From: Desulfovibrionaceae bacterium
GTDB taxonomy: Bacteria; Desulfobacterota; Desulfovibrionia; Desulfovibrionales; Desulfovibrionaceae
NCBI GenBank assembly: GCA_028689675.1
Contig: JAQVCS010000006.1
Location: forward strand, 1 to 64,000
Direction of reading: 5' to 3'
Length of the DNA: 64,000 nt
Under the pieces are notes generated by a model. It saw nothing but the letters and a program-made list of their open reading frames with translations. It was not told where the DNA came from and did not search any database. The translations under genes were made by a program, and so were the position numbers. The stretch's first letter is position 1, and each line of letters opens with the position of its first letter. Below, one piece after another: positions 1 through 64,000 of this stretch.

Positions 1-44
1 ACAGCGTCTGAGATATCGTGTCTGCGGTGTGCTACTGCTTCCAT
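1..44 (-). CDS. 5' fragment of a probable IS5-type transposase
   Basis: The minus strand has ATG at 44-42 preceded by AGAGG about six bases upstream. It reads 14 complete codons out of the window and includes the motif RRHDISDAV. That motif resembles the N-terminus of IS5-family DDE transposases, which often begin with a basic stretch followed by RH(D/E)(L/I)(S/T)D. Only the start is visible, so the family call is tentative. If correct, an insertion sequence lies immediately left of the MuA-like gene, where a Mu-type phage would normally carry its repressor and left end. Confidence 0.45.
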   Translation of the reverse strand, partial: MEAVAHRRHDISDA

Positions 45-116
45 AATAACCTCTTGATGGTGAACTTATGAAAACAGAGTACACTATTTTTTAATGATTT
101 ACAATCTCGTGACTAC

Positions 117-244
117 ACAGTCTAGCAAAAAGTCTTGATCGTAATTTGAAAGGTCAGGTTCTACTTTTTCCGACATTTCCAGCTCCGTTGTTTTCCTGAA
201 TGGTTCAGGGTTTGAGGTTGTTGGGTCGCAAAAACAGTCTAGCA
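117..244. repeat. Direct repeat ACAGTCTAGCA flanking ~106 bp
   Basis: ACAGTCTAGCA occurs at 117-127 and again at 234-244, in the non-coding stretch between the transposase fragment and the MuA-like gene. The first copy lies where the terminal repeat of the insertion sequence would be expected. The two copies could be IS-end or transposase-binding sites, or a chance repeat. The rest of 45-281 shows no convincing gene. Confidence 0.4.
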
Positions 245-281
245 GCGGAGCTGGAGCCACACAATGGCAGGGGGCGCGATT

Positions 282-2468
282 ATGGCTATGAAAGACGCAT
301 ACACCACCAGTGAACTTTGCAGAATCTTGCAAAGTGTTGTTTCCAGTATCACGCGCCGCGCCGCCCGCGAAAACTGGCAGTCCCGCAAGCGTGTTGGGCG
401 TGGCGGCGGCAAGGAATGGCTGGCGGCGTCTATGTCAGAAGATGCTCGCCTTCATATCCGCCGCTATGAAGAAGCACAGGCGCAAGCCGCACTGCCTGCC
501 CTTTCCAGCGCTGCTGCGCCAGTACTTGTTGCCAAGCCAGCTTCAGTCTTGCAGGCAATTTTAGATGATCGCCGCCGTTACAAGGCGCTGGCACGGGCGG
601 ACTTGGTGCGGCTTTACCTCAAGTGGCAGCGCGAACACGGGGCAGCACAGGCGCAAAAGGTTATGTTCATTACTGCTTATGAAGGCGGCGCATGGCCTGA
701 ACTCAAAGCAGAAGTGGGCACAGTGTCATGGAAGACGCTGGAACGCTGGAAGCTGGAGCAGGAGCGCGCAGATTCTGTGCTGGTGCTTGCCGACAAGCGC
801 GGCATAGCCCACAAGGGCAAAACTGCCCTTACCGACCGCCACCGTATGCTGATTTTATCCTATATTCTCAACCCGAACGCGCCGCAGGTGGCACAGGTTG
901 CCCGTAAAATACAGGCACGCTGCACTGCCGAACAAATTTTCATCCCTTCAGAGGCAACCATACGCCGCTGGGTCAAGGCTTATTCCGCTCAATGCTTTGC
1001 GGCGTATACCTTCTGGCGCAAAGGCAAAAAGGCGTGGAATGACGAGTGCGCCATTTCCATTTTGCGCGATTGGGACTTGGTGGGCGTGGGGGATGTGGTC
1101 TTTGCAGACGGGCATACGCTGAATTTTGAAACCATTGACCCCGAAACAGGCAAGCCCAAGCGCATGACATTGCTGCTCTTTTTTGATGGTGCAAGCGGTC
1201 ATCCCTTGGGCTGGGAAATTATGGCATCAGAAAATGTTTCCTGCATTTCCGCCGCCTTCCGCAGAACCTGCCTGCTGCTGGGGAAGTTCCCCACGGTGGT
1301 GTATATTGACAATGGGCGCGCTTTCCGTGCGAAATTCTTTGAAGGCTGTGCAAATTTTGAAGAAGCTGGTTTTTGTGGCCTGTACAAGTCGCTTGGCTGT
1401 GAAGTTATTCATGCTTGGCCGTATCATGGGCAGACCAAGACTGTGGAACGGTTTTTCAAGACCATGCACGACCTTGAAATGTTTATACCTTCCTACACTG
1501 GCTATGACATTGGGCACAAGCCGCCGCGCTTGCATCGCGGCGAAACATTACACCGCAAGCTGTATGAAAAAATGGGCGGACGCCCGCTCACGCTGGAAGA
1601 AACGCATAAGGCTGTGGTCATGTGGTTCTGTGAATACGTCCAGCGCCCGCAGTGGCGTACGCATTTGAAGGGGCGCACTCCAGCGGAAATGTTCGAGGAA
1701 GGGCGCGGTAGCGGCCTGACGCCAGAACAGACGGCGCGGCTTGACTTGTGCATGATGCAAAAAGAAATCCGCACTATTACCAAAGACGGTATCAGCCTGC
1801 ACGGGCGTTTGTTCTGGGCTGCGGAACTTTCCAACCGCCGTCACCCAGTGCTGGTGCGCTATGACGAGCTGCTGTCGCCAGATGTGGTGAAAGTCTACAC
1901 GCTGGACGGCGTGTATGTATGTGATGCGCTCGATCGCCTGCACCACAAAATTGCGGCTGGCATTCATCCTGTAGCGCGCATTCTTGGCACTGCTGAACAG
2001 CAAGAAGACTTACAGCGGGCACTTGAGCTTAAAAAATCACTGGAAAAACGCGATTCTGCTACGCTTCGGGCTTTGAGCGACACGGTTATTTTACCAGAAA
2101 CAAAGGCGCGCTATGCCGCTATAGAACATGGCACTGCCACAACAGCAGCTGCCCCCCGCGTGGAAAAGCCAGCCATAGCAACAGCGGCAGACATTGCCGC
2201 CATTGAAAAGGCAAAAGAGCAGGCAAGGGCAGCGCGGGAAGCGGCGGAAAGACCTTCCTACACCCCATCCATGCTCAAGCGTTGGCGGGATGAGCTGGAG
2301 CGCTACGACTATTTGTTCAAGACAAAATATGAGCAAGGCATTGAACTTGTGCTGGAAGACGAAGCATGGATGGAAGCACTTGAACAGACCCCGAATTACC
2401 AGCGCAATATGAAGCGGCGCTATGATCAATTTTTGGAATTATATGCCTTTCAAAGGCGTACAGCATAA
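282..2468 (+). CDS. Mu-like transposase (MuA / gpA)
   Basis: A DDE recombinase that would bind the prophage ends and carry out strand transfer in replicative transposition. The protein has 728 residues from ATG 282, chosen because AGGGGG lies seven bases upstream; ATGs at 264 and 288 are alternatives. Phage Mu A has 663 residues. The N-terminus (YTTSELCRILQ) is a small HTH-like end-binding domain. The catalytic core shows Asp276 in VFADGHTLNF, Asp343 in VVYIDNGRAF and Glu389 in TKTVERFF, close to Mu A D269, D336 and E392. The C-terminal ~150 residues are basic and helical, as expected for the MuB/ClpX-interaction region. All catalytic residues are present, so this gene looks intact even though the phage is not. 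It is followed after 14 bp by the MuB-like gene. Confidence 0.93.
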   Translation: MAMKDAYTTSELCRILQSVVSSITRRAARENWQSRKRVGRGGGKEWLAASMSEDARLHIRRYEEAQAQAALPALSSAAAPVLVAKPASVLQAILDDRRRYKALARADLVRLYLKWQREHGAAQAQKVMFITAYEGGAWPELKAEVGTVSWKTLERWKLEQERADSVLVLADKRGIAHKGKTALTDRHRMLILSYILNPNAPQVAQVARKIQARCTAEQIFIPSEATIRRWVKAYSAQCFAAYTFWRKGKKAWNDECAISILRDWDLVGVGDVVFADGHTLNFETIDPETGKPKRMTLLLFFDGASGHPLGWEIMASENVSCISAAFRRTCLLLGKFPTVVYIDNGRAFRAKFFEGCANFEEAGFCGLYKSLGCEVIHAWPYHGQTKTVERFFKTMHDLEMFIPSYTGYDIGHKPPRLHRGETLHRKLYEKMGGRPLTLEETHKAVVMWFCEYVQRPQWRTHLKGRTPAEMFEEGRGSGLTPEQTARLDLCMMQKEIRTITKDGISLHGRLFWAAELSNRRHPVLVRYDELLSPDVVKVYTLDGVYVCDALDRLHHKIAAGIHPVARILGTAEQQEDLQRALELKKSLEKRDSATLRALSDTVILPETKARYAAIEHGTATTAAAPRVEKPAIATAADIAAIEKAKEQARAAREAAERPSYTPSMLKRWRDELERYDYLFKTKYEQGIELVLEDEAWMEALEQTPNYQRNMKRRYDQFLELYAFQRRTA

Positions 2469-2482
2469 TATTGGAGGAAATA

Positions 2483-2953
2483 ATGCGCGATATTATTGTC
2501 GAAACTGATGCCATGACCCGCTTTAATGCCGCTATGGACGCGGTGCGGGATGGTGGAAAATACGCTTCTGGCTTTGTGGTTGCCCACGGGCAGGCAGGGC
2601 GCGGTAAGTCTGTGGCGGCTGACCGCTACCATTTTGTGAACGGCGGTGCGTATGTGCGCGTCTGGCAGGGCTGGAGTCAAACGGCTTTTATGCAACGGCT
2701 GCTCTTTGAGGTGCGCGGTAAAAATACAGAAATGCCCCGCCATACGGGCAACCGCTGCAAGGAAATGGTTGTCGAACTGTTGCAAAATAACCCTTTGCCC
2801 ATTTTTATTGATGAAGCAGATCGCCTCAAGGTCGACCGCATAGAAGACCTGAGGGACATTCATGAAATTACTGGCGTTCCTGTGGTGCTTATTGGCGAAG
2901 AGCTGGACGGTTTACCGCGCGCTATGTTGCGCCAGAGCATCCCTACACCTTAA
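2483..2953 (+). CDS. MuB-like target-selection ATPase, C-terminally truncated
   Basis: An AAA+ ATPase of the MuB type, which binds DNA and delivers target DNA to the transposase. The start is ATG 2483, with GGAGG six bases upstream. Walker A is GQAGRGKS (residues 36-43) and Walker B is PIFIDEADRL (about 105-114). The frame then reads VVLIGEELDG and ends after LRQSIPTP at only 156 residues. Mu B has 312 residues and related phage proteins are also clearly longer, so the sensor-2 and C-terminal DNA-binding part is missing. The tail after about residue 148 does not look like the family, which marks a deletion or frameshift junction immediately before the small HTH gene. The ATPase is probably non-functional. 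Confidence 0.8.
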   Translation: MRDIIVETDAMTRFNAAMDAVRDGGKYASGFVVAHGQAGRGKSVAADRYHFVNGGAYVRVWQGWSQTAFMQRLLFEVRGKNTEMPRHTGNRCKEMVVELLQNNPLPIFIDEADRLKVDRIEDLRDIHEITGVPVVLIGEELDGLPRAMLRQSIPTP

Positions 2954-2964
2954 CGCCAGCAGAA

Positions 2965-3138
2965 ATGGTCGAGCGCAAAAACTTGCTGACCGTGCGCGAA
3001 GCCTCGTATTGCCTCAATGTTTCAGAGCGTTTGATTTATGATTGGCTTGCCGAGGGGCGGCTTATTGCCCTGAAAGAAAGGCCTATTCGTATTCGTGCCG
3101 CAGAAATCAAGGCAATGATGCACAATTTTGACGAATAA
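2965..3138 (+). CDS. Small HTH (excisionase/MerR-like) DNA-binding protein
   Basis: An ORF of 57 codons beginning MVERKNLLTV and ending in MMHNFDE. The stretch LLTVREASYCLNVSERLIYD followed by WLAEGRL is a typical winged-helix pattern, as in AlpA/Xis or MerR-type small regulators. In Mu-like phages such proteins sit in the early region. The same frame stays open upstream into the 3' end of the MuB-like gene (PYTLTPAE precedes the Met). This suggests the gene was once longer and has been fused to the truncated ATPase gene by deletion. No good RBS precedes the ATG, which is consistent with loss of its original start. Confidence 0.55.
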   Translation: MVERKNLLTVREASYCLNVSERLIYDWLAEGRLIALKERPIRIRAAEIKAMMHNFDE

Positions 3139-3176
3139 TTCCTTTGCATAGTTCGCGCCCTTTACGGGCAAAGTGC

Positions 3177-3213
3177 AACCCGCTGTGGCAATCTTCCCAC
3201 AGCGGGTTGTTTC
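3177..3213 (+). terminator. Rho-independent-like hairpin after early genes
   Basis: Perfect 12-bp stem AACCCGCTGTGG (3177-3188) / CCACAGCGGGTT (3197-3208) followed by a weak T-run. It separates the early remnant from the lysis cassette. Confidence 0.55.
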
Positions 3214-3277
3214 GCGTCCAGCCTGCTGCCCCACGCTTGCGCGTGCCAAGAGCACCCGTGGGGCTACCTCCAAGAGC

Positions 3278-3303
3278 GCCGCCGAGGGCTGTTCCTCGGC
3301 GGC
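3278..3303 (+). promoter_or_regulatory. Stable leader hairpin before the lysozyme gene
   Basis: Perfect 10-bp stem GCCGCCGAGG / CCTCGGCGGC with a 6-nt loop, ending about 10 bases before the AAGGAG ribosome binding site of the lysozyme gene. It lacks a T-tract, so it is more likely an mRNA 5' structure than a terminator. Confidence 0.4.
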
Positions 3304-3321
3304 AAATTTGTAAGGAGCACT

Positions 3322-3891
3322 ATGTACACTATCCCCTCCCGCCAATTTTTAGCGCAAATCCAAAAATTTGAGGGCTTTTATGCCCAGCCCTACCTTTGCC
3401 CCGCAGGTAAGGTGACCATAGGCTATGGCACAAATTTGGAAGCGCACCCAGAAAATATCCCCTACAATGACCTGAGAAAAGCCGTAGAAAACAAGATTTT
3501 GTACGGCAATGCCCTGCTTTTAGCGCTCAAAAAACGCGGTATGCAATGGACAAAGCAGCAAGCCGAATCCAATATGCTGGTAGAAGTGCTGACTACACGC
3601 GAAGACCTCGAAAAACGCTGCCCAGCATACATAAGCCTTGTGGCGCGCGATGAAATGGTGCGCGCCGAAGCCCTGCTTGATATGGCTTACAATATGGGTG
3701 TGGGCACTGCCCCCCGTGGCACAGAAAAAGGGCGCGGCCTGCTGGGCTTTTTCACCTTTTTGCCCCGCATGGAGCGCGGCGAATATGAGGCAGCCGCCGC
3801 AGGGCTAAAACGCTCTAGCTGGTATAAGCAAGTGGGGCGGCGTTCGCGCACCATTTGCGAACAAATCCGCACGGGGGCGTATTGTGACTAG
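3322..3891 (+). CDS. Phage lysozyme (endolysin, T4-lysozyme-like fold)
   Basis: A muramidase for host lysis, 189 residues, with a strong AAGGAG site before ATG 3322. The catalytic signature is E17-x8-C26-x5-T32 (KFEGF...YLCPAGKVTIGYG), which matches the phage endolysin E-8aa-(D/C)-5aa-T triad with Cys in the Asp position. The region AEALLDMAYNMG is the usual conserved helix of this family. There is no clear signal-arrest segment, so export would depend on the holin. The gene stop overlaps the GTG start of the next gene. Confidence 0.9.
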   Translation: MYTIPSRQFLAQIQKFEGFYAQPYLCPAGKVTIGYGTNLEAHPENIPYNDLRKAVENKILYGNALLLALKKRGMQWTKQQAESNMLVEVLTTREDLEKRCPAYISLVARDEMVRAEALLDMAYNMGVGTAPRGTEKGRGLLGFFTFLPRMERGEYEAAAAGLKRSSWYKQVGRRSRTICEQIRTGAYCD

Positions 3892-4120
3892 CCAGACACC
3901 TTTGTCCGACCTGTTCCGCTGCACGGACGGCGGCTGGTCTTGTATGCGCGTTATTGCCTTTTTGACCTGCACCGTGGTGCTGTCCGTGTGGGCGCTGTGC
4001 TGCCTGCTGGGCGGCGCGTGGATTCCCATTAGCTGGGAAATGGTGGCATTGGTGGGCGGCGCGCAAGGGGCAAAGGCTGTGCAAAGCCGCTTTGAATGCC
4101 GCCCGCAGGGGCGCGAATAA
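3884..4120 (+). CDS. Small phage membrane protein, holin candidate
   Basis: 78 residues from a GTG start overlapping the lysozyme stop, with GGGGG five bases upstream. Residues about 20-45 (MRVIAFLTCTVVLSVWALCC and on) form a strong membrane helix. A second weaker hydrophobic stretch follows (ISWEMVALVGGAQGA), and the tail is charged. Position between endolysin and spanin genes and size both fit a holin, but no holin family motif is recognised. It is translationally coupled to the next gene (TAATG). Confidence 0.6.
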   Translation: MTSQTPLSDLFRCTDGGWSCMRVIAFLTCTVVLSVWALCCLLGGAWIPISWEMVALVGGAQGAKAVQSRFECRPQGRE

Positions 4121-4485
4121 TGAGGCTTGCCTTTGTGTTTTTGCTGGCGGCATTGGCGGCTTCTGTGTGGTGCGCGCGTGATGCGCGGCACACATTGGCC
4201 TTGGAGCAAAAAGACCATGCCACCACGCGCATTGCTTTGCAGCGAATGACGCAGTCGCGCGATGCTTGGGCTGCCGCATACACCGAGGCTTTGGCTGCTG
4301 CCCAAGCCCAGCGCGAAAATGCAGCGCAATGCCTGCAAAGGGAAGCCGCCGCCAGCAAAGAGACAAGCGAGCGAGCGGCAATTATGGCGCAGGCAAAGCC
4401 CTTGCCGCGCCCAGCACAAAGCAAGGATGTGGTAGATGATGAAACCCGCAAGCGCGCTACTGCTCGCCTTAACCGTCCTTTGTAG
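4120..4485 (+). CDS. Rz-like inner-membrane spanin subunit
   Basis: 121 residues, with the start in a TAATG overlap. The N-terminus (MRLAFVFLLAALAASVWC) is a single signal-anchor helix. It is followed by about 80 residues of Ala/Gln/Glu/Arg-rich coiled coil and a Pro-rich C-terminus, which is the architecture of i-spanins. The overlapping out-of-frame lipoprotein gene at its 3' end supports the Rz/Rz1 assignment. The role would be outer-membrane disruption at the last step of lysis. Confidence 0.7.
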   Translation: MRLAFVFLLAALAASVWCARDARHTLALEQKDHATTRIALQRMTQSRDAWAAAYTEALAAAQAQRENAAQCLQREAAASKETSERAAIMAQAKPLPRPAQSKDVVDDETRKRATARLNRPL

Positions 4486-4732
4486 TGCTTGCGGGGCTAG
4501 GCAGGCTGCCATCAGCCCGCCGCTTGTGCTTGCCCTGCCAGACTGCCCCGCGCCAGAAGTGCCGCTATTGCCGCCGCTTGAGGGGGCAGTGCCGCTTGAC
4601 TCCCCCCAAAATATAGACCTGCTCATGCAGCGTGACGACAGCATACGCCGTTATGTCGCGGGCTTGCAGGCAAGCATATCTTGCTACCAAAGGCAGAACA
4701 CAAAGGAAAATCATGAACCCAAACGACCTTGA
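4436..4732 (+). CDS. Rz1-like outer-membrane spanin lipoprotein
   Basis: 98 residues starting inside the Rz-like gene in another frame, as Rz1 genes do; AAGGA lies eight bases upstream of ATG 4436. The signal peptide ends in LTVLCSAC with Cys19 as the likely lipidated residue. The mature part is Pro-rich (SPPLVLALPDCPAPEVPLLP), typical of o-spanins. It overlaps the next gene by 20 bp. The lipobox is imperfect (Cys at -3), so lipidation is inferred. Confidence 0.7.
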   Translation: MMKPASALLLALTVLCSACGARQAAISPPLVLALPDCPAPEVPLLPPLEGAVPLDSPQNIDLLMQRDDSIRRYVAGLQASISCYQRQNTKENHEPKRP

Positions 4733-5117
4733 AACCCTTGTCACCGCTACCCAAACCATTGCCGCTGTACTGTCGGGCTTGGGTGTGCCTGGCCTGCTTG
4801 CTCTTGCCCTGTCTGGGCCCGCCATGGTCATTGTGGCCATGCTCTATTTTGAGCATTTGCGCACCAAGCGGGCTGAACAATCGCAGCAAATATACCGCGA
4901 AGAAACCAGCCGCATTTTAGAAGCCTATCGCATCGACACGCAAAAAATTTTGCGCGAAGTGGGCGGGGAACACGCAGAAGCTGTGGCGCAGTATAGGGAA
5001 AATGTTGAATTTGTAAAAAATTACGAGCGCATGGCAGATTCTTTACAAACGCTGATTGTCAATAATACCCGCGCCATGGAACGCCTTACAACTATTGTAG
5101 AAACGAGGAAAATATGA
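4713..5117 (+). CDS. Phage membrane/coiled-coil protein of the pre-terminase block
   Basis: 134 residues from ATG 4713, with AAGGA six bases upstream. Residues about 18-48 are hydrophobic (VLSGLGVPGLLALALSGPAM and on), giving one or two membrane helices. A charged helical region follows (EQSQQIYREETSRILEAYRI) and the end is rich in amphipathic helix. In Mu-like phages one or two small genes of unknown function lie between lysis and terminase genes, and this one fits that slot. It ends in an ATGA overlap with the next gene. Confidence 0.6.
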   Translation: MNPNDLETLVTATQTIAAVLSGLGVPGLLALALSGPAMVIVAMLYFEHLRTKRAEQSQQIYREETSRILEAYRIDTQKILREVGGEHAEAVAQYRENVEFVKNYERMADSLQTLIVNNTRAMERLTTIVETRKI

Positions 5118-5353
5118 GTGAACGCAATGAAAATTGGGGACGCCGTGAAAGTTTGCGGCGCATAGAAAAAACTTTGCTTGCCGAAATTCGCTCGCATCGT
5201 GAGTCTATACGCGCCTTATTGCCCATAGGCGGCGAGGTGCAGGACATTGACGGCGAATATCTATTTTCTTTGGCTGTGGGGCTGAATGATCGCCTTGTGG
5301 AATTGCGCGGCGTGGAGCAAAAAATTGCTATTTTGAGCCGTGAGCTTGAGTAA
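5114..5353 (+). CDS. Small phage protein of unknown function
   Basis: 79 residues starting in an ATGA overlap. It is highly charged and helical (RRESLRRIEKTLLAEIRSHR), with no membrane segment or recognisable motif. It lies directly upstream of the terminase small subunit remnant, in the place of the small pre-terminase genes of Mu-like phages. No function is assigned. Confidence 0.6.
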   Translation: MSERNENWGRRESLRRIEKTLLAEIRSHRESIRALLPIGGEVQDIDGEYLFSLAVGLNDRLVELRGVEQKIAILSRELE

Positions 5354-5363
5354 CGGGGGCAAT

Positions 5364-7706
5364 ATGGGTTGGGAATACGAAGCAGACACCAAGTGGCAGG
5401 CGCAAGAGCTGTATTGCGTTGACCGCCTGCCTTTTACGCGCGTTGCCGAGCTTACTGGTGTTGCCGAAACGCAGGTGGCGGCATTGGGCGCGGCATTTCT
5501 TTCGGCTGGCGCAAGCCCAGAAGTGGCGGCAACAGCACTCAAGAGTTTTACAACTACGTTGGTTAAGGGCACGGCTATGTCTAAAAATCAGGCAGCCGCT
5601 TTTCAGTCCCTAGGTTTTTCTGCCAGCGCAATGGCAAAATCTATGCAGACCGATGCCCAAGGGACGATTTTCAAGGTTTTGCAGGCGCTTGCCGACAAGC
5701 CCAAAGAGCTGCAAATGTCTTTGCTTACAGAGATGTTTGGCGAAGAGGCCATTGGTGCAATAGCCCCGCTGCTGCAAAATATGGGCAATCTAAGCCAAGC
5801 CTTTGAGCTGGTGGGCGATGCCAGTAAGTATGCTGGCTCTATGCAGGCAGAATTTGACACCCGCAGCAAAACCACGCAAAACGCCTTGCAGCTTCTTTCT
5901 AACAAGCTGAATAACCTTGCTATTTCTCTGGGCACAATTTTTTTGCCTGTCGTTGCCAAGGCGGCTGTAGCCTTGGGCTGGCTTGCTGATGCTTTGCGCT
6001 TTGTTGTGGAAAGCCCCTTTGGGCAATGGCTTGTTCAGGCTTCCGCAGCATTGGCTACGGCTGTGGTCACACTTACCGCCTTTGCTGGCGCTTTGTGGCT
6101 GTGCTCTGCGGCTGGGGCTTTGCTTGGCAAGGCACTTGCTCCGCTCAAGCTCGCCCTGCTTGGTTTGGGCTTGCCTGTATGGCTGCTTATTGCGGCCATA
6201 GGCTTGCTCTATGCGGCATACAAAAGCAATTTTGGCGGCATTGCCGACACCGTGAACCGCTGGGGGCGCAATATTTCCCTTGTTGTGCGCGGTGTGGTGG
6301 CGATTTTTCAAAATTTGACTGGCTCAAGTTCAGAAATTCGCTGGAAATTGGCGAAAGACCTTAAAGAAGCTGGTTTGGTTGGTTTTGTTACTACACTTGC
6401 TCGTATAGTGTACCGTGTTCGTACCACTTTTATAGGCTTCTCAAAGGCATTATCTAAAGTATTTGCCACAATAGATGTCATTCTTGTTCCTGCGCGATTA
6501 GCAGTAGCAGAATTTATGCTTGCATTGGAAGATTTGTTTGGAACATTCCGTGGGGATGAAGTTACCAGTGCAAGCGCATCATGGGAGGCTTTCGGCGCGG
6601 CGCTTGGCGATATTGCTGGTGGGTTACTCACAATTCTTGCGCAGGCTTTTGTGGGGCTTGTAGAAGGCATAAAGAAATTTGCCATCATTATTGGCTATGC
6701 TGTTGGCTGGGTCTCTGCATTATGCAGCGGCTTATTTAAGCTGACAGGTGCGACAAGTGCCGCAAATGATAGTGCCAACCCCACTTCATGGGGGGCTTTA
6801 GGAAAAATGCTGGGCGTGGTGCTTGCTACTGTGCTGGCAGTAAAGGTTGCCTTATTGGCATATCGTGGTCTTGTACTGACCATCAGCGCAATAACAAAGG
6901 CGTGGGTAGCGGTGCAGTGGCTACTGAACGTTGCTATGAATGCTAACCCTATAGGGCTGGTAATTATAGCTGTTGTGGCACTGGCGGCTGCGGCTGGCTG
7001 GCTTATAGACAATTGGGAAAGTGTGCGTGCATGGTGGGCTTCCCTCTTGGGTGGCATCGTTGAGGCAGCGTCCGAGGCGTGGAATAGTGTCCTTTCGGGG
7101 ATAACAGGCTTTGGGGCTACGTTTTTAGTTAGTGTGCAAAACGTCTGGAACAATATTCTCGCTTTCTTTGACGGCTTCAATCTTTTTGAATCTGGCGCAA
7201 AGCTCTTTGACACCTTTAAGGACGGCATACTCAGCCGCGCCGCTGCTATTAAGGATGTTGTAAGCGGCGCATTGGCAAATGTCCGCAACCTGCTGCCTTT
7301 TTCAGACGCGAAAGAAGGCCCCTTGTCCACGCTGACCCTTTCGGGCACGCGCCTTATGACCACACTTGGCGAAGGCGTGAATGCTGGGGCTGGCTCGCTG
7401 CTGGGCTCTGTTTCTGGGGCATTGGGCACGGTGGGCGAAACTGTTTCTGGCTGGTGGGATGGGCTGTGGGGCAAAGAGGCTGGGCAGCTCCCCGCCATGC
7501 AGGGCGCGCGCATTCCTGACCCGCCAGCCTTTGCGCCAGAAAATGAAAATGCCTCTGACGGCAAGGCGCAGGCTCAAGGCAGGGGCGGCACAACAACGTG
7601 GACGCTGCATATTGGCAATGTCACACTGCCCAATGTGAAGGACGCGCAAGGCTTTTTTGACGATTTGCAAAACGCGGCGCTGGAATATGGAGACGCACGA
7701 GCATGA
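5364..7706 (+). CDS. In-frame fusion: small-terminase-like N-terminus to truncated tape-measure protein
   Basis: 780 residues from ATG 5364, with GGGGG five bases upstream. Residues 1 to about 35 (QAQELYCVDRLPFTRVAELT) form an HTH resembling DUF1804/terminase small subunits, in the correct slot for one. From about residue 36 (QVAALGAAFLSAGASPEVAA) the sequence is tape-measure protein, with its usual FTTTLVKGT, AAAFQSLGFS and LLTEMFGEEAIGAIAPLL stretches, several hydrophobic segments and a C-terminal part with LRNLLPFSDAKEGPLS-like sequence. The tape-measure N-terminus is missing. The fusion means all terminase, portal, capsid, sheath and tube genes were deleted. Between about 6350 and 6950 the codon use is more AT-rich than the flanks, suggesting mosaicism. 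The product is probably useless for measuring a tail. Confidence 0.82.
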   Translation: MGWEYEADTKWQAQELYCVDRLPFTRVAELTGVAETQVAALGAAFLSAGASPEVAATALKSFTTTLVKGTAMSKNQAAAFQSLGFSASAMAKSMQTDAQGTIFKVLQALADKPKELQMSLLTEMFGEEAIGAIAPLLQNMGNLSQAFELVGDASKYAGSMQAEFDTRSKTTQNALQLLSNKLNNLAISLGTIFLPVVAKAAVALGWLADALRFVVESPFGQWLVQASAALATAVVTLTAFAGALWLCSAAGALLGKALAPLKLALLGLGLPVWLLIAAIGLLYAAYKSNFGGIADTVNRWGRNISLVVRGVVAIFQNLTGSSSEIRWKLAKDLKEAGLVGFVTTLARIVYRVRTTFIGFSKALSKVFATIDVILVPARLAVAEFMLALEDLFGTFRGDEVTSASASWEAFGAALGDIAGGLLTILAQAFVGLVEGIKKFAIIIGYAVGWVSALCSGLFKLTGATSAANDSANPTSWGALGKMLGVVLATVLAVKVALLAYRGLVLTISAITKAWVAVQWLLNVAMNANPIGLVIIAVVALAAAAGWLIDNWESVRAWWASLLGGIVEAASEAWNSVLSGITGFGATFLVSVQNVWNNILAFFDGFNLFESGAKLFDTFKDGILSRAAAIKDVVSGALANVRNLLPFSDAKEGPLSTLTLSGTRLMTTLGEGVNAGAGSLLGSVSGALGTVGETVSGWWDGLWGKEAGQLPAMQGARIPDPPAFAPENENASDGKAQAQGRGGTTTWTLHIGNVTLPNVKDAQGFFDDLQNAALEYGDARA

Positions 7707-8269
7707 ATATAAGCAATAAGAAAAAACAAAGTGTTACGCTGCTCACCTTTGAAGACGGGCTGATTCAGCTTGGCGGCAAAGAGCTGCCTGGCTTTCTGGA
7801 AGAGCTGCGCGTAGACGGCAAGGTCAAATTTGACGAGCAGGCAATTGACGGCGCAAGCGGCAAAAAAAAGACGCCGCAGGGCTGGGAAGATGCCGATATT
7901 TCGGCAACACTGTATTTGGCAACAGACCAAGACGGCACTTGTTATGACAAGCTCACAGCATTGGCTGGCTTTTTTCAGCAGCCCGATGCCAAGGCAAACC
8001 CGCAAATGTATACCGTTACCAATAGGCATTTGCTGGCGCGCGGGGTGCGACAGGTGATTTTTTCGCGTTTAGAATCGGCAGAAAATATGCAGACTGACGA
8101 AATACGCGCCAGCCTTGCCTTTGTGGAGCACCGCCCGCCCATCATCAAAACAGAGCAGGCACAGGCAAAAACACCCACAAGCAAAGAGCTTGCCCAGCAG
8201 GCAAAAGAAAAAGCCGCCACGGCAAGCAAGGCAGAGCCAGAGGAAGTTCTCAAGGTGGGCTTAGAATGA
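7703..8269 (+). CDS. Phage tail/baseplate-associated protein
   Basis: 188 residues, joined to the tape-measure gene by ATGA and to the hub gene by another ATGA. The first ~130 residues are a compact beta-rich domain (VTLLTFEDGLIQLGGKELPG; DADISATLYLATDQDGTCYD; ASLAFVEHRPPI). The end is an Ala/Lys/Glu-rich helix. In Mu-like phages with this layout, the gene between tape measure and gpD/gp44-like hub encodes a baseplate adaptor. The family name is not certain. Confidence 0.62.
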   Translation: MNISNKKKQSVTLLTFEDGLIQLGGKELPGFLEELRVDGKVKFDEQAIDGASGKKKTPQGWEDADISATLYLATDQDGTCYDKLTALAGFFQQPDAKANPQMYTVTNRHLLARGVRQVIFSRLESAENMQTDEIRASLAFVEHRPPIIKTEQAQAKTPTSKELAQQAKEKAATASKAEPEEVLKVGLE

Positions 8270-9084
8270 TTGAAGGCTTGAATGTGCGCTGCAATGTGGG
8301 GGCTGTGCAGGTGCTGCGTTCCCCTTTTATTGAGCTGGTGTACCGCCGCCGTGCTGTGCTTTCGCGCGCTGTTGTCAGCATTCCAGACCCTTTTGGCGAA
8401 GTGCGGGCGGCACTTGCCCCTCAGCAGGCAGTGACTGTGCGCTTTGGTTATCGCGGGGAGGCAACGCTATGGCACGAATGGCAAGGCACGGTCGAAAGCA
8501 TAGACCAGCCCAGTGCTGGAAGTGCCGACCAAGACGCGGTGACCGTGCGTGCTGTGGGCTTAGAAAAGGCACTTGCCACCACCATGATTACAGAATCCTT
8601 TTACCGCGAGCCAGCCGATGCCGTGGCGCGCCGCCTTTTGGCGCGTACTGGGCTTGCCGTGGGCGCGGTGGACGTGCCAGCCGACATTCTGCCGCATCAA
8701 GTTTTTTCGCACGTTTCGGTGGCGCGTGCCCTCAAGCAGCTTTCTCAGACCTTAGAAACTTCTTTTGGGCATGATATGAGCCGCCACGCACTATGGCTGG
8801 GGGCGCAAGGGCTGACATGGAGCGATGCCGACGAGGCTGGCGAGGTGTACAGCATTGCCACGGCAGAAAATCTTATTGCCCACAGCCCGCCAGCGCGAGA
8901 AGGCGAGTTGGGCAGCGTGGTGGCTGTGCTGCTGCCAGGGCTGACAGACAGCCGCCAAGTGCATATTCGCGATGTGCGGCGCGGCATTGACGTAAACGCG
9001 CGGGCGCAGGATGTTATTCACACACTCAGCGCGGCTGGCAATGTGACCACGATAAGCTATGGCGCGGACGCGGGCTGGGGGTAA
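8266..9084 (+). CDS. Baseplate hub protein (late control gpD / Mu gp44-like)
   Basis: 272 residues. Beta-rich domains carry the marks of gpD/VgrG-N-type hub proteins: RRAVLSRAVVSIPDPFGEVR, VRFGYRGEATLWHEWQGTVE, and a later LKQLSQTLETSFGHDMSRH followed by LIAHSPPAREGELGSV. The protein would form the central tail hub below the tube and hold the spike encoded next. A single base separates its TAA from the ATG of the spike gene. Confidence 0.78.
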   Translation: MIEGLNVRCNVGAVQVLRSPFIELVYRRRAVLSRAVVSIPDPFGEVRAALAPQQAVTVRFGYRGEATLWHEWQGTVESIDQPSAGSADQDAVTVRAVGLEKALATTMITESFYREPADAVARRLLARTGLAVGAVDVPADILPHQVFSHVSVARALKQLSQTLETSFGHDMSRHALWLGAQGLTWSDADEAGEVYSIATAENLIAHSPPAREGELGSVVAVLLPGLTDSRQVHIRDVRRGIDVNARAQDVIHTLSAAGNVTTISYGADAGWG

Positions 9085-9085
9085 T

Positions 9086-9859
9086 ATGGCAAATGAAGAC
9101 AAAAAAGGTCGTGACAATGTGCTGGCGGCACTCAAGCGTGCTGTCGAGCTTTGTATGCCCAATTTGCGGCATTATTACCGAATGCCCAAAAAGGCACGCA
9201 TTGTAGCGGCATACGCGGCGGACGGCAGCTATTATGCCGATGTGCAGCCCTTGCGTAATGACGGCACAGAGGATGCAAACGAGCCTCTTGTGCCCAAGGT
9301 GGAGCTGCCCGTGCTGTGGGGCGGCAACAATCGCGGCGTGATTTGCCCGCCAGAGGTGGGCAGCCTGTGCGATGTAAGCTATTATGACGGCGACCCGAAT
9401 TATCCTTTCATATCCAATATTCGCTGGGGCGGCGGCAATGCCACGCCGCGCGCTGAGCTGAAAGAATTTGTCATCCAACTTGAGAATGGCGTGGAAATCC
9501 GCATCGACAAAGAAAAGCAGATTGTGACCCTGACCCCGCAGAACGTGAAGACAAAAGCGGGCAAAGGCTGGACTGTGCAGGCTGGAGACAATGCCTGCAT
9601 TGAGGCAGGCAGCAAGGCCACCATCACGGCAGGCGGGGAAATCACGCTGGAAGCCCCGCAGATTTTTCAGAATGGCAATGTCACCACGCGCGGCGCAGGT
9701 GGAAGCGTGGGTACGGTGGAAGAAAAGGCAAACCGTACCCAGCACGGAAATTTAAGCATCAATGGCAACCTGACCGTCAACGGGAATTTGAGCACCAGCG
9801 GCAATAGCTCTACGCAAGGCAATAGCTTTGCGGGGGCACGAAGCGGGGGTGCGATCTAA
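9086..9859 (+). CDS. Baseplate assembly protein V (tail spike)
   Basis: 257 residues from ATG 9086. An upstream in-frame ATG at 9059 lies inside the hub gene and is less likely. The N-terminal OB-fold region (RIVAAYAADGSYYADVQPL; VLWGGNNRGVICPPEVGSLC) is typical of gpV/Mu gp45. It is followed by beta-helix-like repeats (IRIDKEKQIVTLTP; ATITAGGEITLEAPQI) and a short Asn/Gly/Ser repeat tail (LSINGNLTVNGNLSTSGNSS). It would form the membrane-piercing trimeric spike. Its last 26 codons have a diverged second copy at 10210-10269. Confidence 0.85.
   Translation: MANEDKKGRDNVLAALKRAVELCMPNLRHYYRMPKKARIVAAYAADGSYYADVQPLRNDGTEDANEPLVPKVELPVLWGGNNRGVICPPEVGSLCDVSYYDGDPNYPFISNIRWGGGNATPRAELKEFVIQLENGVEIRIDKEKQIVTLTPQNVKTKAGKGWTVQAGDNACIEAGSKATITAGGEITLEAPQIFQNGNVTTRGAGGSVGTVEEKANRTQHGNLSINGNLTVNGNLSTSGNSSTQGNSFAGARSGGAI
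9782..9859 (+). repeat. 3' end of spike gene, copy 1 of a diverged duplication
   Basis: Codons 233 to stop of the spike gene (GNLSTSGNSS ... ARSGGAI). They match 10210-10269 over most of their length, including the identical last 15 bases GGGGGTGCGATCTAA. Copy 2 lacks an 18-bp internal unit. The two copies flank the small-peptide module. Confidence 0.75.
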
Positions 9860-9866
9860 AAAAGAT

Positions 9867-9895
9867 TTGAAGCAGCTTTCATAATTGCGTATACA
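9867..9895 (+). promoter_or_regulatory. Sigma-70-type promoter of the small hydrophobic peptide gene
   Basis: TTGAAG (9867-9872), 17-bp spacer, TATACA (9890-9895), located 44 bp upstream of the peptide ATG. It lies right after the spike stop codon, so the module can be expressed independently of the tail operon. Confidence 0.65.
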
Positions 9896-9938
9896 CAAAG
9901 CGGGCAGTTCCTCTGAGAGTAAATCAAGGAGGTTGCCT

Positions 9939-10013
9939 ATGCAGCAATTCTTACGCGATGTGCTTTCGGCTGTCATAGCTGGGCTTATTTTGTACTGGCT
10001 GATAGGTCAATAA
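9939..10013 (+). CDS. 24-residue hydrophobic peptide, candidate type I toxin
   Basis: ATG 9939 is preceded by a perfect AAGGAGG at six bases spacing. The product begins MQQFLRDV and continues as one uninterrupted membrane helix (LSAVIAGLILYWLIG), ending in Gln. Size, one helix, strong RBS, own promoter, structured 3' UTR, intrinsic terminator and an opposing antisense promoter are together the hallmarks of type I toxin genes (the Fst/TxpA/Ldr style of system). No named family was recognised. A small holin-like phage accessory peptide is an alternative. Confidence 0.6.
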   Translation: MQQFLRDVLSAVIAGLILYWLIGQ

Positions 10014-10021
10014 AATAAGTT

Positions 10022-10054
10022 TGCCGCGCCAAGAGTTGCGATCTTGACGCGGCA
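10022..10054. promoter_or_regulatory. Strong hairpin in the peptide 3' UTR / antisense 3' region
   Basis: TGCCGCG pairs with CGCGGCA, then after one mismatch CAAGA pairs with TCTTG, closing a 7-nt loop. On the minus strand the hairpin is followed by a T-rich stretch (ACTTATTTTATTG), so it may end the antisense RNA. On the plus strand it would shield the toxin mRNA 3' UTR. Confidence 0.5.
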
Positions 10055-10126
10055 GGAAAACTTTGACGTTCAAAACATCAGAGGGACTTGCCCAAAGGCG
10101 GCGGTGTTGTAGCACTGTCGCCTTCC
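10022..10126 (-). ncRNA. Putative antisense RNA to the peptide mRNA 3' region
   Basis: Predicted from a consensus minus-strand promoter at 10160-10132. Transcription would start near 10125, inside the terminator of the peptide mRNA. It would run toward the coding region, ending at the hairpin 10054-10022 or shortly after. Length would be about 100 nt, in the range of type I antitoxin RNAs. The 3'-overlapping convergent layout resembles txpA/RatA. Ends are inferred, not observed. Confidence 0.5.
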
Positions 10127-10132
10127 TTTTTT
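10095..10132 (+). terminator. Intrinsic terminator of the peptide mRNA
   Basis: AAGGCG (10095-10100) pairs with CGCCTT (10119-10124), with inner pairs extending the stem to a 6-nt loop, followed by CC and six T. This is a complete rho-independent terminator inside the phage tail operon. Confidence 0.75.
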
Positions 10133-10160
10133 GTATAAAGCCTTAGCGCGAGGCTGTCAA
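10132..10160 (-). promoter_or_regulatory. Consensus promoter for an antisense RNA
   Basis: On the minus strand: TTGACA (10160-10155), 17-bp spacer, TATACA (10137-10132). It matches the sigma-70 consensus almost perfectly and points toward the 3' end of the peptide gene. No protein-coding gene follows in that direction. Confidence 0.65.
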
Positions 10161-10209
10161 CGGTGGATGAGGCGGGGGCGGTAGAAAGAAGCGCAACCGT
10201 TGACAGTAC

Positions 10210-10269
10210 GGGAGTTTGAGCACTCGCGGCGATAGCTTGGCGGGAACTCGCAGTGGGGGTGCGATCTAA
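10210..10269 (+). repeat. 3' end of spike gene, copy 2 (remnant)
   Basis: In frame it would encode GSLSTRGDSLAGTRSGGAI and stop, clearly homologous to the true spike C-terminus. Similarity continues a little upstream (ACCGTTGAC against ACCGTCAAC) but with a frame change. It has no start of its own. It marks a recombination boundary of the inserted peptide module. Confidence 0.75.
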
Positions 10270-10571
10270 GGATGGATAATTGGATTAATACCGTATGCCC
10301 TGGTGATCTTTCTTAATTCATTTTCTTTCAAAACGTCGTTAGGACATTTTTGTTCCCTGAGAATTCCATCAAACTTTTCTGTTACCTTATGCCGAAGCAG
10401 TTGTTTATGTTCAGCATCTAATTTTTGTGTAAAACATTTCCTTTTAGCCTCATCGTTTATGGCATGCTTTATGCAAAACATTTCAAACATAATTAATATA
10501 TTCTCATATCTATTTTTGTCCTGATCTACAATAGTTTCAAATTCTTTTGCAAGATTCTTGAAGTTAAACAT
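10266..10571 (-). CDS. AT-rich cargo gene of unknown function on the opposite strand
   Basis: 101 residues from ATG 10571, with GGAGAG about five bases upstream. It is helical, charged and without membrane segments (NLAKEFETIVDQDKNRYENI; EHKQLLRHKVTEKFDGILRE). Base composition is visibly more AT-rich than the tail genes, and it points against them, both typical of a prophage accessory gene (moron). Its stop codon overlaps the stop of the spike-end copy 2. No family recognised; an intracellular immunity, defence or regulatory role is only a guess. Confidence 0.65.
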   Translation of the reverse strand: MFNFKNLAKEFETIVDQDKNRYENILIMFEMFCIKHAINDEAKRKCFTQKLDAEHKQLLRHKVTEKFDGILREQKCPNDVLKENELRKITRAYGINPIIHP

Positions 10572-10589
10572 ATTTCTCTCCGCACACAG

Positions 10590-10618
10590 CGCGCTCCTTC
10601 CGAGCGCGTTTTTTATTT
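10590..10618 (+). terminator. Intrinsic terminator upstream of baseplate gene W
   Basis: CGCGCTC (10590-10596) / GAGCGCG (10602-10608) with a 5-nt loop followed by TTTTTTATTTT. It is oriented along the tail genes and stands 19 bp before the next start. Plus-strand transcription through the cargo would stop here, leaving genes W onward dependent on read-through or another promoter. Confidence 0.75.
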
Positions 10619-10636
10619 TCGAGGCACAATTGCCCC

Positions 10637-11104
10637 ATGAGTACCACAACACCAACAGACCTTTGGGGGCAAGATATTGCCCTTGACGAACACGGGCAAG
10701 CACGCATTGCCGCCAATGGCGAACTTGTGCTGACCGATGGCGTAGAAACGGGCTTGCAGGATGTGCGCCTGCGCCTGTTCACCCGCTTGGGTGAGCTTTT
10801 TTACGATACAGATTTTGGCAGCCTGATCCACGACTGGATAGCCGAAGAATCCACAGCCGCCACTCGTGCCGCCTTTATTTCTGAAGTCATCATGCGGGTG
10901 GAGCTTGACCCGCGTGTGCTGGTGGGCTCTGTTTCCTGCACCATTCAGCATTGGGACGAGCGCACGCTGACAGCATTGCTGCAATTCACTTTTATTGATG
11001 AAGATAGCGCGCTCAATCTGGTTTTGCAAGCCAACAAACTGACGGCGGAGCTGGTTATTCACAATATCCATGCACGTGCCGATAGTTTAAGCAAGAATAT
11101 ATAA
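10637..11104 (+). CDS. Baseplate wedge protein W (gp25/gpW-like)
   Basis: 155 residues with the gpW/T4 gp25-like pattern: an N-terminal strand DLWGQDIALDEHGQARIAAN, then DVRLRLFTRLGELFYDTDFG followed by SLIHDWI and a C-terminal beta region. It would form the inner baseplate wedge. No strong RBS is seen before ATG 10637. It is followed after 11 bp by gene J. Confidence 0.82.
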   Translation: MSTTTPTDLWGQDIALDEHGQARIAANGELVLTDGVETGLQDVRLRLFTRLGELFYDTDFGSLIHDWIAEESTAATRAAFISEVIMRVELDPRVLVGSVSCTIQHWDERTLTALLQFTFIDEDSALNLVLQANKLTAELVIHNIHARADSLSKNI

Positions 11105-11115
11105 AGGATATTGCC

Positions 11116-12285
11116 ATGCCCATTTCTTTGCCGCGCCTTAGCCTGCGCCTTGATGAAATACGCGCCGCACTCTTCAATCATATTGATGCCGCACAAGATA
11201 AATTAGCAGCACAAGGCTTTTTGCCAAGCCGCCTCAATTTGAATCAAGGCGTGGTGCGCGGCTTGCTGGAAATGTACGCGTGGGGGCAATGGCAGCTTTA
11301 TGCTTTGCTGGCAAGGCTTTTGGCGCAGGCTGCGCCCTATCATGCCACGGGCAAATGGCTTGACCTTCATGCTGACGGCGTGGGGCTGGCGCGCCGTGCT
11401 GCCACCAAGGCGGCTGGGCGGGTACGTTTTTACCGTGCCGCGCAGGGGCAGGAAGGCAATGTCTCCATTCCTGCTGGGCGCATTGTACGCACTTTGCCTG
11501 ACGGGGCTGGGCAGGTGTACCGCTACAGCAATCCCGCCCCTGCCGTGCTGCCTGCTGGTGCGGATTTTGTGGACGTGCCCGTGGAAGCAGAAAGCTATGG
11601 CGCATCGTCCAATGCCTCCGCAGGGCAAATTTGCGAACTGGTCACGCCTGTTGCTGGCATAGAGCGCGTGAGCAATGCGGCGGGCTGGCTGACCAGCGAA
11701 GGCGCTAATGAAGAAACAGACGCCCAGCTTGCCCAGCGTTATCGCCTGCAATGGCAGGGCAATAATGGCTGCACCAAGCACGCCTACATGGCTTGGGCAT
11801 TAGCCGTGGCTGGCGTGACTTCTGTTTCTATTTTGGATCAGCACCCGCGCGGGCAAGGCACGGTGGACGTGGTAGTGCGCGGCGCGGATGTGCTGCCCAC
11901 AGAAAGCCTGCTGGCAAAGGTGCGGGAAGCTATCGCACCGCACACGCCCATCAATGACGATTGGCTGGTCAAAGCCCCGCAGGCTGTGCCGCTGAAACTG
12001 ACAGGCGAGCTTGAATATATTGCCGCAGACCCTGCTGTGGTGAAAGCGCAGGCAGAAAATCGCTTGCGGGCACTCTTTGCCGAAACCAGCCCGCTGCAAG
12101 GCATAACCGCCCTACAGATCGGTCAGGATGTGACACTGGATTTGCTGACGCACACCGTCATGGCTGTGGCTGGCGTTAAGCGCGTGCGCTGGGCAAGCCC
12201 TGCTGCTGATGCTGTCATTGCTGCCGATGCTGTGGCAAGGCTGGACGCGCTCACGCTCACCGTTGTGCAGGCAGGCGAGGCATAA
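11116..12285 (+). CDS. Baseplate J-like protein (Mu gp47 / P2 gpJ)
   Basis: 389 residues with an AAGGA site. Characteristic stretches are GKWLDLHADGVGLARRAATK, the RFYRAAQGQEGNVSIPAGRI segment, ESYGASSNASAGQICEL, and SNAAGWLTSEGANEETDAQL followed by AQRYRLQW. These belong to the Baseplate_J family, which builds the wedge arms that contract on infection. It ends one base before the ATG of gene I. Confidence 0.9.
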   Translation: MPISLPRLSLRLDEIRAALFNHIDAAQDKLAAQGFLPSRLNLNQGVVRGLLEMYAWGQWQLYALLARLLAQAAPYHATGKWLDLHADGVGLARRAATKAAGRVRFYRAAQGQEGNVSIPAGRIVRTLPDGAGQVYRYSNPAPAVLPAGADFVDVPVEAESYGASSNASAGQICELVTPVAGIERVSNAAGWLTSEGANEETDAQLAQRYRLQWQGNNGCTKHAYMAWALAVAGVTSVSILDQHPRGQGTVDVVVRGADVLPTESLLAKVREAIAPHTPINDDWLVKAPQAVPLKLTGELEYIAADPAVVKAQAENRLRALFAETSPLQGITALQIGQDVTLDLLTHTVMAVAGVKRVRWASPAADAVIAADAVARLDALTLTVVQAGEA

Positions 12286-12286
12286 G

Positions 12287-13498
12287 ATGGCGGATTTTTG
12301 GAGCTATTTTCGCGATGTTTTGCGCCTGCCCTTTTTGGCAAAAGAAGGGGCTTTGCAGGCTCTTGCCCGTGGGCTTGCACAGCACATGGACAGCACAGCG
12401 GCAGAATGCGTCTTTTTGCGTGATCAATTCTTCCCCACGCGCTGCGAGCAAGAACTGGTAGCAGAACATGGGCAAGGGCGCGGCATTCTTCGCCATGCAA
12501 AAGAGACAGAAGAGCAATACCGCGCCCGCGTAGCCCATGCTTACGCTTGGCATTTGCTGGGCGGCAAAACGCTGGGTCTGCCTGCAATTCTCAACTTTTA
12601 TGGCTACCCCATAGAGGCGATAGAAAGCCGCAGGCAATATATCCCCTCGCGCTGGGCAGAATTTGAAGTGCGCTTACAAAATATAGCCAATCCGCACGAG
12701 CTCAATAATGTTTTGTCTGCGCTTGAGCAGCTCATTTGGCTTATCAATGAATACAAACCAGCCCGCTCTGTGCTCGCCAGAATATACAATCAGGATTTTG
12801 ATACTCGCTTTATTATTTGGTCAAGACGCAGCCATTGGTCACGCTATTATTGGTCGTATGATTCAGGCATTCGGGATAAACAATCGGGTACATTAGTCAG
12901 CCTTGGCTATAAACATGGTTTCACCACCCAGCCCCTTGCTATCAGCGCATTCCCCAGCCACTCGGCAAGCCATGCCTTGCTGCTGCGCCTGATGCGGGCT
13001 TGGGTGTGGGGCTATTCGCCGTGGTCAGATACCTTTCCGCCAGCCAGTGCTTTTGTGCATGGGCAGCTTGGGCTGCATGGTTTTGTGCGCCCTGCCCAGC
13101 CTTGGCATTTTCGCCGCTTTGCTGTGGCGCGTGAGCAGCTGGTGTGGTCTGGCGCAAGCCCGCAGCCCAAGGCTGGACACTGGGGCGATGTTAATTGCCG
13201 CTGGTCAAAGGGCTTTTTTCGTCTGGTGGATGCCCCGCCGCGCTGGGGCGTATTTCGTTGGGGCGATGCTTGCGGCCTGCGCTGTGAGGTCACGCTGGAA
13301 AGGCGCATTGCTGCTCAGCGCACATCGGCAAGCCTCAGCCAGCACAGCGCGCTCTATCGTTCTGCCCGCCAAGCACGCCATGCCGCCTGCGCCCCTGTTT
13401 TCCCCGAAAATGTCTGGCGCGGCGCATGGTCTGCGCGAAGCTGGAACCCCTGCCCGCCCGTGCCGCACAAAAGTACAGCCTATATTCAAGAAAACTAG
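12287..13498 (+). CDS. Tail protein I-like (P2 gpI family), with C-terminal extension
   Basis: 403 residues from ATG 12287, just after the gene J stop. The first ~200 residues match gpI-type baseplate proteins in order and style (VFLRDQFFPTRCEQELVAEH; HLLGGKTLGLPAILNFYGYP; EQLIWLINEYKPARSVLARI). The remaining ~200 residues are rich in Trp, Arg and His (FIIWSRRSHWSRYYWSYDSG) and not recognised. P2 gpI is far shorter, so the extension may attach the fibre module. Confidence 0.72.
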   Translation: MADFWSYFRDVLRLPFLAKEGALQALARGLAQHMDSTAAECVFLRDQFFPTRCEQELVAEHGQGRGILRHAKETEEQYRARVAHAYAWHLLGGKTLGLPAILNFYGYPIEAIESRRQYIPSRWAEFEVRLQNIANPHELNNVLSALEQLIWLINEYKPARSVLARIYNQDFDTRFIIWSRRSHWSRYYWSYDSGIRDKQSGTLVSLGYKHGFTTQPLAISAFPSHSASHALLLRLMRAWVWGYSPWSDTFPPASAFVHGQLGLHGFVRPAQPWHFRRFAVAREQLVWSGASPQPKAGHWGDVNCRWSKGFFRLVDAPPRWGVFRWGDACGLRCEVTLERRIAAQRTSASLSQHSALYRSARQARHAACAPVFPENVWRGAWSARSWNPCPPVPHKSTAYIQEN

Positions 13499-13514
13499 CC
13501 ACTAAGGAGGCATC

Positions 13515-14042
13515 ATGTCGCAATTAGCCACCATTACCCGCTCTGGACGCGCCGCTTTTGCCGCCGCCCTTGCCGCAAAACCCCTGCATTTGGCTTGGGG
13601 CACGGGTGACCCAGCGTGGGAAAGTAACCCTTCTTCCGCACCATCGCTTATCAATGCCACAGCCCTGACGGCAGAAGTGGGGCGCAGGCTTGCCACGCAG
13701 GTGGCCTTTGTCACCCCCGATGAGGCTGGCGAAATCGTCATCCCCACGGGCATGGCTGGCGATGTTGTGCAGGAGAGCCGCTATAGCATTGTCAGCCAGC
13801 CCAGCCCTTATTTGTACATCCGCGTTGCCTTTGATTTTGCTGATGCGGCAAATGTGACCCTGCGCGAGCTGGCCTTATTTTCCGATACCAAAACCAAGGC
13901 AGATTTGCCCGCTGGCCAGCGGTATTTTGTGCCTGCGGATATTGTGGATGCGGGCATTATGGTTGCCGCGCAAATCTTAGATGTGCCCATTGTGCGCTCG
14001 CCTTCTGTGCGCCAGACCGAAGAATTTGTCATTGCTCTGTAA
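13515..14042 (+). CDS. Phage tail-associated protein
   Basis: 175 residues with a very strong RBS (AAGGAGG). It is beta-rich, with Ala-rich start RSGRAAFAAALAAKPLHLAW and an ending SPSVRQTEEFVIAL. It lies between tail protein I and the DUF4815-type protein, where related phages carry a small fibre-attachment or baseplate-periphery protein. No specific motif is recognised. Confidence 0.6.
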   Translation: MSQLATITRSGRAAFAAALAAKPLHLAWGTGDPAWESNPSSAPSLINATALTAEVGRRLATQVAFVTPDEAGEIVIPTGMAGDVVQESRYSIVSQPSPYLYIRVAFDFADAANVTLRELALFSDTKTKADLPAGQRYFVPADIVDAGIMVAAQILDVPIVRSPSVRQTEEFVIAL

Positions 14043-14051
14043 GGAAAAAAT

Positions 14052-15983
14052 ATGGACATCAAGTTAAACAATTACTTTAATCGTTTTGACCCGAACAAAA
14101 ATTACGAAGAAATCCTTATCCGTGACGGCTATGCTGGGCAGGGGGCAGAAATAAACGAGCTGCAAACAGGGCTGGCGGCGAAAATTAAAAAAATTGCCGA
14201 TGTGCTGTTCAAAGACGGTGACGTTATACGCGATGCCGCCGTGGTGGTGGATGCCAGTACGGGTGCTGTGCAGGCGCAGCAAGGGCAAGTCTATTTGAAT
14301 GGGGCTGTGCGCACTGTGCCAGCGGCGCAGTTTAGCGTGCCCACTAGCGGCACGGTGGCTGTGGGCGTCTATATGCAGCAGCGCATTGTGACTGAGCTGG
14401 AAGACCCCAGCTTGTATAACCCTGCCATAGGCTCTGCCGCAGAAGGCGAGGCTGGCGCGGCAAGGCTACAGCTTACTACCGCGTGGGGCTATGCTGGCGA
14501 TGGGCAAAGCGGTGAATTTTTTGCCGTATACGTCATTGATGACGGCGTGCTGCGCCCCAAAGAGACGCCGCCCAACCTCGATGCCGTCACGCAGGCTCTT
14601 GCCGATTATGACCGCGATGCCACGGGCGGCAGTTATATTGTGGAAGGGCTGACCCTGCTGCGCGATGCCGATGTGGAGGGCAAGCAGGTCTACACTCTTG
14701 CCGAAGGCCGCGCCCGTGTGAATGGCTACCCCGTCACTTTGTCAACCTCGCGCCGCCTTGTGCATAAAGCCGTGCCAGAAGTGCGCAGCATTGATGCCGA
14801 AGGTCACCTTGCCAGCGGCAGCACAGAGCGCGTGACGGTTTCCTTCCCGCCCATCCAAACAATAAGCCGCGTTGCCATTACCAAGCAGGGCACAGAAAGC
14901 CTAACCCACGGCTCTTTTGCTGGCTGTGCCGACACCATCAACAATACTGGTGTGTTGGAAATCATTTCGGTTACGCAGGGCGAAACAACCTATACTGCTG
15001 GCTCAGATTTTGTGCTGACGGGCAATACTGTGGATTGGTCGCCCACAGGCGCAGAGCCAGCCACGGGCAGCACCTATAACGTTACCTACAAGCACCTTGC
15101 TACTGTGCAGCCGCAGGCTGTGGATGCCACGGGCTTTACTGTCAGCGATGCTGTTGCTGGCACGCTCATTCAGGTCAGCTACAGCCAAATGCTGCCCCGC
15201 ATTGATACCCTCACGCTGGATAGTGAAGGCAGCTTTGCTTGGCTTACAGGGGTGGCCACTACGGGCACGCCGCGCCCGCCCCTTGTGCCCAGCTCTTTAC
15301 TGGGCATTGCCAGCGTATACCAAACGTGGACAGATGCCCGCAGCGTGAGCAATGACGGCGACCGCGTTGTGCCCAATGGCGACATTTTAGCCATTGCCGA
15401 GCAAATGCGCAGTCTTGGGGCAGAGCTGGCAAGGCAGCGTTTGGAATCGAACATTGCCTACCGTGAAAGCGGCATGAAAAAAGGGCTTTTTGTCGACCCT
15501 TTCCTTGACGATACCATGCGCGACCAGGGCGTGACGCAAACAGCGGCCATTGTGGCTGGCGAGCTCACTTTGCCTGTGGAAGCTATCAGCGCGCAGGGCA
15601 TGGGCAGCGATGTGAGCCAGCCGCAAAGCCTGCCGCACAGCGTGAGCTTTGCCATCAGCCAGCCCTTGCGTACAGGCTCTATGCAGGTCAATCCCTATCA
15701 GGCTTTTGCCTTAACGCAGGGTGCGGCAGTCATTACGCCAGCCATCGACCGCTGGACAGTGACCAAAAGCCGCTGGACAAGCCCAGCCACCATCGCCTTG
15801 ACGCAGGGCAGCGGCAACCGTTCCACCACCAGCGTGAGCAGCAGCACGCGCCTTGTGGGCACAGAAAGTACAGATATTGCCTACTTGCGCCCCATCGCGG
15901 TCAACTTTAGCCTTAGCGGTTTTGGCGCGCGGGAAAATCTAGCCCGTGTGCTGTTTGACAGCATCGAAGTTAATGCAGAATAG
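14052..15983 (+). CDS. DUF4815-type tail protein
   Basis: 643 residues. The N-terminus NNYFNRFDPNKNYEEILIRD and GAEINELQTGLAAKIKKIAD is typical of DUF4815 proteins of Mu-like and other myophages. The rest is beta-rich with repeated Gly/Ala/Thr segments and immunoglobulin-like stretches. In many phages the DUF4815 region and the domain encoded by the next gene are one long polypeptide; here they are two ORFs in different frames separated by 11 bp. It is probably a structural fibre or baseplate-rim protein. Confidence 0.72.
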   Translation: MDIKLNNYFNRFDPNKNYEEILIRDGYAGQGAEINELQTGLAAKIKKIADVLFKDGDVIRDAAVVVDASTGAVQAQQGQVYLNGAVRTVPAAQFSVPTSGTVAVGVYMQQRIVTELEDPSLYNPAIGSAAEGEAGAARLQLTTAWGYAGDGQSGEFFAVYVIDDGVLRPKETPPNLDAVTQALADYDRDATGGSYIVEGLTLLRDADVEGKQVYTLAEGRARVNGYPVTLSTSRRLVHKAVPEVRSIDAEGHLASGSTERVTVSFPPIQTISRVAITKQGTESLTHGSFAGCADTINNTGVLEIISVTQGETTYTAGSDFVLTGNTVDWSPTGAEPATGSTYNVTYKHLATVQPQAVDATGFTVSDAVAGTLIQVSYSQMLPRIDTLTLDSEGSFAWLTGVATTGTPRPPLVPSSLLGIASVYQTWTDARSVSNDGDRVVPNGDILAIAEQMRSLGAELARQRLESNIAYRESGMKKGLFVDPFLDDTMRDQGVTQTAAIVAGELTLPVEAISAQGMGSDVSQPQSLPHSVSFAISQPLRTGSMQVNPYQAFALTQGAAVITPAIDRWTVTKSRWTSPATIALTQGSGNRSTTSVSSSTRLVGTESTDIAYLRPIAVNFSLSGFGARENLARVLFDSIEVNAE

Positions 15984-15994
15984 GAGCAAACACC

Positions 15995-17206
15995 ATGATT
16001 ACAGCAGACAGCACAGGCAAGTGCAGCGGTTCGTTTACCATCCCCGCCAATATTCCATCGGGCACAAAGTTAGTGCGTTTTGAGGGGCAAGGCGGCTCGC
16101 GCGCCGAGGCACATTTTGTGGGGCTGGGCACAGAAGTGACCAGCATCATGCAGCAAGTCACCACCCGCACCACCACCTATTATCAATATGACCCGCTGGC
16201 GCAGACCTTCCGCGTGGATGCGCCCATGCAGCTTGCTGGCGTGGATGTGTGGTTCACGGCAAAGGGCAGCAGCCCCGTCACCCTGCAATTGCGCGAAACA
16301 GCCAATGGCTACCCCAGCCGCGTGGTGCTGGCCACGGGGCGTGTGGATGCGGCAGACATTGTAGTATCGGGCGGCGGGCATACACGCCTGCTTTTTGATG
16401 CCCCCGTTGCCGTGCTGGCTGGCACGGAATACGCGCTGGTGCTTTTGTGTGACGATGCCCAAACATCGGTTGCCGTGGCAGAGCTGGGCAAATTTGACCA
16501 GCTTGCCCAACGCTATGTGACCAGCCAGCCGTATCAAGTGGGCGTGCTGCTTTCTTCAAGCAATGCTTCAACGTGGACAGCGCACCAAGACCGCGATTTG
16601 GCCTTTCGCCTGCTGCGTGCCGACTATACCAGCACCAGCAAAACAGTGGACTTGGGCTCGGTGCAGGTGAGCGGCATAACAGACTTTCTGCTCACAGGCG
16701 TGGCACTTGAGCCAGGGGCGGGCACGCGCGTGGAATATAAAGTCACCTTACCAGACGAGGGGCACAGTGTGTTCACCCTTGCCGATGGCCAGCCCGTGCG
16801 CCTTGCCGCCCCGCTGACGGGGACTGTGGGTGTGCAGGCAAAACTGATGGGTTCGGAAGCATTAAGCCCCGTGCTCTGGGCTGGGGCGCAGCTTATTGCG
16901 GGCACAGCCGCAAGCACGGCAGACTATGTGAGCCGCGCTGTACCTGCAATAAATGGCACAAAAATGCGGGTTATTTATGATGCGCTCATTCCCTCTGGTG
17001 CGAAGGTCGAAACACAGTATGCCAAAAATGCAGAAAATTTTGCCGCTATGACAGCAGGCAGCAGCACAGCTTTGGATGATGGCTTTCGCGAATATAGCTT
17101 TGAAAGCAGCATCAGCAATGCCGATACGGTCAAGGTCAAGCTGCTGCTGACAGGCACCAGCCTTGCCCGCCCGCGTGTAAAAAATTTGCGCGTCATGGTG
17201 ATTTAG
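15995..17206 (+). CDS. Tail fibre/baseplate-rim protein, possible split half of the DUF4815 protein
   Basis: 403 residues with a good AGGAG site eight bases before ATG 15995. It begins with SGSFTIPANIPSGTKLVRFE, which follows the DUF4815 part in single-chain relatives. It continues with beta-sandwich segments (YDPLAQTFRVDAPMQLAGVD). Because the RBS is strong, the split may be stable and functional rather than a fresh frameshift. Confidence 0.65.
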   Translation: MITADSTGKCSGSFTIPANIPSGTKLVRFEGQGGSRAEAHFVGLGTEVTSIMQQVTTRTTTYYQYDPLAQTFRVDAPMQLAGVDVWFTAKGSSPVTLQLRETANGYPSRVVLATGRVDAADIVVSGGGHTRLLFDAPVAVLAGTEYALVLLCDDAQTSVAVAELGKFDQLAQRYVTSQPYQVGVLLSSSNASTWTAHQDRDLAFRLLRADYTSTSKTVDLGSVQVSGITDFLLTGVALEPGAGTRVEYKVTLPDEGHSVFTLADGQPVRLAAPLTGTVGVQAKLMGSEALSPVLWAGAQLIAGTAASTADYVSRAVPAINGTKMRVIYDALIPSGAKVETQYAKNAENFAAMTAGSSTALDDGFREYSFESSISNADTVKVKLLLTGTSLARPRVKNLRVMVI

Positions 17207-17216
17207 GGGGTTTGTT

Positions 17217-18197
17217 ATGATTGATGAAAAAAGCACTTTTTTGCATTTGCCCTTGCCGCATATTGAAAATCCTTTGGACGGAGATGTGGAAAGGCTGCGT
17301 CAAAGCCTTGTTACGCTGGACGGTAATGCCGAGGCACAGAACGTGCGGCTGGACAAACAGGACAGCACGCAGGAAGCGCAGGCGGCAACCCTTGCCGCGC
17401 AGGGGCAAACGATTACCCAGCAAGGCGAAGTATTGGGCGAACATACTGAAAGCCTAGCCACACAGGCACAAAGTTTAGCCCAGCAACAAAATGCGCTGCT
17501 GGGCCACGATGCAGAGATTGACGCTGTGCAGCAGGCGATTTTGAGCGTTATCACTGGCGCAGGGATGGCACAGGATGGTGCAAATAATGCCCAGTTGCTC
17601 GCTGCCATCCAGCAACTTATTAGTCTCAAAACAGCACTGGCAACTGTGCAAAAAGCTGGGCTGGTCAAGCCTGACGGTATTACGATTAAAATTGATGCCA
17701 CGGGGGAAATATATAGCTCTTCCACCTTTTTGGCTGGCGGCATTGTTATGTTTTCTGGCACATTCGGCGGCTCGGACGGCAAGCGCCCCATCCCGCTGGG
17801 CACAAGCGCGGCCGAAGAAGGCTGGGCTTTGTGCGACGGCAGCAATGGCACACCAGACCTGCGCGGGCGCTTCATTCTGGGCGCAAGTGAAGACTACGCG
17901 CAGGACTCAACAGGCGGGGCGGCTAGTGCGGAAGTGAGCGGAACAACAGGGGGAACCACGCTGACTGTGGAGTGCATACCATCACATACACATAGCTTAC
18001 CAAATAACGTAGATGTAACAGGATCTAATACATGGAAAAACGTATGGACACATGAAAATGTATATCTAAGTAGTAATCTCATGAAGACTTATGCTACTGG
18101 CGGCTCACAGGCACACAGTCACAGTATGGGGGGCACAGTCAGCACCCTGCCGCCCTATTATGCCCTTGCCTATATTATGAAAGTAGCCGCAGCCTAA
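17217..18197 (+). CDS. Tail fibre protein with collar domain
   Basis: 326 residues. Residues about 25-120 are a Gln/Ala-rich coiled coil (QEAQAATLAAQGQTITQQGE; SLAQQQNALLGHDAEIDAVQ). The C-terminal part is a phage tail-collar domain (EGWALCDGSNGTPDLRGRFI) ending in LPPYYALAYIMKV, as such domains do. Two His-x-His motifs (SHTHS, AHSHS) flank a visibly AT-rich patch at about 17985-18105 that likely encodes the exposed receptor-binding loop. The HxH motifs resemble the metal-binding sites of other fibre tips. Confidence 0.82.
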   Translation: MIDEKSTFLHLPLPHIENPLDGDVERLRQSLVTLDGNAEAQNVRLDKQDSTQEAQAATLAAQGQTITQQGEVLGEHTESLATQAQSLAQQQNALLGHDAEIDAVQQAILSVITGAGMAQDGANNAQLLAAIQQLISLKTALATVQKAGLVKPDGITIKIDATGEIYSSSTFLAGGIVMFSGTFGGSDGKRPIPLGTSAAEEGWALCDGSNGTPDLRGRFILGASEDYAQDSTGGAASAEVSGTTGGTTLTVECIPSHTHSLPNNVDVTGSNTWKNVWTHENVYLSSNLMKTYATGGSQAHSHSMGGTVSTLPPYYALAYIMKVAAA

Positions 18198-18210
18198 AGG
18201 AGCGTACACA

Positions 18211-18774
18211 ATGCACGAACACATTACCGTTATTCCCAGCGACAAGCTGATACTCCTTGATGGTATAGGGCTGCAGTGCAGCTTTGCCGCCCCTGCCAAC
18301 CTCCACGCCCTGCAATGGCATGCGGGCGCTGGGCATTTGGAATTTACCGACGGCAAGCCCAACCAGCCCCTTGCAGGCGAAGCAGATTTTGCCCTGCATG
18401 TTCAGCCTTTTGTCACCCTGTGGCAGGCAGAAAAAGCGCGCCTTGATGCCGAAGCTGCTCAAGCAGAGAGCGAGGCCACAGCTGCCCGCGCTGCTGCTGA
18501 GGCCGCATACAACAGCCTTGATGCCACCCGCGCCCGCAAGCTGGCAGAAATTGCCGCTGCCTACGACACCGTGCTGGCCTACGTCATCGCACCCGAGGGC
18601 ACAGACAATCTTGCCGCCGCGCTGGCCGTGGCCGACTTTACCACCGATGACTCCGAAGGGCTGGCCTTCATACGCGCCAAGCTGGCGGCACGCAAAAAAG
18701 AGCTGGAAGAGGCAGTGAATGCGGCTGGCAGCGTGGAGGATGTGAACGCGGTGAGCGTGAGCTTTGCTGTGTAG
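18211..18774 (+). CDS. Probable tail fibre assembly/accessory protein
   Basis: 187 residues with AAAGGAG upstream. The N-terminal ~65 residues are a small beta domain (ITVIPSDKLILLDGIGLQCS; LHALQWHAGAGHLEFTDGKP). A long Ala/Glu-rich helix follows (LDAEAAQAESEATAARAAAE) and a DUF4376-like end. Small proteins of this type follow fibre genes in many prophages and act as fibre chaperones or caps. The call rests mainly on position and architecture. Confidence 0.62.
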   Translation: MHEHITVIPSDKLILLDGIGLQCSFAAPANLHALQWHAGAGHLEFTDGKPNQPLAGEADFALHVQPFVTLWQAEKARLDAEAAQAESEATAARAAAEAAYNSLDATRARKLAEIAAAYDTVLAYVIAPEGTDNLAAALAVADFTTDDSEGLAFIRAKLAARKKELEEAVNAAGSVEDVNAVSVSFAV

Positions 18775-18971
18775 GAAAGTATATAATGAACAAATGCCAA
18801 AATGCATCTGACCGCAGTGGGCATGGTGGGGGGGAATGGTGTGGGTGCATAAAGCTATCTGCAAGATATAAAGATAATCTTATTTTGGCGCAAGCAGACA
18901 AAAGGTGATAGTTTTCTATTTGCTACTTTAATAAAAATTGTATATTTTTAAGAAAATAAAAGGAGTTAATT

Positions 18972-20027
18972 ATGCAAATAGATATGCATTATTACGCCAC
19001 ATACGCCATGGCAATAGCCGCAGGTATCCCTCAAGCTGATGCAAATATTATAGCTTACGCTTCACAGTTTACTGATGACTCCACAAGATATAATAGCGGT
19101 GAGCACAAAGATGGGGGATTGCTGTTTGGTATCACCACTGCTCACAACCCCGCGCAAAGTGCTATTATCAATGCTAGCGACCACAATTTTAACTCCATCG
19201 AAGCTCGGCAAATTTGGATTCCTTTTCATTTTTTCCCAGGCGGTGAAGGCAAGTCCTTTCAGCAAAAACTCCTTTGTACTAAAAATGGTGTTCTCATAAA
19301 AGAATTACTTCAAGAATATAGTAAGGTGTGCGCTGCAAAACCGTATGGTTTGGAACTACTCGGCATTGCTGCACATGTGTACATGGACACCTTTTCTCAC
19401 TACGGTTTTTCTGGTATTTCTTCGTCATTCAATAATGTTGTAGACGGTAGTGTCGATTTCGTCACCCCCCCTACAATTTATACCGCTAGCTATATCCAAG
19501 GAAAATTTGAAAAATTTGTTGCAGCCCCTCTTGCGGATATGGTCTCTTCAAACTTGGGACATGCTGGAGCCGCCACTTATCCTGACAGACCATATTTGCA
19601 TTGGAAGCTTACTTTTGAAGAACAACGTCCAGGAAATGGAAAAGAAAGCCATAGAGATAATCAGAAAACATTTTTTGAAGCATGCCAATCACTTTATACA
19701 TTTTTTTCTGAATTTTGTAGATGCAAATATGCAAATCAGACACAAACATCTTTTGACAATATTTCTGAAGAAATTATCTCAATTTTATCTTATGAAGGCA
19801 ATAAAGAAGGACGCTGTAACAAATGGCATATAAGCTCTTTAGTGAACGGAATGAAACCGTATGATAGCCAATTGTGGGAAGATCAAAAAAAAATTTATTT
19901 TAAACAAAATAAGGTTTCTGAAGAGGGAATATCCTCCCATGCCTACCGATTCCATCAGGCTGCCGCTTTTCATAGATATTACGTCTTAAAAGATTTTTTA
20001 CCAGCCCACGGAATTGCGGTATATTAG
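18972..20027 (+). CDS. DUF6765-like protein, AT-rich cargo at the prophage end
   Basis: 351 residues, AAGGAG before ATG 18972. The N-terminus MQIDMHYYATYAMAIAAGIP with AYASQFTDDSTR is the DUF6765 pattern. His135-x3-Asp139-x3-His143 (HVYMDTFSH) resembles the zinc-ligand helices of phospholipase C / S1-P1-nuclease-like all-helical enzymes. The protein is rich in His and Asp, with no signal peptide and no membrane helix. The gene is much more AT-rich than the tail genes and is separated from them by about 200 bp, so it looks like a later-acquired accessory gene. Activity is unknown; a metal-dependent hydrolase is an inference. Confidence 0.65.
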   Translation: MQIDMHYYATYAMAIAAGIPQADANIIAYASQFTDDSTRYNSGEHKDGGLLFGITTAHNPAQSAIINASDHNFNSIEARQIWIPFHFFPGGEGKSFQQKLLCTKNGVLIKELLQEYSKVCAAKPYGLELLGIAAHVYMDTFSHYGFSGISSSFNNVVDGSVDFVTPPTIYTASYIQGKFEKFVAAPLADMVSSNLGHAGAATYPDRPYLHWKLTFEEQRPGNGKESHRDNQKTFFEACQSLYTFFSEFCRCKYANQTQTSFDNISEEIISILSYEGNKEGRCNKWHISSLVNGMKPYDSQLWEDQKKIYFKQNKVSEEGISSHAYRFHQAAAFHRYYVLKDFLPAHGIAVY

Positions 20028-20230
20028 CCTAAAGGGTACGAGACCTAGCGCAGACTCTGTTTACGCATTGCCAATACCAAAGCCCCAAAGGGTAAAATTT
20101 TTTCACCCTGGGGAATCAGTATTTTTGCAAAATTAAGGCAAACCAGTGTGAGCATTCCGTCACATAATTGCGCAAAAGCCTACGCAAAATTGAGTGAAAA
20201 ACGTCTCCACAATATCACATAAGCAAAAAG

Positions 20231-20261
20231 TGTGCCGAAGCCATAAAAGAGCTTCGGCACA
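20231..20261. terminator. Perfect hairpin, probable bidirectional terminator
   Basis: TGTGCCGAAGC (20231-20241) / GCTTCGGCACA (20251-20261), 11 bp. On the minus strand it is followed by CTTTTTGC. It lies in the 495-bp non-coding gap between the DUF6765 gene and ssrA, which otherwise holds only the repeats and hairpins listed. Confidence 0.6.
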
Positions 20262-20351
20262 TTCTCATCTTGGATGACACAAATTCTCAACTTGCGTGAC
20301 AGCTCACACAGCTCTTTATCTTTGTATCTGACAGCATATCCACCCCCACAG

Positions 20352-20398
20352 TAGGGACGTTTTTTTAAAAAAATAAAACGTCCCCTAAAACGTCCCTA
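20352..20398. repeat. Arm-site-like repeats TAGGGACGTTTT beside ssrA
   Basis: TAGGGACGTTTT occurs once on the plus strand (20352-20363) and twice on the minus strand (20387-20375 with one extra G, and 20398-20387). Short AT-rich sequence and GCAATGA-type repeats lie next to it (20412-20449). This lies ~125 bp beyond the 3' end of tmRNA, a common target of tyrosine integrases. The pattern is what integrase arm-binding sites look like. No integrase is in the window. Confidence 0.45.
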
Positions 20399-20460
20399 GT
20401 TTGCTATGCGCTGCAATGATATACAATGACACTTATTGACATGCAATGAAAAAGAAAACC

Positions 20461-20510
20461 CAAATAAAAATAGCGTCTTAGACACCGATTGCGATGTTCT
20501 AAGACGCTAT
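20461..20510 (-). terminator. Terminator of ssrA
   Basis: Perfect 13-bp stem TCTAAGACGCTAT/ATAGCGTCTTAGA (20498-20510 with 20470-20482), followed on the minus strand by TTTTTATTTG. It starts 13 nt after the mature tmRNA 3' end. Confidence 0.88.
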
Positions 20511-20522
20511 GGGATAAGCACA

Positions 20523-20905
20523 TGGTGGAGGCGGGGGGAGTCGAACCCCCGTCCGCGAACGTTCCACACAAAGCCTCTACAGGTTTAGGACAAGTTTCTT
20601 TTCTTACTTGAGGGGTCGCCCCTGCCCACGCATCCTCAAGCCAGTTAGCCATAGTTTCTTACGGTAGCTGCTGGTTAACACCCAGCCCCGCCAGCCTGAT
20701 CATGTGTCGCCTCACCAGAATATCAGACATCATCTGGCTTGACGTGGTCATCGAGTGACCAATTTTACACCTTACTGCTAGGCAGCGTAGGCGTAAGCGT
20801 AATCGTCGTTGTTGGCAATTACAATTGTGCCGCTTTTTACGAGGCCAGCGGCGCCTCGACCTGCCACTTTGGCTTCTTCATCCCCGTCGAAACCAATGCG
20901 CCCCC
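20523..20905 (-). ncRNA. ssrA: tmRNA (ssrA)
   Basis: Transfer-messenger RNA that rescues stalled ribosomes and tags nascent chains for proteolysis. The 5' end GGGGGCGCATTGGTTTCGAC (from 20905) pairs with the 3' acceptor CGCCTCCACCA ending at 20523. The T-arm carries GTTCGACT. The tag reading frame lies at 20816-20778 and encodes ANNDDYAYAYAA followed by TAG. The length of 383 nt is normal for a one-piece tmRNA. CCA is encoded. The 3' end faces the prophage region, where integrative elements typically recombine. Confidence 0.97.
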
Positions 20906-20921
20906 TTTCGGGTACGACATA

Positions 20922-20949
20922 AGTATAAGGGCTGCCTGCCAAAAAGCAA
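20922..20949 (-). promoter_or_regulatory. ssrA promoter
   Basis: Minus strand TTGCTT (20949-20944), 16-bp spacer, TATACT (20927-20922). The -10 lies 16 nt upstream of the mature 5' end, leaving a short leader for RNase P removal. Confidence 0.7.
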
Positions 20950-20998
20950 GTAGTATTTTTGCTTTGCGCCCAGCCAAAAGGCCTTGGTATACAGCAAT

Positions 20999-21031
20999 AA
21001 TGGCAAAAACCCAAAGCGAGCTTTTGCCATT
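20999..21031. terminator. Hairpin after the phenylacetate-CoA ligase gene
   Basis: AATGGCAAAA (20999-21008) / TTTTGCCATT (21022-21031), between the ligase stop codon and the ssrA promoter. It could end the ligase transcript before it runs into ssrA. No clean T-run follows on either strand. Confidence 0.45.
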
Positions 21032-21074
21032 ATGTATATTTTTACCAGCGGCTGCCTGTGGGCAGAGCACAGTC

Positions 21075-22379
21075 TTATTCTTTGGGGCGGTTATCAACCA
21101 CGCGCGTTGCCTTACCTTCTGAACGGGTAATAGTGCGCGGGCTTTTCAGGCTGACCTTAGCCGTGACACCCAAAAATTCTTTAATATTTTTGCGCAAACG
21201 TGCTTCCAAGGCCTGAATTTTGCGCACTTCGTCAGCGATCAGGTTTTCATTCATTTCTACCTGAACTTCCAGCGTATCCAAATTATTAACGCGATCCACC
21301 ACAATTTGATAGTTGGGCGTCAAGGCGGGCTCATCAATAAGCATGCTTTCAATTTGCTGCGGGAAGACATTCACCCCGCGAATAATCAGCATATCATCCG
21401 AACGGCCACGCAGGCGGGTAATGCGCACATGTGTGCGCCCGCAAGAGCAAGGTGTATAATCAAGCGAGGTTAAATCGCGCGTACGGTAGCGCAATAAGGG
21501 TATGCCCTCTTTGGTCAAAGTAGTTATAACCAGCTCGCCCACTTCGCCAGCGGGCAAATTTTCACCAGTAATGGGGTCAATAATTTCGGGCAGGAAATAA
21601 TCTTCCCACAAGTGCATACCACTTTTATTTTCTGCACATTCAATGGCCACACCGGGCCCCATCACTTCAGAAAGGCCGTAAATATTCAGCGCGTCAATGC
21701 CCAGCTTATTTTCAATATCGCGGCGCATTTCTTCTGTCCACGGCTCTGCACCAAAAACGCCCACGCGCAGGGGCAAATCTTTTATATTAATGCCCTGCTC
21801 CTGCCCAGCTTCCCACAAATGCAAAGCATACGAAGGCGTGCAGCACAGGGCATTGGCACCAAAATCGCGCAGCAGCTGCACCTGACGGCGCGTAGCACCG
21901 CCCGAAGCAGGAATAACCGTGGCACCAAGGCGCTCGGCAGCATAATGCGCGCCCAAGCCGCCCGTAAACAGGCCATAACCATAGGCAACATGCACAAAAT
22001 CTCGCGCGGTAATGCCGCATGCCGCCATAGAGCGCGCACCGCATTCAGCCCAATTGTCTAAATCGCGCTGTGTATAGCCCACAACAGTGGCCTTGCCCGT
22101 TGTGCCACTGGAAGCATGCACGCGCACAATGTTCTCTTTAGGAGCGCAGAACAGGCCATAAGGGTAATTATTACGCATGTCCTGCTTTTCAGTGAAGGGC
22201 AGGCTTTTAAGATCGGCAAGCGACTTGATATCGGCAGGGGTAATGCCAATTTCATTAAAGCGTTTGCGGTAGAAGGGCACATTGGCATACACACGGGAAC
22301 AAAGATCCTGCAGCCTGCGTAATTGCAGTGCTTCAAGGTCCTCACGGGGGAGGGTTTCCATTTTCACATTGTAATGCAC
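21075..22379 (-). CDS. paaK: Phenylacetate-CoA ligase-type AMP-forming enzyme
   Basis: An adenylate-forming ligase that joins an aryl acid such as phenylacetate to CoA using ATP. It has 434 residues from the GTG at 22379, chosen because AAGGAG (22393-22388) is eight bases away; a GTG at 22388 overlaps that RBS and is unlikely. The AMP-binding P-loop is [17 protein letters not shown]. Further motifs are [23 protein letters not shown], and a Cys pair in [10 protein letters not shown]. The C-terminal domain is present ([20 protein letters not shown]). Phenylacetate-CoA ligase-like paralogs are common in sulfate reducers and may act in aromatic amino acid catabolism. No paa degradation genes are adjacent, so the exact substrate is open. 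Confidence 0.88.
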
Positions 22380-22638
22380 TGTCTTCACTCCTTAGATAAG
22401 AAACTCTTTTTGAATTGCCGCAATACAGCCTTGGGGTCAAGCATTGTTTGTGCTCAATAGGCTCATTCACCGCCCCGCAGTGCTGCTGTTTTTTAAAAAA
22501 AATGGCAGATAGCCCATAAATACGAGCTTGTTGGACAAAAAAGGAGCTTTTTTTTCTTCTTTTATGCCATCAGGAAAATTTTACGAAAGGGCACACAAGG
22601 CATTTGCGGTCAGCGGGCATTTGCTGTATACAGGGGGT

Positions 22639-23043
22639 ATGCAAACATTACAAACACCACCCAAAAAATATTCCGAGGCGCTCACCACCGACAAAGCTGC
22701 CAGCATTGCCGCGTGGCTTACTGAACATAAAGCGGCTGACCTTGTCTGCCTTGATTTAGCTGGCAAATGCGCCTTTACAGACTGCCTGCTGGTAGTTACC
22801 GCAAGCTCTGTGCGCCATGCACAAAGCCTTGCCGACGGCATCAATGCCCTGTGCACCGAGCACAATTTTGAATATCTGCGCATGGAAGGCTACCAGACAG
22901 GCCAATGGATTCTGGTTGATTTGAACGATATTGTCATTAACATTTTTCAGCCCTCTGTGCGCGATATGTACAAGCTGGAATCGCTTTGGCAAATGCCGCA
23001 GCGCCCCTCACCTGAACACAGCACAGCAGCAAAGAGCGAATAG
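22639..23043 (+). CDS. rsfS: Ribosomal silencing factor RsfS
   Basis: Binds ribosomal protein L14 and blocks subunit joining in stationary phase. The Iojap domain is clear: KAADLVCLDLAGKCAFTDCL, VTASSVRHAQSLADGI, EGYQTGQWILVDLNDIVINI. The ATG at 22639 gives 134 residues, a normal length, but the G-run before it is very close. Upstream in-frame starts (ATG 22564 or TTG 22528) would add an atypical N-terminus. The gene lies 4 bp before gpmI. Confidence 0.88.
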   Translation: MQTLQTPPKKYSEALTTDKAASIAAWLTEHKAADLVCLDLAGKCAFTDCLLVVTASSVRHAQSLADGINALCTEHNFEYLRMEGYQTGQWILVDLNDIVINIFQPSVRDMYKLESLWQMPQRPSPEHSTAAKSE

Positions 23044-23047
23044 GAAG

Positions 23048-24571
23048 ATGAAACCCACGCTTCTGCTCATTATGGATGGCTGGGGGCTTGCTGCGCCTTC
23101 TACTGGCAATGCCCCCTTTGTCGCAAAAACTCCCAATTTAGATGCCCTAAGCGCTATTTGCCCGCACACAACGCTAGAGGCCTCTGGCCGTGCTGTGGGC
23201 TTGCCCTCTGGCTATATTGGCAATTCAGAGGTGGGGCATTTAACCATTGGCACAGGGCGGGTTGTGTTTCAAGACATGACACGAATAGACATTGCCATTG
23301 AGCAGGGCGAACTTGCCAGCAATAAAGTTTTTCTTGAATTATTGCAAAAAATTAAAGCCCAGAGCGGCCGTCTGCATTTGCTGGGGCTGCTTTCTGATGG
23401 CGGTGTGCACAGCCACATTGGGCACCTAAAAGCTTTAGCCAGCATAGCCAGCAGCCAAAATGTTCCCGTGCGCGTGCACTGCTTTATGGACGGGCGCGAC
23501 ACCCCGCCCCAGAAAGGCCTCAGCTATATGCGCGAGCTGCACGAGCATTTGCAAAGCCTTGATGATGCCCGCGTGGCAAGCATTGTGGGGCGCTATTATG
23601 CTATGGACAGGGACAACCACTGGGAACGCATAGTGCAGGCATGGAATTTGCTGCTGCACGGCAAGGGCAGCACCTTTACAGACCCTGTGGCTGCTATGGA
23701 AGCAGCCTATGCCGCTGATGAAGGCGATGAATTTGTCAAGCCGCGTCTTATTGGTGCCCCTGACGATTCCTGCCTGCGCGACAAAGACGGCCTGTTCTTT
23801 TTTAACTTCCGTGCAGACCGTATGCGCCAATTAGTAAAGGCCTTTACGCTGCCCAATTTTGATGAATTTGCCCGTGGCACTGTGCCCCATTTTGCTGGCA
23901 TGGCTTCCATGACCTCCTATGATGCCACTTTTTCTTTGCCTGTAGCCTTTGCTAAAGAGCCGCTCACCATGAGCCTAGGCGAAACTGCCTCGCTTGCTGG
24001 CTTAAAGCAATTACGCATAGCAGAAACAGAAAAATATGCCCATGTCACCTATTTCTTTAATGGTGGCAATGAACAGCCCTATACCAACGAAGACCGCATT
24101 GTTGTCGATTCGCCACGCGATGTGGCCACCTATGACGAAAAGCCCGAAATGAGCGCCCGTGAAGTGACCAATCGTTTTTTGGAAGTATGGGAAAAGTATG
24201 ATTTGGTCATTTGCAACCTTGCCAATGGTGACATGGTAGGCCACACAGGCAAGCTCAACGCGGCTGTGCAGGCTTGTGAAGTGGTGGATGAATGCGTGGG
24301 GCGCATGGTTACCGCTGTGCGGGCACGCAAGGGGCGCATGATGATTATTGCCGACCACGGCAATTGCGAGGTCATGATTGACGCCGCTGGCAAGCCCTCA
24401 ACCTGCCACACCACCAACCTTGTGCCCTGCATTTTGCTGGATGAAGAAGCCAATGTGCGCCTGCACCCCGGCAAGCTGGCCGATGTTGCCCCCACCTTGC
24501 TCCAGCTATGGAATATGCCCATACCTCAGGCTATGACAGGCACATCACTTGTGGAGGAAAACCGTGGCTAA
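23048..24571 (+). CDS. gpmI: 2,3-bisphosphoglycerate-independent phosphoglycerate mutase
   Basis: Interconverts 3- and 2-phosphoglycerate in glycolysis and gluconeogenesis through a phosphoserine and two metal ions. It has 507 residues, typical for the family; AGGAAG precedes ATG 23048. It begins TLLLIMDGWGL with the first metal Asp. The catalytic serine lies in GNSEVGHLTIGTGR. Further motifs are HCFMDGRDTPP, FFNFRADRMRQL, and IADHGNCEVM near the C-terminus. It lies in an operon with rsfS and the zinc-ribbon gene that overlaps its 3' end by 8 bp. Confidence 0.97.
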   Translation: MKPTLLLIMDGWGLAAPSTGNAPFVAKTPNLDALSAICPHTTLEASGRAVGLPSGYIGNSEVGHLTIGTGRVVFQDMTRIDIAIEQGELASNKVFLELLQKIKAQSGRLHLLGLLSDGGVHSHIGHLKALASIASSQNVPVRVHCFMDGRDTPPQKGLSYMRELHEHLQSLDDARVASIVGRYYAMDRDNHWERIVQAWNLLLHGKGSTFTDPVAAMEAAYAADEGDEFVKPRLIGAPDDSCLRDKDGLFFFNFRADRMRQLVKAFTLPNFDEFARGTVPHFAGMASMTSYDATFSLPVAFAKEPLTMSLGETASLAGLKQLRIAETEKYAHVTYFFNGGNEQPYTNEDRIVVDSPRDVATYDEKPEMSAREVTNRFLEVWEKYDLVICNLANGDMVGHTGKLNAAVQACEVVDECVGRMVTAVRARKGRMMIIADHGNCEVMIDAAGKPSTCHTTNLVPCILLDEEANVRLHPGKLADVAPTLLQLWNMPIPQAMTGTSLVEENRG

Positions 24572-24803
24572 CCAACGCCCCTTAGAACCCGTTGCCCCCG
24601 TGGGCATGGAAGTTCTCTTTTTTTACCCCTGCCCTTTTTGCGGGCAGGCCACCCCGCTTATCAGCCCCACGCAGCCCAGCATGCTTGAGTGCAACCACTG
24701 CCGCAAAAGCTATCCCATTCTGCCTGTTGATGAACATAGCCTGCATTATATGCAAATTATGCTGGCTGGTGGCAAGGCTGCTGTTGACCCAGACTTTATG
24801 TAA
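24564..24803 (+). CDS. Small zinc-ribbon protein (Trm112-like size)
   Basis: 79 residues from GTG 24564, with GGAGGA seven bases upstream. Two Cys pairs, CPFC and CNHC, about 23 residues apart, form a zinc ribbon. The remainder (LPVDEHSLHYMQIMLAGGKA) is helical. It resembles short zinc-ribbon adaptors, but no specific partner can be named. Overlap with gpmI indicates co-translation, and the strong terminator follows 24 bp after its stop. Confidence 0.7.
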   Translation: MANQRPLEPVAPVGMEVLFFYPCPFCGQATPLISPTQPSMLECNHCRKSYPILPVDEHSLHYMQIMLAGGKAAVDPDFM

Positions 24804-24827
24804 GCATCTTTTTTCTTCGCACGGCAC

Positions 24828-24864
24828 AGCTCTTGTCTGCCCTGTTGCAGACAAGAGCTTTTTG
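24828..24864 (+). terminator. Terminator of the rsfS-gpmI operon
   Basis: Perfect 12-bp stem AGCTCTTGTCTG / CAGACAAGAGCT with an 8-nt loop, followed by TTTTTG. Beyond it the gap to 25231 holds the dispersed repeat and no gene. Confidence 0.9.
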
Positions 24865-25047
24865 TATCTCTTTTCATAAAGCAGCCCTGCCTCGTATTAC
24901 AAGTAAGAGCTCTTTTGTTGTGAAATGACTCTGGCAACTGTAAAAAATTATGCCCATCACAATATAAGCGCAACTTATTTGCACTGTTAGGCATCAAAAT
25001 GCACGCATTTTCACCTTTATTTATGTATAATTTTAAAGGTCTCTGCC

Positions 25048-25167
25048 CTAGCAGCACGTTAACTTTGAAAATGTTCGCAAGGTTTCGTAAAAACTCCTTG
25101 CCGCGCAAAGCTTACAAGGGGAATGTACTTCCCCGTTAGGGGAGCTTTGAAGGGGCATCTGCTCTAG
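25048..25167 (-). repeat. Dispersed hairpin element, copy A
   Basis: On the minus strand it runs from CTAGAGCA (25167-25160) to a CTAG end (25051-25048). It contains CAAAGC...GCTTTG enclosing GGGGAAGTACATTCCCC, then CAAGG...CCTTG. It aligns over its whole length with copies at 44742-44860 and 56662-56774. It sits between a terminator and the CoA-binding protein gene. Confidence 0.75.
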
Positions 25168-25231
25168 GTATACAGTCACCTTGCGATTTATAGACAGGCA
25201 GCATATACTTTTTTTCAGGGGGGAATAAAGC

Positions 25232-25657
25232 ATGTTTGATGCCGTATTGCGTACTTTACTGTGCGAATCACACAGTATTGCTCTTGTAGGCGCAAAAGAT
25301 AAAGCGGGGCAGCCCGTTGATGCTGTGGGGCGCTATCTTATTGCCGCTGGCTACAGGGTTTACCCTGTGCACCCCGTGCGCCAAAGCGTGTGGGGCTTGC
25401 AGGCTTACCCCTGCCTTGCCGCTCTGCCCTGCCCTGTGGATATTATCAATCTTTTTCGGGCGCCCGAAGCCTGTCTTGCCCATGCCCATGAAGTGCTGGC
25501 CTTGCCATGGCGGCCGCGCGCTTTTTGGATGCAGCAGGGCATACGCTCGCCAGAGGCAGGGCGGCTTTTGGCTCAACAGGGCATTTTAGTACAAGAAGAT
25601 TTGTGCATACAAAGAGAACATCAGCGCCTTATTGCCCCCACCATACAGGGGCTTTAA
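25232..25657 (+). CDS. CoA-binding (Rossmann) domain protein, YccU-type
   Basis: 141 residues, GGGGG before ATG 25232. A single NAD/CoA-binding Rossmann domain as in the succinyl-CoA synthetase alpha N-terminus: SIALVGAKDKAGQPVDAVGR, YLIAAGYRVYPVHPV, PVDIINLFRAPE, and AFWMQQGIRSPEAGRLLAQQ followed by a basic end. Such stand-alone proteins bind CoA in vitro in some species; their role is unknown. It is probably co-transcribed with the next gene. Confidence 0.85.
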   Translation: MFDAVLRTLLCESHSIALVGAKDKAGQPVDAVGRYLIAAGYRVYPVHPVRQSVWGLQAYPCLAALPCPVDIINLFRAPEACLAHAHEVLALPWRPRAFWMQQGIRSPEAGRLLAQQGILVQEDLCIQREHQRLIAPTIQGL

Positions 25658-25735
25658 GCCCCCACCAAAACATGGGGCGCGCAACTCATCATCCTGCCCC
25701 GGCAGAAGGGGCACAAGTAAAAAGCAAGGTGAATA

Positions 25736-26197
25736 ATGGCTGAAAGCGTTTTTGATTGCCGCATGTGCGGGCATTGCTGTGAAGGAAAGGGGGGCATTAT
25801 TGTCAGCCCCACAGACTTGACCCGCATTAGCGACTTTTTACATATTTCTTGTGAAGAATTTATTGAGCGTTATGGCATGCTGCATAATGGCAAGCTGAAA
25901 ATTCGCTCTGGCGACAATGACTATTGCGTCTTTTTTGTGCCGGGCAAAGGCTGCTCTGTGCATGAAGGCAAGCCCAATATTTGCCGCGCATGGCCTTTTT
26001 TCCGCGGGAATATTGAAGACCCCGAGAGCCTTGCCATGGCAAAAGAATATTGCCCCGGCATTCTGCCCACGGCCAGCCATAGCGATTTTGCCGCCGAGGG
26101 CAGACGTTACTTGCGCGAGGCCAATTTAATAGCAAGCGACCCCACATGTGAGGCCAATGCGCTTATTTTACCGCCAGAGCAAAAAAATAAAGCATAG
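25736..26197 (+). CDS. YkgJ-like cysteine cluster protein
   Basis: 153 residues. It begins FDCRMCGHCCEGKGG, and further Cys residues lie in DYCVFF, GCSVHEGKPNICRAWPF and EYCPG. This is the CxxCxxCC...C...CxxxxRPxxCRxWPF pattern of the UPF0153/YkgJ family, which binds zinc or an iron-sulfur cluster. Function unknown. AAGGTG precedes ATG 25736. Confidence 0.85.
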   Translation: MAESVFDCRMCGHCCEGKGGIIVSPTDLTRISDFLHISCEEFIERYGMLHNGKLKIRSGDNDYCVFFVPGKGCSVHEGKPNICRAWPFFRGNIEDPESLAMAKEYCPGILPTASHSDFAAEGRRYLREANLIASDPTCEANALILPPEQKNKA

Positions 26198-26540
26198 ATG
26201 CAAACCTGTGGGCAAGCGCAAGCGTTTATTTTTGTTCTGAACGTTTCAAAGTATACCTGCGTGCTCAGTCTTCAGAACCTTGTTCTACAATTTTCAGTAT
26301 CTGCCAGCGTGCTGATGATTCTAGCCTTGTGCTGCCATTGACAAAGCATGCCTTTATACTGAAACTTCACAATATTCGCTGCACGCTTCAATACTGGGCA
26401 CATGCCACAACTTGGGGACGGCAACACCGTTTTCAGCATCCGTCACGCGGCAAAGCCTCAGCACTTTGTGCTGGATTTTCAGCAGGCTACAGTGCATTAC
26501 CCGCATAGCGGCGCACAGAAAAAAAACAGCCAGCCCACAG

Positions 26541-26569
26541 CAATGCTGCCAGCCCCCTTGGCAGCATTG
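26541..26569. other. 10-bp hairpin in the gap before feoA
   Basis: CAATGCTGCC (26541-26550) / GGCAGCATTG (26560-26569). It lies in the 518-bp stretch between the YkgJ-like gene and feoA, upstream of the Fur-type promoter. It has no T-run directly after it on the plus strand. The rest of 26198-26600 shows no convincing gene. Confidence 0.4.
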
Positions 26570-26611
26570 TACCTCTTTGTTGGAGAATGTGTATTTTTTC
26601 GCACAGCACTG

Positions 26612-26638
26612 TTGACTTTGAAAATCATTTTCTATACT
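26612..26638 (+). promoter_or_regulatory. feoAB promoter overlapped by a Fur-type box
   Basis: TTGACT (26612-26617) and TATACT (26633-26638) flank the perfect palindrome GAAAATcATTTTC (26620-26632), which lies between -35 and -10. A Fur box in this position would let iron-loaded Fur block transcription of feoAB. The 15-bp spacer is shorter than ideal. The start of feoA is 78 bp downstream. Confidence 0.65.
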
Positions 26639-26715
26639 GTCCCTCCAACGGAAATTTTTGACCATTTTTTGCACGGGGTACAAAGCCACGGTATGCAAAG
26701 CCAAGGGAGAACACT

Positions 26716-26955
26716 ATGGAAAGGATACAGCTCAGAAAAATGCACATAAACCAATCAGGCACCGTCAGTGCCATCAAGGCTTCTGGCGAGCTGGGGCGGC
26801 GCATTCGCGACATGGGGCTTGTGCCGGGTACAGAACTGACCATTGTAGGGCGTGCGCCCCTGCAAGACCCTGTGGCTTTGCGCTTGCGCGATTTTACCAT
26901 GACCCTGCGCAATGGCGAAGCTGACCAAATTATGGTTGACGTGCACGAGGCATAA
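26716..26955 (+). CDS. feoA: Ferrous iron transport protein FeoA
   Basis: 79 residues, GGGAG before ATG 26716. An SH3-like FeoA domain: SGTVSAIKASGELGRRIRDM, GLVPGTELTIVGRAPLQDPV, LRLRDFTMTLRNGEADQIMV. A small cytosolic partner of FeoB needed for Fe(II) uptake. The stop is 2 bp before the feoB start. Confidence 0.93.
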   Translation: MERIQLRKMHINQSGTVSAIKASGELGRRIRDMGLVPGTELTIVGRAPLQDPVALRLRDFTMTLRNGEADQIMVDVHEA

Positions 26956-26957
26956 GC

Positions 26958-29102
26958 ATGAATACAGCAACAGTAGCTCTTATTGGCAACCCCAATTGTG
27001 GCAAAAGCACCTTATTTAACGCACTCACTGGCTCTCGCCAGCATGTGGGTAACTACCCCGGCATTACCGTAGAAAAGCACGAAGGCTTGTTGCATACCCA
27101 CAAGCACGAAATAACGCTGGTGGATTTGCCCGGCACCTATTCTTTAACAGCTTTTTCAGAAGACGAGCTGGTGGCGCGCAATTTCCTTATTGAAAGCAAG
27201 CCCGATGCCGTCATTACCGTGCTGGACGCCACCAATTTGGAACGCTCCACCTATCTTGTTTTGCAAATTCAAGAGCTGGGCGTACCTGTTATTGTGGTGC
27301 TTAATATGATGGACGAGGTGCGGCGCAAAGGCATTGGCATTGATTTGGCACGCCTTTCTGCCCTGCTGAAATCCCCTGTGGTAGAAATTGTGGCGCGCAC
27401 TGGCGAAGGCAAAGAGCGTCTGCTAACAGAAATTTGCAAGGCACTGGATGAAAAACCCCAAGCGCCAGACATTCTCCTTTCCTATGGCAATGACCTCGAC
27501 CCCGTGTTGGTGAATATGCAAGAACGCATTCAAGCCAGCACGCTGCCCCCCCTGCCCCCGCGCTGGCTTGCCGTAAAATATCTGGAAGAAGATGCCGAAA
27601 TCCTGGCACAGGGCAAGGCAAGCGACCCCAAAGCCCATGAAGATTTGCTGGCCATGGTGCGTGAAGTGGCTGAACATTGCCAAAAAACGCTGGATATGGA
27701 ACCAGCCTCGCTCATAGCCGATTATCGCTATGGCTATATCACTTCTTTGTTGCGTGGTGTGGTAACACGCCCCACAACAACGCGCTTTGACCTGACTGAT
27801 AAGCTGGATAAAATTCTTACACAGCGCCTGCTTGGCCCCATTTTTATGCTGGGCGTGCTCTATGGGCTCTTTACCCTGACCATTGAAATTGGGGCTGCCC
27901 CTCAAGGCTGGGTAGAAGATTTCTTTGCTTGGCTCAATGGTATTGTCAGCACAAATTTACCCGAAGGTTTTGTGCGCTCGCTGCTTACCTCGGGCATTAT
28001 TGATGGCGTGGGCGGCGTGCTCAGCTTTGCCCCGCTGATTATGATAATGTTTTTCTTCCTTTCCTTTTTGGAAGATTCTGGCTATTTGGCGCGCATGGCC
28101 TATATGCTTGACCGTGTTTTCCGCATTTTTGGCCTGCATGGCTCTTCTGTTGTGCCCTTTATTATTTCTGGTGGCATACCCGGTGGCTGCGCCGTGCCCG
28201 GGGTTATGGCAGCGCGCACCCTGCGTTCACCGCGCGAGCGCATAGCCACGGTACTTACCGCGCCCTTTTTAAGCTGCGGTGCAAAAACCCCTGTTTTTCT
28301 ACTCATTGCCGTGGCCTTCTTCCCCGACAATGCCAATCAGGCTTTGTTCCTTGTTACCTTAGGGGGCTGGGCGGCTGTGCTTATTGCCTCGTTCTGCTTG
28401 CGGCACACGGTCATTCCCGGGGCATCCACTCCCTTTGTTATGGAATTGCCCCCCTACCGCCTGCCCACCCTGCAAGGCATGATTTTGCACACATGGGAAC
28501 GCCTGTGGCAATATGTGAAAAAAGCGGGCACGGTTATTCTTGCCATTTCCATCCTCATTTGGGCTGGTATGACCTTTCCGCAATTGCCTGCCGAGCGCTT
28601 GGCCGCGCATGAGGCGCAGGTGGAACAGCTTGGTCAGCAAGCTTTTAAAAACGATGAAGCCCGCGAGGCCGCCCATGCCGAGCTGGATAACCTTCAGGCA
28701 CAAGAAGCCCTGCGCTATTCCATTGCTGGCCGCATAGGGCAGGCCATGGAAAGCGTTACCAGCCCCGCTGGCTTTGACTGGCGCACCAATATTGCCCTGC
28801 TGGGTGGCTTTGCCGCCAAGGAAGTCATTGTTTCCTCACTCGGCACAGCCTATTCCATGGGGGATGTTGACCCTGAAGAAAGCGAAGGCCTTTCTGCCCG
28901 CCTTGCCAAAGACAGCAAATGGAACAAATGGTCTGCCATCAGCTTTATGGCCTTTGTGCTGCTGTATGCCCCCTGCTTTGTTACCATTGCCGTTATTGGC
29001 CGCGAAATTGGCTGGCGCTGGGCAGCTTTTTCCATAATCTTTAATACCAGCCTTGCCTATATAATTTCTGTGCTCATTTATCAGGTGGGCACGCGCTTAT
29101 AA
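26958..29102 (+). CDS. feoB: Ferrous iron transporter FeoB
   Basis: A GTP-gated inner-membrane Fe(II) transporter, 714 residues. The N-terminal G domain shows G1 GNPNCGKS (about 10-17), G3 DLPGTYS and G4 NMMD, with the switch region NYPGITVEKHEG. Two Gate motifs with cysteines lie in the membrane part (GGIPGGCAVPGVMAARTL; FLSCGAKTPVFLL), among about eight to nine helices. A polar region at about 550-585 lies before the last helices. No FeoC gene follows; a strong terminator does. Confidence 0.97.
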   Translation: MNTATVALIGNPNCGKSTLFNALTGSRQHVGNYPGITVEKHEGLLHTHKHEITLVDLPGTYSLTAFSEDELVARNFLIESKPDAVITVLDATNLERSTYLVLQIQELGVPVIVVLNMMDEVRRKGIGIDLARLSALLKSPVVEIVARTGEGKERLLTEICKALDEKPQAPDILLSYGNDLDPVLVNMQERIQASTLPPLPPRWLAVKYLEEDAEILAQGKASDPKAHEDLLAMVREVAEHCQKTLDMEPASLIADYRYGYITSLLRGVVTRPTTTRFDLTDKLDKILTQRLLGPIFMLGVLYGLFTLTIEIGAAPQGWVEDFFAWLNGIVSTNLPEGFVRSLLTSGIIDGVGGVLSFAPLIMIMFFFLSFLEDSGYLARMAYMLDRVFRIFGLHGSSVVPFIISGGIPGGCAVPGVMAARTLRSPRERIATVLTAPFLSCGAKTPVFLLIAVAFFPDNANQALFLVTLGGWAAVLIASFCLRHTVIPGASTPFVMELPPYRLPTLQGMILHTWERLWQYVKKAGTVILAISILIWAGMTFPQLPAERLAAHEAQVEQLGQQAFKNDEAREAAHAELDNLQAQEALRYSIAGRIGQAMESVTSPAGFDWRTNIALLGGFAAKEVIVSSLGTAYSMGDVDPEESEGLSARLAKDSKWNKWSAISFMAFVLLYAPCFVTIAVIGREIGWRWAAFSIIFNTSLAYIISVLIYQVGTRL

Positions 29103-29126
29103 GCAAGACCACAAAGAGAAACAAAA

Positions 29127-29159
29127 CCGCCCTTGTACTGTACGCAAGGGCGGTTTTTT
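29127..29159 (+). terminator. Terminator of feoAB
   Basis: CCGCCCTTG (29127-29135) / CAAGGGCGG (29145-29153) followed by TTTTTT. Confidence 0.92.
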
Positions 29160-29357
29160 GTGTGCATTGGTCTTGGTTTTGGCCAGAAAATATTTGGATC
29201 GGTGGGAGCACTGGTTAAAAGGGGGCGGGATAGTCTGGCGCTTTGGTAGAAAATATCGGGCATTGGGGCACGCTGTTCAAAGCCTGAGCAAGAAATGCTC
29301 AGTATTCGAGTTCTCTGTTTAAAACATTTTCAAGAAATACCACTAGCGCATGTACAC

Positions 29358-30227
29358 TCAGGCGAATATGCTTTTTTGCTGCAAAGCCAGCACCGTGGGC
29401 AAGGCCTGCACCAGCTCGCCCACCTGCGTGGCTGGCGTGGGCTGCACATGGGCGGCAAGCAAACGGTTGGTGCGGGCAGCAGCCAGCAAAGCAGTGTGCA
29501 GCCCCCTGCCCTGCATCAAAAAGGCCGTCACCAGCGCCGTTACCAAATCGCCCGTACCGCCTATAGCTTCCATAGCGGGCACAGAAGGCTCAGAAACCTG
29601 CGCAACAATGCTGCCCGCCGCAACAATATAATCGACACTGCCTTTAATCAGTAAATTGGCGGGGCAATTGCCGTGCTTTTTGGCGCGGGCATAGAGGGCG
29701 GGCACATCGTCATCGGCTTCCAGCAAAAAACCGCGTGTATAAAAAGGGTGCGGTGCGCGCTCATCGGCCAAAAAGGCCAGCTCGCCCTTGTCTGGCGTAA
29801 AAACAGTATAAGCATCGGCATAGCCGCTCATTTTTGCCACATACATAAAACCAGCATCAGCCACCAGCAGGGGCGCTGTGGGCAAAGCCTGCATGGCCAG
29901 TAATACACGGTTATGCCAATCCACATCGGGGAAAAGATAATGAAAGGTTATTCCCTGCGGCTGCATGGCCGCGGCATGCTCGGCAAGGTGTTGATACACC
30001 AGCCTGCTGCCATCGCCCTTGCCCTTATCTGCTGCCAGCACCACAGCAGGGGCAGCTATGCCCAGTGCCGCACAAGCTGACAGCGTGGCCGCAATCAAGG
30101 TTGCCGTGCCCCGCTCTATGGGCACATTTTTGCCCGAGGGCAGCACAAGGCTTTGCCCCTGCACTTGGCATATGCCCAGCTCAAGCGCACAATCAAGTTC
30201 TGGCACTGTGCCTGCTATATACCACAT
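29358..30227 (-). CDS. Sugar-kinase-like protein of the NAD(P)H-hydrate dehydratase fold
   Basis: 289 residues. A ribokinase-like fold with the family's C-terminal ATP/anion-hole motif AIGGTGDLVTALVTAFL. Other features are an SLVLPSGKNVPIERGTATLI N-terminus, FTPDKGELAFLADER, and LLIKGSVDYIVAAG. It matches the YjeF C-terminal/ADP-dependent NAD(P)H-hydrate dehydratase superfamily, but lacks the YjeF epimerase half and some typical motifs. Its substrate is therefore uncertain. It overlaps the DUF3343 gene by 13 bp and is the last gene of the selenium-type cluster, so a role in that pathway is plausible. Confidence 0.65.
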   Translation of the reverse strand: MWYIAGTVPELDCALELGICQVQGQSLVLPSGKNVPIERGTATLIAATLSACAALGIAAPAVVLAADKGKGDGSRLVYQHLAEHAAAMQPQGITFHYLFPDVDWHNRVLLAMQALPTAPLLVADAGFMYVAKMSGYADAYTVFTPDKGELAFLADERAPHPFYTRGFLLEADDDVPALYARAKKHGNCPANLLIKGSVDYIVAAGSIVAQVSEPSVPAMEAIGGTGDLVTALVTAFLMQGRGLHTALLAAARTNRLLAAHVQPTPATQVGELVQALPTVLALQQKSIFA

Positions 30228-30775
30228 TGTAGCTGCCTCCGTATTTCTTCAAAAGCTAATTGCAGGCTGTAGCAGCACAAGGTTTGCCCCAGCGTGCACG
30301 GCTCTGGGGCTTCATCCAGCACACGCCCTGTTAGTTTGGCCGCCAAATATGGCACATCGGGGCAGCCCCCGCCAGAAATATTCACAATGCGGCGGCTTTC
30401 CTTTTCCACAGTAATTTTCATATTGGCCGCGCGCACCATAAGCCATTGCCCAAAGTCTTGCGTGTGAAAAAGGCTTACCGCTTCAAGCAGCACGTCATGG
30501 GCAGTAACCACCTGCAAAGGCTCCAGCCCGCCCTGCCGCAAGCAGTGCAGCACGCCAGCCTGCTGCATAAGGGGGAAAAGCACAATCATATCGCAGCCAG
30601 TGCGCAGGTCAGGCGGGGGGCCTTTCACCGCTACCACAAAACCATGCTTACGCAAAAAGCGTTCTGCGCGTATCACTTCCCCCGTGTGCGAAAAGACCAG
30701 CATGCCCTTTTCAAGGCTGGCTTGCTGCTTTGTTTCACGGCGTTTTTGGAAAAAGTCTTTTATTTTTTGCCACAT
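30215..30775 (-). CDS. DUF3343 (putative Se/S carrier-like) protein
   Basis: 186 residues. It begins with a basic stretch (KIKDFFQKRRETKQQ), followed by a DUF3343 domain (MLVFSHTGEVIRAERFLRKH; VVAVKGPPPDLRTGCDMIVL). After that comes a second region with Cys residues in SGGGCPDV, PCTLGQTLCCYS. DUF3343 is often encoded beside YedF/YedE in anaerobes and is proposed to handle selenium or sulfur with them. It is translationally coupled to the kinase-like gene. Confidence 0.75.
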   Translation of the reverse strand: MWQKIKDFFQKRRETKQQASLEKGMLVFSHTGEVIRAERFLRKHGFVVAVKGPPPDLRTGCDMIVLFPLMQQAGVLHCLRQGGLEPLQVVTAHDVLLEAVSLFHTQDFGQWLMVRAANMKITVEKESRRIVNISGGGCPDVPYLAAKLTGRVLDEAPEPCTLGQTLCCYSLQLAFEEIRRQLQCGI

Positions 30776-30825
30776 AGCGTATACACGGCAGAGGATATGC
30801 TCCCCTGCCGCGCCATTGGTATAAA

Positions 30826-31038
30826 TTATTTTTTTGCACGAATCAGGGTGATGCCCTGCTCTTTATCCTCTGTTTCCACGGCAAAGCCATTATTGGCAGC
30901 GGCACGGCTGACATTTTCGCGGCTGGCGTCATTATCGACCAGAATTTCAAAATCTGTACCGCCAGCCTTGGCAGCAGTTAAAAACATCAGCACAGGCTGC
31001 GGGCACGATAAACCGCAGGTATCTATAACTTGGCTCAT
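30826..31038 (-). CDS. YedF-like SirA/TusA-family sulfur or selenium carrier
   Basis: 70 residues. It begins MSQVIDTCGLSCPQPVLMFL, and the CGLSCPQP motif holds the sulfur- or selenium-binding cysteine of the TusA/SirA family. The rest is the expected compact alpha-beta fold (FEILVDNDASRENVSRAAAN). The ATG overlaps the TAA of the YedE gene (TAATG), which shows tight coupling. Its pairing with YedE and DUF3343 supports the YedF rather than TusA assignment. Confidence 0.87.
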   Translation of the reverse strand: MSQVIDTCGLSCPQPVLMFLTAAKAGGTDFEILVDNDASRENVSRAAANNGFAVETEDKEQGITLIRAKK

Positions 31039-32132
31039 TACGCACCCCGCTTGCAATTACAAAAGCCGATAATTAAGCAAATAACCAAGCCGCCCAAGGC
31101 AGCCACATCGCCATGTGCCCCTATGCCCGCGCCAGAGCTGGCCATACCAAAATTATGCGCCAGCGCCGCACCCACAATAAGGCCAAGCACAAAAACCGCT
31201 GCGTCATTATCGCCTTCACCAGCCATAAAAAGCTGACGCCCCGGGCAGCCGCCCGCAAGGGCAAAAGCAAGGCCAGCCGTGACCATACCCATAAAGTTCC
31301 ACAGGCTTTGTGTATGCGCTATAGGCTGAGCCTCAAAGCCAGCATGAAAATTGCCCAAAAAGAAATTCAGCGCAAAGGCAGAGGCAAGCATGGCCGCAAA
31401 GCCCAAGGCCAAATGCCATTGCCTAAACAACAAGACATCGCGCACAGCGCCCATAGTGCAAAAACGGCTGCGCTGCGCCAAAAAGCCCACCAGCAGGCCG
31501 CCACCCAATGAAAGCAAAAAAGGAGCATGTGCAGCCCCGGGGCCTTTCAGCGAATAAAAAAGCACGCCGCTTTGCTCTTGCCCAGCCACAGGGGGGTACA
31601 GCAAATATAAGGCCACCAGCCCCAGCATAATGAGGGGCATAACCCAGCCCGAGGCCTTTGCCTGTGCTGTGCTACGCCCTAAAGAAAAGCCCCGACGGAA
31701 AAAGAGCGTGCCCACGCCAATGCCCACCACAAGGCCAGCAAAGCCAAAAAGGGCATTGCCGTCGCCACCAGCAAGGCGTAAAATAACGCGCCACGGGCAG
31801 CCCAAAAAGACCAATGCCCCCATAGCGGCCACCACACCCAGCACAAAGCGGGTAATGGGCGAAGAGCCGCCGCGCGCCTTAAATTCCCCAAAGCACAGGG
31901 CAGCAGCCAAAGCCCCCAGCACCATGCCCATAATTTCGGGGCGCAAATATTGCACCACGGCAGCGCGGTGCAGGCCAAGCCCCCCCGCAATATCGCGGTT
32001 AAAGCACACCACGCACACGCCCATGTTCCCCGGGTTGCCCGAAAGCTGCAAAAATACCGCTATGCAGCCCAGCAGCAAGCCCACCACAATAATTCCTGTG
32101 GTCGATGCAAAAAAATTCCCTATGGATTTCAT
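31038..32132 (-). CDS. yedE: YedE-type selenium/sulfur membrane transporter
   Basis: 364 residues from ATG 32132, with AGGAGG six bases upstream; longer readings have no RBS. About ten membrane helices belong to the YeeE/YedE family. Family cysteines lie in MGVCVVCFNRD, VFLGCPWRVIL, QRSRFCTMGAVRDVLL and ALAGGCPGRQLF. The C-terminus is FCNCKRGA. Family members take up thiosulfate or, in anaerobes with YedF, are linked to selenium metabolism. First gene of the minus-strand cluster. Confidence 0.88.
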   Translation of the reverse strand: MKSIGNFFASTTGIIVVGLLLGCIAVFLQLSGNPGNMGVCVVCFNRDIAGGLGLHRAAVVQYLRPEIMGMVLGALAAALCFGEFKARGGSSPITRFVLGVVAAMGALVFLGCPWRVILRLAGGDGNALFGFAGLVVGIGVGTLFFRRGFSLGRSTAQAKASGWVMPLIMLGLVALYLLYPPVAGQEQSGVLFYSLKGPGAAHAPFLLSLGGGLLVGFLAQRSRFCTMGAVRDVLLFRQWHLALGFAAMLASAFALNFFLGNFHAGFEAQPIAHTQSLWNFMGMVTAGLAFALAGGCPGRQLFMAGEGDNDAAVFVLGLIVGAALAHNFGMASSGAGIGAHGDVAALGGLVICLIIGFCNCKRGA

Positions 32133-32460
32133 AAATCCTCCTGTTGTGAATGAAAAATTCACCCTTACAGCAGAAGGTACGGAAAAAGCCCCAAAAGGAG
32201 CGGGGCGGCAGGTGTTTCTTATTCTTTGCGTATGCTTCCTTTCCCTGTCGCAATCCGTACCCACTTCACCCCGTGAAGTGTGCCTATGCTGCGTCAGGTG
32301 TCTTTCAAAAAAAGCATACTCTTCCCCACTGTTTTGCTCTGTACTTGACCATGCACGCTCAAACAGTAAAGAAGACGTGCACAATGCCCTTTCTCTAAAA
32401 AAGGAACACTGTTTTACAATAAAACTCGTACGAGTTCCCCCAAAACACATGATACCAAGC

Positions 32461-32515
32461 AAGCACAAGGCAAGCAAGCACAAGGCAAGCAAGCACAAGG
32501 CAGGCAAGCATCAGG
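32461..32515 (+). repeat. 15-bp tandem repeat, about 3.7 units
   Basis: Unit AAGCACAAGGCAAGC at 32461, 32476 and 32491 (one change), then a partial unit to 32515. It lies in the 790-bp gap between the yedE and TSUP genes. It is followed after 11 bp by the possible small ORF at 32527. Confidence 0.85.
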
Positions 32516-32526
32516 AAAGGAGCTTA

Positions 32527-32775
32527 ATGAACTTCAGCATTGTGTGCAAGCCTGAAGCAGCATTTTTTGCTCCTACACTAGAAATCTTTCGCGCCCCAAG
32601 CCTGTTCCTGCCTATTTGGGCACAAGCCCAGCGCGTAGGCTGTAGCTCTGCCCCTTCGCTTGTTCCTGCTGCATATGTGGCTCTGCCCTTGCCTTGCTTG
32701 TTCCCCTATACACAAATGGCTTGGTTTTACAAAACGTGCCCGAAACAGGGTAAAAAAGCCCGAAACAAGCCATAA
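32527..32775 (+). CDS. Possible small ORF between yedE and the TSUP gene
   Basis: 82 codons with a good AAGGAG four bases before ATG 32527. The product is Pro/Ala/Cys-rich with a basic end (KTCPKQGKKARNKP) and no recognised motif. Amino acid use is unusual, so it may be a chance ORF despite its RBS. Confidence 0.25.
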   Translation: MNFSIVCKPEAAFFAPTLEIFRAPSLFLPIWAQAQRVGCSSAPSLVPAAYVALPLPCLFPYTQMAWFYKTCPKQGKKARNKP

Positions 32776-32924
32776 TTTTTTCTTTTACTTGTAACAATAC
32801 TATATTTTAAGTTGCATTAGCCACAATTTTGGCGCAGACAACACTGGCGGTACGCAGCAGGCACAAGGGTGAACACCCTTGGCGGGCAAAAGGTTTCAAC
32901 AGCATAAGGAATATGAGGAACAGC

Positions 32925-33659
32925 ATGCCAGATATGATTTCACTAATAGTTTTCGGCGCTTGGTTTATTGCTGGCTTTGTTTCTGGCGTAAGCGGTATGG
33001 GCGGGGCTATGGTTGCCGTGCCTATTGCCGCCCTGTTCATACCCATGCACGAAGTTATTGCCCTAAGCTGCCTGTTATGCGTCACCATTGCAGCGGGGGT
33101 TGCTTTAGCCCATTTTCGCTATTGCCGCGTGCAGGCGCTCATCCCCATGCTTGTGGGGGCATTGCCCGGCGCGGTGGCTGGCTTATTTATTTTGCAGCTC
33201 GTTTCTGGGGAGCACTTGCAAGGCGGTGTGGGGCTGTTGCTGCTGGGCTATATCTGGTGGCAGCACAGCTATCGCGCGGGCACGGTGCATGGAGAATCGT
33301 GGCAATGGGGCGGCATTGCTGGCTTTGGTGCTGGGCTGCTGGGCACAGCTATTTCCTTTGATGGGCCTCCTGTGGCTGCCTATGGCATGTATGCAGGCTG
33401 GCAGCCGCGGCCTTTTTTGGGCACACTCAGCGTCTTTTTTATTGTTCGCAGCCTCTTAACCTGCGCCTTGCAGGCCTATGCAGGTTTTTACACCCCCACG
33501 GTACTGGGCTATGCTTTGTATGGCGTACCTGCCACCCTGCTTGGCACACTATGCGCCTTTCCTGTTGCCAAACGCATTCCTCTTGTTTTATTTCGCCAAG
33601 TACTGATGCTGCTTATTGCCGTGGCAGGGTTTGTTTGCCTTGTGCGCTCTCTGCTTTAA
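32925..33659 (+). CDS. TauE/SafE (TSUP) family transporter
   Basis: 244 residues from ATG 32925, with GAGGAA upstream; ATG 32913 is an alternative. About eight membrane helices. The first holds the typical GFVSGVSGMGGAMVAVPIAA motif, and the second half has GFGAGLLGTAISFDGPPVAA. TSUP proteins move sulfite, sulfonates, thiosulfate or similar anions. Location next to the selenium/sulfur-carrier cluster suggests a related oxyanion, but this is inference. Confidence 0.85.
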   Translation: MPDMISLIVFGAWFIAGFVSGVSGMGGAMVAVPIAALFIPMHEVIALSCLLCVTIAAGVALAHFRYCRVQALIPMLVGALPGAVAGLFILQLVSGEHLQGGVGLLLLGYIWWQHSYRAGTVHGESWQWGGIAGFGAGLLGTAISFDGPPVAAYGMYAGWQPRPFLGTLSVFFIVRSLLTCALQAYAGFYTPTVLGYALYGVPATLLGTLCAFPVAKRIPLVLFRQVLMLLIAVAGFVCLVRSLL

Positions 33660-33840
33660 TTTTTCTGCTACGGCTGCTTACCTTCCACCCCAAGCAAAAA
33701 TACCCCTTTGTGCTCGACAGGCAATCGTGTCTTAAGAGCAAGAACAAGGCTGCTCATAGGGAAAGACCCCTTACAGTGAGCCATGCATCAGCCACGGGCA
33801 GGGCGCGCTTCCACGCTGCCCATTGGCCAAGCCAGCTTTG

Positions 33841-34602
33841 TTACTGCTCCAAGGGCAGGGGCTGCGCGGCATTCTGGCTTTCAAGCTGCGCTATTTCTTC
33901 CTGTACGGCACGCAAGCTTTGCTGCAAGCGCTTGCGGTGGCTGTCATCATTATCAGCACGCGCTCTGTGCAAGCGCCTTTCCAGCTTTTCTTGCTGCACT
34001 TTAAGCGCTGTCAGATGCTCTGCCATGGCCTGCTTCTGGGCTTGGCTTTGCTGCTGCTCTGCTGGCGGCAATATACCCCCGCGCGCGGCCAACGAATTAT
34101 TTAAGGCCGTGGGCAGCATTTGCCCGCCAAGCCCAAGCAGCGCTTGCATATTTACGCTGTCTAAAGCCTGCGGGTTCAGCCCCACCCCTGCCCCCGTTGC
34201 CGATAAAACCTGCCCCGAGGCGGCTGCCTGCCCTTGCGGCACAGCAGCGGGTGGCATAGTGGGCGCTAGGGCTGGCGACATAGCCGCGGCCTGACCTGCC
34301 CCAGTGGCAGAGCCCGTAACGCGCACAGGGGCAAGGGGGGCGGCGTTTTCTGCTTGCGGCGGCGGGCTTGTGCTGATATGGCTTGTGCCTTCAGCGTCTT
34401 TCCAAATATACATTTGCTGCGAGGCCGCCTGTGCGGGTGTGGCTTCCAAGCCTAGGCTTTTGTTAAAAAACGTAGGCTTGCCCAGCAAAAGAGCCTGCAT
34501 ACTGCCATAGGTAATAAGGCCATAGCCCCCTGCTGCACAGGCAAAAAGCAGCAGCATGGCAATGCCGGCATGGCTTTTACGCGAAAATTGATTTCTTGGC
34601 AT
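33841..34602 (-). CDS. DUF4124-like membrane-anchored protein
   Basis: 253 residues. Residues about 13-33 are a single membrane helix (GIAMLLLFACAAGGYGLITY). A short DUF4124-like strand pair follows (MYIWKDAEGTSHISTSPP), then an Ala/Pro/Gly-rich linker and a C-terminal coiled coil (MAEHLTALKVQQEKLERRLH). The transglycosylase gene divergently transcribed next to it also carries a DUF4124-like segment, and both adjoin the pilus genes. A periplasmic role in cell wall or pilus assembly is possible. No catalytic motif. Confidence 0.6.
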   Translation of the reverse strand: MPRNQFSRKSHAGIAMLLLFACAAGGYGLITYGSMQALLLGKPTFFNKSLGLEATPAQAASQQMYIWKDAEGTSHISTSPPPQAENAAPLAPVRVTGSATGAGQAAAMSPALAPTMPPAAVPQGQAAASGQVLSATGAGVGLNPQALDSVNMQALLGLGGQMLPTALNNSLAARGGILPPAEQQQSQAQKQAMAEHLTALKVQQEKLERRLHRARADNDDSHRKRLQQSLRAVQEEIAQLESQNAAQPLPLEQ

Positions 34603-34679
34603 AGTTCCCTCTTATCTGCGCTGCGCCTTTATGCCACAGGCAATATTTTTCGTGCATACTTCGGTATAAGGATGCTTTT

Positions 34680-35351
34680 ATGCTGCCTTCAGGAGTGAAA
34701 TATACAATTTTTCCTTTGCCCTTTGCCCTCACGGCCTCTTTTATGCTGGTGGGGCTGTGCCCTGCCCTGCCCGCCAGCCAAGCCGCCGCGCCAAGCGCCA
34801 ACGCAGCCGCAAGCCGCGCCCCAAAGCCAGAAGGGGTTACCATTTACCGCCGCGTGGACGAAGACGGCACTATTACCCTGACCAACCGCCCCGATGGCGA
34901 CACCCGCTTTGCCCCACTGGGGCATTTCAGCGCGGTAAAAATTCTGCAAAGCGTAGGCTCACAGGGTATGCAAAGCCTTGCCGAAAAATACGGCGCTGTG
35001 CACGGCCTTGACCCCCGCCTTATCGAAGCTGTCATTCAGGTAGAATCGGGCTTTGAGCCAAGGGCTGTTTCGCCAGCAGGGGCAGGCGGCCTTATGCAAA
35101 TTATGCCCGAAACAGGCAAAGCGCTGGGCATTCAAGACCGCTTTGACCCCGATGCCAATGTGGAAGGCGGCACGCGCTATTTAAAAAGTATGCTGCAACG
35201 CTTTGGCTCGCTGCCCCTTGCGCTAGCCGCCTACAATGCTGGCCCCGGCAATGTGGAAAAATATAAAGGTATTCCCCCTTTTGCCGAAACACAAAATTAT
35301 GTGCAAAAAGTGCTGACCCTATATGGCAACAGCACAAGCCAAGGCAAATAG
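34680..35351 (+). CDS. Lytic transglycosylase (SLT family) with DUF4124-like N-terminus
   Basis: 223 residues, secreted (N-terminal hydrophobic stretch to about residue 40, cleavage near ASQAAAP). Residues about 58-80 are DUF4124-like (YRRVDEDGTITLTNRPDGDT). The SLT domain follows, with catalytic Glu in LIEAVIQVESGFEPRAVSPA, then GLMQIMPETGKALGI and LALAAYNAGPGNVEKY. It cleaves peptidoglycan to make room for envelope machines, here probably the pilus encoded next to it. Confidence 0.9.
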   Translation: MLPSGVKYTIFPLPFALTASFMLVGLCPALPASQAAAPSANAAASRAPKPEGVTIYRRVDEDGTITLTNRPDGDTRFAPLGHFSAVKILQSVGSQGMQSLAEKYGAVHGLDPRLIEAVIQVESGFEPRAVSPAGAGGLMQIMPETGKALGIQDRFDPDANVEGGTRYLKSMLQRFGSLPLALAAYNAGPGNVEKYKGIPPFAETQNYVQKVLTLYGNSTSQGK

Positions 35352-35498
35352 CCAGTACGGCAAAAAGGCCGCAATATACCCCGCACAACAGCACTGGTTA
35401 CATGAGCGCTGCAAGCCCAGACCCACCAAGGTGTGCGGCTTCAGCCGTGGCTGCATAGAGCATACTTGGTGCTTTATGCTGTACAAAGCCGCCGCGCA

Positions 35499-36305
35499 TT
35501 AGCGCCCTGTCACAAAAGCAAACCACCATGCGCTTATTTCCTGCCCCGCCACTATGGTGAGCAAAAAGCCAAAGCACAAAAAAGGGCCAAAAGGAATGCG
35601 CAGGGTGCGGATATTCTTACCCAGCAAAGCTTGCGGCACAATAGAGCACAAAGCCGCCACGCCAGCGCTCAGCACCACAAGGGGCAGCATCAGCCCGCCG
35701 CATAAAAAACCTATGGGCAGCATAAGTTTGACATCCCCCATGCCCAAGCCCTCGATGCCGCGCGCTTTTTTAAACAGCACCATCACCAGCCCAAAAACAC
35801 CAGCGCCGCCCAAGCCCCCTGCCAAAACATGCTGCCACGGCATATCCAACACCCAAATGGCCGTGGGCAAGGCAAGCAGCGCGCCGCCCAAGGTGAGCAC
35901 ATCGGGCAAAATAAAAATGGCAAAATCAATGCCCGAGGCAACAATGCACACCCCCGCCGCCACAAAAAACACCGCAAAAGCAGGCGACAGGCCAAATTTC
36001 CACGCCAGCAAAGCCGCCAGCGCAGCAGAAATAAGTTCCACCAGCGGGTAGCGCCAGCTAATACGGCTGCCGCAATGCCCACAGCGCCCGCGCAGGCACA
36101 GCCAGCTGAGCACGGGCACCAGCTCCCACGGGCGCAGCCTTGCCTTGCACTGCGGGCAATGCGAAGGGGGGAACACAATGGACTGCTCTGTCACATAGCG
36201 GTAAATACACACATTATAAAAACTGCCGCACACCAGCCCCAGCACTGCCGCCAAGCCCATAGCCGTTCCCGAATCAAGCAAAGCCACCCAAGCAAAAACA
36301 CTCAT
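35499..36305 (-). CDS. pilD: Prepilin peptidase / N-methyltransferase (PilD)
   Basis: 268 residues, a polytopic membrane aspartic protease (A24). The N-terminal methyltransferase part has the FYNVCIYR motif and two Cys pairs (CPQC, CGHC). The catalytic aspartates lie in ASGIDFAIFILPD and GLGMGDVKLM. It processes the three pilins encoded nearby at their Gly-Phe sites and methylates the new N-terminus. Confidence 0.93.
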   Translation of the reverse strand: MSVFAWVALLDSGTAMGLAAVLGLVCGSFYNVCIYRYVTEQSIVFPPSHCPQCKARLRPWELVPVLSWLCLRGRCGHCGSRISWRYPLVELISAALAALLAWKFGLSPAFAVFFVAAGVCIVASGIDFAIFILPDVLTLGGALLALPTAIWVLDMPWQHVLAGGLGGAGVFGLVMVLFKKARGIEGLGMGDVKLMLPIGFLCGGLMLPLVVLSAGVAALCSIVPQALLGKNIRTLRIPFGPFLCFGFLLTIVAGQEISAWWFAFVTGR

Positions 36306-36437
36306 AGCGCATCCAAGCCTTATCTATTGTAATATTTTCCATAAACTTATACTATGCCAGTCAAGTGTTCAAGCGCTTTTGCTTACGCGAACGGGGCAGA
36401 AGCAGCTCTTTTTTATTATCCTTTCACGAGAAAGCCC

Positions 36438-37520
36438 ATGACGTCTTATATAGACCAATTATTACATCAATTGCATGAACAACGCGGTTCAGACCTGCAC
36501 CTTGCCAGTGAGAATGCCCCTATGGTGCGTGTGCTGGGGGAATTGCACCCCCTGCCCTTTGCCCCGTGCAGCACGCCAGAAATTCTTGCTGTTCTGCAAG
36601 CAATTGCCTCACCTGCCCAGCATGAGCACTTTTTGCAGACAGGCGATATTGACTTTGCTTATGAAATTCCCGAGCTGGCACGCTACCGTGTGAATTTTTA
36701 TAAAGAAAATCGCGGTGTGGCGGCGGCCTTTCGTGAAATTCCCCAGCAGGTACAAACCGTCTATGATTTGGGCATTCCCACGCAATTGCAAAACCTCGCC
36801 TTGCTGCCCAAGGGTTTGGTGCTGATAACAGGCCCCACGGGCAGCGGTAAATCAACCACACTGGCCGCACTTATTGCCCATGCCAATGCTGTGCGCCCCG
36901 ACCATATTATCACTATTGAAGACCCCATCGAATTTATTCACCGCAGCCAGCGCTGCCTTATTAACCAAAGGGAAGTGGGGCGCGACACCTCTTCCTTTGC
37001 CTCTGCCCTGCGCGCCGCCCTGCGTGAAGACCCCGACATTCTGCTGGTGGGCGAAATGCGCGACAAAGAAACCATTGCCCTTGCGCTGGAAGCTGCCGAA
37101 ACAGGCAACCTTGTGTTTGCCACCCTGCACACCATTTCTGCCGCCAAAACGGTTGACCGCATTATTGAAGTATTCAGCGCAGAAGAGCAGCCTCAGGTGC
37201 GCTCTAGCCTTTCCGAATCAATACAGGCAATTATTTCGCAAACACTCTTTAAGCGCGCCGATGGCACAGGCCGCCTGCCCGCGCTGGAGGTGTTGTTGGC
37301 CACGCCCCCTGTGCGGAATTTGATCCGCGAAAACAAAACCTTTCAGCTGCCCAACGTGCTGCAAACCAGCCGCAATATTGGCATGTGCACTCTTGATGAT
37401 GACATTGAACGCCTGCTGCGCGCGCACCTTATTTTGCCACAGCAGGCCATGAACCATGCCCAAAACAAAGCACGCATACGCGACTGCATTGCCACCCTTG
37501 CAGAAGGCAAACAAAGCTAA
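36438..37520 (+). CDS. pilT: Pilus retraction ATPase PilT
   Basis: 360 residues from ATG 36438. N-terminal PAS-like domain (SDLHLASENAPMVRVLGELH), Walker A GPTGSGKSTTL, Asp box TIEDPIEFIH, Walker B DPDILLVGEMRD, and His box FATLHT. The GEMRDKET form and overall length match PilT rather than PilB. It depolymerises the pilus. It overlaps the next gene by TAATG. Confidence 0.93.
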   Translation: MTSYIDQLLHQLHEQRGSDLHLASENAPMVRVLGELHPLPFAPCSTPEILAVLQAIASPAQHEHFLQTGDIDFAYEIPELARYRVNFYKENRGVAAAFREIPQQVQTVYDLGIPTQLQNLALLPKGLVLITGPTGSGKSTTLAALIAHANAVRPDHIITIEDPIEFIHRSQRCLINQREVGRDTSSFASALRAALREDPDILLVGEMRDKETIALALEAAETGNLVFATLHTISAAKTVDRIIEVFSAEEQPQVRSSLSESIQAIISQTLFKRADGTGRLPALEVLLATPPVRNLIRENKTFQLPNVLQTSRNIGMCTLDDDIERLLRAHLILPQQAMNHAQNKARIRDCIATLAEGKQS

Positions 37521-39427
37521 TGAACTATCTGGAATTACTTCATTTACAGCGTGAACCTTTTTCCAATTCACCTGACCCGGATGCCTATTATGGTGCGCCG
37601 CTGCACGCCCTGTATTTAAGCCGCCTTGAAATTGCCGTTCACTTAAAGCGCGGCGTCAATATTGTGCTGGGCAGGGTGGGCACAGGCAAAAGCACCCTGT
37701 GCCGCTGCCTGCTGCGCAACCTTGCCACCCGCCCCGAAATAGAAACTTTTTTGCTGCTGGATGCGGGCAATGCCAACAGCCTTACCTTTATTGCGCAATT
37801 GTATGAGCTGCTGAGCGGCCAGCCAGCCCCAGACGATATGACAGAACGCACTGGCATGGGGCTGCTGCAAACCGTCATTTATGCCAAGGCCTTACAGGAA
37901 GAACATACGCTGGTTTTGCTGATTGACGAAGGGCAGAAATTATCGGCAGAAGCCTTGGAAGTGCTGCGCGAGCTGCTGAATTTTGAAACGAATACCGAAA
38001 AACTACTGCAAATTATTATTTTTGGTCAGCCCGAGTTGGAAGAACGCATTGCCGCACTGCCCAATTTTAAAGACAGAATCAACGAATATCTGCACCTCAT
38101 GCCCCTGCCCGAAAAAGAAAGTATAGCCCTTGTGCGCCACCGTCTGCATTTGGCTGGTGGGCAGCAGGCCGAGCGCCTGTTCAGCAAGGGGGCGCTGGCA
38201 GCGCTGCATAAAGCAAGCAAAGGCCACCCGCGCCAGCTTATGCGCCTAGGGCATCAAATGCTGCTGAGCCTTATTATGGGCAATAAAACACAGGTCACTG
38301 CCGCCATGGTGCAGGCACAAGTAGCGCGCGATGCGGGCAGCCCGCCGCCGCGGCGCTGGCGCTTTGTGGTGCTTTTGCTGCTGGCGGCTGGTTTAGCACT
38401 GGGTGCTTGGTATGCCCTGCCTGCGCTTACACAAGCATGGCACAGCACAGTACAGCCTTTACTGCACAGCCTTGGGCAACAGGGCAAAAACCTGCTGCCC
38501 GCCAGCCTTACCCCGCAGGAAAGCACGCCGCAAAGCCACGCCACGCAAGCAGCCCTGCCCGCCACGCAAGCACAGATAAACAATGCAGCCCTGCCCCCGC
38601 AGGCAGAGCAAAGCGCAGGTGTACAGGGTGCTGGCAGTGTTGGCACAGGGCAACAGCCCACGGCACAAGGCAGTATGCCGCAAGCGCAGAACCCAAGCAC
38701 CGCACAGCAAGGGCAGCAGCCCAGCACGAGCACTACGCAGCAAGCGCCGCTGGGGCAAAGCTCTGGCACGGCACACAATAATGCGGCATTGCAGGGCTCA
38801 GCACAAGGCCTTGCGGGCGCAGCAGCACAGCGGCAGCCCAATACAGCAGGGCAGCAGCCCGCAATGCAGGGGGCAAAAGCACAGCAGGGGCAAACGCTCG
38901 GACAGCCCCAGCAGCAATTGCCACGAGAAGCACAAGGGACGCAATTGGAACAGGGGGCGCAAGCAATACAGCAGCCCGCCAGCCTTGGCGTGGCGCAGGT
39001 GAGCGGCATAGAAAATTTGCGCGAATTGGCCTTGATTTTTTATGGCACAAGCGCGGCTGAAAAAGCACTGGCGCAGGCAAACCCCCAGTATGCACTGGGC
39101 GAGCCGCAGGCCATTGCCCTGCCGTGGCTTGAGTTTGCCCTGCCCCCGACCATGACAAAACACTTTCTACTCTGTTTTGGGGAATATGATAGCCCAAGCC
39201 AAGCCTATCAAGCCCGCCAGCGCCTGCTTGCCTTTAACCCCCGCCTTGTGGCGCGGGATATGGGCGAAGGCCTGCGCTTTTATGTGCTGAGCCGCGAATC
39301 ATTCAGCACAGCAGGGCGCGCATGGGTATGGCTGGGCAAGAAAAAAACTCCCTCTGGCATGACGGCACGCATTATGCCGCCCTACGCAAAGGGAGAGAAA
39401 AGCTTGTATGAATTTGCTGTGCGCTAG
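37520..39427 (+). CDS. ExeA/MshM-like ATPase with long Gln-rich linker
   Basis: 635 residues, coupled to pilT by TAATG. An AAA ATPase domain occupies residues 1-270: REPFSNSPDPDAYY start, Walker A LGRVGTGKSTL (about 50-60), Walker B LVLLIDEGQKL. A membrane helix lies at about 283-303 (FVVLLLLAAGLALGAWYALP). A Gln/Ala/Pro-rich low-complexity region of about 170 residues follows, then a C-terminal ~120-residue domain (LLCFGEYDSPSQAYQARQRL) that resembles a SPOR-type fold. ExeA helps assemble secretins and MshM is its MSHA counterpart. A C-terminal peptidoglycan-binding function would fit. Confidence 0.82.
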   Translation: MNYLELLHLQREPFSNSPDPDAYYGAPLHALYLSRLEIAVHLKRGVNIVLGRVGTGKSTLCRCLLRNLATRPEIETFLLLDAGNANSLTFIAQLYELLSGQPAPDDMTERTGMGLLQTVIYAKALQEEHTLVLLIDEGQKLSAEALEVLRELLNFETNTEKLLQIIIFGQPELEERIAALPNFKDRINEYLHLMPLPEKESIALVRHRLHLAGGQQAERLFSKGALAALHKASKGHPRQLMRLGHQMLLSLIMGNKTQVTAAMVQAQVARDAGSPPPRRWRFVVLLLLAAGLALGAWYALPALTQAWHSTVQPLLHSLGQQGKNLLPASLTPQESTPQSHATQAALPATQAQINNAALPPQAEQSAGVQGAGSVGTGQQPTAQGSMPQAQNPSTAQQGQQPSTSTTQQAPLGQSSGTAHNNAALQGSAQGLAGAAAQRQPNTAGQQPAMQGAKAQQGQTLGQPQQQLPREAQGTQLEQGAQAIQQPASLGVAQVSGIENLRELALIFYGTSAAEKALAQANPQYALGEPQAIALPWLEFALPPTMTKHFLLCFGEYDSPSQAYQARQRLLAFNPRLVARDMGEGLRFYVLSRESFSTAGRAWVWLGKKKTPSGMTARIMPPYAKGEKSLYEFAVR

Positions 39428-39440
39428 TTTTTAGGGGGTG

Positions 39441-40322
39441 CTATTTAGGAATAGTCACTTCACCGCCAAAGTAATCAAAAGCTGTACCAAATTTTGAGGT
39501 GTCTATGCCCATAGCTTCCATAGTTTTTTTGTATTCCTGATACGCAGCAGGGGTTGCTTCTCCACTGTTCTGCCAGCTGGCAATAATTTTCTGTGGTGTC
39601 GTACTACCAGCAGGGGTAAAATATAATTGCCTTATTGTTGTTGCACCATCGGCAGATGTTACAAATTGGATTTCGGCTTTATTACCATTAGCATCGGTAA
39701 AATTTAAGCGTAATGTCGCTGATTTCCCTATATCTCCTTGCAAATCACCACCAGACGTACCCAAGCTAACTGTTACACCATTAGGAAGTGTAACCTCGGG
39801 ATATTTTTCCAAAAATTTTGCTATTCCCTCTGTGCCTCTATACTGGTTGTGCCCGTTTTGCATAAGATCTGCTATCAGCCCCGCCACAGTTGTGCTTAGG
39901 TAGGTATTCAAAGCAGTATCACATGCGGGCACATAGAGCTTTGCCCCTGTATCGATAAAAGCTGTATCGGCTACGCGCTTGGCTTTTACGGCAGTGCCTT
40001 GGGCGCTGATAGTATCGCCACTTTCAAGGCTGAGCATATGCTCACCAAAAACGCCGTCAGCCTTATCTTGAATTTGTGCCAGCGTGCTTACCTCTTCCAC
40101 CGCTTTTTTGCAGCTCTTGCCTTCCATAAGCAATTGCCCAAAGCGCATATTGATGCGCCCCTGCGCCTCGGCTACGGTGCTGAGGAAGGCTTTTTTTTGA
40201 GCATTTTCTTGTAAATCAAAATATTTGGGCACAGCCGTAGCCGCCAGTATGCCCAAGAGCACCAGTACAATGATTATTTCAATCAGGGTAAAGCCGCGCG
40301 AAGAAAATATATGGTTTTTCAT
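39441..40322 (-). CDS. Type IV pilin-like protein, long form
   Basis: 293 residues from ATG 40322. The prepilin leader ends in SSRG, with cleavage before FTLIEIIIVLVLLGILAATA. The helix continues into VPKYFDLQENAQKKAFLSTV, which matches the other two pilins. The globular domain is longer than usual and has three Cys (SCKKA, ACDTA). Last gene of the minus-strand pilus operon; it converges on the ATPase gene 14 bp away. It could be a minor or an adhesive pilin. Confidence 0.85.
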   Translation of the reverse strand: MKNHIFSSRGFTLIEIIIVLVLLGILAATAVPKYFDLQENAQKKAFLSTVAEAQGRINMRFGQLLMEGKSCKKAVEEVSTLAQIQDKADGVFGEHMLSLESGDTISAQGTAVKAKRVADTAFIDTGAKLYVPACDTALNTYLSTTVAGLIADLMQNGHNQYRGTEGIAKFLEKYPEVTLPNGVTVSLGTSGGDLQGDIGKSATLRLNFTDANGNKAEIQFVTSADGATTIRQLYFTPAGSTTPQKIIASWQNSGEATPAAYQEYKKTMEAMGIDTSKFGTAFDYFGGEVTIPK

Positions 40323-40455
40323 CGTTTTTTCACCATAAAACAAAATAAAATAGACGTCAATAAATGATACTTGTCAGGTAAAAACAGCTTTTATTCTTTT
40401 GCTAAGAAAAGAATCATGATACTTATAATACAAAGGTAATATACCGTTTTTATAA

Positions 40456-41037
40456 CTAATTTGGGCTCATATAGGCAGGGCATTCTGGCGTATACAGAAT
40501 AAATTCATCGGCATATTGTTGTGCGCCAATGGTGTCTCCACTGGAGGCATTTGTTGTAAAGTCAATGACCTTACCTGTAGGTGATGTAAGTTTTTGAATT
40601 TTATATGATCTTTTATTTCCCTCACAAAAGTGAATAAACTCTCCCGACTGCATATTCACCTTCCAGCCACCAATTGTCCCCGTGCCTGTAGCGCTACAGC
40701 TTGATGTGCCCTCATCTGCCAAGCCGTATTGATAATTCGCAACGCTACCACCATGTGCTTGTAAGCATGATGAGGGCAATAATGTCGTGACCGCTGTGCC
40801 CTTACGAAAATTAGGATTGTTCTCTGTCGTGTTTTGCTTTACCTTAGTGCCTGTGAGCAGCCAATCATAAAAGGTCATATTCAGGCGCGACTGCACTTCG
40901 GCAAGTGTCCCTTTTGCCGCTTGAATTTCGGCTGTCTCTATTAAATTAAGATATTTAGGAACAGCAATCATAGCCAAGACAGCCAAAAGCACCAGAACAA
41001 TAATAATCTCTACCAATGTAAAACCCTGCTTTTGCAT
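40456..41037 (-). CDS. Type IV pilin-like protein
   Basis: 193 residues from ATG 41037, with a G-run upstream. The leader is only MQKQG, then FTLVEIIIVLVLLAVLAMIA. The helix continues as VPKYLNLIETAEIQAAKGTL, paralogous to its neighbours. The globular part has four Cys (SSCLQ, SSCSA, HFCEG, PECPA) that could form two disulfides. It is separated from the next pilin by a terminator, so it may have lower or independent expression. Confidence 0.85.
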   Translation of the reverse strand: MQKQGFTLVEIIIVLVLLAVLAMIAVPKYLNLIETAEIQAAKGTLAEVQSRLNMTFYDWLLTGTKVKQNTTENNPNFRKGTAVTTLLPSSCLQAHGGSVANYQYGLADEGTSSCSATGTGTIGGWKVNMQSGEFIHFCEGNKRSYKIQKLTSPTGKVIDFTTNASSGDTIGAQQYADEFILYTPECPAYMSPN

Positions 41038-41079
41038 AGCTCTGATACCCCCCTTGGTCAACTTTTGCCGTCAGCATAC

Positions 41080-41117
41080 AAAAAAAGCACCCTATGGTAA
41101 AGCCCACAGGGTGCTTA
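41080..41117 (-). terminator. Terminator after the first pilin gene
   Basis: Minus strand AAGCACCCT / AGGGTGCTT stem followed by TTTTTTTG. Placed 20 bp after the stop of the 156-residue pilin, it would let that pilin be made in excess over the two downstream pilins. Confidence 0.85.
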
Positions 41118-41136
41118 CGAGAGCTTTGATTGGGAA

Positions 41137-41607
41137 CTACTCAGATTGTGTAGTAGCAGGAGTACCCACGGTACAACCAGGAGCACGCAATACTGGCCAT
41201 GATGAAGTTGTATTCGACCCTGAAGTTGTAGAAGGCTTTGTAATTTCTTGACCATCAATAAAAACCGAATTGACAACCGTCGTATCGTCCGTAGTATTCG
41301 CTCCCTTAAACGCATTAATCGTCATGACATAGTTGCCAATAGTTAAATTTTCCTCCTTTTTAACAATGTTTTTGGCCGTTGTTACAGCTTTGTCACAAGT
41401 TTTTCCAGCCAGCAATTCGTCAGCAAAGGTCAAGTTAATGCGTGCCTGTACTTCAGCAATTGCCGAAATAGCAGCTTTCTGGTTAGCCGTTTCCACCAAG
41501 TCATAATACTTAGGCACAGCCGTAGCCGCCAAAATACCCAGCAACACCAAGACGATGATAATTTCAATCAACGTAAAGCCTTGTTCTAAAGCATGATCTT
41601 TTTTCAT
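41137..41607 (-). CDS. Type IV pilin, probable major pilin
   Basis: 156 residues, AGGGG before ATG 41607. The leader is KKDHALEQG, then FTLIEIIIVLVLLGILAATA and VPKYYDLVETANQKAAISAI. The size, the Cys pair (KTCDKA and PGCTVG) and the terminator immediately after it fit a major pilin. The mature N-terminal 25 residues are almost identical to those of the other two pilins. Confidence 0.87.
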   Translation of the reverse strand: MKKDHALEQGFTLIEIIIVLVLLGILAATAVPKYYDLVETANQKAAISAIAEVQARINLTFADELLAGKTCDKAVTTAKNIVKKEENLTIGNYVMTINAFKGANTTDDTTVVNSVFIDGQEITKPSTTSGSNTTSSWPVLRAPGCTVGTPATTQSE

Positions 41608-41719
41608 AGCAATCCCCTATTTAAATTTGTAGGCAATCCTCGTGCCTTTTTTGAAATATACGCCATACCTTACAGAGATGCAAGAAAAAGAGCGGTACTC
41701 TTTCTTAATAAAGTGTACC

Positions 41720-42943
41720 TTAGCCACGCGCCAGCTTGGTCATATCCCACATGGGCAAGAATATTGCCAATGCAAAAAAGAGCACCACCACCACCAAGCA
41801 CAAGAGCAGCACAGGGCCAATAGCTTCTGTCATGCTGCCCACGGCAAATTCCACTTCTTCATCATAATGCACGGCCAGTTCATCCAGCATTTTTTCCAAA
41901 TTCCCCGAGCTTTCGCCCACGGCAATCATATTGATGGCCAAGGGGCTGAAATAGCGTGCCGAGCGCAAGGGCTCGGTCAAGCCCTGCCCTGCGGTGAGCT
42001 TTGCCTTGATGGGGGCAAATTCTTTGGCAATGGCGGCATTGTCCAGCGTGCCCGTGAGGATATCAATAGAATCGAGCACAGAAACGCCGCTGCGCTGCAA
42101 TATGCTAAAAATAGAGGCAAAGCGCGCCATAATGGATTTTTGCACCACAGCGCCAATAATGGGCAGGCGCAGCACAAGGCTGTCTTTCCAAAAGCGGCCT
42201 GTGGGCGTGTTGAGCCACCAGCGTATGCCAAAAAATGCAGCGCAGGCAATGCCAATGCACAGCCACCAATAGCCAGCCATAAAGGCATTCATTTCAATAG
42301 CAATGCGCGTGGGCAGGGGCAACTCTATTTTGGCAGTTTTAAAAATTTGCACAAATTGCGGAATAACCACATTCAGCAGCAGCAAAAAGGCCGCCGCCAT
42401 AAAAATAAGTACCATTTTGGGGTAGCGCAAGGCAGAGGCTATTTGCTTTTGCACAGTTTCTTCATGCGCCAGCAAATAGGTGAGGCGGTCAAGCACATCG
42501 CCCAGCGCGCCCGAGCTTTCGCCAGCCTGAATCATGCTGCAATAGAGCGGCGGAAAAATTTTGGGGTGCGAAACAAAGGCGGCGTGCAGGCTTTTGCCTT
42601 CGTTCACCTGCTGGGCAATATCGGCCAGTGCCGCGCGTAGTTGGGCATTTTCTGTTTGGTTTTGCAAAATGCGTAATAATTGCGTGAGCGGCACACCAGC
42701 ATTAAACAGCGTGCGAAACTGCTTGCTGAACAAAATGATTTCCTTCAGCGGCACGCGGCGCTGTGTTAGCCTTGCCCACAAGGCGCGGTATTGCGCATTG
42801 CTATTATGGCGCAGGCGCAGCACCATAAGGTCACGTTCCAGCAGCGCGGCACGGGCGGCTTCTTCATTTTCGGCCATAATAGTGCCCGAAAGGTGCGTGC
42901 CTTCATCATTCACGCATTCATAATAAAAATTTTGTGCTGCCAT
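41720..42943 (-). CDS. pilC: Inner-membrane platform protein PilC/MshG
   Basis: 407 residues from ATG 42943, one base after the PilB stop. Two GspF domains share the pattern (FSKQFRTLFNAGVPLTQLLR; FASIFSILQRSGVSVLDSID), each followed by a membrane helix, with a third at the C-terminus (GPVLLLCLVVVVLFFALAIF). Motifs AGESSGALGDVL and VGESSGNLEKML are typical. It transmits PilB/PilT motion to the pilus base. Confidence 0.93.
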   Translation of the reverse strand: MAAQNFYYECVNDEGTHLSGTIMAENEEAARAALLERDLMVLRLRHNSNAQYRALWARLTQRRVPLKEIILFSKQFRTLFNAGVPLTQLLRILQNQTENAQLRAALADIAQQVNEGKSLHAAFVSHPKIFPPLYCSMIQAGESSGALGDVLDRLTYLLAHEETVQKQIASALRYPKMVLIFMAAAFLLLLNVVIPQFVQIFKTAKIELPLPTRIAIEMNAFMAGYWWLCIGIACAAFFGIRWWLNTPTGRFWKDSLVLRLPIIGAVVQKSIMARFASIFSILQRSGVSVLDSIDILTGTLDNAAIAKEFAPIKAKLTAGQGLTEPLRSARYFSPLAINMIAVGESSGNLEKMLDELAVHYDEEVEFAVGSMTEAIGPVLLLCLVVVVLFFALAIFLPMWDMTKLARG

Positions 42944-42944
42944 A

Positions 42945-44648
42945 TTACACCATGGCCACGCGCGCGGCTTCTTCCACCGTGGTTTGGCCAGCGTTAATTT
43001 TTTCTGCCGCATCGGCGGCAAGGGTGCGCATACCCTCGGCCAAAGCCATTTGCCGCAAGGTTTGCGTGGTAACACGCCCTGCCACGGCCTCTTGCAGGCT
43101 GAGCGGCATGGTCATTACTTCAAACAAGCCCATGCGCCCCAAATAGCCCGTATTCCCACAGCGGAAACAGCCCTTGCCGTGATAATAGGTGCCCTCGGCA
43201 GGCAGCCCGAATGATTCCAGCAGCACAGGCGAGGGCTGGTATACTTCCTTACAATGCGGGCACACCACGCGCACAAGGCGCTGTGCAAAAGAACAGAGCA
43301 GCACCGAAGCCACAAGGTAAGGCTCTACCCCCATGTCGATAAGGCGCGAAACCGCGCCCGTGGCGTCGTTGGTATGCAGGGTAGAAAAGACCAAATGCCC
43401 TGTAAGGGCGGCCTGCACGGCTATTTGCGCTGTTTCACCATCGCGAATTTCGCCCACCATAAGGATGTCTGGGTCTTGGCGCAAAATAGAGCGCAGCCCC
43501 GAGGCAAAGGTCATGCCAGCGCGGGCATTAAGCTGCACCTGCCGTATGCCGTGCACACGGTATTCCACAGGGTCTTCCAGCGTGATGGTGTTTAAGTCGG
43601 CGCGGTTTACCATTTGCAGAATGGAATAGAGGCTGGTGCTTTTGCCGCTGCCTGTAGGGCCTGTGGAAAGTATCATGCCATAGGGCTTGCGGGCGTATTT
43701 TTCTATTTTCTCACAATCGGCGGGGTTCATGCCCAGCTGCGGCAGGGTGTAAAGGCGCTTGGCGCTCATATCCAGCAAACGCATGACGACATTTTCCCCA
43801 TAAATAGTGGGCAGGCTGGAAACACGCACGTTAATTTCGCGCGAATCCACCAAAATGGTAAAGCGCCCGTCCTGTGGTATGCGGTTTACCGAAATATCCA
43901 TATTACCGAGAATTTTAATGCGCGAAATGACTGAAGAAGCAACCCTGTGCGGCACAGAGGGCACTTTGCGCAAGCGCCCGTCTATGCGAAAGCGCACTTC
44001 AAGGCTTTCTTTTTCGGGGCTAATGTGAATATCGCTTGCGCCTTCGCGCACGCCCTGCGCCAAAATGGCATTCACAAGGCGCACAACGGGGGCTTCGTCG
44101 GGCGCGCCAGCATCCCCCACTTCGTCATCACGCGTTTGAATGATTTCCAGCGCTTTGTCGGGCTGATCGTCATTGTCTGCGCCCAGCGTTTGTATTACGC
44201 CATCTATGCCCGTATAATTGCCATAAATCAGCCCAAAAAGCTGGGTAAATTCCTGCAAAAGGCACATAACGGCGTCCACTTCGCAGTCCGCCACTTTTTC
44301 TAGCCTGTCCAGCGCGTCAATATCCAGCGGGTCAACCATGGCCACGCACAGCACAGAGCCGTGCATCATGAGGGGCACGGCCTTGTTGCGCTGCGCCACC
44401 GTGGCAGGCACCTTGGCAGCCACCTCTCTGTTAAAGGGGAAGCGCTCGGCAGAATAGCGCTCTATGCCCGCCTGTGCACAAATAACCCGCGCAACACTTT
44501 CTTCATCCACAATGCCTTGGCGGATGAGCAATTCCCCCAGCTTCATGCCCTCGGGGCGCTTTTGCTCTAAAGCATGCTGCAATTGGGCTTCAGTGAGCAA
44601 GCCGTCCTTGACGAGTAATTCCCCTATACGCATTCGTATATGAGCCAT
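42945..44648 (-). CDS. pilB: Pilus extension ATPase PilB/MshE
   Basis: 567 residues from ATG 44648, with GGGGG upstream. The N-terminal MshEN-like domain (RIGELLVKDGLLTEAQLQHA and a second such repeat, KLGELLIRQGIVDEESVARV) is of the type that binds cyclic-di-GMP in MshE-like ATPases. The ATPase core has Walker A GPTGSGKSTSLYS, Asp box TLEDPVEYRV, Walker B DPDILMVGEIRDGETA and FSTLHTNDA. Two Cys pairs (CPHC, CFRC) bind zinc. The cyclic-di-GMP link is notable because two cyclic-di-GMP enzymes lie next to the locus. Confidence 0.94.
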   Translation of the reverse strand: MAHIRMRIGELLVKDGLLTEAQLQHALEQKRPEGMKLGELLIRQGIVDEESVARVICAQAGIERYSAERFPFNREVAAKVPATVAQRNKAVPLMMHGSVLCVAMVDPLDIDALDRLEKVADCEVDAVMCLLQEFTQLFGLIYGNYTGIDGVIQTLGADNDDQPDKALEIIQTRDDEVGDAGAPDEAPVVRLVNAILAQGVREGASDIHISPEKESLEVRFRIDGRLRKVPSVPHRVASSVISRIKILGNMDISVNRIPQDGRFTILVDSREINVRVSSLPTIYGENVVMRLLDMSAKRLYTLPQLGMNPADCEKIEKYARKPYGMILSTGPTGSGKSTSLYSILQMVNRADLNTITLEDPVEYRVHGIRQVQLNARAGMTFASGLRSILRQDPDILMVGEIRDGETAQIAVQAALTGHLVFSTLHTNDATGAVSRLIDMGVEPYLVASVLLCSFAQRLVRVVCPHCKEVYQPSPVLLESFGLPAEGTYYHGKGCFRCGNTGYLGRMGLFEVMTMPLSLQEAVAGRVTTQTLRQMALAEGMRTLAADAAEKINAGQTTVEEAARVAMV

Positions 44649-44741
44649 ACAACCCCCACGCAAAAAACGATTACACTGTGCCCTGCTGCCCAAAAAGCCT
44701 TACAGAACAGACAGGCCTTGCACGGCAAAAGACGTACCCCC

Positions 44742-44860
44742 CTAAAGCAGATTCCCTTTCAAAGCGCATGTAATGGGGAGGTACATTCCCCTTGTTCGCT
44801 TTGAGCGGCAAGGATTTCTTACGAAACCTTGCGAGCATTGTTACAAGTACAATGCTCTAG
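44742..44860 (+). repeat. Dispersed hairpin element, copy B
   Basis: It runs from CTAAAGCA (44742-44749) to TGCTCTAG (44853-44860), which are near-inverted ends. Inside are CAAAGCG...CGCTTTG enclosing GGGGAGGTACATTCCCC, CAAGG...CCTTG, and AGCATTG...CAATGCT. The last 4 bp overlap the stop codon of the secretin gene. It separates the secretin gene from pilB in the operon. Confidence 0.8.
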
Positions 44861-46488
44861 CGCGTCTGCACGGCGGCGGGCATAGAGGCCGCGGCGGGCT
44901 TGGCTTTTGCCTTGTCTTCATCCAGCACAGGGGGGGAATCGGGCAAGGTGCGGGGCTGCATATCCAGCGCGGTGCGCGTGGGCAAAATAACAGGAGTGAT
45001 AAAAATCATCACTTCTTCCATATTTTTTGTGCGATTGGTTGAGCCAAACACATATTTGCCCCCGGGCAGGTTTTTTAAGCCCGGCACGCCTGCTTCGGTA
45101 TTCACGCCCTTTTCTTTTGTTAAGCCAGAAATAACCACGGTTTCGCCAGTGCGCATGATAAGTGTTGTTTCTGTTTGCTTTTTAATAATGTAGGGGTTGC
45201 CGTCCACAGCGCGCGAGCTGTCCACTTCATCCTTTTTTACCAGCACTTTGAGCTTGAGGTTTGCGCCATCAATAACATTGGGCGTCATTTCAAGGCGCAG
45301 CACGGCTTCTTCAAACTTTACTTCATTATCGCCATCAGTATTTTTGGTAACATAGGGCACTTTTTCGCCATTTTCGGTATAGGCCATTTTGTTATCAAGG
45401 GTGGTGATAGAGGGCGAAGAAAGAATGTTGAGCTGACCGTCTTTTTCCATCAAGTTCAGCTGCATTTCCAAGACATTGCCGCCAATAGCGCCAAACATAA
45501 AGGACAAAGCGCCAGCCCCCGTGCCCGCCACCTGCGCGGAATAATCAAGCCCAATGGGTTGGCCGCTCATGCCGCCCGCCGTGCCATAGCCGCCAGTAAC
45601 AGGGTCTACACCAAAAGTGCCTGTGCCTGCCGAGCCAGCCCAAAAGCGCTGCCCATTGCTATTCATGCCGCTGCGAATAACCCCGCCCCACTTTGTGCCC
45701 AGCTCGCGCGCGGTTTCTTTAGTAGCTTCCACAATGTAGGCTTTAAGCTGCACCTGCGGGCGCGGGCGGTCGAGGTGCTCCACAAGCTGTACAATACGGC
45801 GCTGTGCCGCAGCAGAGGCCTGCACCACAAGGGCATTGCTGTGCTCATCCACTTCTATAATGGCTTCTTGATTTTTCCCCAGCAGGCTGCTTAGGCTGGT
45901 TTTGAGTGCCTGAGCCTCGGCATAGCGCACGCTGATGACAGAAACAGAAATGGGCCCATTTTGCTGTGCCAGCACATGCTGCTGCGCCAATTGGTTATTC
46001 AGCGCCAGCATGCTGATTTCTTTTTGCTTTTCCACAGCGGTGAGCACTTGCAAGATATTGCCCTGCCAGCGATATTCCAGCCCATTGGCACGCAGCAGGC
46101 TTAAAAAAACATCGCGCCACGGCGTTTTTTGCACATTCAGGCTGGCCGAGCCGCTCACCCCCGGGCTGACCATAATGTTGATGCCCGCAGCAGCCGCCAG
46201 CGAACGCACAGCCACACTCACATCCACCGAATGCAATTTCAGGGTAACAGGCATGGTGGGCAAGGGCTTGTTGCTGCCTCTGTCCCAAGCATCTGTTTGC
46301 TGCATAATCACGCGGGGCTGGGGCTGCAAATCGGCAGGCGCTGGGGAATAGCCCTGCCTTTGCTCGGCCTCTTTTTTCCAGTGATCGGTAAAAGGGTCTG
46401 GCTCTGATTTTTTGGAACAAGCAAACACAAAAGCAAAACAACAACACAGCAAGGCACAAAGTATAACGCGCTGTTTAGAGTAAGGCAT
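44857..46488 (-). CDS. Type IV pilus secretin, lipoprotein (MshL/PilQ-like)
   Basis: 543 residues. The signal peptide ends in FAFVFAC, so Cys24 is probably lipidated. An N-domain with STN-like features (VSVAVRSLAAAAGINIMVSP) and a KH-like N1 domain follow. The secretin domain contains ILSSPSITTLDNKMAYTENG, EVKFEEAVLRLEMTPNVIDG and the end motif EAGVPGLKNLPGGKYVFGST. It forms the outer-membrane channel. Its TAG stop lies inside the end of repeat copy B, so the last codons may have been altered by that element. Confidence 0.93.
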   Translation of the reverse strand: MPYSKQRVILCALLCCCFAFVFACSKKSEPDPFTDHWKKEAEQRQGYSPAPADLQPQPRVIMQQTDAWDRGSNKPLPTMPVTLKLHSVDVSVAVRSLAAAAGINIMVSPGVSGSASLNVQKTPWRDVFLSLLRANGLEYRWQGNILQVLTAVEKQKEISMLALNNQLAQQHVLAQQNGPISVSVISVRYAEAQALKTSLSSLLGKNQEAIIEVDEHSNALVVQASAAAQRRIVQLVEHLDRPRPQVQLKAYIVEATKETARELGTKWGGVIRSGMNSNGQRFWAGSAGTGTFGVDPVTGGYGTAGGMSGQPIGLDYSAQVAGTGAGALSFMFGAIGGNVLEMQLNLMEKDGQLNILSSPSITTLDNKMAYTENGEKVPYVTKNTDGDNEVKFEEAVLRLEMTPNVIDGANLKLKVLVKKDEVDSSRAVDGNPYIIKKQTETTLIMRTGETVVISGLTKEKGVNTEAGVPGLKNLPGGKYVFGSTNRTKNMEEVMIFITPVILPTRTALDMQPRTLPDSPPVLDEDKAKAKPAAASMPAAVQTR

Positions 46489-46511
46489 AATATATCCTTA
46501 AAAATCAAACT

Positions 46512-47006
46512 TTAAAAATCGTCGCCACTATACGTCAATTCCCATTCCGCATTTTTAGAAGGCGAAAAAAGGCGCACTGCTGTGCCGCTGATGGCACGCA
46601 CCACATCCCCCGTGCTGGGTATGGCATCGCCCACGGCATATTCCATACCGCCTATAATGGCCAGCAGGCGGCTGCCCACAGCAATATAGCCAGTGTATTG
46701 CAATGCGCCCCCACTGGCAGCCCCAGAGGCTGCGGCATCGGGCACAGCAATATTTAAAGCAGGAATAAAGGGGTTTTGCACCGCAGTGCGCTGCGCCCCA
46801 AAAAGGGCATATTGCTCCCCTGTTTTCAGCGGCAAAGCACTGACCGCAGCCGCCGTATTGGTGGCCGCAGTGCGGGCGTCGGCCATAACTTTATCGGCAT
46901 CGGGCGCACTTATGCCCTTTTGGCTGAATTCCCACAGCCTGTCGGCAGCAGCCAGCACAGCCACTACCACAAGCACAGCTAATAATTTTTTTTCGCGGCT
47001 GTTCAT
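46512..47006 (-). CDS. PilP/MshK-like periplasmic pilus protein
   Basis: 164 residues with one N-terminal membrane helix (LLAVLVVVAVLAAADRLWEF). A C-terminal beta domain (YTGYIAVGSRLLAIIGGMEY followed by AVGDAIPSTGDVVRAISGTA) resembles the PilP/GspC homology region that contacts the secretin. It lies between the PilO-like and secretin genes and overlaps the former by ATGA. Confidence 0.78.
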   Translation of the reverse strand: MNSREKKLLAVLVVVAVLAAADRLWEFSQKGISAPDADKVMADARTAATNTAAAVSALPLKTGEQYALFGAQRTAVQNPFIPALNIAVPDAAASGAASGGALQYTGYIAVGSRLLAIIGGMEYAVGDAIPSTGDVVRAISGTAVRLFSPSKNAEWELTYSGDDF

Positions 47007-47572
47007 GGTTTGCCTCGCGCCATAGCTTGTTCATTGCCTGCTTCTGGTGAATTAAATTCAGCCCAGATGGTCATTGTATATTCGGGCACAGGGCTGGCAG
47101 CGCTTACCTGACACGATTCTATAGTGTGTATCCAAGGCTGGTCACCCAAAAGCACAATAAAGCGCCTAAAAGCCTCGGGCGCACCTGTTAGCACGCCATC
47201 AAGGCGTATAACACTTTTTTGCACCACACTTTCAGAAGCGGGCACAAAATGGGCTTCGCGCAATTCGGCACTTTCCACAAGCTGCTGCAAGCCTATAATG
47301 CTTTCAGAAAGACTGCGCGGCACGGGCAAAGGGTCGGAACGCTGCACAAGAGCGCTGATGCGCGCCTTTTTTTGCCGAATATCCATAACAAAGGGCTGGA
47401 GCAATTCCTGCACGCTTTGCTCTGTCTGCATACGGTCTGCCTCGCGCTCTGCCTGCCCCACATAATACCACAAAGGCAACACCACACAAAGCTGCACCGC
47501 TATGCCCGCACCCGCCAAAAGGAGAACACGGCGCAGAGGAAACCATAAAGCTATACGCTCAAAGGCAAGCAT
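47003..47572 (-). CDS. PilO/MshJ-like pilus alignment protein
   Basis: 189 residues. One N-terminal membrane helix (RVLLLAGAGIAVQLCVVLPL), a coiled coil (VGQAEREADRMQTEQSVQEL), and a ferredoxin-like C-terminal domain (RFIVLLGDQPWIHTIESCQV). The layout and neighbours fit PilO/MshJ. Confidence 0.8.
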   Translation of the reverse strand: MLAFERIALWFPLRRVLLLAGAGIAVQLCVVLPLWYYVGQAEREADRMQTEQSVQELLQPFVMDIRQKKARISALVQRSDPLPVPRSLSESIIGLQQLVESAELREAHFVPASESVVQKSVIRLDGVLTGAPEAFRRFIVLLGDQPWIHTIESCQVSAASPVPEYTMTIWAEFNSPEAGNEQAMARGKP

Positions 47573-47574
47573 AC

Positions 47575-49611
47575 TTATACAACCTTCATGGTAGCAACAA
47601 AAATAATGCTGTCACCACTGCTTGGTTCTTTTTGAATACTCATAGAAAGCACCAATGGAGAATGTTCCAATTCATTAAAAAACTCGGCAAGTCTTGTTTC
47701 ACGCTGCAAAATATCCCCATACACCACACCGCGCAGCACCACAATGTGGTCATTCTTTTTTTCCTGCTGGTTTTGTGCCGGCCTGTTTGCCTGCTGCGCC
47801 TGTGCTGGGGCAGAAAACACAAGGCTGAGCTCGGTAATATGAATAGAAGGCGGCACAATTGCGGCCAGCTCGCTTATAAGGGCAGCGGGCAGGCGGCGCG
47901 GCACAAGGGCTATGCCCTGCTTGTGCAGCTCGGCCAGCTCGGCCATTTCTTTTTGCAAAATTTCAACGGTGAAGGGCTCTTTCCACTGCGCTTTTTGCTG
48001 CTCTAGGGCGGCAATGCGCTGGTGAGCTGTGCTCCACTGCCCGTAATGCTCTACAGCAAAAAAGCAGGAACCCGCCAAAAAAACACCTGCGGCCAAGCTT
48101 GCCGCCCAGCCCGTCAGCAAATGCTTTTGTATTTTTTGCTGGTCTTTATAGGTCATGATGGCATTGGGCGTGCTCTTGCCAGACAGAGCCAAGCCCACAC
48201 TGTGCAGCACTGCGGCATATTCTGGCGTGCGCAGCAATTGTGCCAATTGCGGCTGGCAAGTATTTGCCCCATCTAACTGCAAGCCCATGCAGGGCAAGGC
48301 CAGCTCTTCCTGAAAAAACTCCTGCACCAAGGCCGCACTGCCCGCTGGCGCCAGCACAAGCAAGCCCTGCACGCCAGCGCTGTCTACAGTATTGCGAAAG
48401 TGCACCACGGTGCGGTCAACCTGCCGTGCCAAACGCTGTAGCACGGGCAGCAAGGCTTGGCGCACTGCATTTTGCTCGTCTGCCTGCTGCTCCCCAGAAT
48501 AAAGCAGGTGGGCTGCCTGCTGCTTATTTTCGTCTGAAATGGGCAGCAAAGCCCGCTGTGGCATGTCTTCGGCATCATTTTCCTGCCCGTCCAGCTCATC
48601 GGGCTTTGCCTGCTGCCCAAGGGGGCTTTCAAAGGAAGACCACAAGGGGCTTTCAAGGTCATGCAGGGCTTCACTGCTGTCTATGGTGTACACAGGGTCG
48701 GGAATGTCGGCAAGCCCCCCTGCGGGCGCGCTGGCCATAGTGCGCTGGTTGTGCTCTTCTTGCAAATATTCTTCCAGCGCTTGCAGCATCACTTGGCTGC
48801 TGGTGCGTACAGAACGGCGCAGCAATAAATCTTGACCATAAAAAACAGCTAAATGGCTTGCATCATCTTCAACATACACAACGGCAAAGCGCTCCCACGG
48901 GCTTTTCAGCCAGCCAGAAGCAAATAAATTATAGGCATACATCATGGGTGCTGTAAGCCCGCCCAGCTTACAGCCAGCCCTGCCCGCCATTTGCTGCATG
49001 TGCTGCACGTTGGCACGGGGCAAGGCCACAGCCAGCACAGAAAGGCGGGGCACACCATTGTTCAGCCTTTCTTCCAACACCCTATAATCAAAAATGGTGG
49101 TGGCGCTATCAAATGTTTTTTCTTTGCGTGCGGCAAGCAGAGCCACGGCATCCAGCTCGGCCGCCTTTACCTTGGGCACATGCAGGGCATACATTTCCCC
49201 ACTGCCCTCAGGCAATGCCTGCCAGAGCATACATTGGGCATAATCGGGCGCAAAAGAGCCAAGAGCGCGGCGCAAACACTCTATGCCTGCTGGCGAATCA
49301 GGCGCGGTGTGCGCAGGCAGGGCATAAAAACGCACATCACTTATGCTTGGCTGCTTAGCAGAAACTGTGCTGCGCGCCAGCATAAAGCCATTGGGCAGCA
49401 CAGTCAGCCCAAGGGTGGCACGTTGCTTGGCCGAGGGGCGCAGCAGTGCATTTATTTTTTGCAAAAATGTTATTTCTTCTGATGGCAACATGACAATCGG
49501 CTCGGAAACAGCATGTTCATCCACCTGCTCAGCAGCATGTTCGCCTTTTTTTGAAGTGCGAATATAGTGCAACAATTGCTGTGAGGCCGCCATAGAGGGT
49601 TCTTTACTCAT
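47575..49611 (-). CDS. PilM-PilN fusion (MshI-like) pilus assembly protein
   Basis: 678 residues, AAGGAG immediately before ATG 49611. Residues about 55-505 are an actin-like PilM-type domain (RATLGLTVLPNGFMLARSTV; RFAVVYVEDDASHLAVFYGQ; LLVLAPAGSAALVQEFFQEE). It carries an acidic insert of about 80 residues. A membrane helix lies at about 525-545 (LTGWAASLAAGVFLAGSCFF). A PilN-like periplasmic part follows (coiled coil, then LPAALISELAAIVPPSIHIT). In most systems PilM and PilN are separate proteins that bind each other, and MshI is a shorter joined form. First gene of the pilus operon. Confidence 0.8.
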   Translation of the reverse strand: MSKEPSMAASQQLLHYIRTSKKGEHAAEQVDEHAVSEPIVMLPSEEITFLQKINALLRPSAKQRATLGLTVLPNGFMLARSTVSAKQPSISDVRFYALPAHTAPDSPAGIECLRRALGSFAPDYAQCMLWQALPEGSGEMYALHVPKVKAAELDAVALLAARKEKTFDSATTIFDYRVLEERLNNGVPRLSVLAVALPRANVQHMQQMAGRAGCKLGGLTAPMMYAYNLFASGWLKSPWERFAVVYVEDDASHLAVFYGQDLLLRRSVRTSSQVMLQALEEYLQEEHNQRTMASAPAGGLADIPDPVYTIDSSEALHDLESPLWSSFESPLGQQAKPDELDGQENDAEDMPQRALLPISDENKQQAAHLLYSGEQQADEQNAVRQALLPVLQRLARQVDRTVVHFRNTVDSAGVQGLLVLAPAGSAALVQEFFQEELALPCMGLQLDGANTCQPQLAQLLRTPEYAAVLHSVGLALSGKSTPNAIMTYKDQQKIQKHLLTGWAASLAAGVFLAGSCFFAVEHYGQWSTAHQRIAALEQQKAQWKEPFTVEILQKEMAELAELHKQGIALVPRRLPAALISELAAIVPPSIHITELSLVFSAPAQAQQANRPAQNQQEKKNDHIVVLRGVVYGDILQRETRLAEFFNELEHSPLVLSMSIQKEPSSGDSIIFVATMKVV

Positions 49612-49840
49612 GCTCCTTCCTTCATAAAAAGACCTTGTTAGCCAAGATTTGCCCCTCGTGCGTCTTTATTTTTCACAAAACCATAAAGACTCTGCACAAA
49701 TCCCCTCGCAAATCTTTCGTATATAACTAACAAAAAAACACATCCCCTGCAATGGCACATGCCGCAGCAAATAAAGTTGGGTTACTTTATTAATGTTACA
49801 CACGAAAAGATAATTCACTCGTGTTCGGCAGAGTTCTGCT

Positions 49841-49869
49841 TTGACAAAAGATGTTATCTGGCCTATTAA
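49841..49869 (+). promoter_or_regulatory. Sigma-70-type promoter upstream of the GGDEF-EAL gene
   Basis: TTGACA (49841-49846), 17-bp spacer, TATTAA (49864-49869). It leaves a leader of about 240 nt before ATG 50115. The rest of the 503-bp gap between the divergent pilus operon and this gene holds no visible gene. Confidence 0.65.
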
Positions 49870-50114
49870 TTTCAGCTGTTATACTCACAGCGCGCTCTTT
49901 GAGGGCACATGCGGAAAAATATGCATTGTAAAAATGCAGTAGCACTATAAAAAAACTTGTTGCCTGAATGGCAAAATTGAGCTAACTGCTATACTTTACA
50001 AAACTAAATACATCATTAAACACTGCCCCCATGCTTTACTTGGGCATCAAACTGTTTTTTATCTTCACTGTGGCATTTCCATAGTAGCCAGTGCACCGTA
50101 GCGAGAAAAAAGTC

Positions 50115-53100
50115 ATGTCCAAGAATACACTTGTTGACAACTGTAATAGCCCAAGCCCCCTCGTGCCAACTTGCTCCAAGGGCTCTATGCTGAATGCGGC
50201 CATATTTGAACATCTTTTTTCCCTCTACCACAACAATGACAGCATACAGCCCATGCTGGCCTTTTTAGGCACGTTTCTTGGCGCAGACAGGGTGCTTATT
50301 TTAGAAAAAAAGCAAGAGAACCTCATTGCTACCAGCACATGGCTCAGTGCGGCATGCTATGCTGTGCCCAGCCCTTCCTGCCCTATTTCCCCTGAAGACC
50401 TTACACTTGCCAGCACAGCAAAAATAAAAACTGTCTCTTTTGGCAGCAACCTTACGCTCTTTCCTGAAAATACGGGGGCACAGCGCAGGGCAAGCACCTT
50501 TATTGCCTGTGATTTGGTGCACAATAATGCCGTTGTTGGCTTTCTTATTTTTGAAAAATTCTGTGCAACACCGCCATGGAGCCTGCACGATGCAGAGCCT
50601 TTTGCTCTGGTGGGGAAGTTTATAGGCACAGCCCTGCGCCAAAAGCACATTCTTCATACCGTGCGGGCAAAACAGCAAAACACCCATAATTTACTGAATG
50701 GTGTGCCTTTTTACATTTATGTCATTGAAAAGGAAACGCATCATTTGCTGTATTTTAATGATGCTGTACTGCGTGCCTTCCCCAAAGCAGCCTTGGGCAT
50801 GCCCTGCTATCAGGTTTTTTGGAACAGTAAAACTATTTGCTCTTTTTGCCCCTCGCGCAATTTGGGCACGGCCAATTGTGTTACCGATGTGCTGCCCCAT
50901 TCCCCCATGTGGAAAATATCAGATGTATCATTTTCCAATATTATTTGGAATAACAGCATTCCTGCCCATGTTGTGCTGATTACCGAGCATATCCCCTCTG
51001 AAGTGGAGCGCAAAGAACAATTGCGCCATGAAGCATTTACCGCGGCCATGGCTGCTGTTTATGATTATGTTTTTGATATTAATCTTGATACTGGCGATTA
51101 TGAGCTGCTGGCTGCCAACAATAAAGTGCCGCTTATTGGCAAGATGCATGGCAAGTATCAAGACATATTACAGCGTGTTGACGAATATATTTATAGCGAT
51201 TTTATAGCGCAATTTAAAACAATATTCAGTTTGGAAAATATGCGCTTGGGTATTGCCTGCGAAATGGAATTTCTGACCATTCAGGGCACAGAGTACCGCT
51301 GGAAATTGCGCCAGTCTTTCCCCTATGCACAAGAAAATGGCAGCCGCCATATGCTTTCTGTTATTCATGATATTCATGACGCAAAAATTGCCGCTTTAAA
51401 AAAATCTCAGGAAGAAAGTAATATTCAGGTGGCTTTGCGCAATAGCTACAGCCGCATTTATTTGCTTGATTTACGCAGCCAAAAATTTTCCTGCTTATTT
51501 GCCAATGGCTTGCTCAAGCCTGTCAACCTGAGCGAGCACTTTGATGACGATTTAAAAATATTGGATGAAATGGTTGTTCACCCCGATGACCGCGCGGCTT
51601 TTTATACATTTTATAGTCTCCAATCTATACAGCAAGCGCTGCACAAAAAGCGTAAGCTGGCCATAGAATACCGCTGCCAAGACGTTCAGAGTGAATATAA
51701 GTGGGTTTCAGCCTGTATAGAGCCCCTGCCCTATACAACAACTAAGGCCATGGTGCTGGTGCGCGATATTACAGAACGCCGCAAGCTGGAAGCTGCCCAG
51801 CGCGACCTAGAAATGCGCTATGCCATGGTGTTTCGCCAAAGCTGCGATAGCTGCCTTGAAATTAAGCTCAACACTGGCGTATATAAACGCACAAGTTTTA
51901 CATACAGTGAATTTGATGATATTCCTGAGCATGGCGACTATGCTGCCCTGTTGAACAAAATAGTTTTGCCCATCATTCAACCTGAAGACACCAAACCTTT
52001 TTTACAGACTTTTTCTCTTGAAAATCTACATCTGGCGTATAAAAAACAGCGTAAAGGCATTGTTGTTCAATACAGGCTGTATCATAGCCAGAAAAAATGC
52101 TTGTTTTGGAAAGAGGGGCGCTTGTTCTTTTTGAATGAGCAAGACGGGCCTTTGGCTTTTATTTTGGTGCATGATATTACACACCAAAAAAATCTTGAAG
52201 TGCAAAAAAATGATGACGAACAGCGCTTTAACCTTGCCATTCGTAATACCTATTGTGAAATTTATGAAATAGACCTGCAAACTGGGCACTGGACGCGCTG
52301 CTTCAGCTCTGGGCACTTACCCCTTGTCCCCGAATGCCCTATTGAAATTGCTGCTGAAAAATATATTCACCCCGAAGACAGAAAACATTTTTTATCGCTG
52401 TACAGCCCTTCCTCCATGCAAAAACGCCTACAGCGTGATTTTAAGGGAGATGCAACAGAAGAATACCGCAGGCTGGGCGCCAAGGGCATGTATCATTGGC
52501 TTAATGCTACTATGGTTGCCATGCCTTCAGGCTCGGGCACTATAAGCAAGGGCTTGCTGCTTATTCGTGACGTAACAGAAAAGAAAGAACAAGAGCAGCG
52601 CCAGCGCATAGCAGAGCAATATGATCGCGCTCTGCGTAATATTTATGACTTCATGTATGAGCTCAATCTTTCCAATAATACCTATAAAATTATTTATTAC
52701 GTCAAAAATAAATATGTCATTCCCGCAGAACAAGGGGCGCTTAGCTCTTTGCTGCCCTTTATGGCAGAGCATACCATTCACCCTGAAGATAAAGAGCGCT
52801 TTCTCGATTCGTTTAATTTAGAGCGCATCAATCACTATTTTTCTGGCGATGGCGAATGTATTATTGGTGAATTTCGTAAGCTGTGTGTTGATGGCAGCTA
52901 CCGCTGGTCTTCACTAACCTTGTTTCCTGTCTCCACTTCTGAAACAGGGCAAAAAATATTCCTTGTTTTTGCTATGGATATTTCAGACAAAAAGGAAGCT
53001 GAGGAAATAGCCCAGCAAAATGCCATATTGGCATTGCAGCGCCTTGATGATGAGCGCTACCGCACAATTATTGAGCAAACAGACACGCTTGTTTTTGAAT

Positions 53101-54746
53101 GGTGGGAAGGCGGCAAGGAACAATATATTGCCCCAGCGCTGGCACAGCGCTTTGTGGGAAACTATGATAACCGTGAGCTTTTTCAGATATGGCGCGAAGA
53201 TAATACCCTTCAGGAAGAAGATGCCGACAAGCTCAATGCCCTTATTGCCACCTTGCAGGCAGGCGAAAAACATGCAGAAATGACAGTGCGCCTGTGCAAG
53301 CGCACAGGTAAGAAAATTTGGTGCAGGGTGGCGGTTTCCTGCACAACAGAGGCAGGGCACTTGCCCAAGCGCTATATTGGCACGGTGAATGATGTCGATG
53401 CCGCCACGCAATCGCTGAATGAATTGCGCTTTCGTTCAGAATATGATGTGCTGACAAAAATTTATAATATGTCTGCATTTTATGCCCATGCTTCCGCAAC
53501 CTTGCTGCATAACACAGAAACGCAATATTATATTGTGCGCATGGATATTGAGCGCTTTAAAATTATCAATGATTTATACGGCTTGACAGAAGGCGATAAC
53601 TTACTGAAATATATTGCTGACCTGCTTAAAAAAATTCCCAACAGCATTTGCGGGCGCATTAGTGGGGATATTTTTTGTATGCTGCTTGAAGGCACACAAA
53701 AAACTGTTGTTCAATGCATCACCAGCCTGATAGAGCAGCTTACACACTATTCATTGCCCTATAAAATTAAGACAACCTTTGGCATTTGCCCTGTTTTAAA
53801 TAAAGAAACACCCATTAATGTCATGTGCGACTGGGCAAACCTTGCCCTGAAAACGGTGAAAGGCAGCTATTTGTATAATTATGCTTTTTACGATGGCACA
53901 TTGCGTGAAAAAATTCTTGATGAAAAGCGCATAGAAAACCAAATGCACTATGCATTGCATGAAGGGCAGTTTTTGCTGTATCTGCAGCCCAAGGTGCATA
54001 TTCCAAGCTCGTGCATTATTGGCGCAGAAGGTTTGGTGCGCTGGCAGCACCCCACCGAAGGGCTGATAGCCCCCAACCGCTTTGTGCCGCTTTTTGAAAA
54101 AAATGGCTTTATTTTACAGCTTGACGAATATATTTGGGAACAAACATGTATTATTTTGCGGCGTTGGCTTGACCAAGGGCTGACCCCGCCCCCTATTTCG
54201 GTAAATATGTCCCGCACACATATTCATGACCCATTATTGCAGAAGAAATTGCAAAACCTAATGGATAAATACAACTTACCTATGGGGCTTTTGCAGCTTG
54301 AAGTAACAGAAAGTGTCTTTTTAGATAATGAATCTGACTTATACGAAACAATGAACACATTGCGTAAGCAGGGTTTCTTATTTTCTATGGATGATTTTGG
54401 CTCTGGCTATTCTTCCCTGAATATGCTCAAGAATATCCCCGTTGACTTTATAAAAATTGATCGAGAATTTTTAAATGAAGTCACCGCTACCGAAAGGGGA
54501 AAAACAGTCATACGCTACAGCATTGCCATGGCGCATGAAATGAAAATAGGCGTCATTGCTGAAGGGGTGGAAACAACACAGCAAGCAGCATTTTTATTGC
54601 AGGCTGGTTGTGCCTATGCACAGGGCTACCTTTATTCGCGCCCCCTTCCTGTTGCCGAATTTGAAAAGTTTGCTTTTGGTGCTCAGCCGCCCTTCCCTGT
54701 TGATGCCAGCATTCTTGCTTTGGCATCTGAAAAGGAACAGCGTTGA
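50115..54746 (+). CDS. Large cyclic-di-GMP protein: GAF, about seven PAS, degenerate GGDEF, EAL
   Basis: 1543 residues from ATG 50115, cytoplasmic. An N-terminal GAF-like domain (FLGTFLGADRVLILEKKQEN) is followed by a PAS with a CxxC (NSKTICSFCPSRNL), then about six PAS/PAC repeats, most beginning like RNTYCEIYEIDLQTGHW. The GGDEF signature is SGDIF (residues 1183-1187), so cyclase activity is unlikely. The EAL domain reads AEGLVRW (Glu1305), and retains SVNMSRTHIHD, LEVTESVF, MDDFGSGYSS, DFIKID and AEGVET, so phosphodiesterase activity is expected. It probably degrades cyclic-di-GMP in response to several small-molecule or redox cues. It lies beside the pilus operon and a cyclase. Confidence 0.9.
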   Translation: MSKNTLVDNCNSPSPLVPTCSKGSMLNAAIFEHLFSLYHNNDSIQPMLAFLGTFLGADRVLILEKKQENLIATSTWLSAACYAVPSPSCPISPEDLTLASTAKIKTVSFGSNLTLFPENTGAQRRASTFIACDLVHNNAVVGFLIFEKFCATPPWSLHDAEPFALVGKFIGTALRQKHILHTVRAKQQNTHNLLNGVPFYIYVIEKETHHLLYFNDAVLRAFPKAALGMPCYQVFWNSKTICSFCPSRNLGTANCVTDVLPHSPMWKISDVSFSNIIWNNSIPAHVVLITEHIPSEVERKEQLRHEAFTAAMAAVYDYVFDINLDTGDYELLAANNKVPLIGKMHGKYQDILQRVDEYIYSDFIAQFKTIFSLENMRLGIACEMEFLTIQGTEYRWKLRQSFPYAQENGSRHMLSVIHDIHDAKIAALKKSQEESNIQVALRNSYSRIYLLDLRSQKFSCLFANGLLKPVNLSEHFDDDLKILDEMVVHPDDRAAFYTFYSLQSIQQALHKKRKLAIEYRCQDVQSEYKWVSACIEPLPYTTTKAMVLVRDITERRKLEAAQRDLEMRYAMVFRQSCDSCLEIKLNTGVYKRTSFTYSEFDDIPEHGDYAALLNKIVLPIIQPEDTKPFLQTFSLENLHLAYKKQRKGIVVQYRLYHSQKKCLFWKEGRLFFLNEQDGPLAFILVHDITHQKNLEVQKNDDEQRFNLAIRNTYCEIYEIDLQTGHWTRCFSSGHLPLVPECPIEIAAEKYIHPEDRKHFLSLYSPSSMQKRLQRDFKGDATEEYRRLGAKGMYHWLNATMVAMPSGSGTISKGLLLIRDVTEKKEQEQRQRIAEQYDRALRNIYDFMYELNLSNNTYKIIYYVKNKYVIPAEQGALSSLLPFMAEHTIHPEDKERFLDSFNLERINHYFSGDGECIIGEFRKLCVDGSYRWSSLTLFPVSTSETGQKIFLVFAMDISDKKEAEEIAQQNAILALQRLDDERYRTIIEQTDTLVFEWWEGGKEQYIAPALAQRFVGNYDNRELFQIWREDNTLQEEDADKLNALIATLQAGEKHAEMTVRLCKRTGKKIWCRVAVSCTTEAGHLPKRYIGTVNDVDAATQSLNELRFRSEYDVLTKIYNMSAFYAHASATLLHNTETQYYIVRMDIERFKIINDLYGLTEGDNLLKYIADLLKKIPNSICGRISGDIFCMLLEGTQKTVVQCITSLIEQLTHYSLPYKIKTTFGICPVLNKETPINVMCDWANLALKTVKGSYLYNYAFYDGTLREKILDEKRIENQMHYALHEGQFLLYLQPKVHIPSSCIIGAEGLVRWQHPTEGLIAPNRFVPLFEKNGFILQLDEYIWEQTCIILRRWLDQGLTPPPISVNMSRTHIHDPLLQKKLQNLMDKYNLPMGLLQLEVTESVFLDNESDLYETMNTLRKQGFLFSMDDFGSGYSSLNMLKNIPVDFIKIDREFLNEVTATERGKTVIRYSIAMAHEMKIGVIAEGVETTQQAAFLLQAGCAYAQGYLYSRPLPVAEFEKFAFGAQPPFPVDASILALASEKEQR

Positions 54747-54874
54747 TGCTATAGCAGCAATTTTTGCTTTTCCCAGCCTTATGGGCAGATGTTTTTGTTT
54801 TTGGGTTAGCACCCGCTTAAAAGGCAAAACCATGTCTGCCCTTTATTTTTTGCCTTGCCTACTGGTGAGAAACA

Positions 54875-56659
54875 ATGTTTATTCCTTTAAATTTTTTTGA
54901 GAACTCCATGCTTGGCACATTCAAATCCTTTTGTGTAGACTGTCTTCAATCACTTCGAATTTGTCTAAGCAGCATCAGTGCTCGCGGCGCTTTATTATTG
55001 CAAAGTTTTGCCATACTATGCATGATTGCGCTTTTGTTTTCTTATGATGTTCTGCAAAATTGGGACTATGCCAACACGCAGCGCCTGCGGCAGGCACGAA
55101 CCCTCGTCTTAACCCTAGCCTCGCGCCAGCAGGTGCTTATCAACTCTGCCTCTACTTTTTTATATGCCTTATCCTTTTCTTCACTCTTGCAAGACAACAG
55201 CAAGCCGCTCACCCCTGAAAATATTCAATATCTTGTGGAAAAATTTGAAAAACTGCCCTCAGATTTTTTGGGGCTCTTCATTTTTTCCCCCGATGGGCGT
55301 GCCTTGTGTTCTTTTATTAATGGCGAAAGCTACCCCTTACCTGCCGATGTCGCTTTTAGCCGTCCCTATTTTATTAAAACTCTGCACAATAAAGAATTTA
55401 CGGTGAACAGCCTATTTGTCCTTGACAATGGGCAAAAAATATTGCCGCTCACCCTTCCTGTGTATACTGCCACAGGTGAACTGCATGCCGTGCTGATGCT
55501 GCCGCTGAATATGGAAAAACAGGAAGATTATTTGCGCACGGCGGTTGATTCTCTTGCTTTTCAGCCTCATGTTGTCGGCCTGCTAGACAGGAAAAAATCC
55601 CCTCTGGCTCAATACCATGAGCATAAAAATTTTCATTATAATGAACATATTGAAAGACTTCTTGCCGGAGCACTGTATCAGGATGAAAACCTGCTGAACC
55701 CGTTAACAGAAAAACGTATGGCAATATGGTCTGACAGCACGGGGGATTATATGGGTTTTTCCGCTTCACTGCGCCTACAGCCAAATGAAAAACCCTATGC
55801 CTATATGCTGGCCATAGCAGAAAAAATTCCCCTGCTTACTTTTGTGTGGAATAATTATTTATTACAATTTTCAGGCTTCGCCTGTATTGTCTTGATTATG
55901 CTCTTACTTTCCCGCTATATTGGTCTTTATTACTTTAGTGCGGGCTTAGAAAAATTGACAGATATAACCAGCCAATGCCAGCAGGGCAACTTGCAGGCCA
56001 TTGCCCCTGTGCATGGCTGCAAAGAGCTTACCCTGCTGGGGCAGCATTATGAAACCATGTTGCGCTCTTTGCAGCAATCCACAGAGCAGCTTACCCGCCT
56101 TTCGTATGAAGATGCGCTTACGCATATCTGGAACAGACGCCATTTTATGCTGAAGGCAGAGCAGGAATTGCAGCGCAGCCAGCGCACACACAGCCCCCTG
56201 TGCTTTGCCATGTTGGATATCGATCATTTTAAACTGGTGAACGACACCTATGGCCATGCTGCTGGTGATGCTGTTCTTGCAAATTTTGCCACAATAACAC
56301 GTCAAAACCTGCGAACAAGTGATATTTTTGCCCGCTATGGTGGCGAAGAATTTGTAATTTGCTTTATTAACAGCACAGAACAAGAAAGCCTTGCTGTTTT
56401 AGAACGCATTCAGCAAGCATGGCAAAAATACTGTACACAGTATGAAGACAAGGCTATTTACTGCACCATAAGCGGCGGCTGTTTTGCAGTAACACAAAAA
56501 GACTTTATAAGCATGGGTACAGAGTGGGAGTATACACTGAAAACAATACTTTCGCGTGCTGACAGTGCTTTATATTATGCTAAAGAACAAGGCAGAAATA
56601 CTATGTATGCATGGCACCCAGACATGATGCACACACAAACAGCCGCAGCGCAACAATAA
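54875..56659 (+). CDS. Membrane diguanylate cyclase with periplasmic sensor
   Basis: 594 residues from ATG 54875 (GGTGAG upstream; ATG 54908 possible). A membrane helix at about 45-62, a periplasmic dCACHE-like sensor to about 320, a second helix (FACIVLIMLLLSRYIGLYYF), and a HAMP-like linker. The GGDEF domain is intact: DALTHIWNRRHFM, MLDIDHFKLVNDTYGH, GGEEF at 489-493. The inhibitory site RTSD begins at residue 480, exactly five residues before GGEEF. It makes cyclic-di-GMP under feedback control, opposing the neighbouring EAL protein. Confidence 0.92.
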   Translation: MFIPLNFFENSMLGTFKSFCVDCLQSLRICLSSISARGALLLQSFAILCMIALLFSYDVLQNWDYANTQRLRQARTLVLTLASRQQVLINSASTFLYALSFSSLLQDNSKPLTPENIQYLVEKFEKLPSDFLGLFIFSPDGRALCSFINGESYPLPADVAFSRPYFIKTLHNKEFTVNSLFVLDNGQKILPLTLPVYTATGELHAVLMLPLNMEKQEDYLRTAVDSLAFQPHVVGLLDRKKSPLAQYHEHKNFHYNEHIERLLAGALYQDENLLNPLTEKRMAIWSDSTGDYMGFSASLRLQPNEKPYAYMLAIAEKIPLLTFVWNNYLLQFSGFACIVLIMLLLSRYIGLYYFSAGLEKLTDITSQCQQGNLQAIAPVHGCKELTLLGQHYETMLRSLQQSTEQLTRLSYEDALTHIWNRRHFMLKAEQELQRSQRTHSPLCFAMLDIDHFKLVNDTYGHAAGDAVLANFATITRQNLRTSDIFARYGGEEFVICFINSTEQESLAVLERIQQAWQKYCTQYEDKAIYCTISGGCFAVTQKDFISMGTEWEYTLKTILSRADSALYYAKEQGRNTMYAWHPDMMHTQTAAAQQ

Positions 56660-56661
56660 AT

Positions 56662-56774
56662 CATACTCACTTTCAAAGCGCATGTCATAGGGAAGTACAT
56701 TCCCCTTATCCGCTTTGATTGGTGAAAATTGCTTATGAAACCTTGTAAGTATTTTCAAAGCTACAATGCTCAAG
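56662..56774 (+). repeat. Dispersed hairpin element, copy C
   Basis: It aligns with copy B over about 113 bp: TTTCAAAGCGCATGT then GGGAAGTACATTCCC inside CAAAGCG...CGCTTTG, then GAAACCTTG, and an end TGCTCAAG (56767-56774). It begins just after the stop of the cyclase gene. It is more diverged than A and B, and the CAAGG...CCTTG hairpin is weakened. Confidence 0.75.
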
Positions 56775-56830
56775 CAAGAATAGCTCAAGAGCAAATTCCC
56801 TCAGCGCAAAAAATACCGAGCCCCAAATAA

Positions 56831-56865
56831 TGAGCACGAAGAAAACTGTACGTTCTTCGTGCTCA
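56831..56865. terminator. Bidirectional terminator between the cyclase gene and ilvC
   Basis: Perfect 13-bp stem TGAGCACGAAGAA / TTCTTCGTGCTCA with a 9-nt loop, located between two convergent genes. T-rich stretches follow on both strands, better on the plus strand (TATATATTTCTTCC). Confidence 0.75.
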
Positions 56866-56913
56866 TATATATTTCTTCCTCACAGCCTCAAGCTATAAGG
56901 AATAGTAAGTGCT

Positions 56914-57930
<1,017 letters not shown>

Positions 57931-57985
57931 CTAGAAAACACAAACAGTGTTAATGAATACCCCTGCCCACATAGGCAGCGGAAAA

Positions 57986-58474
57986 TTATACCTCGGCCTG
58001 CATAGAGCGGCGCATGGCTACAGAGCCTGTGCGCGCCACTTCTTTGATGCCAAAACGCTGGAACAGAGAAATAATGGCCTGCAATTTATCGGCATTGCCT
58101 GTTGCTTCAATGGTAATTTCGTTGGGGCTCACGTCCACAACTTTGCAGCGGAAGATATCCACAGTGCGCAAAATTTCACCGCGCATTGCCCCTTCTGCCT
58201 GCACCTTCAAAAGCATCATTTCTCGCTCAACAGCGGCAAGTTCGTTAAAATCTACCACCTTAATAACGGTTACTAATTTGTGAAGCTGCTTCATTATCTG
58301 CTCCACAATCATTTCGTCACCGCTGGTGGTGATGGTCATATGGGAAACACCAGCCTCCAAGGTGGGGGCAACATTCAGCGATTCAATATTAAAACCGCGA
58401 CCGCTGAACAAACCAGCCACACGGGAAAGCACCCCTGGCTCATTTTCAACTAAAACGGAAAGAACGTGTCGCAT
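57986..58474 (-). CDS. ilvN: Acetolactate synthase small (regulatory) subunit
   Basis: 162 residues. An N-terminal ACT domain (RHVLSVLVENEPGVLSRVAG; GFNIESLNVAPTLEAGVSHM) and a C-terminal ACT-like half (VDVSPNEITIEATGNADKLQ). It confers valine feedback on the ilvB product. AGGAGGAGCC precedes the ATG. It lies 12 bp after ilvB. Confidence 0.96.
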   Translation of the reverse strand: MRHVLSVLVENEPGVLSRVAGLFSGRGFNIESLNVAPTLEAGVSHMTITTSGDEMIVEQIMKQLHKLVTVIKVVDFNELAAVEREMMLLKVQAEGAMRGEILRTVDIFRCKVVDVSPNEITIEATGNADKLQAIISLFQRFGIKEVARTGSVAMRRSMQAEV

Positions 58475-58486
58475 GGCTCCTCCTGC

Positions 58487-60178
58487 CTATACCAGAAGCA
58501 TTTCGTCCAACGCCGCACCGGCGGGGACCATGGGGTAAACATTTTCCTCACGCTCCACATGCACATCAACAATGGCTGTGTTGGGCGAGGCTAATGCTGT
58601 GGCAAGCACAGCTTCCAGCTTGTCTGCCTCGGTAATACGGTAGCCTTCGGCACCGTAGGCTTCTGCCAGCTTCACAAAGTCGGGCTGGGCTTCCATATTG
58701 GTAGAGCTATAGTTATGGTTGAAGAAAAGCTCCTGCCATTGGCGCACCATGCCCAAGTGCATATTATTCAAAATAATAATCTTCACGGGCAATTTGTTGT
58801 ACACAGCTGTGGCAAGCTCTTGTATATTCATCTGAATCGAGCCATCGCCAGCAATATCAATAACCAGCTTGTCGGGGAAGGCCATTTGCGCCCCAATAGC
58901 CGCGGGGAAGCCATAACCCATTGTACCCAAACCGCCCGAAGTCAGCAAGGTGCGCGGCTTGGTAAAGGTATAAAACTGCGCTGCCCACATTTGGTTTTGC
59001 CCAACTTCTGTGGCAATAATAGCTTCACCCTTGCCCAGCTTATACAGCACTTCCACAACATGCTGCGGCTTAATGGCTTCACTTTTGCAGTAGCACAGGG
59101 GCTTGTCTTTTTTCCACGAAGCAATTTCCTGAATCCAAGCGCTGTGCTTTTCTTCCCAGTCCATATTTTCATTGCGCTTGCGGCAAATATCTAAAATGCC
59201 CTGCAAGGCCTGCGCGCAGTCACCCACCACAGGCACATCCACTTCCACATTTTTACGAATAGACGTGGGGTCAATATCAATATGCACAATGCGTGCCTTG
59301 CTGGCAAAAGCAGAAATGCGCCCTGTCACGCGGTCATCAAAGCGCGCGCCAACAGCAATGACCAAATCGGCATGGTTAATAGCCATATTGGCCGCATAGG
59401 TGCCATGCATGCCCACCATGCCCAGCCACAAATCGCCATTAGAGGGGAAAGCCCCCAAGCCCATCAATGTCGCTGCCACAGGAATGTGAAATTCGCGCGA
59501 AAGCTCTGTGAGCTGCTGGGCAGCATTGGACATAATAACGCCGCCACCCGCCAGAATAACAGGGTTTTTCGCTTTCACAAGCTCGTCCACACTGCGGCGC
59601 AACTGGTTTAAGTTGGGCTTATAGGTGGGGTTATAGCTGCGCATGCTGATGTCATCAGGCCACACAAATTCTGTAGCGGCCAGCATAACATCCTTGGGCA
59701 AATCAACCAGCACAGGCCCAGGGCGGCCAGAGCGGGCAAGGTAAAAAGCCTCGCGAATAACTTTGGCAAGGTTTTTAACATCTTTCACCAAAAAATTATG
59801 CTTGGTGCAGGGGCGTGTAATGCCCACAATGTCCACTTCCTGAAAGGCATCATTGCCTATCAGCTTGGTGGGCACCTGCCCTGTAAACACTACTAGAGGA
59901 ATGGAATCACAATATGCCGTGGCTATGCCCGTTACGGTATTGGTTGCCCCAGGCCCAGAGGTTACTAGGCAGACGCCAACCTTACCCGAAGCGCGAGCAT
60001 AGCCATCGGCTGCATGGACAGCAGCCTGCTCATGGCGAACCAGTATATGCCTGATTTCAGGATGTCGCGGAATTTCATCATAAATATCAATGATTGCGCC
60101 GCCAGGGTACCCGAACAGCACATCAACACCTTCCCGCTGTAAAGACTCAAGCAGAATCTGCGTGCCCCGTAATTCCAT
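58487..60178 (-). CDS. ilvB: Acetolactate synthase large (catalytic) subunit
   Basis: Thiamine-diphosphate enzyme making acetolactate or acetohydroxybutyrate from pyruvate. 563 residues. The catalytic Glu lies in [17 protein letters not shown]. The FAD region has [11 protein letters not shown], and the ThDP/Mg motif is [20 protein letters not shown] followed by IILNN. All three usual domains are present. It lies 11 bp after the DUF465 gene. Confidence 0.97.
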
Positions 60179-60189
60179 AAGAATGCCTC

Positions 60190-60411
60190 CTAGGCATCAA
60201 GGCGATCAAGCACCGCCATCAATTGCGTTTTATTTTCAAGCTTTTGTTTTTTTAACTGCTTCATTGTTTGCTCTTCGGTAGGGCTGAGAAAGGGCTTGCT
60301 TTCCAGCTTTTCCACCTGCTTTTTATACAATTGATGATCTTCCCATAGTCCTTTTAGTTCTTCGTTGATAGGAAGAAACTTTTCTACTAGTGCAATGTGA
60401 CGTTGATCCAT
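60190..60411 (-). CDS. DUF465 (YdcH-like) small protein
   Basis: 73 residues. A helical hairpin of the DUF465 family: [20 protein letters not shown], then [20 protein letters not shown] and [17 protein letters not shown]. Function unknown; often found in proteobacterial operons next to ilvB in Desulfovibrio-type genomes. It precedes ilvB by 11 bp with GGAGG before the ATG. Confidence 0.85.
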
Positions 60412-60471
60412 GGGGGAATCCTCCTGCTGTTTGCAGTGTTACCGCGTTTATAGTAAAAAACGCGCTTAATT

Positions 60472-60774
60472 CTAATGCAGCGCCATGGCATATTGCATCA
60501 TGGAATGGATGATAATACGATTTATCAATTCAATAGCAACCATGACGACAACGGGGGAAAAATCTATGCCGCTTGTATAGGTAAAGGGCAAAAACTTGCG
60601 CACACGCCAGAACACAGGCTCTGTCAAATTACGAATAATGCGCACTACAGGGTTGTAAGGATCGGGCTTTACCCAAGAGAGCAAAGCAGAAATGAGCACA
60701 ACCCAAAAATAAAAGTTTAACAGCGCCCCTGCTACGGCAGCCACCGCCGATAAGGTGTTGGCAAGAATAATCAT
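60472..60774 (-). CDS. YggT family membrane protein
   Basis: 100 residues from ATG 60774, chosen because GGAG is six bases upstream; the ORF could also start at 60786. Two or three membrane segments, with family motifs VLISALLSWVKPDPYNPVVR and LTEPVFWRVRKFLPFTYTSG followed by IDFSPVVVMVAIELI. YggT proteins are linked to cell shape, division or osmotic tolerance in other organisms. Confidence 0.88.
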   Translation of the reverse strand: MIILANTLSAVAAVAGALLNFYFWVVLISALLSWVKPDPYNPVVRIIRNLTEPVFWRVRKFLPFTYTSGIDFSPVVVMVAIELINRIIIHSMMQYAMALH

Positions 60775-60896
60775 TAAACACTCCATACTGAACTATCAAA
60801 GAATACTTAAGCGGTCTTTGATGCGACTATAGCGTGAGAAAGAAGCGTTGCCAAGAAAATATTGACTATCCCCAGTAATTTTATGCCAAATTGCTA

Positions 60897-61559
60897 CTAC
60901 TTTGCGGCAAGTAAGGGGCGCACGGCCTGCTGCAAAATAGTGTAATTGGGTGCGCAAATATCGCCAGCCAAACCCAAAGAACCAAAGGCGGCAAAGGGCA
61001 CGCCAGCAGCCTCGGCTGCCGCTTTATCCAAGGGGCTGTCCCCCACAAAAAGCATAGCTCGGGCATCATAGCCCCATGCTTTTTGTATGGCATGCACCCC
61101 TTCGGGCGAAGGCTTGGGCGCAGCAAGCTCGGCAGTCATAATAGGCTTAAAATAAGGCGGAATAGCAAAAGTCTGCAACACATGGTCAATGCCGCGCTGA
61201 ATGCGGTTTGTATGTATGGCAAGTGCTATACCCTGCTCGTGCAGCCATGCCACAAATTCTAAAAAACCCGGCATAAGGGTGATGAGCGGCATGATGTCGC
61301 GGCGGTAAATTACCTCTTCACGGCAAATGCGGTCAAGCTCGGGGTGCAATTCCTCGGGCGTAACATATTCCATAGCCTGCCGTGCTGTTGCCATCATGGT
61401 ATAGCGCTCTTGCTCCCGCGTCATGGGGGGCAGCCCAAAATATTCCCGAATACGATTATAAAACATCGTATTTGCCACGGCAGAATCAATCATGACGCCG
61501 TCACAATCAAAAATTACACCGCGTATGCTGGCCGCGGCCAAGCTGCTTTGGCTACTCAT
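60897..61559 (-). CDS. HAD-superfamily phosphatase
   Basis: 220 residues from ATG 61559, in an ATGA overlap with the upstream gene. Motif I is VIFDCDGVMIDS with both Asp, motif II AIHTNR, motif III Lys in AAPKPSPEGV, and motif IV FVGDSPLDKAAAEAAG. The helical cap resembles phosphoglycolate/beta-phosphoglucomutase types. The substrate cannot be told from sequence. Confidence 0.87.
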   Translation of the reverse strand: MSSQSSLAAASIRGVIFDCDGVMIDSAVANTMFYNRIREYFGLPPMTREQERYTMMATARQAMEYVTPEELHPELDRICREEVIYRRDIMPLITLMPGFLEFVAWLHEQGIALAIHTNRIQRGIDHVLQTFAIPPYFKPIMTAELAAPKPSPEGVHAIQKAWGYDARAMLFVGDSPLDKAAAEAAGVPFAAFGSLGLAGDICAPNYTILQQAVRPLLAAK

Positions 61560-62383
61560 GCAGGCTGCTCGCAAATAACAAAGGTGCAGGGTTCGTTCCA
61601 GCAAGGACAATGGGGCACAGGCGCTTTTTTGCCCAAAGCCTGCCAAAGGGGCAGCGTGGCCGCCCGCGCAGGGCAACCCAAGGTATGGCACAGGGCGGCA
61701 TCTGCCGCATGAAAGGGAATGCTTTCTTCCATGTCCGCCGCCACCCGCGGGCTGAGCACAAGCACAGCTTCATGCGGCAAGAAAAAGGCCATTTGCCCCA
61801 GCAGCAAAGCCCATGGCGGCAATAAGCCCTCATCAACCTGTAGGCTGCTGTGCTGCACGCGTAAAAGCGTGGCCATAGCTTCGGCATCGTCCACATCTAA
61901 GGCATCAATCAGCGTGCCAGCATCGCGGCTGTAGGCTGCGGTCATGTTTTGCAATTCCAGCACGCGCTCTTCCAAAAGCCATGCCCAAATCAGCACTTTT
62001 TGCGCCCGTTCGCGGGCTTTGGCTGCTTCTCTGGCTGTGGTGTCGGCACATGCACCCTGCTGACTAAAGGCCTGCAAATCTTCTAGTTCTGCCAAATTTT
62101 TTGCAGCACGGGCATTGCCCTCCTGCGCGGAAAGAGCCCGCAGGGGCACGCCAGAAAGGGCTGCGCTTTCCATGGCCTGCATATCGCGCAGGCACACAGC
62201 AGCAGCCTTTTCTGCAAAAGGATATGCTTGGGGAACAAAGCGCTCTGTCGCACCCAAGCCAGCCTCTTCAGCCATGCCTTCTGGCAGACCAGGCCAGAAA
62301 TAGCGGCAGGCCGCAGGCACAACAGCCCCATGAACCAAGGCAGGGTGCATTTCTGAAAACCATATCACAGGACGCTCAAGCAT
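61556..62383 (-). CDS. Conserved-looking protein of unknown function, partner of the HAD gene
   Basis: 275 residues. No domain recognised. It is mostly helical (AAKNLAELEDLQAFSQQGAC; AREAAKARERAQKVLIWAWL), with an aromatic N-terminus (RPVIWFSEMHPALVHG) and a Cys-rich end (PHCPCWNEPCTFVICE). There is no signal peptide or membrane helix. The ATGA overlap with the HAD gene shows coupled expression. The CPC...C end could bind a metal. Confidence 0.7.
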   Translation of the reverse strand: MLERPVIWFSEMHPALVHGAVVPAACRYFWPGLPEGMAEEAGLGATERFVPQAYPFAEKAAAVCLRDMQAMESAALSGVPLRALSAQEGNARAAKNLAELEDLQAFSQQGACADTTAREAAKARERAQKVLIWAWLLEERVLELQNMTAAYSRDAGTLIDALDVDDAEAMATLLRVQHSSLQVDEGLLPPWALLLGQMAFFLPHEAVLVLSPRVAADMEESIPFHAADAALCHTLGCPARAATLPLWQALGKKAPVPHCPCWNEPCTFVICEQPA

Positions 62384-62444
62384 ATATTCTCCTCAAAAGC
62401 ATAGGGCAACCTAGCCCGTCAAAATAATCAAATGTATAGTCTAG

Positions 62445-63797
62445 TTAACCTTGGTGCAACACGTCTGCCACAATGCCCAAAGCCTGCTCCAGCGCGGCGC
62501 GCGAGGGTGTGCCCCCCAAGGCAAGGCGCACGCCCTGCTCTGGGGCAGAATGCCCAAATAAAAAATGCTCCCCTTCCGCTGCCAAAACCTTGCGAGCTTT
62601 CAGGGCATCCACAAAGGCTGTGGATGTCCACGGCTCGGGCAGTTTGAGCCAGCAAAAAAAGCCCGTGGTGCGCGTTTCTAAAGCAAAACCGTCTAAAATA
62701 CCCCGTGCAAGCACATTACGCGCGCGGGCTTCTGCCTTTTTTGCAGCAAGCACTTTATCGGCCGTGCCGTCATTGATCCACATGGCGGCCAGCTCGGCCA
62801 TGAGCGGCGGCGCCATGGAAATAGTATAGGATATGGTGCGCTCCAGCTCGGCCAAATAATGCTCTGGCGGGCACAAATAGGCTATGCGCAGGCCGCCGCT
62901 TAAAGCCTCGCTGGTAGCGGCAATAAAGCAGCTGCGCTCTGGCGCCAGCGTGGCAAAGGGCGGCAGGCAATGTTCTTGTGTGAGAGCATACACATCATCT
63001 TCAATAATCTGCACATCATGGCGGCGGCAAATGGCCACCAGCTCATGCCGCCGCCACTCGGGAATTTGCGCCAAGGTGGGGTTGTGGCAGGTGGGCATTA
63101 AATACAGCCCCTTGATGTCCCCATTGCGGCAGGCAGCTTCGAGGGCTTCGGGCAGCATGCCGCCCCTGTCCATGCGCACGGGCACAATATGCAGGCGCAA
63201 CCTTTTGGCAAGCTGCTTGAGCAAGGGGTAGCTTAATTGCTCGGCGGCGATTTTATCCCCAGGGTTAAACAGCGAAGCTAGAATAGTCAGCAAAGCATGC
63301 TGCGCCCCAGCACAAATGAGCAAACGCTCGGGGGCAACATTAAGGCCATAGCGCTGTGCCCACAGGCAGCCTGCCTCCCTGTGGCGCATAAGCCCGCCCG
63401 GCTGCTGATAGCTGCTTAAATCATCCAAACGGCAGCCCATGCCCAGCCTTTGCACAGCATCGGGCAAGGAAGGGTTGAAATATTCAAAGGGCGAAATAAA
63501 ACCTAAATTAATGCAATTGCGGTCATCAGCACTTTTCACATCCACGTCAGGCCGCTTCGAGGTCACAAAAGTGCCGCGCCCTGTAATGCCCACAATAAGC
63601 CCGCGCTGCGCCGCCTCGGCATAGCCGCGCGTTACCGTGCCCACTGTAACGCCCAAAGCCTCGGCAAGGCTGCGATGCGTGGGCAGCGGCTCTGTGGGGG
63701 TCAACACACCTTCCTCAATGCCGCGTTCAATGGCATTGGCTATAGAGAGGTATTTGGCCTCCCCTTGGCTGGGGTCGTATAGTGCTGCAAGGTTCAT
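62445..63797 (-). CDS. MocR-type GntR regulator with aminotransferase-like domain lacking the PLP lysine
   Basis: 450 residues from ATG 63797; the frame is open further upstream but without a good start. N-terminal GntR winged helix (TEPLPTHRSLAEALGVTVGT followed by VTRGYAEAAQRGLIVGITGR). The C-terminal part is a fold-type I aminotransferase: CHNPTLAQIPEWRRHELVAI, IIEDDVYALTQEHCLPPFAT. The segment IAATSEALSGGLRIAYL aligns with the family's S-K-x-L-x-x-G-L-R, putting Glu297 (GAG, 62909-62907) where the Schiff-base Lys is expected. PLP binding through an aldimine should be impossible unless the base is an error. Confidence 0.85.
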   Translation of the reverse strand: MNLAALYDPSQGEAKYLSIANAIERGIEEGVLTPTEPLPTHRSLAEALGVTVGTVTRGYAEAAQRGLIVGITGRGTFVTSKRPDVDVKSADDRNCINLGFISPFEYFNPSLPDAVQRLGMGCRLDDLSSYQQPGGLMRHREAGCLWAQRYGLNVAPERLLICAGAQHALLTILASLFNPGDKIAAEQLSYPLLKQLAKRLRLHIVPVRMDRGGMLPEALEAACRNGDIKGLYLMPTCHNPTLAQIPEWRRHELVAICRRHDVQIIEDDVYALTQEHCLPPFATLAPERSCFIAATSEALSGGLRIAYLCPPEHYLAELERTISYTISMAPPLMAELAAMWINDGTADKVLAAKKAEARARNVLARGILDGFALETRTTGFFCWLKLPEPWTSTAFVDALKARKVLAAEGEHFLFGHSAPEQGVRLALGGTPSRAALEQALGIVADVLHQG

Positions 63798-63857
63798 GGG
63801 GGCAGTATGAGCGCGATAGTGCACCCTTGTCAAGCATACATTGCAAATTGTTTTGAT

Positions 63858-63916
63858 GACAATATAAATTGTCTGCATAAACAATCCACAGCCGCAAAAC
63901 ACAACATAACGTTGTG
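63858..63916. promoter_or_regulatory. Palindromes upstream of the MocR gene, operator candidates
   Basis: GACAATataaATTGTC (63858-63873) and CACAACataacGTTGTG (63900-63916) lie 60-120 bp upstream of the MocR start. MocR-type regulators commonly bind such sites between themselves and a divergent target. The target would lie beyond the window. The last 84 bases are AT-rich without a visible gene. Confidence 0.4.
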
Positions 63917-64000
63917 CATGAACTATAAGAAAAATATACTGATATTTTAGTATAGTAGAATGTATTATTTTTAAATTTTTTGACTATTAATGATAAAAAT

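Follow-up and report, generated by a model that had tools for sequence, protein, structure and literature searches.

Three copies of a hairpin-forming element in the window

The window, which is the whole 64,000-nt stretch of DNA analysed here and corresponds to C12, one of the 26 contigs that make up a 2.36-Mb genome, contains three copies of a short folded element, interpreted below as a MITE. Copy A lies between an iPGM gene and a CoA-binding-domain gene; copy B sits between type II secretion genes, with the secretin gene upstream and the T2SSE ATPase gene downstream, both on the minus strand; and copy C separates a GGDEF gene from a convergent ilvC. The features are:

25048-25167, minus strand: copy A, including one flank base beyond each target TA (covariance model 109.8 bits, E 7e-26)
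44742-44860, plus strand: copy B, CTA, then AAGCAG...ATGCTC, then TAG (covariance model 131.6 bits)
44759-44803, plus strand: hairpin I of copy B, a two-tier stem TTCAAAGCG...CGCTTTGA with inner GGGGAG-GTACA-TTCCCC
44805-44834, plus strand: hairpin II of copy B, GGCAAGGATTTCTTACGAAACCTTGC
44833-44857, plus strand: hairpin III of copy B, an alternative terminal hairpin GAGCATTGT...ACAATGCTC that competes with end-to-end pairing
44857-44859, minus strand: TAG stop codon of the secretin gene, formed by the target TA and the last base of copy B
56656-56774, plus strand: copy C (covariance model 94.6 bits)
56657-56659, plus strand: TAA stop codon of the GGDEF gene, formed by the target TA and the first base of copy C

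The original prediction that three copies align end to end is borne out, with blastn alignments to copy B that span 98-119 nt at 78-85% identity (E 2e-21 to 2e-25). The boundaries proposed for copy B are exact; those of copy A stand, with the refinements that one flank base is included on each side and that a 1-nt insertion lies near its right end; and copy C begins at 56656, not at the proposed 56662, while its end at 56774 holds. The target TAs are at 25165-25166 and 25049-25050 (copy A), at 44743-44744 and 44858-44859 (copy B), and at 56657-56658 on the left of copy C, whose right TA has decayed to AA (56772-56773). It was also rightly stated that no copy lies inside a gene, to which it must be added that copies B and C each share 3 nt with the stop codon of an adjacent gene (for B the secretin gene, 44857-46488, minus strand; for C the GGDEF gene, 54875-56659, plus strand). 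The stems found comprise CAAAGC/GCTTTG with its inner GGGGAA-GTACA-TTCCCC hairpin, CAAGG/CCTTG and a terminal GAGCA/TGCTC pairing. The near-inverted CTAGAGCA ends were read correctly and consist of the TA target plus the terminal inverted repeat, which is the key to the element's identity.

Other features of the window were recorded alongside. A tmRNA gene with the tag ANNDDYAYAYAA is located at 20523-20905, where Rfam and ARAGORN concur. A 15-bp tandem repeat, CAAGCAAGCACAAGG, occurs in about four copies (32456-32515) at the start of a 489-aa minus-strand ORF (31038-32507) that weakly matches the sulphur transporter family PF04143. In the type II secretion cluster around copy B, three consecutive minus-strand genes (39441-41607) share a 107-nt segment at their starts, which encodes prepilin-type N-terminal methylation motifs (PF07963).

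A dispersed family with duplicated TA targets

A covariance model built from 41 copies (R1) identifies 67 full-length, dispersed copies in the 2.36-Mb genome at E<1e-6, a threshold below which scores drop sharply to reverse-strand and chance matches; copy B as a blastn query scores at 40 places. The element is about 118 bp long, TA-|GAGCAGATTCACTTTCAAAG…ATGCTC|-TA, with the family consensus TA-GAGCAGATTCACTTTCAAAGCTCATGTAACGGGGAAGTACATTCCCCTTGTGAGCTTTGAGCGGCAAGGATTTCTTACGAAACCTTGCGAGCATTTTCAAAGgTACAATGCTC-TA. Pairwise identity among copies averages 79% (range 65-92%), and their flanks are unrelated from the first base beyond the TA. Of 42 aligned copies, 29 have the TA on either side, as do 39 of all 67, and the context is YTAR in 32 of these 39; across the 42 aligned copies, a pyrimidine precedes and a purine follows the terminal TA. 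Thus, the element has the characteristics of a MITE: it is shorter than 500 bp, lacks a transposase gene, occurs in many dispersed copies, and has a target-site duplication together with GAGCA...TGCTC in imperfect terminal inverted repeats of about 20 bp.

IS630 elements with the same ends

The Pfam DDE_3 profile (IS630 family) has two matches in the window's genome, and they mark two nearly identical TA-flanked elements of about 985 bp each (L040 1041-2029 and L041 1398-2387, contig C8) with ends TAGAGCATTTCAACTTTYAAATT and with TAGAGCATTTCAACTTTYAAA next to the TA on both sides. Neither has an uninterrupted orfA; both carry the same interruption, a 78-aa ORF and, after it, a second open frame that is about 203 aa long and contains DDE_3. 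One of them abuts a MITE copy, L012, with a single TA common to both.

Over 20 nt, the ends of the MITE match those of the local IS630 elements at 16 (left) and 17 (right) positions, compared to 7.2 in shuffles. The corresponding left and right matches are 15 and 15 in genome G010, 17 and 14 in G018, and 16 and 19 in G017; in the four genomes together, 14-19 of 20 nt match, where the shuffle mean is 7-8.5 (P<=3e-4). Only the ends are common to the two kinds of element, and their interiors differ. Moreover, in G018 both the IS630 element and a younger MITE subfamily have changed to TAAAGCA..TTTGCAWTT, and the altered MITE left end TAAAGCATTTTGCATTTC matches its own altered IS end best (17 positions, versus 13-14 for other IS). 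The TA duplications, the YTAR targets and the IS630 ends, which are the same in this and three further genera, identify an IS630-type MITE, whose ends and TA target are those of an element with a DDE_3 transposase. Two of the follow-up tests proposed at the outset, for target duplications and for a transposase with matching ends, gave positive results.

Several related elements were observed in other genomes. An IS in G018 (L092) that seemed to bear the MITE end as its own was rejected as such, as the sequence is a nested insertion of an IS630 at a TA within a MITE copy (1-1097, contig C35); its orfA/orfB junction lies at an A-run that resembles a programmed frameshift site, and the A-run is also present in the IS630 copies of the window's genome. 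The D. cuneatus genome (G021) has a simpler MITE with the same IS630 ends, TAGAGCATTTTAACTTTGAAAA, a near-perfect 80-bp palindrome (L085 1501-1580), indicating that one set of ends carries different hairpin interiors. Other short hairpin elements with the same ends and unrelated interiors occur in G017 (L073, L081 and L087, whose tips read N in the assembly) and in G044 (L074).

The family is probably dormant in the window's genome, to judge by the interruption of orfA and by how old the copies are (mean identity 79%). In contrast, G018 contains at least 150 copies, and of the 71 that were examined in detail, 11 share one sequence and 10 share another; these groups of identical copies indicate recent movement there.

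Insertion sites and stop codons

According to simple codon-usage gene calls made for this analysis, 33 of the 67 copies lie in tandem gaps, 27 in convergent gaps and 3 in divergent gaps, with 4 left without a class. One copy overlaps a gene, and only one gene extends more than 12 nt into an element. The elements keep away from genes and from divergent promoter gaps.

In 24 of the 67 copies, the neighbour's stop codon is formed by the TA and the element's first base (TAG, or TAA if this base is an A); the left end is at the stop codon in 11 and the right end in 13, with no preferred orientation towards the neighbouring gene. The stop codon is preserved because the first base of the element, next to the target TA, is G or A, and TA followed by either of these is always a stop. 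Such landings also account for 15 of 71 copies in G018 and 6 of 17 in G042. The share expected depends on how the target is defined. Taking non-coding and stop-codon YTAR sites at the same loci, the expected shares are 15% in the window's genome, 9% in G018 and 20% in G042, and the pooled count of 45 of 155 exceeds the expected 12.8% (P 7e-8); with CTAG sites as the only targets, 21% would be expected in the pool and the enrichment is weak (P 0.013). Target preference thus explains much of the stop-codon landing, and the remainder is probably due to selection against other places.

Two other readings of these positions were rejected. Gene truncation is contradicted by the single gene that reaches more than 12 nt into an element and by the full-length profile matches of adjoining proteins (MazG 250/251, RidA 123/125, LeuA 511/516, ProC 263/263, MutL 632/634 and HrpB 824/825); further, MutL of the genus-mate G002 ends at the same residue with no element there. 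A terminator is contradicted by the lack of a T tract in copy B and of any orientation bias.

Pairing is kept between genera while sequence is rewritten

The family consensus folds with a free energy of -46.5 kcal/mol (z = -6.1), and single copies fold with z-scores of -5.3 (copy B), -4.3 (copy C) and only -1.3 (copy A). Among the copies of this genome, 90.5% of cells retain the fold, and stems diverge less (0.095-0.108) than unpaired sites (0.174), with 103 one-sided stem changes that keep pairing versus 63 expected; double-sided changes amount to 21 cells versus 13.1 in shuffles, and old copies contain 133 broken cells with one-sided mismatches. RNAalifold retains only 9 pairs in the within-genome alignment, so these data alone would have missed the structure.

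Between genera, double-sided changes occur at 30 of 36 pairs (217 cells), and the covariation score is 0.532, against 0.171 for shuffles and no more than 0.105 for slid controls, though the alignment was fitted to a model of the same structure, which inflates the pairing counts. Sequences from other genera, folded alone, adopt the same structure type with z-scores from -6.6 to -9.8. For example, the hairpin I arms read CAAAGCTCAC/GTGAGCTTTG in the window's genome, CAAATAGTCG/CGCCTATTTG in G010, GAAATGCTTG/CAAGCATTTC in G042 and GAAATTATCGC/GCGATAATTTC in G102. Decisively, pairing is kept while the stem sequence is rewritten between genera. The compensated stem change noticed earlier in copy A is real, and such covariation is weak within the genome and overwhelming between genera. 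Rfam contains no relevant family at either gathering or permissive thresholds. In G010, one copy (L075 1501-1654) has an extra hairpin of about 40 nt in the tip of hairpin I.

Model R1 detects related elements in 9 of 59 relatives, all of the same family, and detects none in two genus-mates. A cross-genus model (R2) has matches at E<=1e-4 in 64 of 297 genomes of the class, spanning 16 of 53 genera; 62 of these genomes belong to the same family (Desulfovibrionaceae by named records), and the other two, from another family of the order, have single matches. In named genomes, the exact hairpin II pattern has at least 120 matches, and those listed are all from Desulfovibrio or other Desulfovibrionales/Deltaproteobacteria, with D. 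cuneatus DSM 11391 and numerous MAGs among them; the exact pattern of the window genome's own variant has no match in named genomes. The element could have been dismissed had a genome-wide covariance-model search revealed neither further copies nor covariation beyond the first three; the search yielded 67 copies, and strong covariation was found between genera.

Alternative explanations

Two of the alternatives concern why the hairpins persist. The element could chiefly be a structured RNA with a function at the 3′ ends of genes (a bidirectional terminator, an RNase III site or a 3′ stabiliser) that was spread by a transposase, with the covariation reflecting RNA function at each locus. The slower divergence of stems (about 0.10 versus 0.17), the excess of pair-keeping one-sided changes (103 versus 63), the location of copies in convergent and tandem but hardly in divergent gaps, and the action of Correia and ERIC RNAs on mRNAs (PMC10969869, PMC2229807) would all agree with such a role. 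However, left and right ends meet stop codons about equally (11 versus 13), copy B lacks a T-tract terminator, no Rfam family matches, and double-sided changes among the copies of this genome are hardly more numerous than in shuffles. Moreover, no element was detected in the two genus-mates, nor at mutL, the sole orthologous locus compared, so there is no sign of conserved use; this explanation is considered unlikely. Quasi-palindrome correction, in which a template switch during replication rewrites one arm from its partner, would instead generate covariation without selection. It is consistent with arms that stay complementary despite fast sequence turnover between genera, and with the double changes between two G018 subfamilies (GGCGGAA/TTCCGCC versus GGCGCAA/TTGCGCC), and it is a strong contender for explaining some of the covariation. 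Alone, it would not preserve the two-hairpin layout, the spacing and the end sequences over 16 genera, and it sits poorly with the many one-sided mismatches in old copies; as the full explanation it is doubtful, to about the same degree as the structured RNA.

The remaining alternatives concern how the copies arose. The MITE part of the original interpretation agrees with the TA duplications, terminal inverted repeats, dispersed copies and same-genome IS630 elements with the same ends, while its REP part, taken strictly, lacks support. An element of the REP/BIME type, mobilised by RAYT (a Y1 transposase), would likewise be short, intergenic, hairpin-forming and numerous, but the TA duplication and inverted-repeat ends equal to those of IS630 are not REP features and leave the strict REP reading unsupported, and a 118-bp element with three stems also speaks against it, making it very improbable. 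Even less credible is an ancestral intergenic sequence amplified by recombination or inherited vertically without any transposon; nothing beyond the age of the copies favours it, whereas the copies share no flanking sequence beyond the TA, insertions lie on orthologous stop codons, and a genus-mate has an empty site.

A proposed mechanism

The element is very probably a non-autonomous MITE moved in trans by an IS630 transposase (Tc1/mariner superfamily, DDE_3). In the mechanism suggested by these sequences, the transposase would recognise the common ends, imperfect terminal repeats of about 20 bp (TAGAGCAnnTTnACTTTnAAA), cut at a TA within YTAR/CTAG and rejoin there, duplicating the TA. The interior is predicted to form two to three stable hairpins, and this folding would be maintained since the mobile (master) lineage needs it; old copies tolerate broken pairs, yet the layout survives over genera, which argues for selection on the mobile lineage. 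The fold may be needed for mobility. Its role would most likely be to bring the ends together on a single or extruded strand, or to make the insert tolerable in transcripts; aid to synapsis or excision is favoured, at close to even chances, over making inserts harmless in transcripts. Survival of insertions would then be biased to sites where they do no harm. A tentative and rather unlikely extension is that the IS630-type transposase preferentially moves the folded (single-stranded or cruciform) element, with the hairpins joining the ends, so that structure rather than sequence is inherited through many genera, and that the stop-restoring ends render insertions nearly invisible to selection.

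Comparison to known elements

The ERIC, MITEPlu5 and MITEEc1 elements of Enterobacteriaceae and Photorhabdus are similar, being about 123-127 bp long and intergenic, with hundreds of copies, a TA duplication and a very stable fold (PMC6267812). MITEPlu5 ends resemble IS630-type elements (PMC6267812) and are of the CCC type of IS630 ends, whereas the Desulfovibrionaceae element has a stop-preserving G or A after the TA; it also combines a two-tier hairpin I with a hairpin II, and its sequence is called unrelated to the ERIC group on a comparison by description. RUP of Streptococcus pneumoniae, associated with IS630-Spn1, shares the small size (107 bp), the intergenic location of its 108 copies, ends common with IS630 and a TA target; it is confined to a single species, and the available part of its report describes no cross-genus conservation of structure (PMC2229807). 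The Correia/NEMIS elements of Neisseria are also short, TA-flanked, folded and located beside genes, with effects on mRNA processing (PMC2229807, PMC10969869); they differ in their ends (24 bp, PMC2229807) and host, and in having a demonstrated function. QMITE2 of Coxiella burnetii is likewise found mainly in 3′ untranslated regions (PMC10969869), but its 7-9 bp direct repeats imply a different transposase class. Overall, the element is a new family within the structured IS630/Tc1-mariner MITE class (ERIC, RUP, Correia-like), set apart from its members by their published descriptions. No description of Desulfovibrio MITEs or of such a family was found in the literature searched, which lay mostly outside subscription papers and ISfinder.

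An apparently undescribed, IS630-linked MITE family is shaping intergenic DNA across much of Desulfovibrionaceae, and several genomes contain both an IS and a MITE with matching ends. Because the fold has stayed constant while the interiors were rewritten many times, the family is well suited to asking why bacterial MITEs fold, a question that the ERIC, RUP and Correia elements also raise. The family shows a transposon using stop codons as safe landing sites, and it is worth masking when the 3′ ends and small RNAs of these sulfate reducers are annotated.
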